Shown here piece after piece: positions 1 through 64,000 of a stretch of 64,000 nt of DNA; within the stretch, counting starts at the first letter, position 1, and every line of letters begins with the position of its first letter. The stretch is from Ulota crispa (taxonomy: Eukaryota > Streptophyta > Bryopsida > Orthotrichales > Orthotrichaceae). The notes under the pieces are model-generated. The model saw only the letters and a program-made list of their open reading frames with translations, made no database searches and was not told the DNA's origin. The position numbers and the translations under genes were made by a program. The stretch is taken from assembly GCA_963920765.1 (NCBI GenBank), contig OY987244.1:6016501-6080500 (forward strand), given 5' to 3'.

Positions 1-77
1 AAACGCTATTTTTCTTTCTGGATGCGTAGAATTTTCCTTGGAGTCGTGTATTCTGTGTGCAGTTGTTTTGCTTTAAT

Positions 78-580
78 TATACTGAGAATATTAGGTTACG
101 GTATGAAGTTTTCTCAGTGCATACTTCATTCAGAGAACCGTTTGTGGAGAGGTAGTACTTCTTCGTGTATAATGTATGCTGTTCTTTTGCAGTAATTGTA
201 GACAGCATGTTAGGGTTTCTTAGCACCTCTGGCGGCGGTGAATCAAGCTACTCTGAGATGTTATTGTATAAGTTTTTCTCTTACTATAATAACGAGAGGA
301 GTAGTATAAATTTTTCTGAGTTGTTTTGCATTGATTATACTGAATATTCGTTTACGGTTTTAAGTTTTCTCAGTTCGTACTCCTCTTAGAGAACCGTTTG
401 TGGAGTAGTACTTCTTCGTGTGTAATGGATGTTGTCATTTTGCAGTAATTCTAGATGGCATTTTAGGGTTTCTTAGCTCCTCTGGCGGCGGTGAATCAAG
501 CTATTCCGAGATGTTATTGTATAAGTTTTTCTCTTACTGTAATAACGAGAGGAGTAGCATATTTTTTCTGAGTTTAGTGT
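78..580 (+). repeat. 258-bp tandem duplication in the eIF4E intron
   Basis: Two direct copies start at about 78 and 336. Both contain the block with ACCGTTTGTGGAG, TTAGGGTTTCTTAGC and CTCTGGCGGCGGTGAATCAAGC. They have diverged slightly and lie in the intron before the first visible eIF4E exon. I see no coding potential. Confidence 0.85.
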
Positions 581-652
581 GGCATGTTTGATTACCTTCG
601 ATGCTGGAAGTAGCTTTTAGACATAATTGCTGTGTTTTTGTGGTCTCTGCAG

Positions 653-1976
653 TTTGTATAACAACGTTTTGCAACCTAGCAAGTTGACTGCGGGTGCGGA
701 TTTCCATTGTTTCAAGGCTGGAATTGAGCCTAAGTGGGAGGATCCGAAGTGCGCTCATGGTGGGAAGTGGACTGCTCAGCCTCCCCGAAGTGGTGGCAAG
801 GGTGCTCTAGATACCTACTGGCTTCACACTGTATGTTTCATCTTCTTTGAGTGCTTTCTATGTAACTGAAGTTACTTTGCAGAGAAGAGGAATTGCCATT
901 TCCAATCTCATTTTCATTGGACTTCTGTACATCTAAAAATGGAGTTCTGTGGAAGAGTGTTGCTTTGCAAAGTTTTTATTCTATTTCCCTGTTTGTTGTG
1001 TGCAGTTGCTGGCCATGATTGGAGAGCAATTTGACGAAGGTGATGAAATATGTGGAGCAGTTGTGAGCGTGAGGAGGGCACAAGATAAGATTGCTATATG
1101 GACGAAAACTGCTTCCAATGAAGCCGCTCAGGTAGGTTATCATGATCTAATACAGGTTGTTATATTGCCTAACCGTTTCAGCAGTTTTATCTGGAGGGAG
1201 TACAATTTCTGTTATATTTCCATATCCTTTGGGTTTTTCTAGTGCCGGCATTGTCGATATACCAGCTTTGGATAAATCGTATTGTGAGTACTACGTAGCG
1301 AGTGGACAAGTTCCACTTATCTGGTTTTGATTTGAGGTGGACATTGTTATTTCAGTATTGCATTGTATCAGCGCTGTAAGTGCCTTTTGTGGTGCTGGCA
1401 ATGCTGAACATAGTAGTTCTCAATTGCAATTGTATCTAAAACCAGCTGTGGTTTGATTATGCAGGTTAGCATTGGGAAGCAATGGAAGGACGTTTTGGAC
1501 TACAATGACAAGCTTGGATACCTTGTCCATGTAAGTCGTTTATTCTACTTCCTGTACAACTTGACTTAGTGTTCTTCAAGTCAGGTGTCATTGAGCAATG
1601 AGTGTTTAGAATCTTATAATTGACAACAGCTTCTATGGTTGAAAGCGGCTTCAGATATTGAATTAACCGAATATATACAGATACATGTGCTCGCATCTGC
1701 GCACTGCTTTTGGTCTTTCTCAACGGCTTCCTGAAAACGAAAGTAATAATAGGCTTTGTGCTCCTACTTCATGGGCTCCATATTGCTTGTTGATCCAGTT
1801 ACAGCTTGTGTTTCGTTTTTCTCCGTGTGTAATATCGGTACTTAGCAGTGACGGAGCTTTCATGAAGGTTTGCGTCTTGCATTCGATGATATTGTTTTTG
1901 TTAACCCTACTCTTTCGTGCCACAGGAGGACGCAAAGAGACAAGACAAAGCTGCCAAAAACAGGTACTCTATTTAA
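653..1976 (+). CDS. eIF4E: eIF4E mRNA cap-binding translation initiation factor (5' end outside window)
   Basis: Cytoplasmic cap-binding subunit of eIF4F, which binds the m7G cap and recruits mRNA to the ribosome. Four exons read in phase: 653-830, 1006-1131, 1465-1530 and 1926-1976 (stop TAA). The protein shows SLYNN, the Trp-Glu cap pocket (EPKWEDP), [20 protein letters not shown], the basic phosphate-contact stretch with [22 protein letters not shown] and a terminus KNRYSI close to the usual KNRYTV. The first exon, with the start codon and the first cap-stacking Trp, is not seen in 1-652 and should lie upstream. A GT-like site just before the stop (1964) need not be used, because read-through gives the expected C-terminus. 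The conserved stretch fits canonical eIF4E; eIF(iso)4E is the alternative. Confidence 0.93.
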
Positions 1977-4163
1977 TATAAAGCGCTAATAACGGTAAGA
2001 CTTCCAGCTTATTTATGGTTGGGTCACTTTTTGTGGGGCATCGGCATATGTTCAACAGCTGTGGTGGCTATCGAGTTTTTAGACAGTAGAGAATGGCAGA
2101 GTGGCTAACTACTAAAAATAGCCTTTCGACGAATGTGTTTGTTTCTGTACCTGAAGAATGTCAAATCATCTTCGGTATTTAAAAAGCTGTAGATTAGTGT
2201 GAGACCTCGTAGTATTATGGAGAGTTTACTTAGTGCTGATGTTTTGTTTGTTACAATTATCAATTGGTTGATTCCAGAGCGGCCTTCTTGTTCCGGATCC
2301 TGAACGCTCGCCGTGATGAATTTTTTTTTTGTCCCTTCATGTGATTAGGAGCTTGAATGCAGTTCATGCAACCTCCTAGGTTCTTTTTTTTCAAATTATC
2401 TGGAGTTTTTGTACCTGAAGCACTGTTTCTGTTGTCCTTGGTCATGGTGAATCGTAACATGTGTTCATGAATCCCAAGTGAGCTCTGAAAGAACTTCGTC
2501 TTTATGCTGGAATGCTTTACATATTTTTCGAGATGTCTTGAACTCTGTGAAACGCAGTTTTTAGTTTGAACTACTTTGACTACTGTTACTACAAACACTA
2601 CTGAGATTTTCCAGCATGTCCAGGTTTTTAATTCGTGCTCACAAATGTGGCTAAAATTTAGTAAAAGCTTTATCAATTTCTTTGGTTATAACTTACTTAC
2701 GAAATATGTGAATACCAGTGATGAATTTAAAACCTTAGCAGATTTAGCAGTCTCCTAGCTACTTGAGCTAATTACGAAAATCGCATTTGGAATCACTGGT
2801 GGCTTTTAAATGTTCGATCCATGTCCTTCTAATCCTCTCCATGGCGCCTGTCTGGACTTACTGACACTAAGTTGTACTAAGTCGTGAGTATGGCAATAAT
2901 CAGGAACATCTGCAACTCTAAAAGATGTGTTACTCGGATGGGAATATAACTGTTGGATTATTTGCTGCATCTTCAATTTACTCAATACTGCCTGCCTGTA
3001 AACTACTTAATGCTTGTTGCGTCATGATACGTTCTGATCAGTCTAGCATAGCCAAGCATCAGGGCTGAGATTTGAAATTATTTGACCAGTGTCTGATTAT
3101 AATGTAGAAACTATTGCATAAAATTTTAAATACATAATTACATACCCTAAGGGTATGTTCACAATTGATGTTAGAAGGGGTATTAGCAAAATGAATGTAG
3201 TCTAGAGGTGTGTCTAAATGCATCTAATTTTCCTTAGCTATTGCCACTCTTAACACCAAGTGTGAATGTATCCTAAGAGAAAAGGGGAACATTGGTCTAA
3301 ATCCTCAAGGTAGCTTCTTGTGTATTGCATGTCCAATTTTTTAAGCAAGGTACCTATACTAATTTGTGCATATATGTTGCTGCACACTAATTTCTTAACA
3401 TTTTACGCTTCCTAGTTCCTACAATAAACAAATTTCAACAACAATATGTACTTTGCAACAAGAACAACATTGCAAAAATACAAACTAAGGTAGACATACC
3501 CATTCTTGAACAGCTCTCAATTTTACACCCTATATTTGAGGTGTTCACCATACACCTTTGAATCCAAAGTGGAGCAATGAACATACTTGCACAAGTAAAT
3601 CTTGCCACATGGCGGTTGCTAAGCTAGTTTGGAAGGTTTGGAATTGAGATTGTCAAGTGTTGTTATATGAACACATCCAAGCAGTTTCAAGGTTAGTCTA
3701 CAGTTGCTTTTAGGGTCCTATCATTGTAACTTTGCCCTTTAATATAAAATATTCTACAATACTTTTCCCCACAAAAATAACGTTCCATGATAGCTTGTTG
3801 AAATGCTACTCCTACGGATTTTTTTCTTAAATTTTCCAAGACCTTGCGGTACCCCAAACCCTTAAATGCTCAAGTATGGGTCTATCTACCTAGCATTGTC
3901 CAATCCTAATATTTAGAGTCACATTCACCTACAAGTGGCCAAGCAATATGACATGAGGCAACTTTCTAGGATAAGGCAACCTAAATGCACTATTTAGTGT
4001 AATCAACTTTCTCAAGATAGCTCCAAACGGCAATATTTTACCTCTTGTTCTTTTTGGCTCTTTATCTCTATTTTCCTAACTCACGTCTTCATGGAAGTAG
4101 ATTAAGTGGCAAACAACAACTGCATACATTTAACCATCACAATTCTTGCACTTCAAAATATTC
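1977..4163. other. eIF4E 3' flank and intergenic repeat-rich DNA
   Basis: The 3' UTR and intergenic sequence follow the eIF4E stop. The region is AT-rich and its short ORFs lack codon structure or splice context. From about 3140 it turns into dispersed repeats, including a block at 3560-3880 found again at 33.7-34.1 kb. No gene is supported. Confidence 0.6.
3560..3880. repeat. Dispersed repeat R, copy 1
   Basis: This block, with TTGCACAAGTAAAT, CCTTTAATATAAAATATTCT and CATGATAGCTTGTTGAAA, is closely matched at about 33740-34090, where it interrupts a duplicated exon. The right end carries a GGGTATGGGT-like sequence resembling the terminus of the second copy. It is probably a non-autonomous DNA element; its left end here is unclear. 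Confidence 0.65.
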
Positions 4164-4165
4164 TA

Positions 4166-4479
4166 AGGTAGGAACACCCATAAGCATTAGTTTAAGGGTT
4201 TTGAACATGATGATTATTGATAAACATCTAACAAATTATAGAATCTTGCTAGCAACAAAAAAATAATGAGTTTGCACTTTTGAATATATTATTTAGATTT
4301 TGTGAGAATAAGTTGTGAATTTTTAAAGAGCAAATTGCCATTGTACCCATAACCAACACTAAGGTTTCATATTCACATGTTATACAACCTTGTAATTATA
4401 TCTGTTTACTTCTACAGATTTTCCAAGATTTTAGAGGTGATGGTTATGAGGACACTAACGCTTATCGGTGTTCCTACCT
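4166..4479 (+). mobile_element. MITE family M, copy 1 (TA target duplication)
   Basis: A 314-bp element with inverted ends AGGTAGGAACACC...GGTGTTCCTACCT, flanked by TA on both sides (4164-4165 and 4480-4481). It has no ORF of note. The terminal repeat contains AG|GTAGGA, a usable 5' splice site, and the interior holds ACTTCTACAG, a usable 3' splice site. Related copies are at 32070-32382 and 42137-42451, a partial one forms the BUD13 intron, and a short remnant lies near 13800-13833. The TA duplication suggests a Tc1/mariner-type or similar transposase. Confidence 0.85.
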
Positions 4480-4754
4480 TAATCCAATAAATCCAACCAT
4501 CTAATCCATAACATCATTTAACAAGGCAAAAGAAATAATCCCCTAAATAAAATACCAGAGACCAAGTATTTTGCAACTTTGCAAAGACTAAAAAATGCAA
4601 CCTTATGAAGTAGATGCACTGGCAATCAAGCAATCAAACAATCAAACAACATGCATAACAAGTGTTAACACGAAAAGAAGCATCTTAATACCAATTACAA
4701 ATCACTTTTTCCCCATTTCTCAATGAATAAAGACTCCGCACTACCCCTAATAAA

Positions 4755-5690
4755 TACTCCCTCTGTGTCTCTAAAAACCTCCAAATCAAACACATTTCTT
4801 GTACCACTGAAAGCTCCCTTCTGCTGATCAAATGCTGAGAAGGCGTTTGCTAAGGTAGGAGGCTCTAATTCGGACCATGCATTTTGAACCGACCATGTAG
4901 GGTCACAAAAACCATGCACATAGGTTTTTAAATGGGTCACATTTCTTTATGTACAAAAATTGTACTTGTGTACGCACTAATTTAGAAACTTAAGAGAATG
5001 ATATGGATCATTGTTGTGTGTGCTTATTGGTCATAATTGTGTTTATATTTGTTTTTCAGAAAATATAAATACATGTCATACTAAATTAAATGAAAACTTG
5101 TTCTCAATCATGATTTGAGTATTAGAATATGAAATGGGTGCTTGCATGCTTTAAGAGCCTTATTGGAGCATTCTTGGCTTTATAGTGGTTGCTTTTAGGA
5201 CTTATGTGCTCCTTTTACAAGCCGCCTTTGCATCATGAATACTACCACCTATGATCAAGAATAGCTACTTATGCACCTTTTGCTTTGATAAATTTTGGTT
5301 AATTCATACTAACTCAAAAAAATTCAAATTAAACAGTGACAAAACTGTCTCTTCTTTGGCTTTCTACCAAAAATGTTTGCATCTTACCAAGCTGCCCTAA
5401 TTTTTCCACGAAAGCGCACTTTTGCTTAGATGGCCCATTCACAAGCCTCCTACCTTATGTTCACTGATCTCATGGGGGCAAGTTAAGCGATTAGAGAGCA
5501 TTACTCTCCTAGCAAGCTTGGCCTTGCCCATATGAGATACCATTGTTGCTACTAATCTTTCAATTGTCAATAATGAGGAGCTAGCAACATGCACAAAGAT
5601 GATATATTGATTCTCAAATGCATGTCACTAGCACAAAGACTAAAAACACAAGAATGCTTTTTGGACGTTTTTAGAGGGACAGATGGAGTA
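4755..5690 (+). mobile_element. Stowaway-like MITE S1, interrupted by another element
   Basis: The left end is TACTCCCTCTGTGTCTC and the right end GGGACAGATGGAGTA, which are imperfect inverted repeats with TA at each side. The interior block (GGGGGCAAGTTAAGC, CCATATGAG, TCAATAATGAGGAGC) is shared with copies at 7001, 26879, 35353, 47767, 49714 and 52589. Typical copies are about 0.42-0.45 kb; this one is longer because 4853-5455 is a separate insertion. Confidence 0.85.
4853..5455. mobile_element. MITE nested inside S1, ends AGGTAGGAGGCT
   Basis: The inverted ends AGGTAGGAGGCT...AGCCTCCTACCT are flanked by TA (4851-4852 and 5456-5457). They interrupt S1 between its ...GCGTTTGC and TGTTCA... 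parts. The first seven terminal bases, AGGTAGG, match MITE family M but the rest differs, so the two may be sister families using related transposases. A start-like match occurs near 23720. No transposase is encoded. Confidence 0.8.
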
Positions 5691-6306
5691 ATGCTGTACC
5701 CCACACTAAGGTGCAAGGCAGCATAAAGCAACAAAAACGTAACAGCCATATGAACTATTTGAGATTAGTATTTACCAAGCAATCAAAGTCGGCAAGTATT
5801 AAACATTTTTGGCCAAAAATTTGCTGATTTATGATGTTTTGCCCTATATATACAAAAGCAAAACATCATCAATGTCAAATTTTACCATGGCACAATTCAA
5901 AGTGCCACAATGACGACATTCATTTCAACTGCACAAAGCTCAAATAACCAGCTCCACTCCAAAAACTAGCTCTATATTCTAAATAGCACACGATGCATCA
6001 CGCCCACTTCCAAGCTGAAGCCAGAAATCCGGGGACGGCCCCTGACAGAATGCACAAATAGAGCATACATAGAGAAGATACGTGAATAAGAAATACATTG
6101 ATATTCAAGTGATACAGAGATCACAGATATATACAGAGTTTGCAAAATGGATGATAGAAGAGGATCGAGGTGGATGTACAGACACCTACTAGCAACAGTC
6201 CCAGGTCTCGCAGAGAGGGACGCAGAAGTTGTGCAACTTGTAAACTTTGGCGATGGTGGTGATAATGCTTACTAGCCTTGCCTTGCAGACACCAGCTCAG
6301 CTCAGC
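5691..6306. other. 3' flank of the HAK/KUP gene
   Basis: This is the non-coding downstream side of the minus-strand transporter gene and probably includes its 3' UTR. A repeated AGCTCAGCTCAG stretch lies at the stop codon (about 6292-6310). No other gene is visible. Confidence 0.5.
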
Positions 6307-9300
6307 TCAGAGGTAGTGCACCATGCCCACTTGCAGCAAGTTGGATTGAGGGATGTGCAAAGAATCACTGCGGCTGCGAGAGTTCCGACGCAGGAAGCCA
6401 TAGAAATCGTCGATGACAAACTTGCGCAGGAACGACGACTCACGCTTGCACTTCAAGCTGGTGTGCCCCAGCACATGAACCACACCGCTCTCCCTGGCGT
6501 GCCGCAGCTGCTCGATCTCGTCCCGCGCCCGCGCGTCCACCACCGCAGCGTCCACGGCGTCCATCTCCCGGTCCACCGCGCGGCTCCCGGACGTCACCAG
6601 GTTGCCGCCGCTGGCCGCGCTGGGGTGGTGCGGCGGTCCCGCGTTGGCGTCCAGCGCCAGGGCGCCCGCGGCTTCGGCTCGGATGAACTCCTCCAGGGAG
6701 CTCATGAGCAGGCTCTCCAGGTCGGTGTCGCCGCCGTCGTTGTAGCCGTAACGCACCGCGCAGCGGTACATGCGGTACGCGGGCGGGCCGACGCGGCGCA
6801 GCAGGATGCGTTCCTCCTTGGGGACGCGCGGCACCGGCAGGTGCTTGATGCAGACCAGGACTAAGGTCGAGTGCATCGCTGGCAGGTTGTTGATCAGGTG
6901 CGCGAATATGCCGGGGACGCCCTGCATATTAATATCCACACCCACCGACAGTTAGTACCACTACTACCCACGTGCAACGCCCGGCCAATTGTTTGACAAA
7001 TACTCCCTCTGTCCCTCCAAAAAGCTCCAAATCAGACACATTTCTTGTACCACTAAAAAGCTGCTCCCTTTTGCTGATTTCAAACGCTGAGAAAGCGTTT
7101 GCCATGTTCAATGATCTCATGGGGGCAAGTTAAGCGCTTAGAGAGCATTCCTCTCCTGGCAAGCTTGGGTTTGCCCATATGAGGTACCATTGTTGCTACT
7201 AATCTTTAAATCATCAATAATGAGGACTTTAAATCATCAATAATAAGGAGCTGGCAGCATGGACAAATATGGTCCTTTTTGCATGAAATTTGGGAGCCCA
7301 AATGGCAACATCAAAACTGGAGAATTTGCATACATTTGGTAGATGGTACGTTGATTTCTAGAATGCATGTATCACTAGCACAAAGACTAAAGACACAGTT
7401 TATCCTTTGCAAGGAAGCTTTTTGGACGATTTTAGAGGGACATAGGGAGTATAAACTATAGCAAAAACGTTCTTTCCACAGGTGCTTTGGATTAGTACCG
7501 TTCAAGCGGCAGCAAAGGTAAAAGAAGAGACCGTGCATGGATTCGGCACAGTTGAAAGATGGGAGTAAAAACAAAGTAAGTCCAGGACCAGACCGGAGAA
7601 AGGGATTGGCACAGTGTAGAGCTGGTTACCGTGGGGAGTTCGGTGTAGATGAGGCCGACTCCCGGGACACGGACGATGCCGAGGTTGGAGCCGAGACCGA
7701 GCAACCAGTTCATGGAGAGCTTGTTGTTCACTTCGAACTTGAAGGCCTCCTTGCGGGTGTAGTACCACGTGTACATGACGGAGATGAAGGCTCCCACAAA
7801 CGCCAGCGGAATCCAGCCGTACTGCGGGATCTTGTACAGCACCGAGGAGAAGTAGACCAGCTCCACAAAGCCGAAGAATGCCAGGAATGCCAGGGCGAAG
7901 ATCAGATGTTTCTGCCACACCATGATCATGATGAGCGTCACCAAGACGGTTGTGATCACCATGACCGCCACCACCGTCACACCTGCCAGTAGGCACACAA
8001 CCGAGGAAAACAGTGAATCATTCGATTCTGCCTAAGCACTCTGCTCAAAAGCTTCACATTTTTTTTTTGTTCTGGTAATTTGCAACAACAAGATTCAAGA
8101 TGTTTTTATAAAAGCGTGTTGGTGATATAGAATGTTGTGTAAAATCAAGGAAAACTTCATGGATACCCCTGAAGTTTACAATATTTACATAGATACCCCT
8201 GCTTTTTCAGAAATTACACAAACACCCTTGGACCCTAATTTTTAGGCATTTATTTGTTGTGCTTGTACTTCCTTCATGACCAATGTTGAAGAAGGAAATG
8301 TATTGAAACAAAAAAGAAGCAACTTGCGCACAAAGGAAGAAGGGAAGTGACATGCACAACAAAAAAAAACTTCTGAAAATTTTGGTCCAATGGTATTTGT
8401 GTAATTCCTGAAAAAGGAGGGATATCTATGTAAATATTGCAAACTTCAGAGGTATCCATGAAATTTTCCTTATAATCAATTGGGGGCACTTACCGTAAGC
8501 ATTGCCGATCTTGACGGTGTCTCGAAGGGCAGCCGTGACGAGCACACACAATATCAGGAGGATGTAGTTGATCTCAGGAATGTAGATTTGGCCCTCGTAC
8601 TTGCTGGAAGTGTGGATCACCTTGCACCTTGGGAAACATCCCAAAGCCATGGACTGATCCACAATGGAAAACACTGCTGAAATCATGGCTTGGCTCGCAA
8701 TCACAGCAGCTGCTGTCGCCACCACAAACATGGGCCAGTACACGGGCTCTACAAACAAACAAACAGACACACACACACACACATCGACGGTACACCAATC
8801 AGTGTTGTTCACTCTAATTCCATCGTCATACTTTGCTCTTAAACCCTTTACCGTTAACAGTCTTGGATGTACAAATGGCAACATTTTTTAGCTTTTGTGG
8901 GTGGAAAAGGTTGAAGGTAGTGCCAACGGTGTTTACAATTTCAACAGTACTGATGGATGCATTGGATACCTAACATCAAATTTTTAGACTGATCTACCAT
9001 CTACTATCCACTTTCAGAGGCTTTTTTAAAATTTATTAAGCGGACTTCCTGTATTTAAGTTGTGTATACATGTACAGCAAATCAAATATGGCGTACGAAC
9101 TGTTAAAGAGTTGATGGCAAATTTTCATAAGAAGTTGACCCTTTTTATTGTTTCTGGAATCTCAAATCTAAATTCCATTATAGAGGTTATGCATTTTCAA
9201 TTGCCACAGTTTCTGCGCTATGAAAGCATGCCATTTGTTACGAAAATGCGAAAAAAATTAGAAACAAGAATCCAGGTAACTGGGTACTCACTTGGAATCG

Positions 9301-12300
9301 AGGAATAGAACGTCGTGCTCACCATGTCCTCGTGTTTCATGAGCCATGCCGCTTGGCCGATGTATGCCAACAACAAGCAAGGGTATGCAAAAAACGTGCA
9401 AGAGATCTGCTCACCCCGCCAACCAATGCAAGTAAAAGGGGATTAACATCGTCAAGGGCATCCCAATATTCAACGAAAAACCGATTGCAAAAAAGAAGAG
9501 GAACAACAGGAAAACTAGGACTGGTCTAAAGATATACCTGAATGGATGCAACGGAGAAGTGAGCAAGATCAGCAAACATGGCCTCCGATCCTGCACATAC
9601 TCAGTTAGAACCTCCACTTCACTTGGATACGTAACGAATTGAAAGTAAAATAAATTAGTAACAATCTAGAGGAAAATTTGACAGCCGCTGGAGAATGTTC
9701 ACAACCTTCAATACTATGAACAAAATTCCAACTCTGACGCCCTTTGGAAGTCGGATTTCGAAACCCTACCAAGGCCTCTTGTAACCCTAATGTACAACAT
9801 TCGCTTCTAACCCTAACCCTAACACACAACATTCTAATGCCGTTCTTGGACTTCAGATAAAGTTAAAAGGAATGTGTCTGTGGGTGTGTGGGAGACTAGA
9901 CCTAACGGACGCCATCGCTGAATCGTATCGTGGCATGGAACTTAGAAACCCTAGCAAGCCCTCTTCTAACCCTAATGAACAAGAGTCGCTTCTAACCCTA
10001 ATACACAACATTCTAATGCCGTTTTTAGGTTTCAGATAAAGTTAGAAGGAATGTGTCTGTGTGTATGGGAGACTAAAACTAACGGACGGCCTCGCTCAAT
10101 CCTGTAGTAGCATCGGATTTAGAAACCCTAGCAAGACCTCTTGTAAGTTGTAACCCTACTGAGCAAGATTCGAATGCCGTTCTTACATCTCAGCTAAAAT
10201 TAGAAAGGATGTGTCTGTGTGTGTGGGAGAGAAAAATTACGGACGACCTCGGTGAACCGTGTAGTAGAATTGGATTTACAAACCCTAGCAAGACCTCTGG
10301 TAATCCTAATGAACAAGATTCACTTCTAACCCTAATACACAACATTCTATTGCCATTCTTAGACTTCAGATAAAGTTAGAAGGAATGTGACTGTGTGGGA
10401 GAGTAAAACTAACGGACGACCTCAGTGAATTGTGTCGTGGCATCGGATTTCGAAACCATAGCAAGACCTCTTGTAACCCTAACCCTAATGAACAAGATTC
10501 GCTTCTAAACCTAATACACAACATTCTAATGCCGTTCTTCGACTTCAGATAAAGTTAGAAGAAATGTTTCTGTGTATATGAGAGATTAGACCTAACGGAC
10601 GACATCGCTGAATCGTATCATGGCATGGGACTTGGAAACCCTAGAAAGACCTCTTGTAACTCTAATGAGCAAGATTCGAGTGCCGTTCTTGTTTGCACCT
10701 CAGACAAAGTTAGAAGGAATGGTGACTGTGTGTGTGGGAGACTAGAACGAACGGAGGACCTCGGTGAATCGTATCATAGCATGAGACTTGGAAACCCTAG
10801 CAAGACCTCTTGTAACCCTAATGGGCAAGATTCGAGTGCCGTTCTTGCACCTCAGCTAAATTTAAAAGAAAATGGTGACTGCGTGTGAGGGGAGCAAGGG
10901 AGTAAGCTTACCAGTGATGGCGAGGACGACTCCTCCGAGGGAAACAAAGCCATGGTGCTTGTTGCGCTTGAAGAAGCTGTAGATGTAGTAGGGGTTGAAG
11001 GCCTTGAAGATGGTGCGGTCGTACTTGCCGATGTTGTACAGCCCGATGAGGGCGATGCACGTGAACCACAGCACAATGACGGGCGCGAAGATGTAGCCCA
11101 CCTTGTCCGTGCCGAACCTCTGCACGCAGAACAGCACCACCAGGATCGCTACCGACACCCCCACCACCACGTCTGCGCTCCATCGCCATCGCCGCAGGGT
11201 CAGTCACCACAACGAAACAAGCATTCGGAGAACTACACTCGAAGTGCGCATTCAAAAACCTTCTAATTTGAACCTTCTAGAACATTCTAGAACGTTCTAC
11301 AACGTCGATGGACACAAGGGTCGAATCTGCTAAATAGATAGATGGTAATGAATATGTTTGCTCTGATTTGAGTACCACCGTGAACAATGAGTCCATGTTG
11401 GTAGAACATAAGCAAGTTATATATATTGTTTTAGTTATAATTCAACCTTTTATCAGCTACAAATATGACATATGAGACAACGAAACAAGCATTCGGAGAA
11501 CTACACTCCAAGTGCGCATTTGCAAACCTTCTAATTAGAACATTTTAGAATTTTCTACAACGTCGATGGACATACGGGGGTCGAATTTGCTAAATAAATA
11601 GATGGTAATGAATATGTCTGCTCTGATTTGAGTACCACCGTGAACAATGAATTCATGTTGGTAGAACACAAGCAAGTTACATGTTTTTTGTTAGTTTTAA
11701 TTCAGCCATTTATCAGCTACAAATATGACATATGAGACATGTTAAGGTTTTTAAGGCATGTTTTTACATGGAGTGGTGTTAGAAGGGTCTCTAGAGCAAA
11801 TTTAGGTACACCCTTTGGATTAGATTCAGTTTGCTTAGGGCCTCCTTCCATGTGAGGAGGTAGGGGGGTGGTTTCATAAAAGTAGGACTAATGTGGGTGA
11901 AGGATTCCTAAGTTAAACTACTGATATTTGTGTTTGTCATTTTTATGTGGAAGGAGGTGACGCATATAGTCCTCCTTCAATGATGATTGGTAGAAACAAG
12001 AAAGAAGAGAATTAGAGCTGTAGTGTGGAAAGTCACCAACCGAGCTTAACCCTACAACTGCTTTCATGAACACCAATTGAGAGAATTGCTCCTCCCAATC
12101 ACTATTGCAACATGGAAGGACACCCTAACATTACTCCTAACACCAAAGTGCAAGCATCCAAATCAACATTCACACATAATTCCTGGAAAATGGAGATTCA
12201 ACTAACCTTGTGAGAGTGTTGGTGTATTGACTTTGAGTCCGGAAACCGCCGACAGCACTGCAATAACGTGGATGGCCACGTCACACCTGTAAGACTACTG

Positions 12301-15300
12301 TCGGTGCCCAAATGGGAATTTAGTAAAAGGAAAGAACAGAATCAGAGCCCGACAAATCCATTTAGTTGGCTGTATAACAATGCCTGCATAAGTTAGTCTG
12401 CAAGTAAGGGTACCTTCTTTTTCACTTTTTCAAAAGTAGAGCAACTTAGAATTTTCATCAGAGCGATGAAAATACAAAATGAGCAACATCTTGTATCTTA
12501 TCTAAACATATCCACACGTTTAACAATAGCATTTTCTTTTGAAGCAAAAACCAGCTACTTTGACATACTTTGGCGTTCATAACTTTGATTTTTATGAAGT
12601 GGCAGCATTCATGCGCCAATGCCTGGTTCGTGAAATATCTCAAAAAGGGCTAATTTCAATCCACAAATTAGGATTGGTATAGATCTTGGCTTTACCTAGT
12701 GCAGCCAAAAACAGTGCAAAAGTAATGGCATACAGGTACTGATTTCAAGATTGACGTTTTGTTTAAAATGAAAAGAACTTGATATTCATTACTTAGGAGA
12801 AAAACCCAATTTTGGGACTTTTGAATCTCATGTCCCTGAAAGAGTATTCAGTAAATACTTAAGGATGCAAAAACTCCTCGAAAAACTCAAAACTTCCAAA
12901 ATCATGTTTTTTTCCAAATTCATGGGTACTGCATTAAAGACAAAAAAAACACTTTTTTTTCAAAATATTTTTGTTCTTTCTTGTGAATCTCAAACAATTT
13001 TTCTTTTACAATAGAAATTCAAAGTTTACATTCTGATTTTCACCTGAGATGGAAGGGGTAAGGACACCATCGCCGATGACGCAACACGTGCCAATAAGAG
13101 TTACGGTGAGCAGCAAGTGCTGCATGAACCGACTCCGCTCTAGAAACTCCTTTAGCTTGGCGGCACGCTTGGCAGACAGTGTCGGCAAATCTAGGTGGTA
13201 CGTTGACAGGTCACGGTCCTCTGGCACTTGGTTGCTCGCTAGGTTGATCTTTGCATATCGACAAATCAGTGAATACAGCGCAAACGTGCCACCTGCAAGA
13301 ATCAAAACTCCACAACTCAGTCCACTCAATTTCAAACTCTAGAGCAAACGAAAACATTGATGATCTAGATCTCATGTCACTCTCCGGTTTTAAAGTAACA
13401 ACATCCCTCTCCAATAATGTCCCCATCAACTTTACCTATTCTATCAATGATTCACAAATTCCATAAAAAACTTGGTTGTGGATGACAAACTGATGGTTTT
13501 GGGTGACTAACATGAAAAATTTTGAGTGCCCTATCTCACTATCTAAGAACTCCTCAAGTTAATATTATAAGCATATGAGCACACTAAAAGACTTCACTAA
13601 GCGTTTAGCTTTTTAACATCTCCTACACACAACTATACATTTTCAATCATTTTGGACTCTGGAAAAATCTTTGTGAACAAGGGCTTGCAATTGGGACTAT
13701 TAAATGGATACCAATATTCTTGAACTCCCCTTCCTTTCTAAACAATTTTTTTTTTTTCAAAGTTCATCAAATTGATTTTCCTACTCCAAAACCATTAGTT
13801 TCATGCTTATGGGTGTTGCTACCTTAATACCGACAACAGCAGACTTTGGTTTCAAAGACTTTGCAGTTGCAGTAAAATTGGGTTTGGAGGGGAGAGGTTT
13901 TGAGTACCGTTGCCGTTGTCGTTGGCTTGGAGGACAATGTGGCAGTACTTGATGAGGGGGATGAGCGTGAGCGTGTAGATGATGAGGCACAGCACCCCCA
14001 GAATGTCCTCGTGAAGCGCCGGAATGTGGTTGCCGTTGCCATCTGTTTGGTTGAGCACAAACGTGCTGGCGTACACGTACAAGGGCGATGTGCCGATGTC
14101 GCCATAGATCACTCCGATGCTCTGAAACGCTAGAAGCGCTATGGTGGACTTGGACAAATTCTGCACCCAACAGCATATTAAATAAATTAGGAAAAACAGT
14201 ATATTTTAGGACTTTCATTATTTTTGTCACTATGTACAATTTAGCATATTACAAACAAATAAGCGTGTACTTTCTTCTTGTACAACAACGAAGTCTCAGT
14301 GATTGCTTCCAAGGAATTTAAAAAGTCACAACTTTGAGCTGTAGCTATGCCTATGTTTCCTGTATGTAAGATTAAGGTGGAGTATAAATTGATCCCTCCG
14401 TTTCTCCTAATTTACCTAATATGGTGTTCACCCGTTAGTCACACAGCCGCTTCAGTTACCATCCCCCCCAACCCCCCAAAAAATCACATTGATCCAAAAT
14501 CTGCGGGCAAATTATGCTACAATATTCGAGAATCGATCTACCAATACTTTACTTTTGGGACCCACTACGTCACTATAAAAACGACTCTTGATTTCCTTCC
14601 CTCGACTTGGCTTGTTAAGCTAAATTAAGCAAACTTGTCATGAAACCAATGCCACCGACAAACTTATCCAGCGGTCAAAAGATCTTAGAAAAGCAAAGAA
14701 TTGTCAAATCATCGAGCAAAAGTAGACAAGCGAGAGAGATCGTGCATCCAAAGTCTACAGCAGTGCTAGAATTTGAAGGTTTGTCACAACATGACGCTCA
14801 AACAAATGTAACGGACAAGGCTATTTTAGAGAGACGGCAGGGTTATGCAGATTCTGCAATAGCAAGCCCTCAGGTGAGCTATTTTGCACCTGTCCGCTTT
14901 CTGTCAGGGGGTCGAACATATTTGGCTAGAAAGTGTCATAATCGGCAGGGGAGCTGACGATGAGCAAAATACGCCCCCTTGGTCTTAAAGTGAACGTAAA
15001 ACTGAGAGCCATGAGTGGTGAGTCAAGAACTGACTCTGAGCTCAAAATCATTGAAAAAACCCAAAAATACGACAAACTTTTCAATAAACGAAAGTTTAAA
15101 GTACACGTAATATAGGGCCTTCTGTCCACGATTAGACAGGTGAAATTTAATATTTTGACAAAGAATCTTGGCGCACGACTCACAATTCCCCACTACTCAT
15201 GGTGTAGCATTCCCCTGACGAAACTGAATTTTCAAACTTTTCTCTAAGCTTGTGGGTACAGAAAGCAACGAATCGCCACATGGTCATGGGTAGAATTGTC

Positions 15301-15555
15301 ATATGGTCATAGGTGAGGTGAGAGAGAGAGAGCGAGGACCTTGGTGCTGAAGGAGCGAGGCATGCCGCGCACTCGGTTCGACTCCTCGTCCAAGGAATCC
15401 ACTCGCTTCATGGGCACGGGCACGGGCATGGGCATGCTGCGGGGTGCCATGATCCCCGACGTCGTGGAGTCCCCGGGGGCGGAGATCGGTGAGCCAGGGT
15501 CAGGCTCCGTCACGCTTCCGGTGCTGCTCGCGTCGTCGTCGTCGCCTCTCTCCAT
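6307..15555 (-). CDS. HAK: HAK/KUP/KT-family potassium transporter, ten exons
   Basis: K+ uptake transporter (probably proton-coupled, as known for the family) in the plasma membrane or tonoplast. Exons on the minus strand: 15555-15340, 14160-13908, 13292-13044, 12257-12207, 11172-10912, 9590-9538, 9406-9292, 8748-8494, 7982-7630 and 6921-6307. They total 2421 nt, 806 residues, the usual family length, and all phases agree. Visible signatures are [14 protein letters not shown] (about residues 88-101), [15 protein letters not shown] (157 on), [28 protein letters not shown] text in exon 7, [12 protein letters not shown] across the exon 8/9 junction, and [16 protein letters not shown] at the start of the cytosolic C-terminus. 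The N-terminus is a Ser/Pro/Met-rich cytosolic tail with [15 protein letters not shown]. Introns carry MITEs (7001, 8148) and tandem arrays (9758, 11211). The subclade is not assigned. Confidence 0.96.
7001..7451. mobile_element. Stowaway-like MITE S2 in the last HAK intron
   Basis: TACTCCCTCTGTCCCTCC at the left and GGGACATAGGGAGTA at the right form inverted ends with TA duplications. The element is 451 bp, the clearest full-length member in the window. It lies in the last transporter intron (6922-7629). Confidence 0.9.
8148..8472. mobile_element. Fold-back MITE family F, copy 1, in HAK intron 8
   Basis: Nearly the whole element is an inverted repeat. The left arm has CATGGATACCCCTGAAG and TTTTTCAGAAATTACACAAA; the right arm has the complement, ending GGTATCCATGAAATTTTCC. 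The centre has GACCAATGTTGAAGAAGG. It is about 325 bp. Further copies lie at 35286-36028 (split), 38000-38285, 39358-39455 (half) and 41518-41846. Confidence 0.88.
9758..10877. repeat. Telomere-motif minisatellite in HAK intron 5, about seven units
   Basis: Degenerate tandem units begin with GAAACCCTAGCAAGACCTC-like text near 9758, 9945, 10122, 10279, 10452, 10635 and 10791, so spacing is 156-187 bp. Each unit contains CCCTAA motifs, a run like GATAAAGTTAGAAGGAATG, a TGTGTGTG stretch and a CGGACGACCTCGGTGAATC-like block. The array ends about 35 bp from the exon 5 splice donor at 10911. Confidence 0.88.
11211..11746. repeat. 268-bp tandem duplication in HAK intron 4
   Basis: The sequence starting AACGAAACAAGCATTCGGAG at 11211 recurs at 11479, with GATGGTAATGAATATGT, TGAGTACCACCGTGAACAA and TATCAGCTACAAATATGACA in both copies. 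The first copy starts about 40 bp from the exon 5 acceptor. Confidence 0.88.
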
Positions 15556-15750
15556 AGCTGGCTAGCTAATTAGCTTGCTGCTCCTCAGCACCGGCAATGC
15601 GACGTCAAGGGCGACGTCGTGGCGGCGACGAGCGTGACGGCGGCGAGAGTGCAGCCAGCCACGCGGGCGAGGGGGGTGATGGTCGTGTAACGGAGATGGA
15701 TAAAGACGACGGCGGAAGCGCAGACTGATGTGTCTCGCAAACGCTGCTGT

Positions 15751-15760
15751 TTTTATATAG
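15751..15760 (-). promoter_or_regulatory. Probable TATA box of the HAK gene
   Basis: On the minus strand this reads CTATATAAAA, about 195 bp before the ATG at 15555. The DNA between them is GC-rich with no earlier in-frame gene. A transcription start about 30 bp downstream would give a 5' UTR of about 165 nt. No transcript evidence is available here. Confidence 0.55.
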
Positions 15761-16659
15761 GTGCACTTTGTCCGCGTTGGAATATTCTCCCGGATTCTTG
15801 TGGCCTATTTCGTAGCAATTTTGTTAATTCTAATTTCAGAGATCTCCGCCCCACGGGCTGATTGGGCTAAGTTTTACTGCACTTACGTCGATGTGGGGCC
15901 CAATGTTGGGCCCAATCATTGGATTTAATTTGTTGGCAAATTTTTGTCTAAATTTTACCTCGAACTTGAGCTAGCTATTGTTACATTACAAAATTTGTGT
16001 ACATTATTCATTAACCCCTCATTGTTCACGATATTTTTGAGAATCTTAGAATTTGCTTGAAATTGAACAAAATGCCAACATTTTGATCAATGTTATTAAT
16101 TTTCTCTAAAGCACAATCGTACAAATTCAAAGTAGACATGTTATAGATCACACAAGAAAAGAAATTAGAACAATATCATTTACGGATTGAAAGATTACAA
16201 TGTTTGATCATGAGGGTGTTAAAACTGCAAAAGTGATTTGAAGTTTTTCAATCCTCTTTTTGCATCCCAAACCTAAAATTGAGGGTACCAAAAAAACATG
16301 AGTATGAAAAACATAACATGCATAACCCCAATCAATTTACGGCTTCTGAAAATCTATTTTACAAATTTTTAAATTGAATCTTTAATGTGATTTTTTCTCC
16401 AAGTTTTAGTGTACTTGAGGCTCATTTCCAAGAGCCTTCAACACTAGAAAGTGAAGATTTGTAGTGGACACCCTTGCACAAAATCTTCAATAGACAAATC
16501 ACTTTAATTCATTTTCAAAATCAGACTCCTGTTGCTAAAACTAGACTTCAATACGAATTTAAAAATAATAATAATAATCACTAAAAAAATCTTGGAGAAA
16601 GACCACGCATCTCTATATAGAGGAGCCCAGTTTGGGCCCCTTGGGCGGTGAGGGGTTAA

Positions 16660-16900
16660 ATTGAGAAAAACTTACTTTTGGAACTTTTGAAGGTTTCAGG
16701 AGGCCTCCTAAAATTGAGCTTAGCATTTTTTATTGGTACACATGTCCTCACTTGAGAGGAGGAATTTGCAAGGGAAAAAAATCTTAGTGGCTCAAATTGA
16801 ATCTGATACCTTTGAATGAGGTTTAAGGTGACTTTTTGGGTTTAAGGTGGAGTACAAAATGGTACCTTTGTTTTTCCCAATTTAACGAATAACGCGTTAA
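16660..16900. repeat. Dispersed repeat shared with 60760-60985
   Basis: Both places hold the order TGTCCTCAC, GAGGAGGAATTTGCAA, TCTGATACCTTTGAAT-like text, CTTTTTGGGTTTAAGGTGGA and TTTTTCCCAA. A shorter match occurs near 14370-14440. It is a decayed dispersed element of unknown class. Confidence 0.65.
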
Positions 16901-18269
16901 ATGCTTCTCAAGCAAAATACCAATTTGCCAAATTCTAGATGAAAGTAGCTTATATTAGATTTTTTTTTGGATGAACATATGTATATCATTCATTTGATCC
17001 AATTTTAACTAAAATTTCTTTACCTTCTTGTATTCTAGGGTGCAGGTCGCTCTACCCTGACAAAAACAAAAACAAAATCCTACCCCAATGTATGGGGAGA
17101 GCCAAAAAAACAATAGAAAGTTAGCCAAATGAAATGCAAAAAAAAACTAAATCAACTGGTTAAAAATTGACTACTTTTTTTGGATGAAAGTTACTAATAT
17201 TACTAGATTTATGGATGAACATGCATATGTTGTTGATTCTATTCATTTTTATTCAATTTTTCTCTTGATTGCATTGTTGGATGTGTGTTGGATAATCAAC
17301 AAAAGAAAACAAGATTTAAAGGCTGGCTAAATGTATCCCTGAACACTAGGTTTCAACTATGCTGGGCTGATATTTCCACAATTATGAAAGTATGTGAAGA
17401 ATATTTGTGCAGTGTCTGAAAAACCATGGGCATTTGTACAAAGGTAGCAAATTTCAAGGGTATCCATTAGTTTTTTATTAAAAAGATTACGGTACAAGAC
17501 TGCTTTAAAGTTGTACTTCTTACTGAATCATTGAGTTGACCAAACTAGAAACAAACGTAAAAAAAAGGCCTAGGCATCTAGCCTTGAGTCTTTTGGTGTT
17601 GGGCTTCCTTGTCAAGTGTCAATTGGTTTGAGGGTGCCCAAAATACAGCCTAAATATCCTAATAATTCAATAATTTAACATTGTGGTTTTTAACTTAATT
17701 TAGAAGTCTTACAAAATATTTGGTGAGTTTTTCTTATAAAAATTTATTCATTTGTGAACATAATTTCACTTCAATATTTAAACCCTAGGCTAATCACATG
17801 GTACTTTGTATTTATCCCTTAAAATCCAGGGTGGTCACCGTGCCAACCCCTTGTATTGTGAAAAACCCCTGAAAAACAGGGTAAAAATTGGGGACGTCCC
17901 AAGATAGTCACATTTTTGTTACATTGATCAAATTACAGGTTACATGGGGGTTGACTAGGGTTGTTACTTTGGGTGAGTTGAGGTTGTCAAACAGCAGAGA
18001 CGGGTGGACAAATCAGACCAAATGGGCGGATTAGGGCATTTTTAGGGTTTTTGACCTAATAATGGAATAAATAAAATTATAAATTTTCATTTTTATTATG
18101 TGATATGGTTTTGAATCCATGTTTTGACTTCATATTGGCAACAATGAGTGTCACTAGCATGTATGAAGTAAGTTTTTTTTTTTTATCATTTTGGACCTTT
18201 TTTAAAATCAACTATGAGTTGACTTAATCGGACGGACCATGACCTCAATCAAACACTTCGGGCGTATGG

Positions 18270-18325
18270 GCGGACAAGCAAATAGGCAGGCAAGCAAACA
18301 GGCGGGCACGCAAACGGGCGGCCCC
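18270..18325. repeat. Short tandem G/C-rich repeat
   Basis: About four degenerate units of the type GGCGGGCAAGCAAACA follow one another. The block is non-coding in an otherwise AT-rich setting. Confidence 0.6.
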
Positions 18326-18368
18326 ATGTAATAGTGGTGCCCACACACTAAAATATTATTTTTAAAAG

Positions 18369-18510
18369 TTGCAAAAGTCAATAGTACATGGTGCCCTAAT
18401 AAAAATTACAATAAAGACAGTTTGAGATCTAACACCGTGATTTTAAAATTTCTCACAATTTGGGTTACGCAATAATATGAGTGAAAATAATCCTATAATT
18501 TTTAGCCTTT
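18369..18510. repeat. Dispersed repeat shared with 31230-31400
   Basis: Both copies contain AGTCAATAGTACAT, GGTGCCCT/AGTGCCCT, a CCGTG-containing segment and TCACAATTTGGGTTAC-like text in the same order. Confidence 0.6.
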
Positions 18511-18835
18511 TACAATGGATCATGTGTTTACAATCACTACCGAAAAAAATCAGACTAAAAACTGGTTTTTTCTGCCCACATAGTATATTTTTAAAGCTCA
18601 AGGGACAGAGATCATCCCCTTTGGCGTTTAAGAGTTAAAGTCAAGTTAAGAAAATTCGAATGTTACTTCATTCCTCAAGCTTTCCAAATGCTCATGAAAT
18701 ACAAAGGTGCTTGGAATTCTATTACTTTTAATTTTGCTTGGCCTCAAGTGAAATGTGGCCATAATTCTCACATCTTCCTATTTGTGTGAGTTGCATTGTC
18801 ACATGCACAATAAAAACAAACTCTTGAAAATTATG

Positions 18836-18925
18836 GTCCAAGGATATTTGTGCAATTTCTGAAAAATAAGAGGTATCTATACAAATATGGCAAATTTCAA
18901 GGGTACCCATAAAATTTTCCCAAAA
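18836..18925. mobile_element. Partial fold-back MITE F remnant
   Basis: This matches one arm of family F: CAAGGATATTTGTGCAATTT, then GGTATCTAT and GGGTACCCATAAAATTTTCC. A still weaker remnant lies near 17400-17470. Only one arm remains in each. Confidence 0.65.
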
Positions 18926-18994
18926 TTCAATGTGGGAGTTGATTTTTTTTGAAAATAATTGATTATTTGTTGCTAATGTGATGTTACTCTCACC

Positions 18995-19770
18995 CAAGGT
19001 ATCAAGCAAGAGGGAATGAGGATGAAGTTTGATGAGGGGATGAAGAGATGAAGATGGGGTTTCAAACATCAACTTTTTTAGGTGACTCACGTCGCGATTC
19101 ACCTTAATGAATTCATTAGTGAACAACAAGGTGACTCACCTCTAGAATTCACTCCTAACGTGATTCACGTTAGGAGTGAATTTCAGAAACTCACTTTGCT
19201 CGGCTCATCCTCTCTGGTGTCTCAGACGCTCAAATCCCCAACTTGTGCACAAAACCCTAATTGCAAACTTACGAGTGTGTTAGACTTTGGACGTGCAAGT
19301 GAACAAAAATAATTCACTAGTGAGTGGGGATTCTGTGAGGTGAGAAACTCGTAAGCCAGATTTTATGTTTGAACCCCTTTGATGATGAGGGAATAGGGGG
19401 CTTCAAACATGAAATCTAGCCCTCAAACTTCTCACCTCACAGGATCTCCGAGACCAGTGAATTGTTTTCGTTCCCTCTCACCTGCAAAGTCTGAGACACC
19501 TGTGAGTTAGTGGAAATTTCTATGAAAGAAGTTTCAGGATTTGAGGACGCACGTGAATGAGCCACGAAAAGCCACAAAGATGAGTTTTTGAAGTTCACAC
19601 CTCATGTGAATCACGTTAGGAGTGAAGTCCAGAAGTGGGTAACGTTGAGATTCACGAGTGAATTCACAGAGGTGAATAGTAACGTGAGTCACCTGAAAAA
19701 AGTTGATGTTTGAACCCCTAATTGATGAGGGAATGAAGAGGTGAAGATTGATGGGGGGATGAATTTTGAC
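18995..19770. repeat. Large inverted repeat, probable non-autonomous DNA element
   Basis: The left arm near 19040-19100 (TTTCAAACATCAACTTTTTT, AGGTGACTCACGT) is complementary to 19675-19725 (ACGTGAGTCACCT, AAAAAAGTTGATGTTTGAA). Further inside are nested complementary pieces around TGATTCACGTTAGGAGTGAA and CTTCAAACATGAAATCTAG. The precise ends are unclear. Confidence 0.6.
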
Positions 19771-20126
19771 GATGGGGTGAAGTTTCTTCAGAGAGCCGAC
19801 GGTTGACTTGGGCAAGAGCTTGGAAGAGTCCTCCCTCCATGACGTGCACGCGGAGACGAGCTTTTACACGTGGCTGGGGCCCACTTGGTACTTACTGACG
19901 GCCCCCCTTGAATTAAGGGGGCCGGCTCACATGCAAAAAGGATTGTCCTCAATTTTAATGCCCAATCAATATTCTCACGTATCCATGCGCCACCCTACAC
20001 TGCCGATCTGGAATGGGCGGTTCCACCAAGTCCTAAATCCCACTAAATCCTCAAAATCTGATTGTGGAGAGGTTGCAAAATTGGGACATGGTTAGTTACG
20101 GTTCATTTAGGGCAAATTTCCACAAA

Positions 20127-20543
20127 GTTACTAGTGGTAGTGGTTGAGTTTCCGTTTTCTCAATCTTCACAGAAAACCTACATGTCGAGTTGTCCGCAAC
20201 TGGTGCGAGACCAGTTCCGTGAAGATTGAGAAAAAAATTCTCGTCTCCCAAGCATGGAGAAATGGCACAAGAATTTTTTTTGTGTGAGAACTCTTACCAT
20301 TTACTTGCTTGTGAACTACTTTTGACCCTTGCTTTTTATGCTCCTCCAATAGGTGGCCGTATTGCCTTCCTTTAAGTAAAACATTCTCCATTCTTTCATT
20401 CTTCATCCTCCATCATTCACAAAAGAGGTGTCACATCTCCTTCCATGAAGAAGTGCTTCCATTGGCTCCTACAATCACTCAGCCATTTCTCAATCTTCAC
20501 GGAAATCTCAATTTCACTCCAACCGTGACTACCACTAGTATCT
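20127..20543. repeat. Inverted-repeat element with ends TACTAGTGGTAGT
   Basis: The left end TACTAGTGGTAGTGGTTGAG is matched by the complement of CCACTAGTATC near the right end. The motif TCTCAATCTTCAC occurs near 20158 and 20492, and inverted near 20219. About 0.4 kb, with no coding content; probably a MITE. Confidence 0.6.
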
Positions 20544-20917
20544 CGAACATAACTGGCTAAAAAAACCGAGTGAACTCAAGTAGAAGTGGAAGTATACCGA
20601 GTTCCATAAAAAACTCCCCGGACTGTGCGTGCGACCAATGAAAATGGCGCAGATGTGGGACACGTGTCACTATCAGTGGTAGCACATATCTACTGTTCAG
20701 TTTGTCAATCTTTGTCTTTTCATTCTGCAGCGAATTTGACGTACAAAGTACAAAGTCAAGAACTGCATGGCATGCATGCAAATTTAACCCATAAAAACTC
20801 AGAGGACTTTTGGAAAAAAATTGGAGCTAATATAAGCCCTTCTTTTTACAAGTGAGCGCTAGTGAGCAAAAAGCCATGGCTTTGTTCTCGAAAGGCTGAT
20901 TTTGTGAGGTAACGATC

Positions 20918-21080
20918 TTTGGTTGTAATGTAAAGTGATGAACCCAATTTTTGATCAATATGGAGTTCTGTATTATATATGGAGTGTATGTGGACCAATA
21001 TAATGTTCAAATACATTCCATATATAACATGTAATTCCATATTGATCAAATATGGGGTTGTTGGTTGTAATGTAAAGTGA
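20918..21080. repeat. Small inverted repeat flanked by a 17-bp direct repeat
   Basis: GGTTGTAATGTAAAGTGA occurs at about 20921 and 21062. Between the copies, GATCAATATGGAGTTCTGTA is opposed by its near-complement ending ATTCCATATTGATC. This is a fold-back structure of unknown class. Confidence 0.6.
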
Positions 21081-22219
21081 GAAAGGATCACAAAAATGTA
21101 TTTTATTTTCTTAACGTACTTCCTTTAGCAATATTATATAAATAAAAAATGTTTGGCTATAAGGATTTTAGTCAAATGATTTTAGTCAAGCCTACCTCTT
21201 TTGATGGGTCTAATGTAAATTTTAGGACTCAAAAAGTATGTTTTTTCGTTGCCACAAAGAACAAAAATGTTGTTCACCTTGTTCTTTCTTGTCCTCTGGA
21301 AGGAAATTTTCAATATAGAGTGATATGGCTTGATCATCTCAATTCCTATAGTTTTCATTGGTTGAAATTTGCTACAGAGGGCCTAAGTTCTATGTTGATT
21401 TTGAATACAAAAAAATCTTGAAACCACAAACGATTGCAATATACAAATTTGTTTCTCATGTTTGAGACTTAGAATTCCTTGCCAACATTGTGAATGTTTG
21501 GTCGTAGAGATGAGTTTCACAGCTTCATGTAAAGGGTTTTCAAACCTTGGTACAACCCTATCATTTTATATGCCCATTGCAATTTATAACAAATGTGAAG
21601 TGCATTATAATTAATGTTTAACACAATTGTGCTAACAATGAAACATTGGCAAAAATGTTGATATTAAGAATTTCATGACCACCAAACCTATTATTATTTG
21701 CATCGATGAATTTGGCCTACCAACATCACATTTGGATACAACATTTCATGAATATAATGTTTTGTATTGCATTAAATTCTCACAATGACACCGAGGAAAC
21801 AAAATGACCATCTATTTCAAACATCGCACATCATAGGTCAATTTTAGTAGACTTTTTTGCTACAAGTGTACTTTATTTTGACATTAATAACCTCAACACT
21901 ATCTAAGTGGAAAAATGGATGAAAACTATCAAATTTGTTTAAAAATACAATTTGGTGCAACATTTTTGGTTCAAGGATATTAATATTTTATTTTGACAGA
22001 ACCCTTGGTTATTTGAAAAATTAAATATACCCCTATACTATTTGAAGAATAAAAAAATTATAGGTTTTATGTAAGAAATTCAATTATATCCCTAGTTATT
22101 TTTGAGAAAATCATAAATTCCCCAAGTTTTCTTGTGCCTCTTTACTCATGCAATGCAATTTTGCTATTAACACCAAAACTTCAAAATATTATATTATAAA
22201 ATAATTGGAAGTCAAGCAT

Positions 22220-22330
22220 TGGGTATCTATTTATCACCCATAATCCAAAAAGAGGGAGAGAGGGAACCCAAAAATACAAGGGGGAGAGGGAAAGGAAAAG
22301 GCAAGGAAAGGGAGAGTGAGAAGTCACCTA
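22220..22330. repeat. Repeat related to 60290-60400 and, inverted, to 58230-58370
   Basis: AAGCATTGGGT, then ATCACC, then a purine-rich stretch and GTCACCTAA appear in the same order at 60290-60400. The reverse complement is at 58230-58370. Confidence 0.55.
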
Positions 22331-23718
22331 AGAAGTCATCATAAATCAAGATATGGCATAATGCATGCAAGGCATACTTGTCCATGTAATGTATAGAACA
22401 TTATATAACACTTTGACTCAAGGTCTAGGTATGACAAAAATTAATAATAAATTTTCCTCTCCAAAATATTTGGATAAATCTTTGCTTTATGTTTTTGAGT
22501 TTGATTTTATTGACCCTTTGATTCTTGTATTACTGTGCTGCATTCTTGTAGTGCAGAGCTCTTGAAAATCCATTTTGTCCATGCTTTTGCCTTAAGGGGA
22601 TGATAACCAAACCAAAGGTTTGCCATTTTGTCTCAATTTGTTATAATTCAATTATTTATGATGTAATGAAGGTCTACAAACCCTAAAACATTCTAAGTTC
22701 TTGGAGAATTGAAATGCTATAGTGGCACCCATTACATAACAACTAGGTAGACACTTAGCATTCATAATAAAGTCATATAACCTACATTTAAACAAATTTT
22801 CATGAAAGCCATGGTTGAATATCAATAAAGTTTGCTTTTCTTAGCCATTTCTTGCAACTCTGATGAAATCATTTGCATCTTACATGCAAATGTTATCTAA
22901 AAGTGTAAATCAATTAGTATACAAATCTTTCAAATCCATTCTCCAATTTCAACGTTCAACCTTGAAACATTCTCCAATAAATACTTGTTTAACATCCAAA
23001 TCTAATACTGCATACTGCACAATATTATTTACTCCACACACAAACATTTGAATTATCCTAGCTGATTATTCAACAAACCACAATAGTAAAACAATCACAA
23101 TCATAAACTCATAATCTATTTCCAAAAAGTATCAAACCAAACACCAAGATTATCATTCTACAAGGGATTCAACGTTTGTTCTTGTGCATCCAATAAATGT
23201 TCTAAACTGAATCCATTTAATATTTTCACCTTTCTAGCTTGCTTTTTGAGTAAAATACCTGCTCAAACTTCCTTAGAGTCTCTTCGATTGATGCAAATCT
23301 TCTCCCTTGCAAATAGAAATTTGATTGCACATTGCTATTATCACCTTACACTATCGATTTTGACTTGCCAATTTTAACTGCCCAAGGGAATAGCCCGGAT
23401 AGAAATAAAAACAACTGCAACCACCACTCAAAACAATTGAAAATCGGTTACCCCAATCCAGTTTCCCCATCACCACATGCACTAGCCTTGCAAGCATCTG
23501 GACCTTTAATGGTTAAAAAGTGTACAAAAAGACACAATCGTCATCCTCATGAAACACACAAGCAATGACTGAAGCCCCCTAATACACCAACACAGGTTGG
23601 ATGAACTTCCATGAGTACCATTGACAATTAATCAGCCACCTTTTAGATGAAAACTTTGACCAGTACTAGTACCGGTACTGCAAGGGAATATAACCGACAT
23701 ATATGGGAATCTTTTCAA

Positions 23719-23885
23719 GAATTAAGCCTAAGGTAGGAGGGTTCTAATTTTAAAAGCGTGCAGGCTCTAAAATGGTGCACCTTCTCAAATGTACTCTATC
23801 TTATACATGTTTTTTTTCACAGGCTTGAACAATGTATTGATAAAGTACATTTGAGGAGGTGCACCATTTTAGAGCCCTATGGCCT
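23719..23885. repeat. Hairpin repeat
   Basis: GGCTCTAAAATGGTGCACCT near 23762 and AGGTGCACCATTTTAGAGCC near 23857 form a near-perfect stem, extended by CAAATGTACT on both sides. The left side begins TAAGGTAGGAGG, similar to the ends of the element nested in S1. Confidence 0.65.
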
Positions 23886-24091
23886 TTCCACTTCAAAATT
23901 TCATAACTAATTCCACAAAGCTCCAAAAAACATGAAACAACTTTGGTTAGATGCCAATTCCTCGTATTTGAAGGAAAATTTACTGAAAAATATTTCAAGA
24001 AGTTTCACCACCCCAAATTCAGTTTCAGCCCTTAGATGCTCCGTTCATGAGACTCCTACCTTACTACTATACCCTCTCTCAAACACAGGAG

Positions 24092-27000
24092 TCAGTGAAT
24101 CCCAGCTCCATCAGGCAGTCCAGGCACTTTGATAGATCCAGAAGATGTTACCAGTGACTTGCTGGCGTACACTGCTACGCCACCTGCCAATACAAAAGTC
24201 CCTTTAGCTAATACTGGTGGCATTCTTACACTTGATCAAATATTTCCATAATTCAAAATAGCATATATCTAATGCGCTTGCTAACCAAAATAGACAAATT
24301 GATCAAACTACTAGAAAACAAAAAATTCCAAGTATATAGTGCAAGACACCATAAACCAATAAACATTTGGCCACAAAATGCCAAATAGTGGTCAACTTTG
24401 GGTGCTATCAACGTATTTTTGGCAAATGATAATTCCGATCCGTTTTTGAAGTCTTTTTCCTATCCCTGCTTCTAGTTACAAAGAGTTTTAACTTATTGAG
24501 GGGTGTTATGAATAGCTTATATGGTTGTTCATTTTTTGATGTTTTATGCTTTGTAATACCCTTCAATAAGTTGCAACTCCTTATAATTGTAAATCCCTCA
24601 ATAAGGTGAAACTCTTTGGAACCATAAGTAGAGAGATCTTAGGAAAAAAACTATGAAAACAGATTTGAATTACCATTTGCCAAAAACACGTTGATAGCAC
24701 CCAAAATTGACAACTATTTGGCATTTTGTGGCCAAATGTTCGTGGGTTTATGGTGTCTTGCACCGTAGTATGTGGAAAGGTTGTGTAAATTAAAAAAAAT
24801 ACAGTTAGAAAATCAGCTAAGAAAAGCCATTAAAGTGGAAGGCATTATGTCACTAGACTTGGATGTAAAGAACCAATACAGAATCGTGATAATTACACAA
24901 AAAAAGAGTTCAATGAAGAGATGACAATGTACATACCTTCGACTTGAAGAAGAGGCACAATTTTCTCCCATACTTTTGAGCTTAGCTGCTTAGCTGGGCT
25001 AGCACTTGGAGCTCCACCCTGCAGACAAAGACACGTATCATTCCTGAATGGAACTACCTACCTTCAAAAAATTTATAAGAACAAAGTATGAAAACATCGC
25101 AGTGGATCCTAAGTTTTCTTGTTAGTTAATTACTTAGCAAACCAAAAAAAATGAAAATTAAAACTAGACTAAAGAGAACTGATCATCTAAAAAGCAAACA
25201 ACTGTGCATAAAAAAGGTGTTCATCACAAAGTGCTCAAGCTCAAAATAATGAAAAAACAATCCTACTTTAGAATCTGCTACTGGTCAATTTTTAGCACCG
25301 GCTCATAGAAACATGTCATCAATATTTCTTCCTTATGTTCCATTTTGTTACTCTTTCTGAAAGCTTCATAATTGATTGATTCCAACTCCTTGAGAAGTAT
25401 GGAAGGAGCCACTCTTGGTGCTTTTAGCCATGTAGGTAAACGAGGGTTAATGTATAAGGCCTATGATAGAACTAAATAACATGCTTGGTGACACAATTTC
25501 TGACCGAGTTTGCCTAAATAGTATTTAAGTATGACCGCACACCTCTTGAAAGATACGGTCCCCTGGAGCAGCTTCTGACGGAGGCTCAAGTACCTACACA
25601 AGAATTAAAAAACACAATTTTCATGAGCCTTGAACCACGATAAGCAGGAAGAAATTATCGAAGATCTCAGTCCAAAAAGTAAAGGGGCCCACCTTCACAA
25701 TCTCACTCCCTTCCTCAGTAGCCACTGAGCCTGCCAAAATCATGGCTTCACTGACTTGTCCAGCAAGCTTGGCAGTCTTCAAATTCAGAATTACACAAAC
25801 TTGTTTACCTTGTAGCTCCTCCACCGTCACAAATTTCTTCAAACCTGCCACAACCTGCCAAACTCCAGATCCTAAGAGACCAACAAATTTCAATAGAAAT
25901 GGACTATTCCATGAAAAAAATGGAATCTGGTATTTTGATTTTGAGGAAAAAGCATCAACGTTTTGTTAACGTTAAATTATATTTTCTTCATAGAGAGTCT
26001 ACAGAAGTGATAAAACACAATGAATGTAGGAAAAGGATTGTCTGTCTCTTTTTAAACCAAGTATTGACTCTATTTTTCATGGAGTTTCTATTTTCGTCAA
26101 ATTTCACGTTATATGCTTTGTAACTGCTCATGTTATTGAGAGATGGATTCAGTATAGATTTGTAATATAAATCAGTTTCGGGTTACGTGACGCAAAACGA
26201 GAAGTAACTCAAAAAACAAAAAAATCATTGCAACCTGTTTAATGTTGCCACCGCCAACATCTACTTTACAGATATACAACTTCTCGGAGTTTGGATGATT
26301 TTCCACAGATTGCACCACGGCCACCTGATCTCCACAAAACACATAAACCACGACGGAGTCAAAAATATATAAAAGCAAAACTTGGATTACCAAATATGTA
26401 ATTGCAGGGAAGAAAATAAACTGGCCACCAAAAAATTCAATGATACCTGAATAAGGGCTTTGTCGAAGTTGTCATTTTGCTCATTTCCACTCGCGACTGG
26501 AGTATTGTTTGCAGCCTTTGCTCCTGGAAGCTTCACTGGCATACATAAACGAAAACCTTAAAATCCTAAAAAAAATAAGATGGCAACAATTGAATTACGT
26601 TACCTCATTGCAAAACAGATCTAATCGTGGAAACCTAAAATATGGCACAATGATTAGAGAACACGTTTAACATCAAAACTTATGACTATTTTAGGACATC
26701 TACCAATAGGACTTTGAGCTTATACCTTTTGCAAATTTGGATCAGAACACTGCATTGTTAAAGACGCTGGAAGAATCTATGATTTAAAAAGAAGAAAATT
26801 TAAAAAAGCCTGGGTATTGTCATGATAGTAACTATATTCAGCGCTCAGAGTGTTTGATGTTAGGTATGATTAACTTAGTACGGCCTCTGTCCCTCTAAAA
26901 AGCTCCAAATCAGACACATTTCTTGTACCACTAAAAAGCTGCTCCCTTTTGCTAATTTCAAACGCTGAGAAAGCGTTTGCCATGTTCAATGATGTCATGG

Positions 27001-28378
27001 GGGTTAGTTAAGCGATTAGAGAGCATTCCTCTCCTAGCAAGCTTGGCCTTGCCCATATGAGGTAACATTGTTGCTACTAATCTTTAAATCATCAATAATG
27101 AAGAGCTGACAACATGCACAAATATAGCACTTTTTGCATGGAATTTGGGTGCCCAAATGGCGACATCAAAGATGGAATTTGGGCGCTCAAATGGCAACAT
27201 CAAAGCTGGAGATTTTGCATACATTTGGTAGATGGTATATTGATTTCTAGAATGCATGTGTCAAGACTAAAAACACAGTTAATCCTTTGCAAGGAAGCAT
27301 TTTGGACGTTTTTAGAGAGACAGAGGGAGTATAAGACAACCGTGGCAATATATTGTAACTACATAAAAGAAGTGCAAGAAATATATGGAAAAACACACAA
27401 GAGAAGCAAAGATTAGGGGTGAAAGGACTATGAATACAAAAAGGATTACAATTGCGCCCTTTGAAGATGTCCGGAATAGGCTTCTCGCCACTTTTTTGCT
27501 CAGTTTGCTTGGGCTTCACATCTACGACTTCTTCCTGGAAAAATAATAATTCAAAGACCTCCTCAAAACAGATTTAGATCCAAAAAAACAATATTAAAAA
27601 AAAGATTGTTGAAAAAATAAAAAGAACTGTAGTAAAATGCGATACTTCACCATTTCCTGGAAAAAATTCAAAAGACTTCCTCAAAACAGGCTTAAGAACA
27701 TTAATACGGTGCAAGACACCATAAACCAAAAACATTTGGCCAAAAAATGCCCAATAATGGTCAACTTTGGGTGCTATCAACGTATTTTTAGCAAACAATA
27801 ATTCAAATCTATTTTTGAAGCTTTTTTCCTAAGATCTCCTTGCTTATAGTTACTAAGAGTTTCAACTTAATGAGGAGTCTTATGAATAGCTCATATGGTT
27901 GTTAGGGCGTTGTTGATTTATGCTGTAATACCCCTGAATAAGTTAAAACTCTTCGTAACTATAAGCAAGGAGATCCTAGGAAAAAAGCTACAAAAATAGA
28001 TTTGAATTATTGTTTGCCAGAATACGTTGATAGCACCCAAAATTGACCACTATTTGACATTTTGTGGCCAAATGTTTGTTGGTTTATGGTGTCTTGCACT
28101 ATAATAAGAAATTTTTTTTAAACATCAAGAAAAGTAGTAAAACGCAAAATTTCAAAAACTCTTAACAAAGTGTAAGAAAAAATCCGAGAAAGCATACACT
28201 CAAAAATACTAATCCGTTTACTTACCGGTCTCTGAATCGATTCACCAGAGAGTATTGCAGGTTTGGTCAGTGGCGAAGGAGCAGCAGAGGTCGCCGCAGG
28301 CTCCGAGTTCGTGAGACGAGCAAGGATGGAATCCAAGTGAGCAATGGCATCGTCAATGGCGTTCACGGACTCCGCCAT
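24092..28378 (-). CDS. Arc1p/EMAPII (AIMP1-like) tRNA-binding OB-fold protein, eight exons
   Basis: A stand-alone tRNA-binding protein like the C-terminal part of AIMP1/EMAPII, yeast Arc1p and plant methionyl-tRNA synthetase; it probably helps synthetases hold tRNA in the cytosol. Exons on the minus strand: 28378-28226, 27534-27450, 26535-26447, 26324-26235, 25854-25693, 25593-25543, 25018-24937 and 24183-24092. They total 804 nt, 267 residues, with consistent phases. Residues 1-51 form an acidic helical start (MAESVNAIDDAIAHLD). Then comes a linker, and from about residue 110 the OB-fold with VVQSVENHPNSEKLYICKVD, VVAGLKKFV, VCVILNLKTAKLAG and SEAMILAGS. It ends ...VPGLPDGAGIH. There is no catalytic synthetase domain. 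The donor after exon 2 (T|GTAATC) is weak but is the only one keeping phase. Introns hold three MITEs. Confidence 0.92.
24335..24768. mobile_element. Fold-back MITE family D, copy 1
   Basis: The inverted ends GTGCAAGACACCATAAACC...GGTTTATGGTGTCTTGCAC have long arms containing ATTTGGCCACAAAATGCCAA and GGTGCTATCAACGT. It lies in the last intron of the tRNA-binding protein gene. Confidence 0.88.
26879..27331. mobile_element. Stowaway-like MITE S3
   Basis: The left end is TACGGCCTCTGTCCCTC and the right end GAGACAGAGGGAGTA, with TA duplications. It contains a local duplication of the AATTTGGG...CAAATGGC segment. It lies in intron 2 of the tRNA-binding protein gene. Confidence 0.88.
27706..28103. 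mobile_element. Fold-back MITE family D, copy 2
   Basis: The inverted GGTGCAAGACACCATAAACC ends and the interior match copy 1 at 24335, including the inverted AGTTACTAAGAGTTTCAACT / AGTTAAAACTCTTCGTAACT segments. It lies in intron 1 of the same gene as copy 1. Confidence 0.88.
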
Positions 28379-28567
28379 TTCTCTACACCAGATAACAAAT
28401 CGCGAGGAGTGGATTAAGCAAAATAAGGAGCTGCAAAACAGGATGGGATGCGTCGTTTGTGAGAGCAGTGTAGAATGGGAACAGCAAAATCAAATGGAGA
28501 TTTCTGACAAAGTTTTGGAGTGGAATGAGTGTTCGAGAGAGACGAAGGTGAAAGTAGTCAAGTATTG

Positions 28568-28591
28568 ACAGGGTTTAGGGTTTAGGGTTTA
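28568..28591. promoter_or_regulatory. Telo-box-like TTTAGGG repeat upstream of the tRNA-binding protein gene
   Basis: Three TTTAGGG units in a row lie about 190 bp before the ATG at 28378. Telo-boxes (AAACCCTAA) are known from promoters of plant translation-related genes. Function here is inferred from position only. Confidence 0.5.
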
Positions 28592-28723
28592 GGGGTGGAG
28601 CTTGGATGAAACTTGTTGGATGAATGGTGGTGGATGAATGAGCTCGTCGTTGTAGTGGCCCGGCTATTAAAATTGACAGTATCATTGTTGAGAAGCGCAG
28701 TGGCAAATCACAATTCCAATAAA

Positions 28724-29162
28724 TAAAGGGAATTGTTAATGCCACACCCAAAATTGCTAATGTCCCACATCAAGGTGTGTTTTGAGCACCAAGGTGTGTT
28801 TTGAGCATGAACTATGAGAATTTAATGTTGATTTTTTAAAAATTTGGATTAAAAGACTTTGTTTTGCTTTTATCATTCTAATGTTGTATTCAAAAAAAAT
28901 GGAGGTGTTCAAATTTGAAATTAAAAATATAGGATTTTTAAAATATTTAAAGAAAAAACACATCAAAAAAATAGTAATGGTGCAATAAGAGTTCAACAAA
29001 AAAAATTATTTGTTTTTCTTTTTTTCAAGAAGGTAGTAATGCCTTGATTGAATGAATGATGGACCACTTGAATATAAAAAAAATAGCATTAAATTTGCAA
29101 ATTACATGCTTATAGGAGTGTGACATTAGCAACTTTGGGTGTGGCTTTAGCAATTCCTTAAA
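28724..29162. mobile_element. MITE-like element E
   Basis: The left end AAGGGAATTGTTAATGCCAC and the right end GTGGCTTTAGCAATTCCTTA are near-complementary. Next to the ends, CCCAAAATTGCTAATGTC is opposed by GACATTAGCAACTTTGGG. About 0.44 kb, AT-rich interior, no coding content. Confidence 0.7.
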
Positions 29163-30039
29163 TAAAATGAAAAAAAAAAATCTCAACAGAATTCTAGTTT
29201 GGAAAAGACAACATGTTGGAAAATATATTATAAATATTTAGTGACAAGAGCCCATTATGTAATGTTCAAATTTAGATATTTGTGCTTTTATTTAGTGTGA
29301 GATTATTTTATGCACTTCTAATGATAGTAATTTCAATTTCTAATTGTGAATGCAAAGGTTTTCATGTGTATTGTCAAAAGAATTGATATCATGCAACCTC
29401 CACTATTGCATGTAATTTGGTATACCAAGTAAAGATTCACATATATTGAGAGATATTGTCTTTTGCACAAAGCTTGGGTTGGTCACTTTTGTTGTCTCTT
29501 TCTTTCTAAGAACTTCTAAGTTGACACTCATGACCTAACAAGTCCAAGTTTTTGTGGCCTAGACTCTTTAGATAAAGTGGTCATAAGTGTCCTTTTACAC
29601 TAGGTCCTACTCATTGTTGATCAAACATAACTATCAATCAAATGGAACAAGGGAATTGCTCAAATTCTAAAATCAAGTCATCAAATGGACCTTAAGGCTT
29701 CATATTGAGGATTGGTTCAATTGGTCTTGTTGACAACAAGGTTGCTTATGTGGCAAAATTTTTGAGTCCAAATTTGGTTACATGCCAATTAAATAGGGTC
29801 ATTGAAATGCATCAACCTAATTCAAGAACTTGGATTCATTTTGTTAATTTGAAATCAAGCCATCAATTGGATTGTCACTTAGGATCAAGGGCTTTATGTA
29901 AAAATCCAATCAAAACTTTGGCCTAGGTGACAACCCATTGGGTACCCATTCACACCAAAATCTTGATTAAACCCCAATAAATACAAGCAATTGAACCTAA
30001 TTGATAACCCAATATCAAATTAACAACTTGGATTTAACC

Positions 30040-30770
30040 CTAAAGGACCATTGTCCGTCCGAGGGACAAATGAGGTTTTGGGCATGTACCTATGGCTAAA
30101 CTACTTTGCGTGATTTTTTGAAACTTTTATTGAAGGTGAGGAGCTCAAAGATCTACAAGGGAATGTATTTTTTTCTTCATTCCAACATTTATTGAAAAAG
30201 TTAAAAATGAAAATCTGAAAAATGATGCTTCTTGAGCAACCAAAAACTTCTTTAAAAATTTCATTCCTTTCAAATAAAAATCTAAAATAAGCTCTTTAGA
30301 CTTATATGGACGTGGGGAGCTTTGAATCATTCAATTTTGATAAATGAGATGAAAGTTATGAGAAATTTTAGTTTGTGGGTAGGCATAGTTTTGAGATTTT
30401 CCACACCTACCTGCAAACTAAAACTTCTCATAACATTCATCATCTATCAAAATTGAATGATTCAAAGCTCCCCACGCTCATATAAGTCTAAAGAGCCTAT
30501 TTTAGATTATTGTTTGAACAAAAAGAAATTTTTAAAGAAGTTTTTGGCTGCCTGAGGAGCATCATTTTTTAGATTTTCATTTTTAACTTCTTCAATAAAT
30601 GTTGGAATGAAGAAAAATCACATTCCCACATAGATCTTTGAATTCCTCACCTTCAATAAAAGATTCAAATAATCACACAAAGTAGTTTAGCCATAGGTAG
30701 ATGCCCAAAATCCCATTTGTACCCCAAAAGGGTCCTTGGTCCTTTAGGGGTATAATTGATTGAGGTTAAT
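30040..30770. repeat. Long near-palindromic inverted repeat (about 0.35-kb arms)
   Basis: The left arm (ACCTATGGCTAAACTACTTT, GAAGGTGAGGAGCTCAAAGA, TTTGAATCATTCAATTTTGA) is mirrored in the right arm (TCAAAATTGAATGATTCAAA, CTCACCTTCAATAAAAG, AAAGTAGTTTAGCCATAGGT). The turning point is near 30390, next to the loop side TAAAACTTCTCATAAC. Transcribed, it would fold into one long hairpin. Confidence 0.85.
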
Positions 30771-30872
30771 GACAACTTGATTTTTTTTTAGGTTTATGTT
30801 CCATTTTTGAAACCAAAAAATTGCACCATCAACAAAAACAATTGGGACAACCCTCAATATATTGAGGAAAAA

Positions 30873-30973
30873 GACGCTTTTTTGACTCAGCACTATGACT
30901 ACCATGAGTCATTTTGGAGTCATTTTGGACCCAAAATGACTCATGGTAGTCATAGTGCTAAGTCAAAAAAGTG
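30873..30973. repeat. Short near-perfect hairpin
   Basis: GCACTATGACTACCATGAGT near 30889 pairs with ACTCATGGTAGTCATAGTGC near 30938. The stem extends on both sides through TTTTTTGACT / AGTCAAAAAA and CATTTTGG / CCAAAATG. The loop is only about a dozen bases. It could be a miRNA- or siRNA-like precursor, or a tiny fold-back element. Confidence 0.7.
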
Positions 30974-32069
30974 CCATTTTCTTGTAGATATAAGACTCTA
31001 GAAACCAATTCAAGAATCCCTCAATATAACATTGTAGAAACTAGTTCAAGAATTTGAGTCATTCCATTGGTTTACTCTGGTGTATTTCAAATTGAACCAA
31101 TAATTGGGCCCTAGTGTAAAGTGGCTGTTTGTTGACCCTTGAACATCAAATGGGTGATTGTGCTTGCCCTTCTATAGTGCTTGTTACAATGATTGGTAGA
31201 TGCCCATACATTATGATATTGTTTTCTAATATTGGAAGTCAATAGTACATAGTGCCCTCATGAAAATTGCAAAAAGGACAGCATGAGACCTAATACCGTG
31301 TCTTTGAGTCTTTTCACAATTTGAGTTACCTAAATATATGAGTATATTTGACAAGGTTGATTTTATCAGATAAAAAATAGCTTTTAACCTTTTACTTGTC
31401 ATTGGAACCAAAGGACCTCAAAAAACGTCCTCCTCAGCATTTAGGGTTTAACCCCTGACCGCACAGCCCAAATTTCCGGAATAGCAAATTTAGCAGAGCA
31501 GCATCCCATCGAATGAGCGTAGCAGTCACGATTTTGACATCCACAAAAAATGGACCGTACAAATGGGTTGTGCCCTTCAGTCTGAAGGTCCCCTGAAAAT
31601 TTAGATCCCTTCCCCCGTACCAAAATGGAGATTGTAATAGTCAAATGGGAGTTGACCTCTGGTGCTTTGTCCCATTTTGGCACTTCGGAAAGAAATTTTG
31701 TGCTGACCCCTTGGAATTCTGCCCCAAAATTTTGTAGTACCATGGATCAACAAGTTATGTGAATGCCCTCCAATTTTCAAAATTTTTGGACAAAGTTTGC
31801 ATGCTCATTTTGACCAGGAATGCCCGCTGCCTCAAAGAAGTGCCCGGGAACAAGGTACGACTCTGACTGACATGTAAACTGTGCTCTCGGAGGTATTGTT
31901 GAGGGAAAATGCCACCGTGGATCTCTCGTGTGCAAGACTGTTGACATGGAAGAAAAATGAAAGAAATGAAAGAAATATAGTCCCAGAGGATGCGATGATG
32001 AGACATACTGCAGAATTGCAAATCCAAATTTGGCATATCAATACCGTAAACTTTTCAGCACAAGCTATA

Positions 32070-32382
32070 AGGTAGGAGCACCCATAAGCGTCAGTGTCCC
32101 CATAACCGTCACCTCTAAATCTTGGAAAATCTGTGGAAATGAATAGATGTAATCGCAAGGATGTTCAACATGTGAATATGAAATCTTGAAAGTGGTTATG
32201 GGTGCAATAGCAACTTGCTCTTTAAAAATTTACAACTTATTCTCACAATATCCAAATAATACATTCAAAAGTGCAAACTCATTTTTTTTCTATTCCTAGT
32301 AGGATCCTATAATTTGCTAGTTGTTTGTTCATAGTCATCATGTTCAAAACTCTTAGTTTGACGCTTATGGGTGCTCCTACCT
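32070..32382. mobile_element. MITE family M, copy 2
   Basis: AGGTAGGAGCACCC...GGTGCTCCTACCT, 313 bp, flanked by TA on both sides. Relative to copy 1 it lies in the opposite orientation. It is an intact, perfect-ended member. Confidence 0.88.
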
Positions 32383-33640
32383 TATGCTCATTGAAAAATT
32401 AACAGATTGATTTTTGCAAAGTGACTTGTTCAATAGCAAAGAGTGAACTCCTGCCATTTGTATATCTTGCGCCATGAAGGCTAGTAACCCACCGGCTGTT
32501 GAAGGTCTTCTCGGATGCCCTACAACTACGGAAACCAGTTTTTCTCATAATGCTATCCAATTGTGAAGACATGGGCGACCATTACAACTTTGGACCCCAC
32601 TCCATCTAATCAACCCAAGTACATGTACTTTTCTATACATAAAGCCATCCAAAAAGACCCCACCTGCAATCACAACGCCACTATTAACCCCTAACCGTCC
32701 AAGAGGACGAAAATTGTCCTTTCAATGCTGAAGACACACCCCCAGGGTGGAAAAAGATTTTTTTTTCAATTTTTTTTTCTTGAAAGTGGCTAGAGATGTG
32801 CCACATCACTCAATGCCAAAAATAGCTACTTTCAATGCCTCCATACTTTTTAAATATCAATTTATAAAGAGATGTACAAGGTCCCTGCTGCCCTTTTTAT
32901 GAGGGCAAGATACACTATTGATTTTTCCTTCTTTTAAGGAGAATATGATCTCTCTTGGAGAGATGTCACAGGCTGTCCACTGCCCATGAACAGAGCACTC
33001 TCTCCTCTCTCCTCGATCTGAGCCACGGGTTCAAGGTCAGTCCTTTAAGGGTTAAAGGGGCGATATTATCGCCCGGGGGCGCTCGGGGGTTAAGGCCCGT
33101 GCAGCAGGATTAGAAATCCAAGCTTGAAGTGCCAGAGTGACGATCGCGACAAACAAACTCGCCGGGTTACGAAATCGGACTCTTCCGATGGTGAAACAGT
33201 TTGAACGAGCAGAGATTGCGAGAACGCGTTGTAGATTTAGGACTTAGGGTTTTAGTATTGTGGGTTTCGGTGTGTTGGGAGGTGTTCAATTCCGTTCTAA
33301 CCACGCTCGGCACATATCAACTCACACCCTTCGACAACGTCAGTCCTTCATGGCGACGACGACGCACATGCTTCCGCTCTCGATCTTCTCTCTTCTCCTG
33401 TCACTCACAAGTCCTACGCACCCTAAAACCGCACTGCTCTAGTCCCGCTCTCGCTCCTCCAGATTCCCTTCGTCCTCAGAAAACAAACCACCATTTCCAG
33501 ACACTTGCTCTCCAATCACGCTTCGAGTTTCACGAAACCGATCTGTGCTCGCGCCCGATGGCGTGGCACGCTCCCGATTTTGCACTCTGTCCCTAAATCT
33601 TTAACCCTAAATTCTAAAACCCTAAAACCCTAAACTTTAT

Positions 33641-34200
33641 ATGAAGTCCTCGGAGTCCTCGCCTTCTTCCTCATCTTCTAACGTCGACACACCCATTCCC
33701 GACCCCTCCCCAATCCCACACCTTCAATTTGAGGCTTGCACCACACATTGCTGAACCCATAGTGGAGCAGTGCATGTCACTTGCACAAGCAAATTTTGTC
33801 ACATGTTAGTTGCTAAACTATTTTGAAATGGTTAAGATAGAGACCATCAGAACATATTCAAGCAATTTCAAGGTCAGTTTAGAATTGCTAATAGAGACCC
33901 TATGAGCTGCAACTTTGTCCTTTAATATAAAATATTCTACAATACTTTTTTCACAAAAATTACATTCCATGATAGCTTGTTGAAAGACATTCCATGATAG
34001 CTTGTTGAAAGACTAACCATACAGATTCTTTTCCTAAATTTTCCAAGGCCTTGAGATACCCAAACCCTTAAACGGTCGGGTATGGGTGTGTCTACATTAC
34101 TACTCCTTCCACGCCTCCCCGTTGCAAAAAACCTGAGCGCACCACCGATTGCATCAAGGATATCGCGGCATCGCTCCAACCCGAGCAGGCACTACTTTTT
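33641..34200 (+). pseudogene. Broken tandem copy of the JmjC gene first exon and upstream region
   Basis: From 33641, ATGAAGTCCTCGGAGTCCTC resembles the intact start ATGGAGTCCACGGACTCGTC at 34395. The copy then stops at 33684. It resumes at about 34093 with CGTTGCAAAAAACCTGAG and GACTGCATCAAGGATATCG-like text, matching the next part of the exon. An inserted repeat separates the two parts. The upstream regions (33440-33640 and 34197-34394) also match, for example TTTTGCACTCTGT followed by CCCTAAACCC motifs. The reading frame is lost. Confidence 0.8.
33685..34092. mobile_element. Dispersed repeat R, copy 2, inserted in the pseudo-exon
   Basis: The ends ACACCCATTCCCGACC and GGTCGGGTATGGGTGT form an imperfect inverted repeat. 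The interior matches 3560-3880. Its boundaries coincide with the break in the duplicated exon, which defines the element. Inside it, CATTCCATGATAGCTTGTTG is duplicated in tandem near 33963-34012. Confidence 0.78.
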
Positions 34201-34394
34201 TTCTCGCTCTCGCTCACACAGATTTCCGCAAACAATTGAACGTAGCCATGTAGTTTAGGTATTCGCACTGCAGTCGTGCTGCGAACCAATCCGTGCTCGC
34301 GCTTGATAATGTGTGCACAATGCAAGGCGATTTTGCACTCTGTTCCTAACCCTTAAACCCTAACCCTAACCCTAACTGTAGCCCTAAAAATTAT

Positions 34395-37300
34395 ATGGAG
34401 TCCACGGACTCGTCGTCTTCTTCCTCGTCTTCGTCTCCGGAGACGAAGACGACTCGCTGCAAAAAACGGAGATTTACCACCGACTGCATCAAGGATATCG
34501 TGGCAGCGCTCCACGACGCTCTCAAGCAATCCTCCGACGATGTCCTCCTCACACATCTGCGGCACCTGTTGTCCCTCTTGCAATCCCCTACTGCTCCTTC
34601 ATCCGGTTTAAGTTTGTGCAATTCTGGCTTCCTGCAGCTCTTGCCCACGCTCTTGTCACACTCGTAAGCTCTGTAAACCCTAATTCTTGAGATGATCTCA
34701 ATAGTGAATTTTGAATCTGTTTTTTAGGGTTTGGGGTGCTCCTCGCTGATGATCTCAATATTGAATTTTGAGTCTGTTTTATTAGGGTTTGGGATGCTCC
34801 GCGTTGGTGATCTCAATATTGAATTTTGAGCCTGTTTATTTTTAGGGTTTGGGATGCTCCTCGTTGATGATCTCAATATCGAATTTTGAGTTTGTTTTGT
34901 AGGATTTGGGATGCTCCTCGCTGATGCTCTCAGTATTGAATTTTGAATCTGTTTTTTAGAGTTTGGTTAGGGTTTTAGGATTCAACGTGTTGATTCAAGC
35001 ACTTCGCAGATCTTGCAGAGTTCGCAAGAAGAGTGCGGAAGTGGTGGGATTGCTGGCCATTGCTTCGTACGAGGTCAGTTGTCGCTTGGCAGAGAATCCG
35101 GAGGTCTTGAGCGCCATAGCTCAGCTGCTGCAAAGAGCAAACTCCGAGGCTCTTCTGAACGTAGCTCTTCGTTCCATTCTGGACGTGGCGACCTCCGACG
35201 TTGGTTGCGCTGCCCTGCTCGACGTGGATGGCTTTCCACAACAGCTCTTGTAAGCACCACCCAGTCTTTGAAGTCTTTGAATTTAGGGAAAACTTCATGG
35301 ATACCCCTGAAGTTTGCCATATTTTCATAGAAACCCCTGCTTTTTCAGAAATTACTCACTGTCCCTCTAAAAACGTCCAAAATGCTTCCTTGCAAAGGAT
35401 TAACTGTGTTTTTAACCTTTGTGCTAGTGACACATGCATTCTAGAATCAATATACCATCTCCCATAAGTATGCAAAATCTCCAGCTTTGATGTCGCCATT
35501 TGGGCACCCAAATTCCATGCAAAAAGTACTATATTTGTGCATGTTGTTAGCTCTTCATTATTGATGATTTAAAGATTAGTAGCAACAATGGTACCTCATA
35601 TGGGCAAAGTCAAGCTTGCTAGGAGAGGAATGGTCTCTAAGTGCTTAACTTGCCCCCATGAGATCATTGAACATGGCAAACGCTTTCTCAGCATTTGAAA
35701 TCAGCAAAAGGGAGCTTTTTAGTTGTACAAGAAATGTGTCTGATTTGGAGCTTATTAGAGGGACAGAAGGAGTACACAAACACCCTTGGACCAAAATTTT
35801 CAGGTGTTTGTTTTGTTGTGCATGCCACTTCCCTTCTTCCTTTGTGCGCATGTTGCTTCTTTTTTGTTTCATTACATTCCCTTCTTCAACATTGGTCATG
35901 AAGGTGGTATGAGCACAACAAACAAACGCCTGAAAATTTTGGTCCAAGGGTGTTTGTGTATTTTCTGAAAAAGCAGGGGTATCTATGCACATATTGCAAA
36001 CTTCAGGGGTATCCATGAAATTTTCCCTTGCATTTATTCCATTTATCGCAGGTTTTGGAAAACCTCTATGTGGATGTTTTCTAGCTTTTTGTTTGCACAT
36101 GAACGCCCATGTTGCTAGTGAAGTTTGTGTTCAGTCTGAGATTTAGGGTTAGGGTTAGGTTGTTTAGCAAGTTTGCACTAGCTAAACCCGGAAGCAGAAA
36201 CCTTTGCATACTGCATGGCGTACGGGCCTTGACCCTCAATCCTGACTTCAATGTGCCCTCACAAGTCTCAAATCGCCATTAGAGTTTCTGACATTAGCAA
36301 AGTTCAGGTCGTCTTGGTTAGAGTCCAACAGTTGATTGTTGCGAACTCTCTTGAGGTTGATCTCGTTTAGGGTTTAGGGTTTAAGCTTTGTCGTAAACAC
36401 ATTATGGTCCTTTCGCTGTCCCAGGGTTTTTGTTTTTGTTTTGAAACCGCTTCTCGTGCTTTATGGTTTTGACAGGTCGTTAGTGTTATTCCTGGCTGAT
36501 ACACTGACTGAAAGGGTGAATACTGGACATACAAAAACGCTTGGCAAGGTGCATAACGACATAGGCAATGGAAGGTTTTGCACAAAGAAATGCGGTCTAA
36601 ATGCAAGTGAAGTGCATCAGAACGGAGATTTTGCTTTTCTGCTAAACATCCCTCTGGACAAAACAGCCGAACTCTTCAACCTCGCTCTAGCTGCAGTGAA
36701 CACCATATTCCAAGATTCCGGCTTGATTCCAAGCTCTGATGTAAACCTGCTGCTCACCAGCTTACAAAACCTCTGGCAGCTGAAATTTCAACCTGATGGG
36801 GTCGCTCAGGTACTTAACAAAAATGCGCAGCTAGCAAAACTGATAATGAAACTGGCTATGCAGGAAGAAATGACCAGTGTACAAGGAGAGGGTTATGTGG
36901 ATACGAGAAAGCTTTTAGGACAAGACTTTTTGCAAAAGCATTGGGAGCTGTCTCCAGCACGGATACCTGGATTTTCAAACATCCAATTTGCTGCAAGTGG
37001 TGGTGGCCCTGCGAGTATGTTAGCTGGTTTGGTGGATGCCATGGTAACTTGCCCTCCTGGCATTGCAGACGAGCTTGACCCGTGGGCTTTGTACATAGAC
37101 ATGGAGCAAGAGCTGGGGCTGTTGCCTGTGCTCAACCAGGATATTAAACTGTTGCAATGTAAGGCGGGAGTAGAAGTCCCTTACCCTCTTGAAACAGCTA
37201 CTGTCACTTCCAGGGATTGTATTAAAGCTTACGAGTCTGGAAACACGGTGGTAGTACGAGGATTGCAGTTTAGAAGCGGTGAAGTGGCTGCTGTTTGCAA

Positions 37301-40300
37301 CAGCCTTGCGGATGAGCTTGGGCAGGTGACCGTGGGAGCTAATTTGTATTTAACCCCGGCAGCATCACAGGGCCTTGGAGTTCATTTTGATGATCATTGT
37401 GTGTTTGTTTGTCAATTAATGGGCTGCAAACGGTGGAGTGTGTACCCTGCTCTGGAGAATCTCCCTCGTCTTTATTCTTTCCATCCTCTCTCTGTAGATC
37501 TTCAGGAAAAGCTTGATGTGCTGCACTTTGATCTTCAACCTGGCGATGTTTTGTACATTCCTCGAGGATTTTTGCATGAATGTCGGACTATGGAAGCTAA
37601 AGATCTCCCGGTTGTAGATCATGCTGGTTTTGCCAGCAACAGCTCCGAATGGCATGGCGCTTCTCTTCATGTATCCTTCGGTGTCGAAGTCGAACCTGCG
37701 TTTGAGTAAGTGCATACTTCATTGAGAATATTTCATGGATACCCCTGAAGTTTGCAATATTTACATAGATACCCCTGCTTTTGAGTGAGTGCATACTTCA
37801 TTGGGACAGTTTTATGAATACCCCTGAAGTTTGCAATATTTACATAGATACCCCTGCTTTTGAGTGAGTGCATACTTCATTGGGACAGTTTTATGAATAC
37901 CCCTGAAGTTTGCAATATTTACATAGATACCCCTGCTTTTGAGTGAGTGCATACTTCATTGGGACAGTTTTATGAATACCCCTGAAGTTTGCAACATTTA
38001 ACATAGATACCCCTGCTTTTCCAGAAATTACACAAATACGCAAGGACCATCACTTTTAGGCATTTATTTGTTGTGTTCGTATATTCTTCATAACCAATGT
38101 TGAAGAAGGGAAATGTAATGAAACATAAAAGAAGCAATGTATGCACAAGGGAAGAAGGGAAGTGGCATGCACAACAAAACAAATGCTGGAGAGTTTTGGT
38201 CCGAGGGTGTTTGTGTCATTTCCGGAAAAGCAGGGGTATCTATGAAAGGATTGCAAACTTCAGGGGTTTCCATGAAATTTTCCCTACTCCATTTCTCCTT
38301 CACTGCAAATATTTTGGAGCAAAATTAGCACAAGTAGCCAGTTGGAAACTTGTGTTTTTTTTCAGTAGTATGAGTAGGTTGCAATTGAGCACATACAATT
38401 GTTCATCGTTGTTTGTGGTGATATAGAGTTTGGACCTTTTTTAGTAATGTATTTTACAGCATGATCAATGACATTGGAATAAAAAGAACATGAGGTTCCA
38501 ATGGGGCCATTTATTTTGAGACAGAGGGAGCAACGTGTTTTACTCAGTTTAACGGTTCACATTCTAACCCTTGTTGAGCTCCTTGGCACCTTGCTGTGTG
38601 CAAGTTTTTGAGCTTGATTTGAACTGCCATTTTTCTTGACATGTCCTTGCTTTTTGCTTTGGTTTCGTTAAATTTGGTTTGATTGGACTAATTTTCTGTT
38701 TCTGATAGTGTTTCTCAAAATGTCCGGTTACCAGTAGAAATACCCAAACGCTACGAAGGCCAATGGAATGAAAATTTTGTTTCTTTATTTTTGGCATTAT
38801 TAAAGTACGTATCACGGTCATTGGATATGTAGTAATTCATTTTTTGGGTTTCTTTTTTGGGAAAGTAACCGGCCTAACCCTTCTGCTGATCTTGCAGGTG
38901 GGAAGGCTTGTTGCACATTGCGCTTCGGTTATGGTTTCTCAGGACTTTGCAACAGGAAGCTGAAAACAATAACAATAAGACCAACAACAACACTAACTTG
39001 AGCCACGTGTACGAAATGCTTCTCCATGTGATTATTAAGAGCGTGGGTAGCAGCTCCCAGAGTTTTCGCAAAGCGTGCGTTTTTCTTACAAGCCCTACAG
39101 GTCAGATTCTACACTTTAGTTGTTTAGTTTTCTTCTGGTTAGGACCAGTCAGCACTTGAAGTTGATTTTGGTTAGCCTCTCAGTGTTTTGTTGTAAGTCC
39201 TCTTATTGTTTCAATCTCTTAGCCATTCATAAATCATAAAACTCAAAAGTCCTCAACCCTCAACCTTAAGTCCTTTGTAGGAAACCCTAAACCCTAAACC
39301 TTAGGTTATGTCAAGCACCCTAAATCCTACACCCTGAACCCCAGTTTGTTTTTTTATAGGAAAATTTTTATGGATACCCGTGAAGTTTGCAATATTTACA
39401 TAGACATCCCTGCTTTTTCAGAAATGACACAAATACCCTCGGACCAAACTTTTCACAACCCTTAAAAAAAAAATAATAATCTTTGCGTAAGTTTATAAAG
39501 GTAAATGTTCGGTGCTTGTCCACGCAACTCTTTTCCTAATTAAAGTTCTAATATCCACTTTATCTCCACTGTAGTATAAGTCAAACTTCAAAGTATAAGT
39601 CTTATAATTAAAATTATCATACCTTTGTAATGAAATTTACTTTCACGCCATGTAACCTTTTCTCTATATATAATCACAAAATTTACTTTACTACTAGTGA
39701 TAAGTGGAAATCAAAATAAGAAGACTAAAAATAATTAAAGCCCCTCTATTTTTATACAAGGAAAAACACTATAAAATAAGGCTAGACACATAGAAAAATT
39801 TATTATCTTTGAGCGTTTGGATATCTTTGGTTATATAATATATCTCGTGGTTTTTTATTCATTTCACTTTATATTGGTTATTGCACGTAGAGGGTTTATA
39901 TTGCTAGTTATTTGTGGTCTACGCTTTGTCAATATGGCGGATATTCCGATAGGTCAACTGCATAGAGTTCAGACGTTGTGTAGAACATTTCCACGTAGGA
40001 TGATACCCACATCACCAGATACTCAGGTACCTCGATTTCCACCACTGATAGGACTGTTTACTAACCTGGATGAGTATCCGGATGCCAATGATCCAACATA
40101 TTTGGACTTAGACTCTGCATGCTTCAAACATGCTTACATTAGATTTGCTGGACTTGTTTGGCATTATGGCCCGTCGGGCAAATTGCAAGGCCAAGGTCAA
40201 GGTCAAAACCTTGACCAATTTGATGATTGGTTGCACATTATTTCTGATCCCATTGTAGTGAAGATCTTTGCAGGTACTAGCGATCAGAGAGGCCTTCAAG

Positions 40301-43105
40301 GATAGAGTTGTGCGCTTTCTAAGGTCAGAAGTTAATGTAGTGTTGACTTGTGGTTCTAGTAGCTTGACGCTATCTAAGAATCAAGTCAATATTCCAATTT
40401 GGGCACTGTCACGCACACTCTATATTCTTGGAACCCGGGTCTATAGGGTTTAGTTCTTTGGTAGGAATGGTAAACACTGTTTTCTGAACCCAAGTTGGAT
40501 CATTTTATACCGTGGTATCAGGCAGAAACAAATCGTATTTCGCATCCAACAACACTCCATGATCAAATAGGTTTCTTCCTAAAGGAACAAGCTCACTCAT
40601 CCCTACCTGATACCGTTGTATAAAGTGATCTAACTTGGGTTCAGCAAATGGTATTTCCCACTTCATACCAAAGAATTGAACCCTACAGACCAGAGTTCCA
40701 AGAATATAAAGTGTGCGTGACATTGCCTAAATTGGAATGTTGACTTGGTTCTTAGATATCGTCAAGCTACTAGAACCACAGGTCAACACTACATTAAACT
40801 CAGACCTTAGAAAGTGCACAACTCTATCCTTAAAGGTCTCCCTCTGATCGCTAGTACTTGCAAAGACCTTCACTACAATGGGATCAGAAATAATGTGCAA
40901 CCAATCATCAAACTGGTCAAGGTCTTTGACCTTGATCTTGCAATTTGCCGCACTGACCATAATGCCAAACAAGTCCACCAAATACAATGTAAGCATGTTG
41001 AAGCATGCGGAGTCCAAGTCCAAATATGTTGGATCATTGGCATCCGGATACTCATTCACGTTAGTAAACGGTCCTATCAATGGTGAAATCGAGGTACCTG
41101 AGTATCTGGTAACGTGGGTATCATCTTACGTGGAAATGTTGTACACAACGCCCAAACTTTATGCGGTTGACCTATCGAAATATTCGCCATATTGACAAAG
41201 CGTAGACCACAAATAACTAGCGGTATAAACTCACTATGTGCAATAACCAATATAAAGTGAAATGAATAAAAACCACGAGAGGCCCAAGCCAGAAAATTCT
41301 TTGACTGGCTAAGCAATTATACTTCCGCCGTGGGTCTAATCCTCGAAGGCAAAGAGATTCGAGGTAGTAATATGGACATAGCGCATACTCCGCACACAGG
41401 GGAAATACTAGAAGACGAAAAATCCACACAGACTAATATTACCGAATATATAAACCAAAGATATTTAAACGTTGGTTATGTCAAGCAACCTGAACCCTAG
41501 TTTGTTTTTTTATAGAGAATTTTTTCATGAATACCCCTGAAGTTTGCAATTTACATAGACATTCTTGCTTTTTCAGAAATGACACAAATACCCTTGGGCC
41601 AAAATTTTCCAAATGTTTGTTTTGTTGTGCATGCCACTTCCCTTCTTCCTTTGTGCGCACAGGTTGCTGTTTTTTTTGTTTCATTACATTCCTTTCTTCA
41701 AGATTGGTCATGAAGGAAGTACAAGCACAATAAACAAACGCCTGAAAAACTATGACCCAAGGGTATTTGTGCAATTTCTGGAAAAGCAAGGGGGCATCTA
41801 TGTAAATATTGCAAACTTCGGAGGCATCCATGAAATTTTCCCTTTTTTACAAACCCTAGGTTGTTGTAGGTACTTTCAAATCTTGCCTTCTACCATAGCA
41901 AGCTTCTTCTTTCCCATAAACCCTAAGCCTGTGTCACGTTTTTTGACCATGAAATTGCATTGAAAGGTTGTGCAACAGTTGTTTGAGGAATGCAGATGGT
42001 GATCCTTAGGTTATGTCAAGTACCCGAAGTCCTACGCCCTAAACCGTAGTTTGTTTTTTATAAACCCTAGGTTGTTGTAGGTACTTTCAAATCTTGCCTT
42101 CTACCATAGCAAGCTCCTTCTTACTTATAAACCCTAAGGTAACAGCACCCATAACCGTCAAATTAAGGGTTTTGAACATGATGATTATTAATAAACATCT
42201 AGCAAATTATAGGATTCTATTAGCAAGAGAAGAATGATGAGTTTGCACTTTCAAATGTATTATCTGGATACTGTGAGAATAAGTTGTGAATTTTTAAAGA
42301 GCCGATTGCAATTGCACCTAATATCAACACTAAGGTCTCATGTTCACATGTTGTACATCCTTGTAATTACATCTATTCACTTCCACAGATTTTCCAAGAT
42401 TTCAGAGGTGATGGTTACGGATAAAGTGGTGGTTATGGGTGTTTGCTACCTTAAACCTTAAACATGAGTCACGTTTTTTTACCATGAAATTTCATTGAAA
42501 GTTTGTGTGGAATGTGTGAGGAATGCAGATGGTGATCCTTAGGTTATGTCAAGCACCCTAATCCTACACACCCTAAACCTTAGTTTGTTTTTTATAAACC
42601 CTAGGTTGTTGCAGGTACTTTCAAATCTTGCCTTACCATAGCAAGCTTTTTTATTACTCATAAACCCTAAACCTTAAACCTGCGTCACGTTTTTGACCAT
42701 GAAATTGCATTAAAGTAAGTTTGTGTCAAACGTGTGAGGAATGCAGATGGTGATGCTGAACGTATGTTTCGGACCATGCTTTTGGAGGTTCGTCAATCAG
42801 CTGATTACCGGCATGCTGTGGAGAAGTGCCGGGAAGAGGGGGTGGCTTGGCTGGACTGGTTACGGCACTTGCCAGGCGGTGATTCCAAGGCAGGTTGCCA
42901 TGTCGGTGTCGGTGGTGGTGTCGGTGGTGAAGTGAAGGAGAGTGCCTTGGTGTCTGTTGTGGACAGGTTTTGTGAAGAAGCGCCGTTCTTGGAGTCCGTT
43001 GCAGCTCAGGAAGTGTTGCTTTGTAAGTTCAGGAGTTGCCGACAGAAGGTCTTGAATGGGCTCTTGGCTTTGCATCGTGGGCGTCAAGACTGTAATTTTA
43101 GCTGA
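34395..43105 (+). CDS. JmjC-domain ribosomal oxygenase-like protein (MINA53/NO66 family), five exons
   Basis: Probable Fe(II)/2-oxoglutarate-dependent oxygenase; family members hydroxylate histidines of ribosomal proteins. Exons: 34395-34663, 34971-35249, 36476-37705, 38898-39100 and 42747-43105. They total 2340 nt, 779 residues, phases consistent. Residues 1-90 are Ser-rich then basic. About 90-400 is helical and repeat-like (LLAIASYEVSCRLAENPEVL), resembling ARM-type helices. The JmjC core begins near 465: ANLYLTPAASQGLGVHFDDH with metal ligands His486 and Asp488, CKRWSVYP, LQPGDVLYIPRGFLHECRT with His550, then SLHVSFGVE. The winged-helix-like C-terminus holds WEGLLHIALRLWFLR. The HxD...H spacing (62 residues from Asp to His) fits the ROX family. 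The start is the first ATG after a telo-box run. Introns are loaded with repeats. NO66 versus MINA53 is not resolved. Confidence 0.87.
34694..34965. repeat. About 58-bp minisatellite in JmjC intron 1, five units
   Basis: The phrase GATCTCAATATTGAATTTTG recurs at 34694, 34751, 34809, 34869 and 34925 (degenerate), each followed by CTGTTTTTTAGGGTTTGGG-like text. Each unit thus carries a polypyrimidine-AG resembling a 3' splice site. The real acceptor keeping frame is at 34970. Confidence 0.85.
35286..36028. mobile_element. Fold-back MITE F, copy 2, split by S4
   Basis: The left arm 35286-35352 (CATGGATACCCCTGAAG...TTCAGAAATTAC) and the remainder 35775-36028 together match the unbroken copy at 8148. 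The gap is exactly the Stowaway-like element S4. Confidence 0.88.
35353..35774. mobile_element. Stowaway-like MITE S4 nested in F copy 2
   Basis: TACTCACTGTCCCTCTAAA to GGGACAGAAGGAGTA, in reverse orientation to S2. The host sequence AAATTACACAAAC is split at its TA, and TA is found on both sides, giving a clean insertion footprint. Confidence 0.9.
37702..38017 (+). repeat. 79-bp tandem array carrying the exon 3 splice donor
   Basis: TTGAGT(A/G)AGTGCATACTTCA starts at 37702, 37781, 37860 and 37939, exactly 79 bp apart. Each unit ends with ACCCCTGAAGTTTGCAATAT...GATACCCCTGCTTT, which is the arm of MITE family F. The first unit includes the last bases of JmjC exon 3 and its donor GTAAGTG; the others carry GTGAGTG. 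Confidence 0.93.
38000..38285. mobile_element. Fold-back MITE F, copy 3
   Basis: The centre (GTTGAAGAAGGGAAATGTAA, GGAAGTGGCATGCACAAC) and right arm (AGGGGTATCTATGAAAGGAT, TTTCCATGAAATTTTCCCTA) are intact. The left arm is part of the upstream 79-bp array. Confidence 0.88.
39358..39455. mobile_element. Fold-back MITE F, half copy
   Basis: Only the left arm remains (ATGGATACCCGTGAAGTTTG to ACCCTCGGACCAAACTTTTC). It lies just before the large inverted duplication in intron 4. Confidence 0.8.
39800..41470. repeat. Large inverted duplication with an unrecognised coding segment in both arms
   Basis: The left arm (about 39800-40520) and right arm (about 40600-41470) are inverted copies around an 80-bp centre. 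The left arm encodes an open frame at 39817-40305 containing DEYPDANDPTYLDLDSACF and DQFDDWLHIISDPIVVK. The right arm encodes diverged versions on the minus strand at 41316-41077, 41080-40727 and 40723-40505. No transposase, reverse transcriptase or other domain is recognised. The arms differ by many substitutions and frame breaks, so it is not a recent copy. It sits inside JmjC intron 4, so it is not part of that protein. An inserted or endogenised sequence of mobile or viral origin is possible but unproven. Confidence 0.75.
41518..41846. mobile_element. Fold-back MITE F, copy 5
   Basis: Both arms are present: TGAATACCCCTGAAGTTTGC at the left and GCAAACTTCGGAGGCATCCA near the right end. The centre contains GGTCATGAAGGAAGTACAAG. 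It follows the large inverted duplication. Confidence 0.88.
42137..42451. mobile_element. MITE family M, copy 3
   Basis: A 315-bp element with diverged ends AGGTAACAGCACCC...GGGTGTTTGCTACCT and TA on both sides (42135-42136 and 42452-42453). The interior matches copy 1. It lies in JmjC intron 4. Confidence 0.85.
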
Positions 43106-43794
43106 GAGTAGGGTTTCAAAATTGTTGGTTTTGTCATTTGTTGCTCTCGGATGAAATACCAAGGTTGTTTCTGAAGCTGTGATGCTCGCCATGATGCTTG
43201 ATGGTTCTTGATTGGAAGAGGCACAAGATCAGAGGTGGAGAAAGCAGATGCCAAAAACAAAGAAGCGGGTCAGAAAATTTGCCTCCTCCCCTTCCCTTGT
43301 GAAATCTCGGGTTTTGCTTGTTGGCTGGTTCTTATGAAAGTAGAAAGAGGAGTCTGAAAATTCAAATACTATACAGTCTGGATCGATGCCTATTTGTTCA
43401 TAGGGAATAGTGGATCTAAAGGTATACCGTTTTTGTAAACTGTACAGAACAGGCATTAGGGAAAGTCACCTCTTCTCCGAGTATGAGATTTCTATGAAGA
43501 ATGAGTAGTCAGGAGTTGAAAGTAGGAGCCAGTTGGAGCACTTCTCCATGAAGAAGATGTGACTCCCCTTTTGTGGGCGGTGAAGAATGGAGAATGAGTT
43601 TACTTAGAAAATGGTGATGTGGGAAGAAGACAAGTTACATTCACACACTCAACCAAGATCTCCATCTAAGAGGGTGAAAGCAAGAAGAGCAAGATGAAAA
43701 GAAGGGAACTACATTGGTATAAACTTCATGTGCAAAAACTTCTTTACGCCCATTTTTTCTCCTTTAAGGTAGTCTGCTTGAAAAGCAATCCTGT

Positions 43795-44050
43795 AAGAGC
43801 TGGTCTGATTTCTTCATGGGCTTTTCAAGACATGAAGCTTTTTTGTCTAATTTTCAAATAAAGAGAAATGGATGTCAAATGTAACCCAATTCTTTTCATA
43901 TTTTTTGAAGCATTATTGAATTGTTGATAAAATTTCAAAGTTTTCTGTAGTAGTAACCAATTTATGACTCTAGGTCTCCCATAAACTATTCTCCTATGAA
44001 GTGAAACCAAGGAGTATGATTGGCTCTTGCAATAAAATACATCTTTTCTT
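43795..44050. repeat. Dispersed repeat, inverted match at 61620-61895
   Basis: The segment with TTTTTTGAAGCATTATTGAA, TTATGACTCTAGGTCTCCCA and TGATTGGCTCTTGCAAT is matched by the reverse complement at 61620-61895 (ATTGCAAGAGCCAATCA, TGGGAAACCTAGAGTCACAA). Its class is unknown. Confidence 0.7.
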
Positions 44051-44150
44051 TTATGACTTACAGAGATCCAGTCAAGGACCATTGCATCACCATTCCTAGC
44101 ACCCCTATGGGAGGCTTTATTGTCAGGGGCCGCTTTTTGAGCAGACTATC

Positions 44151-44227
44151 TTAACCCATTTACGGCCAGGCGACCAGAATGTGGTCGATTTCCATATATT
44201 TTTGGAACCCTGGTCATTAATGGGTTA
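44151..44227. mobile_element. 77-bp TTAA-bounded mini-element
   Basis: TTAACCCATTTACGGCCAGG at the left is opposed by CCTGGTCATTAATGGGTTAA at the right. The inverted repeat bounded by TTAA suggests a piggyBac-type non-autonomous element. Confidence 0.6.
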
Positions 44228-45136
44228 AAGATGAAAGAAAAAAACTTTTTAATCTTCAGAAGGGGCTTTTATCATTTCAAAGTTCTTTGAAGATTGAGAA
44301 TGAGGTGAACGTGAGACTGCCCCTGTTGAATGATGGACTTGGGGTTTGGGCCACCCTAGGATGTGCAATGCTGTACATTGCATCAAATAAGCTTATGGTG
44401 TGCTACATGGAGCACAAAGATTTATTGGCTTTGGAACACAGGGCAGGAGGCTTTGCATTGAGATACAGACGCTTATCTTGAGGTTGGGGAAGTTTGAGTA
44501 CGTCTGGTACTCAAATAGCATCCCAATGCGACAGGGGGACAGGAACAGAATCTCTGGTAGCGTAGCTTTGAAACCTCGCTTAATTAGATAGGAAATGTGG
44601 TTTTGAGAGGGCTTGTTCTGCCTCACCTAACCACCTTGATAGCCACATTAGATTGAACTGGTTTAATTAAAACAGTTGAAGATAATATTAAAAAAAACCA
44701 ATCCTTGATCAGGGCAGAGTTTTTAACTTTTTTCATTCTATCATATTTCTTACATAGTGACTTCACACTCAATGCAAGAAACAAAAGTGAGCAAAAACAA
44801 AGCAGTGGCACTCACAGTGTTCCATTGTAGATGTGCGTTGAAAATAATTGAAGAGAAAAATCCAGTCACCACTTCTGAGGTATTTTCACTGGTTACATTG
44901 ACCATCTCCAATAAGTCAGTTAGTAACAATATACTGTCACAAACGCAGCCATTGTTTTGAAACATTAAGCTTATACCCTCAAACGTTTCGCTTCAATCCA
45001 AATATAAAATTTCTTAAGCTAAAAAAAAGCAAGAAACCGATAAAAGCATGCGTAAAGTTCATAATCTTTGTACAAGAATCAGGGTGCACGAAGTGCAATC
45101 CCATGGAGATAACTCTGATATTTTTTGTACATGTTT

Positions 45137-47000
45137 CTACATATCTGATACAGACCAGAGATAAGCCTCCATCTCGGTTGCCTGTTTCTCAGCCTTAGCT
45201 TTAAACATCTGGTTTTCGAATCCTGTACTTCGGTCCACACCATCCCAGTGGCGTCCAGGTTTGATACCATACCGATTCATGGGAGCTCCAACGCCATTTT
45301 TGAGCCAACTGTGCTGAGGAATAAGCTGTGGAATCATAAACCCCGACTCCTTCATCTCCTCCGACGCGCCTAAATCCACCAACTCAGCAGCTGGCTCTTT
45401 TCTCTTCACAAGATGTGCCATTGGATCACCCCACCGTAGCCGCTCTTTAAACACCTGAAGAACATGAAATCTTAGTGTTAGTTATGGGTACAATGGCAGT
45501 TTGCTCTTCAAAAATTCACAACTTATTCTCACGGTATCCAAATAACACATTCGAAAGTGCAAACTTATTATTTAGGATCCTATAATTTGCTAGATGTTTG
45601 TTGATAGTCATTATGTTCAAAACCCTTAAACTAACGCTTATGGGTGTTCCTACCTTATCTAACTCAGGATCATCACGACTTCGTGCAAATGGCTTCGCCT
45701 TCTCAGCCTCAAGCTCCGCATGTTGCTCCTCCACTTCTCGTTTCTGCGCTAATCCTTTACCCCATTCAAGCGGTTTCACTTCAGGTTTCACCTCGCCTTG
45801 TTGCTGCCTCAACAACTCCTCTAAACCTTCCAGTCGCTTGCCACGCTTATCTCGGTAAATTGTTTCAGCAGTCCGACCTCCACCATCCATCTCCTTCAAC
45901 CTTCTCGCCGCCTCCTGCTTCTTCTTCACAAGCTCGGCAGCACGCTCGGCTTTGCTCATGCTCAGCCCTGCTCGCCCGCCATCGGTCATCGTCACTTTGC
46001 CTGGATTAGGATTAGGGTCAGGGTTAGGGTTTGGTCTTCTTCTCGGAGGTGAGGAGTCCATGGAATTCGATCCAGACGGTTTCCTCCGAGGAGGCGAGAC
46101 ATCAGCAGACTCAGCTCTCGAGTTCCTCCTTCTCGGAGGACTTGCATCCCGTCTCTTTCTCGGAGGCGAATAATCAGGAGACTCGGATTGTGGTTCAGAA
46201 TTAGGGTTAGGGTTTGGCTTCCTTCTCGGAGGAGAAGAATCCATGAAATCCGATCCAGACGGTTTTCTTCGAGGAGGCGAGACATCAGCAGACTCAGCTC
46301 GCGAGTTCCTCTTCCTTGAAAGATTTACATCCCGTCTCTTCCTCGGAGGCGAAATATCAAGAGACTCCGGTTGCGATTTAGGGCTAGGGCTAGGGCTTGG
46401 CCTCCTTCTTGGAGGTGAGGAGTCCATGGAATCCGATCCATTCGGTTTCCTCCTCGGAGACGAGACATCAGCAGATTCAGCTCGCGAGTGAAGACTTGTA
46501 TCCCGTCTCTTTCTCGGAAGTGAAATATCAGGAGAATCAGACTCTGGTTTAGGGTTTAGAGTAGAAGGAATCCTTCGCGGAGAGATGTCTCGTCTCGGAG
46601 GAGAAACATCAGGAGAGCCTGCGCGTAAGGTTTCACTTATCTGCGCTTTTCGATCGGCATACTTGTTGTTGTTGTTGTTGTCCACTGTACTCCATCCACT
46701 GCCGTCATCGCCAATGGACATATACGGTCGATGTTGCTTCACTCGCTCCATTTGATGCATGCGCTTCACGTCCACGTCTTCGAGCACTTGAGGTTCATCA
46801 CCCTCCTCCACCTCTGGCTCGTCTGAATCCTCGTCGATGTTCTTCTGCCAAGCTGCATCGTTATCTACAATGATCAACCCTGCCGTCGTCACCTTCGCTG
46901 CTGCTGCGACTTTCCGTTTCTTCTTCGACTTCTTTGCTTGCTTCTCCTCGTCGGCAACGGATTGGTACTTTTTCAGGTAGTCTTTCAACGACGTCGCCAT
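45137..47000 (-). CDS. BUD13: BUD13 pre-mRNA splicing factor (RES complex), two exons
   Basis: Subunit of the spliceosomal RES complex that aids splicing and nuclear retention of unspliced mRNA. Exons on the minus strand: 47000-45654 and 45454-45137. They total 1665 nt, 554 residues, phase 0. The N-terminus MATSLKDYLKKYQS is typical of the family, followed by a KKSKKKRK basic patch. Residues about 147-327 are three tandem RS/PP-rich repeats (DISPPRKRRD, RAESADVSPPRRKPSGS, SMDSSPPRRRP). The conserved C-terminal domain has FARSRDDPELDK, then in exon 2 RLRWGDPMAHLV, IPQHSWLKNGVGAPMNRYG, KPGRHWDGVDRS and EAYLWSVSDM at the stop. The only intron (45653-45455) is made of MITE M sequence. Length and both termini fit the family. 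Confidence 0.96.
45455..45655 (-). mobile_element. MITE family M, partial copy forming the BUD13 intron
   Basis: On the minus strand the element starts AGGTAGGAACACCCATAAGC right after exon bases GATA. Its first AG belongs to the exon and its GTAGGA is the 5' splice site. It follows copy 1 through AGTTTAAGGGTTTTGAACAT and GAGAATAAGTTGTGAATTTT to CCCATAACTAACACTAAG. Then it diverges to TTTCATGTTCTTCAG, the 3' splice site. The right-hand third of the element is missing. The intron is 199 bp. Confidence 0.88.
46005..46560 (-). repeat. In-frame tandem repeat of about 58-61 codons in BUD13 exon 1
   Basis: Three units each encode DxSxPRKRRD, SRAESADVSxPRRKP, DSSPPRR(R/K)P and a Pro-alternating tail (NPNPN or SPSPS). 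The tails are encoded by telomere-like CCCTAA or CCCTAG runs, for example near 46010-46035, 46198-46216 and 46378-46402. Confidence 0.85.
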
Positions 47001-47766
47001 GACTGGATTTTTTTATAACCCTAACTGACACAAATCTAAGTCCGGACCGCTCTGTTCACGCAAGACCTAAACCTTGCACTCTGCGTATCAACAAAATTCT
47101 TTTACGGAAAACCTTTAAATTCACACCTCGCAACAACGTACATAGCAACCGAGCGGAACTGCAACAACACCGCAACGCAAAGCGCACTAAAACTACTACC
47201 TCCGGCACCGATCCAGCACCGTTTTAAACCCAAAAAAAACACATCAGAAAGAAGCCATTGAGCTCTATTCCTGCTCTACAACAACATTGTCCTCCGTCGC
47301 AGCAGCAGCTATGGTAACAAGACCGACCATGGCCATCGCCGGGCACTACTCTCAGAACCGCGACACACCACTCTAAACTCTAAACCCTAAACCGCTCGAT
47401 GGACGAGTCGAGACTCGAGATTCGAGAGAGACAACTCTGCTGCCCTTTTGCACTGCCCGGATTTCGAATGCTGTTCCTCTGTTGCTGCCCTGCCCTGCCC
47501 TGCCCGGTGATCCAAAGGCGGAACGGATTCGCGGTTCGGATCTCAGCCCATCGGGACGGTGGAAGGCGTCTGTTTCAAGGTCGCTTTGTGCAATTTCCGG
47601 AATTTGAGTAGGTTGGATGAATGTTCGAAGTTTCTTTGTTGACTGGTGGTGATGTTTTCTATTCGTGGAATCTAGTGTAGGATTGAGATGACGTCGCTGA
47701 CAGGATGAATGAATCTTGGTGCAAAAGATATGGGCTTCTTTTTCTTTCTTTCAGAGTTTTAATGGA
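47001..47766. other. BUD13 upstream region
   Basis: GC-richer than the surrounding intergenic DNA, with a CTAAACTCTAAACCCTAAAC run near 47371. It is likely the BUD13 promoter and 5' UTR. The 70-codon plus-strand ORF at 47399-47611 has no domain or splice continuation and is not called. Confidence 0.5.
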
Positions 47767-49265
47767 TACTCCCTTTGTCCCACTATAAAGCTCCAAATTA
47801 GACATAGTTCTTGTCCCACTAAAAATTCCTTTTTGCTAATTTTAGTTGTTGAGAAAGCATTTGTCATGTTCAATGATCTCATGGGGGCAAGAACCCTTTA
47901 GTGCCTGGTTGACCACTTTTGGGTTGATTTTGGTACTTTGTGGTTCTGTCATCTTTGTTTTATTTAATTTGCAAAAACACAAAGCGTAACGGAGTTGGGG
48001 CATCAACTTGTGCTCCTATTGGAACAAATTTCAAAGCAAGGCATAAAGAAACACGGTAGCTATGAGTGTTTTACATATGAAGTTGGGACTCTCATATGGG
48101 TATAACAAATGAAATACTAATTTAGTGCAAATGTGACGTGGCCCCAAAGCCCACATATTGCACCCAGAGTATCCAATGCTAGCTCTCTAGTAGTTGTGCA
48201 AAAGATGCATGGTTTATTTAGAAGTTCTACTTGTGGCGTATTTCAACTACAACATTGTGTATTCCATGAAATCTTAGGCTCCAAAGGTTTGCAATGCTAA
48301 ATGTGGGACCTTGTACCTCAAATGACACCCAATGTGGATGATATAGACTAATCAAATTTTGTGGAAACATGTTCCATGCATGCCATATTCAATTGTATAT
48401 GTGTGGCCATGTTTGTATTCTTCCAATGCTCAATTTCACAAATCATGCCGTGAAATGCATAGATTGACTTGAATTTTGTAGTTTTTTTTAGAAGTGCAGT
48501 AACCTAGAATGGGGCAATAGCCTCTATGAATTCCACCACTATCAAAAGTTTCAATTGCACAATTGACACTAAGTAATTAGAGAGTCTCACGTTTTTGCAC
48601 AACAAGTTTTTTTGGATCATCAAGCTTCTCACAATCCTCACGTGGAATCGTACAAGTAGATCAAACATTTTTTTTATATACATATTGCCAAAGTTTATAG
48701 CTTTGATATGTCCAGTCCAATCTGATTTTAGAACCATAGATTTTACCCTTGAATGTCTTTTGTAGACCATATAGTGAAAATTTGAGGTGCCCCCCCCCCC
48801 CAAATGGATGACGGTCACTAAGGGTTAAGCAATTAGAGAGCATTCCTCTTCTTCCAAGCTTGGCCTTGCCCATATGAGGTACCATTGTTGCTACCAATAT
48901 TTAAATCATCAATAATGAGGAGCAAATAACATGTACAAGTATGATACTTTTTGCATGAAATTTGGGTGCCCCATCAAAGCTGGACATTTTGCATACAATT
49001 CTTAGGTGATATATTGATTCTAGAATGCATATGTCATTAGTACAAAGACAAAATAACAACGAGCTGGCAACATTTACAAACTATGTACAAATATGATATA
49101 TTTAACATGGAATTTGGCTACTCAATTGGCAGCTTGCATACACAACTGGCAGATGAATTACTTTTTTTGGATTGCATGTCTCACTAGAAAAACTATTGAA
49201 AATGCAGTTAAGTTAATCCCTCATGGAGAAGTTTTATAGAGCTTCATAATGGGATAGAGGGAGTA
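47767..49265. mobile_element. Stowaway-like MITE S5, interrupted
   Basis: The left end is TACTCCCTTTGTCCCAC and the right end GGGATAGAGGGAGTA. The left part runs to GGGGGCAAG at 47891 and the element resumes with TTAAGCAATTAGAGAGCA near 48825. The middle is a nested insertion. The right part also contains a local duplication of the AACATTTACAAACTATG region. Confidence 0.82.
47892..48826. mobile_element. 0.93-kb insertion nested in S5 with AACCCTTAGTG-like ends
   Basis: The left end AACCCTTTAGTGCCTGGTTG and the right end GACGGTCACTAAGGGTT are imperfect inverted repeats. The disrupted host site is GCAAGTTAAGC, so the target was TTAA, as in piggyBac-type insertion; the left TT appears lost. It contains a run of 12 C at about 48789-48801. 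No transposase is seen. Confidence 0.65.
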
Positions 49266-49713
49266 CCTACTTATTCTCAAAAACCCCAGTGGGGGAAAAA
49301 TCAAAGCGTCCAGAGACAATAGGGAGTACCTATTTATTCACCCATAGTATCGCATCCATCCAAACTAGCGTTCCAAATAGCAGTAATAAATTTGGCTAAA
49401 TTTAGCAAAATTTCTATCTAAAAAATGGTTGCGCTAAAATTCTATTGTAAAAACAAAGAGAAAATTTTAAAAGTAGCCAAAATTTTAAGATGCAAAATTG
49501 CCTTCAAGGTGAGGTGTGATCTGACGTGCTCCCTTGTCACAAATGGGACCTGAGATTAAGACAACTTGAGTAGCCATCAATCATATTTGATTTCCCCCCA
49601 CCTAGCTATAATGCAAAGTGTAAATGTGTTTTTTATTCACTTGCCCTCCCTCAAACAACTACTTGTAGTTATTGTCTCATGGCAGAGTTTGGTGCTTGTA
49701 CAAATGTATTAAA
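49266..49713. other. Spacer between S5 and S6
   Basis: AT-rich, non-coding. An isolated AATAGGGAGTACCTA near 49319 looks like a Stowaway end fragment. Nothing else is recognised. Confidence 0.5.
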
Positions 49714-50291
49714 TACTCCCTCTGTCCCAATATAAAACTCCAAATTAGGCATAGTTCTTGTCCCACTAAAAAGCTCCCTTTTACCTATTTGAATTGTTGA
49801 GAAAGCATGTCCAATGATCTCATAGGGGCAAGTTAAGCAATTAAAGAGCATTCCTCTCCTAACAAGCTTGGCCTTGTCCATATGAGGTACCATTGTTGCT
49901 ACTAATCTTTAAATCATCAATAATGAGGAGCTTGCAACATGTACAAATATGGTACTTTTTGCATGGAATTTGGGTGCCCAAATGGCAACATTAAAGCATG
50001 AGATTTTACACACACTTGGTAGATGGTATATTGATTCTAGAATGCATGAGTCATTAGTACAGGGTCTAAAATAATGAGGAGCCGGTAGCCTTCACAAACT
50101 ATGCACAAATTTGATACTTTTTGCATGAAATTTGGGTATCTAAATGACAACATAAAAACTTGAGATTTTGTAGATATTTGGTAGGTGTATATTGATTCTA
50201 GAATGCATTTGTCACTAGCATAATGACTAAGAATACAGTTAATCCCTCATGGAGACGTTTTTTGGAGCTTTATAATGGAACAGAGGGAGTA
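49714..50291. mobile_element. Stowaway-like MITE S6
   Basis: TACTCCCTCTGTCCCAA to GGAACAGAGGGAGTA with TA duplications. It is longer than the typical copy because the ACTTTTTGCATG...GATTCTAGAATGCAT segment is duplicated in tandem, as in S5. Confidence 0.88.
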
Positions 50292-51293
50292 GTCTTTTAG
50301 TGGCTTCTTGCTAAAATTGTTAGTGTACACTTTGCAAATGTCCAAGTTTAGCATTATCCCTAAACCCTAAAACAACTACAAAAGATTGATATTAGACATC
50401 ACCAATTCACATAATTGAAGAATATATGAACTAAACTTAAAGGTTGCCATTTATAACCTAATAAGCTACCATGCATGAAGCTAAAGGTTCTTAGGCAAGA
50501 AAAAACTTATAAACAAAATACTAAACTAAACAAGAAAATATTGCAACTTGCCTACTACTAAAATTCAAGGTAGGTTGCAAAAAATCCAACCTGCAACCCA
50601 AGTCTTTAGCAGGTAAAACTAAAAACCAAAAATGAAAATAATAGCGCTAGTTCCAAAGTATAGTGGTGCCTCGATAAGACGAAGGTATCCGGACAGCATA
50701 TTCATTTTGTGTAAGGAAAACATTCATTATAACCAAACACATCTTTTGTAACTCCCCAGCCGCCAAGGACAATCATCTCCTTCATCTTAGATAAGCGTTT
50801 TTTCTTATAAAAGTTCATCTTAAAGAGGCACTACTGTAGTAAGTTACACCCAATAACCCATCCTTCATAAATCATCCATTCGGACGAATGAAACAATTCA
50901 TCCACTCCTCCTCTTCCTCGTCCTCGTCCTCCCGAACCTGTCCGTTCTTATGGGAAGCTGTTGTGATGCAATCAAACCTTCAACCCCGCCGTGTCTCCGA
51001 CGACACAGGTTTTTCGGCCACATTTCAAGCATCGTCACTACAATTGAATGAACGTTTACGAGCCTCCGAGCTTGACTTCTGCCGAATCCTGACGACAAAC
51101 TCTGCCGAATTTTGACGAATTTCAAACAATTCTGCGTATTCTAGGGTTAGGGTATGGCGATCATGGTTGGCTGGGATTAAGCCACTCTTGGAATTCATGG
51201 TGTACAAGAATCTACAGCGGAAAAGAGGGAGAGGCGGAAGAGGATAACTTAGAAGAAGTACAAGAAGGAATTCAGGTGTAGTGTTTTACACCA
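50292..51293. other. Intergenic and TACO1 upstream region
   Basis: From 50292 to about 50880 there is AT-rich intergenic DNA. From about 50880 GC content rises. A CTAGGGTTAGGG telo-box-like motif lies near 51142, about 150 bp before the TACO1 ATG. The short ORFs here overlap on both strands and are not supported. Confidence 0.5.
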
Positions 51294-54200
51294 ATGCAGG
51301 TGGTTTTGATGCCGAGTGGTGTGTTGCGAGCGATAGTGCCGCGCATTCTCATCATCAGAGCCTGCTACCCCCGCAGTAGTTACGGCTCTGGTGCAAGCTT
51401 GTTATCGAGTGTTCGCAGCAGTATCAGCTGTAATACAACAACGTCGTCTCAGGGAAACGGTATTTCATCTCTTACTTACTTGCTTTATAAAAAAATTCAA
51501 ATGTATATTTTCCTAAACCCTAATTCCAGTTTTGTAGCGTCGTATGCACGGGATTGATTTCTGGTACTAGAATTTGACGGGCTTCTACGTATAGTCTGGA
51601 CTGGTAGACTACGGAACAGGAGATTGTATATAAGATTCTGCAATTTTGTACTCTCCGCCTGTCTTGGCTTTTACCGTTCTGCTTAACTTAGGCATAAAAT
51701 AGAGTACAACGATGAAACTTTTCACAGAGATGTGTGAAATTAGGGTTTGCCAGAGAGGGAGAATGGTCAATTGAACTTCACCATCTGATTTTTCGCGTTT
51801 TTGATTTTGCGGAAGCACGGGGCATAGTTCAATGGCGAAGCCTTTGTGAGACGAGATGTGAATTAGCGTTTGCAAATGAGGGCAGACTGGTCAATCGTTG
51901 CTCTCCGCCTGGCTTTTTGCGATTTGGGGAGGCATGAAAATCTGCACAACGCTGATACTTTTTACAGACATGTGTGAATGCTGAAACTTTGCACAGAGAT
52001 GTGTGAAAATTGGGGTTTCAAGAGCATTTTTGCGTTTTGCGGAGACATGAGACTCTGCACAACGCTGAAAATTTTCACGGATATGTGTGAAATTAGGGTT
52101 TCAAGAGCATTTTTGATTTTGCGGAGGCATGGGACATTGTACAACGCTGAAACTTTTTACGCAGATGTGTGAATGCTGAAACTACTTTTCACAGAGATGT
52201 GTGAAATTAGGGTTTCAAGAGCATTTTTTGATTTTGTCGAGGCATGGGACATTGTACAACGGCTGTGATATCTTTGTGGGAGATGTGTGAGATTAGGGTT
52301 AGGGTTTTGCAAGAGAGAGAGTGAGAGAGAGGGGAGAATGGTTCTCAAACGGGGGGAGTGGGGGGTGGGGTTGCTGTATAGCTGGCGAGAGTGCCAGTCA
52401 CAGAGCTTCTGACATGCAATGCCTGGGCAGTCGGAGAGATGGCAGCAACAGCAGCAGCAGAAGCAGAAGCAGCAGCATGCAGTGGCTGAAGGTAGGCCGA
52501 GGGCGTGGCAACCTTGGCTCTCGCCACTTCTGGATTTTGCCACCAGTGCAGATGGGCCGGCGCTCATCCAAAATTGCTACAAAAAAGGTACTCCCTCTGT
52601 CCCTCTATAAAGCTCCAAATCAGACACATTTCTTGTACCACTACAAAGCTCCCTTTTGCTAATTCTCAAACGCTAAGAAAACGTTTGCCATACTCAATGA
52701 TTTCATGGGGGTAAGTACAGCAATTAGAGAGCCTTCCTCTCTTAGCAAGCTTGGCCTTGCCCATATGAGGTACCATTGTTGCTACTAATCTTTAAATCAT
52801 CAATAATGAAGAGCTGGCAGCATGCACAAAATGGTTTTGTTTTGCATGGAATTTGGGTGCCCAAATGGCGACATCAAAGTTGGAGATTTTGTATACATTT
52901 TGTAGATGGTATATTGATTCTAGAATGCATGTGTCACTATTTCAAAGACTAAAAACAAGGTTAATCCTTAGCAAGGAAGTTTTTTGGACGTTTTAGAGGG
53001 ACAGAGGGAGTATAAACCATCTCTCAGCCCTTCACTTCCCGTGTTCTATCAAACAAGGGCACATCCACAACACTGCCCTTGTCCTTTGTGCTACTCGCCT
53101 TTTGTAGTACTTGCTGTTGCCCTTTGGTTTGTGCTACCCTTTGCCCTTCATTTATTCCGCTCACCGTTCAATCTTTGGAACTTCCAAGAGCCCTAACCAA
53201 GTTGCTCACTTGTGTCGGCGTTGTCTCCCTTCTGGCTGCACTTTCTAGCATGCACCTTGTTGTTCAGGTGCTTTTTTTGTGTGGCTATGGAGGCAGACTA
53301 AACATGGTTATAATTGCAAAATCTTAATCTGCTAACTTACCATATAATAACGTTGCAGCATTCCCTGCGTCTTATTTAAACTAGACCCTTATTTGTAACT
53401 GTTTTATGATCTTGTACCCTCCCACTAAAGTTGATAGTTTTTCAATTATTTTTTGTACCTTGGGACCATAGTCCTGCACAGTTTTTGTGTGAATGTTTAG
53501 TCAACAAGCAAAGGCGAGCTATGATTTTCAAACGCTTTTATGCGGTTGCACATTCAGGGAGCACAAGACAAGAAAAAGGCTAAGCTCTATGGCAAGATGG
53601 GAAAGCAAATCGTTACAGTGTATGTCTTTCTATATCCACACTTTTGTAGCAGAGCCAACTTGTTTGTCTCATGAATGGAAGTTTCTGGACCCTCAAATGA
53701 GATCTCAGATTTGGACTTTTGTGTTTATATCGGGTTTAATCACTTTTTGATATAAATAATTATATCACACCGTGTAAACCCTTATACAATTGGCTAAATA
53801 AACACCTCCAAATGTGTTTGAGGGTTGTATGCATCATACAAACTTTTTCTTCGTTCAATCTACTTTTCTTGAGAGACCGTATGAATGCCTTGAATAAAAC
53901 TCATTTGGATATCATAAATATGAAGTTCACAGACATCCACATAAACGAGTTCAAGAACATGCTATTTTCCCAAGTGTTTATATGCAAGTAAGCATAAATC
54001 TCATTCTATATAAACAGTTTTTGAGAAATGACCTTGTCAAAGTCTGGAACCCCCCCTAATAAGAATATTTGAGGCTGTTCTGGTGTGCAGTGTCAAAGAG
54101 GGAGGACCTAATCCAACTGCAAATGCAGCTTTAGCACAATTACTACAACTAGCTAAAGACACTGATGTTCCCAAGGAAATAATTGAGCGCAATATGAAGA

Positions 54201-57200
54201 AGGCAACAGACAAAGGACAACAAGATTTTGTTGCATTGACGTATGAGGTAATTCCTATTCACTTGTCGAAACTCACTTAATATAGTAGAACTTGTCTAAA
54301 TTAAACAACACACTTGTCTAAATTAAACATGTTGGGACTAGCTGATGTATCCAGTTTAGAGAGTTCTTTAGTTTATACGACAAGTTTTAATGAATGGAAG
54401 ACTCCCTTAGTTAATGTCATTAATAAATGTATGAGAAAACTGAGAGGACTCACTTTGTAGATGGCAATTTAAATGTCTAATATATGTATGGTAGACAGTA
54501 TGCAAGGTGTTGCAGCTCTTTTGGCCTCCTATTGAATTTGAGCTCAAGATTGTGCACAAAATGAAACCTTTCTCAAAGGTTTGGTTATGTTTCTTGTGCA
54601 AATTTGTTTGCAATTCCTCTAGACTCAACAGTTTTGTGTTTGTAAATGTTCAAGCCACACAGTATTCTTGAACCTCTAGTGCCAGGTCCTTTTCTTTTTC
54701 AAGGGGCAAGCCTCTCTAGCAACAAAGTTGGCAAGTGACTTGATTTTCATTGATTTACAGTGGTAGTGTAAGAAAGATGTTCATATCTGTAGTATTATTG
54801 TTGATGGTATCATTATAGAAGGGTCAAAAATATTATTCACTTTGTGTGATGATGCTATCTTCATATTGGAGACCTCGCTTCTTGTGAAAATACAAAGGTA
54901 TTAGAGTCCTAACTTGCTGTACCTAATCATAGAAGTGAGACATTGAGTGATAAAATAGTCAGTATACTGCTTAAATGTACCCTTGAATATGTGAGGACTA
55001 CCAAATGTATTGTGCACCTATTAGTGCTGTAGTTTTCCAATATTTTAACTACCAATATCATATGCTGCTCTTGCTACTTTAGGTTAATTAAATTACCATT
55101 GAGTACCGTAATTCCAACAAATTTAAACGTGGTTTTTGGTTGTTGTCAGGTTTATGCGTATGGAGGGGTAGGACTGATTCTGGAAGTTCTCACAGATAAC
55201 CATAATCGTGCTGCTGCCACTATTCGTGACGTTGTCAAGAAGAGTGGAGCTAAAATGGCAGACTCAGGGTCTGTGCTTTTTAACTTCAATCGCGCTGGAG
55301 TAATTTATGTAAAATCTGACCAAGTGGAAGCAGATGACTTGCTACTTGCAGCCATGGACGCAGGTGCTGAAGATGTCATAGAGCCTGCACCACCTGGTGA
55401 AGAAAACGATGAAGATGACGAAGAGAAGTAAGTTAATTGATTTTCTTTTTCATCCTTCAAATTTGAAATAAATCATTTTCTTCAATACGAGGGCAAACTT
55501 CCATGCTGCATTAGACTTCGCCACAATGATCAGCTTTTTCTGATTTTAGAAAACTCAGGTCTTTGAAAGCTTTTTGCAAGAAACTTGTTGTAACACCCTT
55601 TCCAATTTCCAATTTTGTCGTTTTCTAGCACACTTTTATGCATGGCTCTAGAACTCTTGTGTGTCATTTCTGCAATTCTCCAATTCCAATGAGGCATGGA
55701 AGTTGACCCTTAGCCAGTTGATGTTTACGATGTTCTTTAGATTCAAGCAAAGTTTTGAAGTTTTTTCTTTTGCTGTTTGAAACGAATTATGGAAAAGTTT
55801 GTAGAAAAACTCAAGTAGAAGGATGTGCAGGAAGCCTCTGTAGTTTGGTGTTTGAAACTCTTGGAAAACCAGTTAGGATGTCTTGTGTATGGAGCTTTGG
55901 TCATTATTTTTTGAGTTGAAGGATTTTCAGCTCACATCAGCAAATTTGAGAACATTTGAACTAAGAGAACTACTGCAGGTAGGGTTTTGTAATGTGGTTA
56001 ATAGAGCACTCCTAATTTAATAGAAACCGTGGGATTTCTCTACTCAAAATTTCTTCATTTGTCACGGAAATCGTGTCATTGAAATTACGTGGTTGGTCAA
56101 ATTGACCTCCATTCCATCATCTTAATGAATGAAGAATGTGGCTTTCTTAGAGTCCTTTGATTTGCACTTTCATTGACCTCAGTTTCATTGAAAATGCAAA
56201 CAAACTCAATTTGACATAAGAATGAAAAATGGAAAAACTTTTGTTATGGTAGAATCTACTAAAGGTATCATTGAATTTTGCATTTCTTTTTTGTTTGTCA
56301 ATAGAATAGGGACGACGTTTAATCAATTCAAGTCAATAATGCTCTCAGTTTTCTAAGTACCATGTGGTCTGTTGCCAATGGTTGAAACTCTTTCTTACAT
56401 CCTATGTGTCACCTTGAAAACTTATCGTTTTTTGTCAGTTTTATTTTATTTTTTGGTTTTGGTTGTTGCTGGTTTGGCTTCTGAAAGGATTCATTGTGTG
56501 GCTACAGGTACCTGAAGGTGATCACTCCCATGGATCAGTTTGCATCTGTGCGTGCCGGTCTTAAAAAGGCCGGTATTTCCTTGGATGCTGACATCTCTGG
56601 CTTGGAGCTCATTCCAGTTTCTGTGATTGAGGTACGAAAGAACCTCCTAAAATTAGGCATTTAAAAAATAGAGGTCTGTTTTGTTGCCTAATTCGATTTG
56701 GATTTTGACATTTGGATTTTGAGCTTCTATTGAGGGAAAGTGGACTACGATGAAGCAAGTGAAATCATTTTTCTGTCTTGACATTGAACATTGTGGCTAA
56801 TATGCCTATTTTTTCCTTTGATCTTGGTGCCTAAAACAATCATTATTATAGATATTTGCCTAATATGAAGGGGATTGGGTATGTCTCTCTGAGCTTGGAA
56901 TGTTTTGGTATAGAGATTAATCTAATGAATAATGCCATGAATAGGTGGTGTTAAACCTTAGTTGGTTCTTGCCTTCTTGGTAGTCCAATTGCAATCCTCA
57001 CGTGTTAAACTTCAAGGATAACTCTTTCAAGTTTTTTAACATGTTTTCCCAGAATGCATAGCCTGGTTTCTTTTAACCATTATATTGTAAAGGAGCACTT
57101 TGGCATTTCTGAGCATTATCATGCTTATAGATCTGGTGTTGTTCGGCTATCAAAGTTGCATGCTTTTCAAAGGGGAACTTGTAGTAGATAAGGGTACACT

Positions 57201-57684
57201 ATCACGTACACAATCACAAAAAATATACATATTATAAATAGGTGCACAATTTGAAAGATGGAGGCATATACAAATTACTACCTTTGTTCCTTGGAGGGCT
57301 CGCTCTTGACCATTGTCAGTCAATCATGTGCTTTATTGCTTGCCGTTCAATACTTGACTTTTATGGGTTACTCCCTCCCAGGAACTCCTCATTGACATTC
57401 CATGGTGCACGTAATCCTCCACTTTTATTTCCTTGAGGGCTCTAGGAGGAGCACACCTTCTTTGGTTGGCTGACCAAATGATAAACGCAACAACAATATT
57501 GTGAATGTGCTCCAATTTGTAATTTTTTTACAATTCTTTTTTTGCCCATATTTGTAATTTTTTTGAAGTATTTGGCGGGGATGCTGTGCAGGCGGATGAC
57601 GAAGCTGTGGATCTGAATAAGGCATTGATGGACAAGTTACTTGAGCTTGATGACGTGGACGCTGTTTTTTCAAACCAAAAGTAA
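51294..57684 (+). CDS. TACO1: TACO1/YebC-family organellar translation activator, seven exons
   Basis: YebC/PmpR/TACO1 protein; the mitochondrial member activates translation of respiratory subunits and bacterial YebC helps ribosomes through proline stretches. Exons: 51294-51459, 52547-52587, 53558-53619, 54091-54247, 55150-55427, 56508-56631 and 57592-57684. They total 921 nt, 306 residues, phases consistent. Residues 1-55 are Arg/Ser-rich without acidic residues, fitting an organelle transit peptide. The YebC core follows: MGRRSSKIATKKGAQDKKKAK, GGPNPTANAAL, DVPKEIIERNMKKA, YAYGGVGLILEVLTDN, RAAATIRDVVKKSGAKMADSG (in two adjoining parts), DAGAEDVIEP and DDEAVDLNKALMDKLLELDD near the end. 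An acidic insert, EENDEDDEE, lies at about 222-234. The acceptor of exon 2 is set by phase (CCAG|TGCAG). The intron 2 donor overlaps a MITE end. Confidence 0.93.
51700..52320. repeat. Degenerate tandem repeat in TACO1 intron 1
   Basis: Units share ACAACGCTGAAACTTTTTAC-like text, AGATGTGTGAAATTAGGGTT and CAAGAGCATTTTTGATTTTG, with repeats near 51732, 52002, 52085, 52198 and 52286. Spacing is irregular (about 80-115 bp for the later units). Confidence 0.8.
52589..53012. mobile_element. Stowaway-like MITE S7 at the TACO1 intron 2 splice donor
   Basis: TACTCCCTCTGTCCCTC to GGGACAGAGGGAGTA with TA duplications, 424 bp. Exon 2 ends at 52587, so the donor G|GTA uses host bases GT plus A, of which TA is the element's target duplication. 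Positions +4 on are MITE sequence. Confidence 0.92.
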
Positions 57685-57796
57685 AAAAAATATGCAAATT
57701 TTTCTTATGCAAATGCTTTATTGTGGCCTCATGGTGGGTGGAATCCTGATATTTGTTTAGGGTTAAGCTATTGGTGTCACCTCCAAGTGTATGCAT

Positions 57797-57980
57797 TTCT
57801 TAACGTTTCTCTATTTAGCAAAAGGTAAGGGCCTCTTAACGTTTCTCTATTTAGCAAAAGGTAAAGGCCTCAGGCAAGGGCATTCTCACGTTTATGCCAT
57901 TCGGAACAAGAGCGGAGCTTGAGTGGCACAAATGTGAGATTGCCCACGCATGAGGGCCTTACCTTTTGTAAAAATTGCTT
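57797..57980. repeat. Direct duplication with downstream inverted match
   Basis: CTTAACGTTTCTCTATTTAG and GCAAAAGGTAA occur twice in tandem, about 40 bp apart. GGGCCTTACCTTTTG near 57953 is the inverted match, so the segment folds back. Confidence 0.65.
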
Positions 57981-58199
57981 GAACTAAATATTGTCATGTG
58001 TCTTTTTTGCTAGCAAGAGTGATATTATGCAACGTGACACCACTTTGTAGTTTCTGGTTATTTTTGCTTGAGGGAGGTAGTTCAGGTTCCCAAGTGTAAG
58101 GTAACTGAAAATTCAAAGGATTTTGTTCAAGCAATGTTTACATGACTATGCTAAACCCATAACTAAGCTCATAACATTATTCAATTTTACAAGTTCATT

Positions 58200-58400
58200 T
58201 CATCAAGTATGCCTTGCACAAACTTTGCATTATCTCACTTAATTATCTAGTGACATTTCAAGTGACCTTTCACCCTCCCTTTCTGTACCTTTTCCTTTCC
58301 CTCCCCCTATATTGAATTTCAAAATTTGGGTGACAATCAAACACCCAATGTTTGACACCCAATGCTTTATAATAAAGAATATTGAACCTTTGGTGTTAAT
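58200..58400. repeat. Arm 1 of a 2.2-kb inverted repeat pair
   Basis: CAAGTGACCTTTCACCCTCC, CCTTTTCCTTTCC, TTGAATTTCAAAATTTGGGT, TTGACACCCAATGC and TTATAATAAAGAAT appear in order. The reverse complement is at 60230-60410. Confidence 0.7.
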
Positions 58401-60229
58401 GAAGAATTATACTGCTTGAGGCTATAGGTGGTTGAAAGGGTAAGGATTGTGTGAAATTACAATTGAAATAAATCACCGCTTGAAGGCTTGGAACAACAGG
58501 TTTGAAGGAAAATGTGAAAGAATTGTTCGAGAAATGTGAAGAAAATATACATTATATAGTGCATGATATTTAGAACCAACAATTATTACTACTACAACTC
58601 TTGTATTTATTTGCTCAAAAGCAATTCCACTAGCGAAAAAAAAAAACCTAAGCTTCATAATGGTGGTCTTAGATTTTTGATATTTTTTTGTAATGAAACA
58701 CTAAATCGACAACTCAAATTTGGGAGTTTGTTTTATAAGCGGCATGCACTATGGAGCTTTTGGGCATTTTTACTACTTTTGAGGATCTTTGCAAGGTTTG
58801 GTCAAATTCCATACCATTCCCAAACCGTTGTTGTCACTTTATGAGCTATATATACTATACCAACAAGGTAATTGTTTTTGTCCCATACCAAGATTCTCTA
58901 AGCATTTTATTGTAATGCTAAGAAATAATGGGTGGGTATTCACACTATATCCCATGCGTCTCTTCTACAAGCTCTAGTTTGAATCTCGATTCCAACTTTG
59001 TTAGGTCCAAATGGGTTGTCAAGGACAAATAAAATATTGCTACCAAAAGGTTCCAGTAATTACCCATATAGAGATGGGGACACAAATATCCATTCCCAAC
59101 TCACACCCCTCCCACACAATCAATATTTCACTAAATCTAAAATTTAAAACTACATATCTTGAAAATTTTGATTATAGATTGAGAATGTGTTGGTTCTAAA
59201 TTGATAGTGGATTTGTAGTGATTTTGAAAGCAATTTGATCAAATTTTGATGCTTTTTTCAAATGTTTTCTATTAGAACTTCTCTTAATTTGATTCATGTC
59301 AAATTTTAGTACATTGTGTCCCTCTTTCTATCTACAAGATGCTCGCTTGAATTGAGGCAATTCCAAGCTCAAAAAGGTGGTTAAAACCTAAAAACATTGT
59401 TGGTAGAAGATTAAAAGTTGATGAATATAACATGTTTGATAAAGCAAAATAGCACTTGGCATGAGTTAAAGGCATGGAGTTGGAATAGTCTACTCTTCAA
59501 ATATTAATGCATATTTTCCCCCTTTAAAGGCTTTTAAAATACATAATTGATTTTAGATTTGGTAAAAAATTGATGACATAGGAAGGGTTTGAGTGAAGAA
59601 TGAATCTTTCTGTCCACATCTCTAAACTACTAAGATTTTGGTTCCCAAATTGGCTGTTTTAACTCCGAAGCATAATTCCACTTTTTTGGCACCAATTTTT
59701 TTAACAGGTGCTGGCACATCAACATTTTTGAAGTGAACTAAAACGTAGGATTTGGGACGTAGCAAACTGCCTTTACTAAGTCTAAAAGGTATACATATGT
59801 TATAACAAGTGACAAGAGGCTAAGTATTGTGCAATTGTTCGATTCTTTCGCACTAAGGAAAACTAAAGACTAGCAAGCAAGTTACAAATGTGTCTTAGGT
59901 GCATTGTTCACCAAAAAAATCCCATGCACATGAGTTGTATTTTTATGTAACATATGTTGGATTTTTTTGATGAGGAATGAGATTTTGAGGCTATAAGGTT
60001 GATAAGAAGAATTTCTAAGTAAGAACAAAATCATACAAGTCCATGTTTTTATCTTTTAACACACTTTTTCATACTTGTACTTCTTTTAGATTACTTTCCA
60101 CAAATCTATCTATATTAGAAAGTCTCAAGTGTCTATTTGTCATGCAATATAATTCTCTATTAACAATAAAAGTTCACTTAAAAAAGGAGGAAAGGGAGAC
60201 AAAAAAGGCATTCAAAATGGAGGGTGAAA

Positions 60230-60410
60230 AGTCATTTGAATATTTTTTAAATTCTTTATTATAAATTTGAAATCTTCTATTATAATCTAGCGGGTGTCAA
60301 GCATTGGGTGTTATTCCATCACCTAAAATTTGAAATTCAAGGGGGAAGGTAGGGAGAGGAAATGATAAGGAAAAAGAGGGTGAAAGTCACCTAAAAAGCC
60401 ACCAAAATGA
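60230..60410. repeat. Arm 2 of the inverted repeat pair
   Basis: ATTCTTTATTATAA, TGTCAAGCATTGGGTGT, AAATTTGAAATTCAAGGGGG and GAGGGTGAAAGTCACC mirror arm 1. The DNA between the arms (58400-60230) has no recognisable gene, so the pair could be the ends of one decayed element. Confidence 0.7.
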
Positions 60411-60759
60411 GAGACAACACAAAATGTTTTCAAGACATATCCATACTACCATACTATGTTCTTTTTTTATTAGCAAAAACTTTATATGCCAATTAGTTTA
60501 CTCACCCGTTGTACCAACGGGTTGATCATTATAGAAAATAGAAAAGGTGCAACAATAAAAAAGGTAAAAGGTGCAACTTGTTAAATAAAAAAAATGTAAA
60601 AGGCGCAGCTTACATGCATGGAATGCAACTCATAGTTGCACTCAAACTCTTTACTTTTCATCCAAAACAATCCATGGGATTCTTTTATAGATATAGATTA
60701 GTAAAGTACTCTGCTTAGAAAGCTTAGAACACCATATTCATTAATTTGGGAAAAATGGT

Positions 60760-60985
60760 TCATTTTGGGACTTTCAAATTTTGATATGAAAGTTTTAGGT
60801 GGTCCCCTAAAACCTACATGTGTCCTCACCTGAGAGAGGAGGAATTTGCAAAGGAAAAAATCTTACTGGCTCATACTAAATCTGATGCCTTTGAATTTGA
60901 TTTAAAGTAACTTTTTGGGTTTAAGGTGGAGTACAAAGTGGGACACTTATTTTTCCCAAATTAACAAATATGGTGTTATAGAAGA
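60760..60985. repeat. Dispersed repeat, second copy of 16660-16900
   Basis: Same order of motifs as at 16660-16900, including GAGGAGGAATTTGCAAAGGA and CTTTTTGGGTTTAAGGTGGA. Non-coding. Confidence 0.65.
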
Positions 60986-61619
60986 AAAGAATGTAATGAA
61001 AAGTGAAAAGAAAAATAATGTGAACAGAAAAGAAGTAACAAGAAATGGAAAGAAACAAAATTTGGCCAGTTGCTCATTTACCACAAAAATGCCACGTGTG
61101 TTCAAGTACTATTTGTTTATTTCTTTTTTTCTGAAGGGCAGGGGTCAGCTGCTCATGTTACTTCATTACCTTAGCAAAAAATGCCATAAGCTTTTTGTAT
61201 GTGTCCAAAAAAAATAAAAATAATCTATGAAAAAATTACTAGTAGAATGGACTAGAATTGGTCAGTTAGTGGAGTGGCTAGCGAGACGTGTCAGCATATG
61301 AATTAAGGATTTATTGGTAAAGTGTAGTCCTTGAATGAAGCTTCAAAGGACTTTCAAGATAAGCCCAAAATAAGCCCAATAGAGTCTTGTAAGTAGACAT
61401 GTCCATAATGTGTTCAAACTAGTCACGTTTTACTACGTGATGATTTCCTTTTGCATGAGAGAGAGATTTTGTAAGGTGGGGTATTTAATTGGGACTCCTA
61501 CCTCATTTTATTGCATGAGGTAGTGTGCTTGAATTGTAACCCTTTCCTTGTAAAGCGTTTCATAGGCAGCTCAAGAATGGATATGAAGTGGTTCTTGAAT
61601 GGACTTCTTTAAGTCATAG

Positions 61620-61895
61620 AAGAAAACATGTATTGAATTGCAAGAGCCAATCATTTTCCTTGGTTTCACCTCATCTCTTTACAAGTTGCAAGAGGATTGT
61701 TTATGGGAAACCTAGAGTCACAAATAGGTGTCTACTACATAAAATTTTGCAAATTCATTAGCAATTCAACAATGCTTCAAAAAGTATGAAAAAAACTGTG
61801 CTACATTTGACATTGACTTCTCTTTGTTTGAAAATTAAACAAAAATCTTTGTATCTCAAAAAGCCCATGAAAAGGCAAACTAGCCCTTAGAGTGA
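61620..61895. repeat. Dispersed repeat, inverted copy of 43795-44050
   Basis: ATTGCAAGAGCCAATCA, CAACAATGCTTCAAAAAGTA and GCCCATGAAAAGGC-type text match the other copy in reverse complement. Confidence 0.7.
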
Positions 61896-63035
61896 CAATT
61901 TTATAACATATTACTTTACTAAAATTACACACCATGAGAAGTATATATATTGATTTTTAGAATTTGTACCATTTGAAGTTTAGACTTACCTCATTCATTA
62001 AAACAAAATTATTCTAGATCTTTGTAAACATTGTTTGGTTTTTTTTTGTTGGAACACAATTAAAAATAGGGGATTGATATATCTACCACACCCTTTCAAC
62101 TATTCTACCACACCCCAGGATAAATTTTAGATTTCTACCAATGCAAGGATAAAAATCTTATTCCTCTCATTTGCCTTACACCATGTATATATTATCTAAA
62201 ACAAAAATGCTTGAAAATACTTGTGATGTAGGCTTACTCACTAGGTTCATTCCAACTATTAGAGGATTTACTTGTAATCTTAAGCACGCTCTAGCAAGTA
62301 ATAGATTCTCCATTTTCCAAGGTTTGTTTTTGTTAACAAGGATGTAAAAATCTATAAAGCTGATCTTTAATGTATTTCCATAAAATCCTACAAAATGGTC
62401 TTTAGTCATCAGCTCTTCTTGGAAGCTTTTTTAGCACCACAAACACTTTAAAACAACATATGCATGTCAAGTGGAAATAATATTTTTAGATTTTGGTATA
62501 TAATATATAATAAATGAGTGTTTTAGAAATCATACTTTTATTAATTGCGAAATGGATGGCTCTATGACACCGACATGTTCAATTTTGAATCCTAAAATCT
62601 CTTGATGCATCTCCAGATATGAAGTTGTGTTCAAATTCTTTCTTACCGTGCTTGCCAAAAACAAAAAAACTATATCAACAGAACACAACACCACAACACC
62701 AGTACCTCCATTAATATAACCCTGCAAAAATAAATAAACAAATAAGAGAAGAAGAAGGTTTCCTTTAAAGTTTAAAAAGAACAACATGTCTTGAAACTAA
62801 TCATTAGTCGGTAAAAAAAGATTTGAGACTTCCTTCAAAGGCCATAAAACGCCATGTCTTGAAACTAAGAATTAGTCGGTAACTACCAAAAAGCAAACAA
62901 CATGACGTATGGAGAACAGCAAGAAGTCCCGTTGAGAAGATGGTTTCTACAGTTAAAAGCAAACTCTTTCTTCTTTTGAAAAAACAGTAGTTTAAATTCC
63001 AAAGCTTTAGTTCCGTAAACACCATGTCCCCTGAT

Positions 63036-63058
63036 GAGAGAGAGAGAGAGAGAGAGAG
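63036..63058. repeat. GA microsatellite
   Basis: About eleven GA units, followed at 63094-63117 by a CTCTCTCTCTCTCACTCACT run of opposite sense. The two together could form a hairpin. Confidence 0.9.
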
Positions 63059-63521
63059 CAACTATATAATCTTGCAGAGCCTTTGCATCAAAACTCTCTC
63101 TCTCTCACTCACTCTCTGTTGTTCCCAAGTATGCCTTAGAGTAGGCCCTTGCCCATATGCTCTAATGCACTCGTCCAGATGCTCCAGTCAGTAAAACTAT
63201 CTTCTATAAATCTTAGTTTCTTCCCTTTTAGCAACAGCAACTTTGTCTCTCTTTTTTGTTTTATTACTAAACAACGTTTTCTACCGTTGCAAGGACTTAT
63301 ATGTCCATGTGGTATAGTTAGTAGCACATCTCTCAATAACAGCCATTGCAACTACAAAAATTCTACACAAAGGAGAGTTGATATACTTCACAGTGGAGAT
63401 TCTTAGAAAAGTCCTCCTGGAGGCTTGCTTGAAGGTACTCCAGGCCACTTCAGAAAGATTCTCTTAAACCAAAACAAAGAATTTCACGACGATTTATTTT
63501 AGTGTACAATAAATCTGCAAG

Positions 63522-63689
63522 ATGGGCTGCAAAATGAGCGGGATGTGGCAGGCACCAGCCACTCCAACAGAGCCAGATCCACCGGAGCACCGCTGCACTG
63601 GAACTCCTGAAATTCCATGTCCTCGTTGTGGAGGAACTGGAGAACCTGTGCCACCTGGCCCAGCCCAACTCATGAGAACACGAAGATGA
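63522..63689 (+). CDS. Possible terminal exon with a CxxCxGxG zinc-finger motif (strand unresolved)
   Basis: A GC-rich island in AT-rich DNA. On the plus strand an open frame of 55 codons follows TCTGCAAG and contains HRCTGTPEIPCPRCGGTGEP, that is CPRCGGTG, the CxxCxGxG motif of DnaJ-type zinc-finger proteins, then a stop. On the minus strand the same DNA reads VAQVLQFLHNEDMEFQEF, also open and with plausible codon use, after a possible acceptor at 63678 and a possible upstream exon near 63860-63806. I cannot decide which is real, or whether either is. No upstream exon was found for the plus reading. Confidence 0.3.
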   Translation: MGCKMSGMWQAPATPTEPDPPEHRCTGTPEIPCPRCGGTGEPVPPGPAQLMRTRR

Positions 63690-64000
63690 AGAAACTCAAA
63701 TAGTTCTGAAATCTCAATAGTCAAAACTAGAAAGTAAAAAAAAATACTCATGTTTCTGATAGATATTACAAAAATAGAAGAGTAAGAGTTTGTAAGTTTG
63801 TTACCACATTGAGCATGATGCAGCTCTTGCTTTCCTTGAAGTATAGTAAAGATTTGGAGCAGGAGCCATTATCTGCAAGCCAACTTTGATATAGCCCTGA
63901 TATATATGCCTCTACTAGAACTTGGTTTATCACTTTTTTTATTTCTACATGATTAGTTTTCAACTCCTTGGTATTCAAGGGTTTTTAGCATATAGTTAAA

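Follow-up and report, generated by a model that had tools for sequence, protein, structure and literature searches.

The only intron in the coding sequence of BUD13 in the window (the whole stretch of 64,000 nucleotides analysed, part of contig C3 of a 274.8-Mb genome) appears to be a de novo spliceosomal intron produced by the insertion of a MITE, and the family to which this MITE belongs behaves here as an introner family; judged from the sequence, we would put the probability of this reading at roughly 0.9. The first-pass annotation had proposed such an origin, and the proposal is supported by four further introns of the same family in three other genes (two in a nuclear type-II intron maturase, one in arginase and one in eIF3g): the five introns, in four unrelated genes, share one element start, AG/GT (slashes mark splice sites), and the joined frame is kept in 5/5.

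The BUD13 intron starts at AG/GTAGGAACACC within the terminal repeat of the element and is immediately preceded by TA; its earlier description as a sole intron of 199 bp starting at AG/GTAGGA agrees with the coordinates (45653-45455) and with the alignment to the family (Table 1). It begins at base 3 of the element, whose AG completes the codon in GAT-AAG; left unspliced, the frame runs into a stop within the element, and the joined protein matches Pfam Bud13 (PF09736, 1.4e-38, residues 379-536) across the junction. No second PF09736 match was found in the genome at E <= 0.001. The copy agrees with the family consensus at 185/196 aligned bases, which places it within the spread of the family, and lacks the right third (105 bp) of the element. 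The statement that the intron follows the element for nearly its whole length is thus correct for the intron, of which 194/199 nt are element, and not for the element, whose right third is lost. A T in place of the C of the consensus creates the sequence CTAAC at a distance of 23 nt from the 3' end of the intron. In the simplest reading, the right 105 bp would have been deleted together with the TA, leaving the target AG behind a 3-base TTC filler, whereby the acceptor would have become TTCTTCAG; as the right end of the element is gone, it is from the remnant that we infer this order of events, including the history of the acceptor. Elsewhere in the coding region, positions 46009-46557 hold three tandem 183-bp units, the later ones sharing 84% and 66% identity with the first, which encode SPPRR-type repeats.

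Table 1. Features of the window, and family introns at other loci; slashes mark splice sites.
Feature	Position	Strand	Description
BUD13 exon 1, coding part	45654..47000	minus	449 codons; last bases GATAAG
TA, left copy of target duplication	45656..45657	minus	within exonic GAT-AAG
MITE remnant in BUD13	45460..45655	minus	consensus 1-209 of 314, 13-bp internal deletion; first AG exonic
BUD13 intron	45455..45653	minus	199 nt, GTAGGA...TTCTTCAG; MITE = 194 nt
CTAAC, branch-like site	45477..45481	minus	A lies 23 nt before intron end
TTCAG, BUD13 acceptor	45455..45459	minus	sole part of intron unaligned to element
BUD13 exon 2	45137..45454	minus	105 codons + stop; first bases GTGTTTAAA
MITE family copy	4164..4481	plus	full-length, TA on both sides
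MITE family copy	32068..32384	minus	full-length, TA on both sides
MITE family copy	42135..42453	plus	diverged
MITE family end fragment	13787..13826	minus	apparently inside native intron of potassium-transporter gene
Maturase intron A	L022		minus strand, 276-582 of the locus; 307 nt; ...AAGGA-AG/GT(...)ACCT-GAAG/TGGAG
Maturase intron B	L022		minus strand, 969-1692 of the locus; 724 nt, 289 = element, enlarged by another insert; ...GGCTA-AG/GT(...)CCTACCTAG/GCTGTT
Arginase intron	L019, contig C7		988-1714 of the locus; 727 nt, 319 = element, nested insert; ...ACGCA-AG/GT(...)ACCT-CAAG/AGCAAC
eIF3g intron	C7:17409932-17410247		316 nt; left exon ...KELAATK, right exon GFAVAGEKPPTDDD..., in frame

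The family was aligned in a single orientation from 49 full-length copies at loci retrieved through sequence similarity or through their end motifs. Its consensus measures 314 bp, with perfect inverted ends of 26 bp, each reading AGGTAGGAACACCCATAAGCGTTAGT, and the full copies are 85.7-97.1% identical to it; 42/49 have TA on both sides, in keeping with the earlier view that the TA before the BUD13 element is the target duplication of the family. In the window, the 13-mer AGGTAGGAACACC with at most two mismatches has 6 matches against 1.2 expected, a number reached in 0/100 shuffles; genome-wide there are 4987 exact ends followed by TA, with AG next in 370 of these. The family is short, has inverted ends and a target duplication, and is present in high copy number, as is typical of MITEs; the TA duplication is also that of Tc1/mariner elements, yet two exonic copies carry GA on both sides and CA on both sides, respectively. 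The base that follows the ends CCTACCTTAAG is T in 136, G in 97 and C in 92 of 370 cases but A in only 45, possibly reflecting a target preference beyond TA. The family end at 13787-13826 was considered as a splice border and rejected, since it seems to be interior to a native intron of the surrounding gene, which we take to encode a KUP/HAK-type potassium transporter (name and exon border judged from a motif). Two further repeat regions lie in the window: a near-continuous inverted repeat of ~1.1 kb at 40000-41124, with arm pairs 81-95% complementary, which is possibly a large fold-back element, and several repeats bearing TACTCCCTCTGTCCC-type ends at 47767-53012, presumably Stowaway-like.

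The layout of the element suggests how an insertion could directly become an intron. The inverted end, read inwards, would supply the donor, AG/GTAGGA; its complement at the opposite end would supply a branch-like ACTAAC and a partly pyrimidine-rich stretch ending in CCTACCT; and the target would supply the AG of the acceptor. Insertion at a dinucleotide before AG would duplicate this dinucleotide, yielding NN-AG/GT...CCTACCT-NN-AG/; excision between the slashes would give back the original exon. The element should be usable in both orientations, its ends being inverted repeats. AGGTA stands at the start, read inwards, of 46/49 left ends and 47/49 right ends, and an exact CTAAC is found near the right end in 25/49 full copies and, as its complement, near the left end in 20/49. 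The BUD13 copy has the orientation of the consensus, those of arginase and maturase A and B the opposite one, and in these four fully known introns CTAAC lies 23 (twice), 25 and 27 nt from the 3' end. Three of the introns have AAG as their acceptor; BUD13 has CAG and maturase B has TAG, both of which look like later improvements. Both element ends are present and fit the proposed route in arginase (CA-AG/GT...ACCT-CAAG/), maturase A (GA-AG/GT...ACCT-GAAG/) and eIF3g (TA-AG/GT...ACCT-GAAG/); maturase B fits it with 2 nt of its right duplication lost. The first-pass annotation's suggestion that splicing at the element's own donor and at the duplicated target AG restores the frame fits all four of these copies.

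A scan for long open frames running up to an element end covered the window together with the loci retrieved up to that point (241 left and 250 right ends); frames of at least 55 codons reached the element end at 20/241 left and 15/250 right ends. This led to two loci with recognisable proteins, L019 (arginase) and L022 (maturase), the long frames at element ends that remain besides these and those of L036 and L090 (see below) being judged by eye. L022, on contig C10, is recognised by PF01348 (8.7e-12) as the gene of a nuclear type-II intron maturase and has two family introns; the maturase shares 80-88% identity with its five best relatives. At junction A, 15/16 homologues are collinear, P0256 not reaching it; junction B shows no gap in 14/16, with one extra residue in P0249 and P0256, a fragment, unaligned, and downstream of it the lengths of the homologues differ by a few residues. 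P0248 and P0253, from contigs of 115 and 368 kb, are collinear at both junctions, the way in which these proteins were called not being stated. The joined arginase aligns without gaps over 241 residues to 6vsu (Arginase 1, mitochondrial; presumably the Arabidopsis enzyme) with an E of 9.4e-125, and matches Pfam Arginase at 6e-64; the genome search gave a single arginase, in the form of two matches flanking the element, and no second one. The insert nested in the intron copy at L019 (~1055-1460) is a different one, with GGACCGACTAGGTGGACACC-like inverted ends. That such elements are ordinary insertions which destroy their genes and are not spliced would agree with the in-frame stop they introduce in BUD13, maturase and arginase, the case for splicing being built on reading frames; it is very improbable, however, given that the flanking exons are open and conserved (241 ungapped residues to 6vsu in arginase, 80-88% identity in the maturase), that the genome search found no second BUD13 or arginase, and that the frame fits in 5/5. 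We infer that the spliceosome uses the five predicted junctions.

Were exonic copies retained only at sites where an AG comes after the duplication, introns would be expected among the right ends that bear a dinucleotide other than TA and then AG. Such 'AAG' right ends number 17 genome-wide, including L019; 11/17 were looked at, and 2/11 are identified coding joins, arginase (L019) and eIF3g (L117 and L121). The eIF3g copy is known from its two ends, which lie exactly 314 bp apart; it departs from the consensus beside the left end, and its flanks are unequal, TA on the left and GA on the right. The left exon matches Pfam eIF3g at 4.5e-10, and the joined frame matches a PDB eIF3 subunit G in a gapped alignment that spans the junction (E 5.7e-6). 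The joined fragment also matches two paralogues on contig C1 (residues 1-88 and 1-72), each in one open frame; over 90 bp, both can be aligned to the joined flanks on C7 with no gap, so that for eIF3g the coding sequence is found uninterrupted in two paralogues, as expected of an introner target. These empty sites are read directly from the sequence, as are the copies, their boundaries and the restored frames; no other single observation argues as strongly that a family copy interrupted coding sequence, and they are compatible with its exact removal. A dispersed MITE might sit at one exon end by chance, the more so in a family with 4987 exact ends; the identical AG/GT register of five introns in four genes and the exact eIF3g empty sites leave next to no room for this. 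The first-pass annotation had thought it notable that the host was a splicing-factor gene; this looks incidental, the family introns outside BUD13 being in genes for an arginase, for an initiation factor and for a type-II intron maturase.

For the maturase and arginase, the uninterrupted state of the insertion site rests on the collinearity of the proteins. The BUD13 proteins place the window among mosses, the best named relative being that of Ceratodon purpureus (76% over the C-terminal part). Among 120 homologues listed, the spacing from PFA to GDPMA equals that of the joined protein in 115 and is two residues shorter in 5, with ferns and Selaginella among the named ones. A 143-residue query piece of BUD13 retrieved 176 proteins, exon-like fragments included, of which 120 were listed. 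Near the moss junction, which follows query residue 67, eight of the listed proteins have a break in homology, with at least 8 unrelated residues upstream, within positions 55-64, and one more has it at 76; none breaks at 65-75. Fragments break at R/DDPELDK and at HLVK/, yet continue across LDK/M: P0168 (Arachis), P0190 (Tripterygium), P0177, P0189 and P0197 start at R(K)/DDPELD and continue across LDx/M, and P0189, P0197, P0201 and P0226 continue beyond HLVK (HLAK) into unrelated sequence. The junction methionine is also the exact start of six fragments (P0193, P0194, P0195, P0201, P0203 and P0226), which alone would equally fit an intron at this place; other fragments from Camellia and Arachis cross it (P0172, P0173 and P0168). 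At least some flowering plants thus seem to have BUD13 introns near the moss position and not at it, although how the proteins were called is not stated. The flowering-plant fragments support a BUD13 site that would have been uninterrupted before the insertion. As the BUD13 of the window has neither of the two flowering-plant introns, its coding part is otherwise intronless. At most, P0006, P0009 and P0017 (contigs of 13.8, 4.5 and 30.8 kb) hint that other bryophytes have an intronless BUD13, the calling of these proteins again not being stated; a search for further BUD13 loci of mosses among GTDB and viral contigs returned no relative. Two homologues show peculiarities of their own: P0007 (Physcomitrium) ends in NRY-VGALFKHPMIIVKE where relatives have NRY-GIKPGR, which looks like a retained intron at a place where the window gene is uninterrupted, and P0035 (Vanilla) carries a tandem duplication of a block of ~48 residues ending at HLVK, consistent with an exon duplication.

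Because the right end of the BUD13 element and its right duplication are missing, an insertion upstream of an older intron is formally conceivable: the MITE would have landed two bases upstream of an existing donor, splicing would have moved to the donor of the element, and the old intron would have been mostly deleted, its acceptor TTCTTCAG being kept, as might be read from the fact that this acceptor ends 5 nt past the last element base. Such a course of events is quite unlikely, though, since the BUD13 fragments of Arachis, Camellia and Tripterygium have no intron at the codon of the moss junction, the moss homologues are collinear there (some from contigs exceeding transcript size, with the calling of the proteins not stated), the element makes up 194 of the 199 nt of the intron, and the direct route fits the four other family introns.

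The sampled copies mostly show no sign of being introns, as judged from their flanks, from the TAAGG-type copies and from the AAG ends. Among intact TA-flanked copies, read on both strands with at least 20 codons per side, flanks are open in 6/41 readings at TAAG targets against 35/143, and with longer flanks in 3/26 against 29/128, so that coding enrichment at TAAG targets is absent from this sample. No convincing gene was recognised by eye at 20 TAAGG-type copies, and 9/11 of the non-TA AAG right ends were without an identified coding join. L036 and L090 have such a long open frame on both sides of the element; leaving aside the left frame of L090, which consists of element sequence, none of these has a Pfam match. 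L118, with L122 and L123, lies on contig C9 near 16731130-16732116; on its other strand an open frame of 40 codons runs exactly into the donor of an element, behind which lies a second, truncated element; a second exon was not found in L122 or L123, and the frame matched neither Pfam nor PDB. A 33-codon open frame at L125 was likewise without a PDB or Pfam match, and the open frames at L114 and L124 had no Pfam match. L113, L115, L116, L119 and L120 were rejected as coding joins, all three frames containing stops.

On balance, this would probably be the first family of introners in a land plant: the inverted ends of the MITE would form a symmetric splice cassette of donor, branch-like site and pyrimidines, such that insertion before an AG of the sense strand yields a ready-made intron in either direction, and dozens of such introns may exist in the genome. 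With a moss family and empty paralogous sites in one genome, intron gains become traceable in a multicellular plant, and it can be asked whether inverted ends retain their latent splice sites because these conceal insertions from selection.

Among 835 genomes of animals and land plants, the survey by Gozashti et al. 2022 (PMC9860276) reported introners in only two groups, both animals, and none in land plants, and this dearth enters an argument on the forces behind intron gain. Introners are recognised there as at least four similar introns whose likeness does not come from that of the encoded proteins; here there are five, in unrelated proteins, the eIF3g copy being seen at its ends. The borders of the introns are those of the element plus duplication in arginase, maturase A and eIF3g (with TA on the left and GA on the right in the last), in maturase B after the loss of 2 nt, and in BUD13 at the left end only. 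As in the Introners described in PMC9860276, a repeat family forms introns in several genes and bears the marks of DNA transposons (terminal inverted repeats and duplications); the present family differs in its land-plant host, in its duplication of 2 bp, mostly TA, and in that most sampled copies are without sign of a coding location. From this last point, a large MITE family seems to produce introns as a side effect. In grasses, exonic DNA transposons are known to have supplied splice sites and to be removed as introns, in single events, whereas here five introns in four genes trace to one MITE family. Algal MITE-type introners are non-autonomous inverted-repeat elements which provide one splice site themselves and obtain the other from the duplicated target; the moss family differs in its 2-bp duplication and in its use of both orientations (BUD13 against arginase and maturase). 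Transposon-made introns in Zea and Oryza, among others, appear in a table of PMC3443670, with maize Ds in its references, and PMC9860276 mentions algal MITE-type introners and earlier families with repeats of 3-9 bp. Among the papers listed in literature searches, largely outside subscription journals, titles and abstract openings report no such intron-making family in moss. Within mosses, a comparison is offered by the Tc1/mariner elements PpTc1 and PpTc2, which, according to PMC4054914, encode a transposase, duplicate a TA target and have 33-bp inverted ends; the MITE family shares with them the TA duplication and the inverted ends, of 26 bp in its case, and differs in the ends themselves, which are CAGT...ACTG in PpTc1 and PpTc2 and AGGT...ACCT here.
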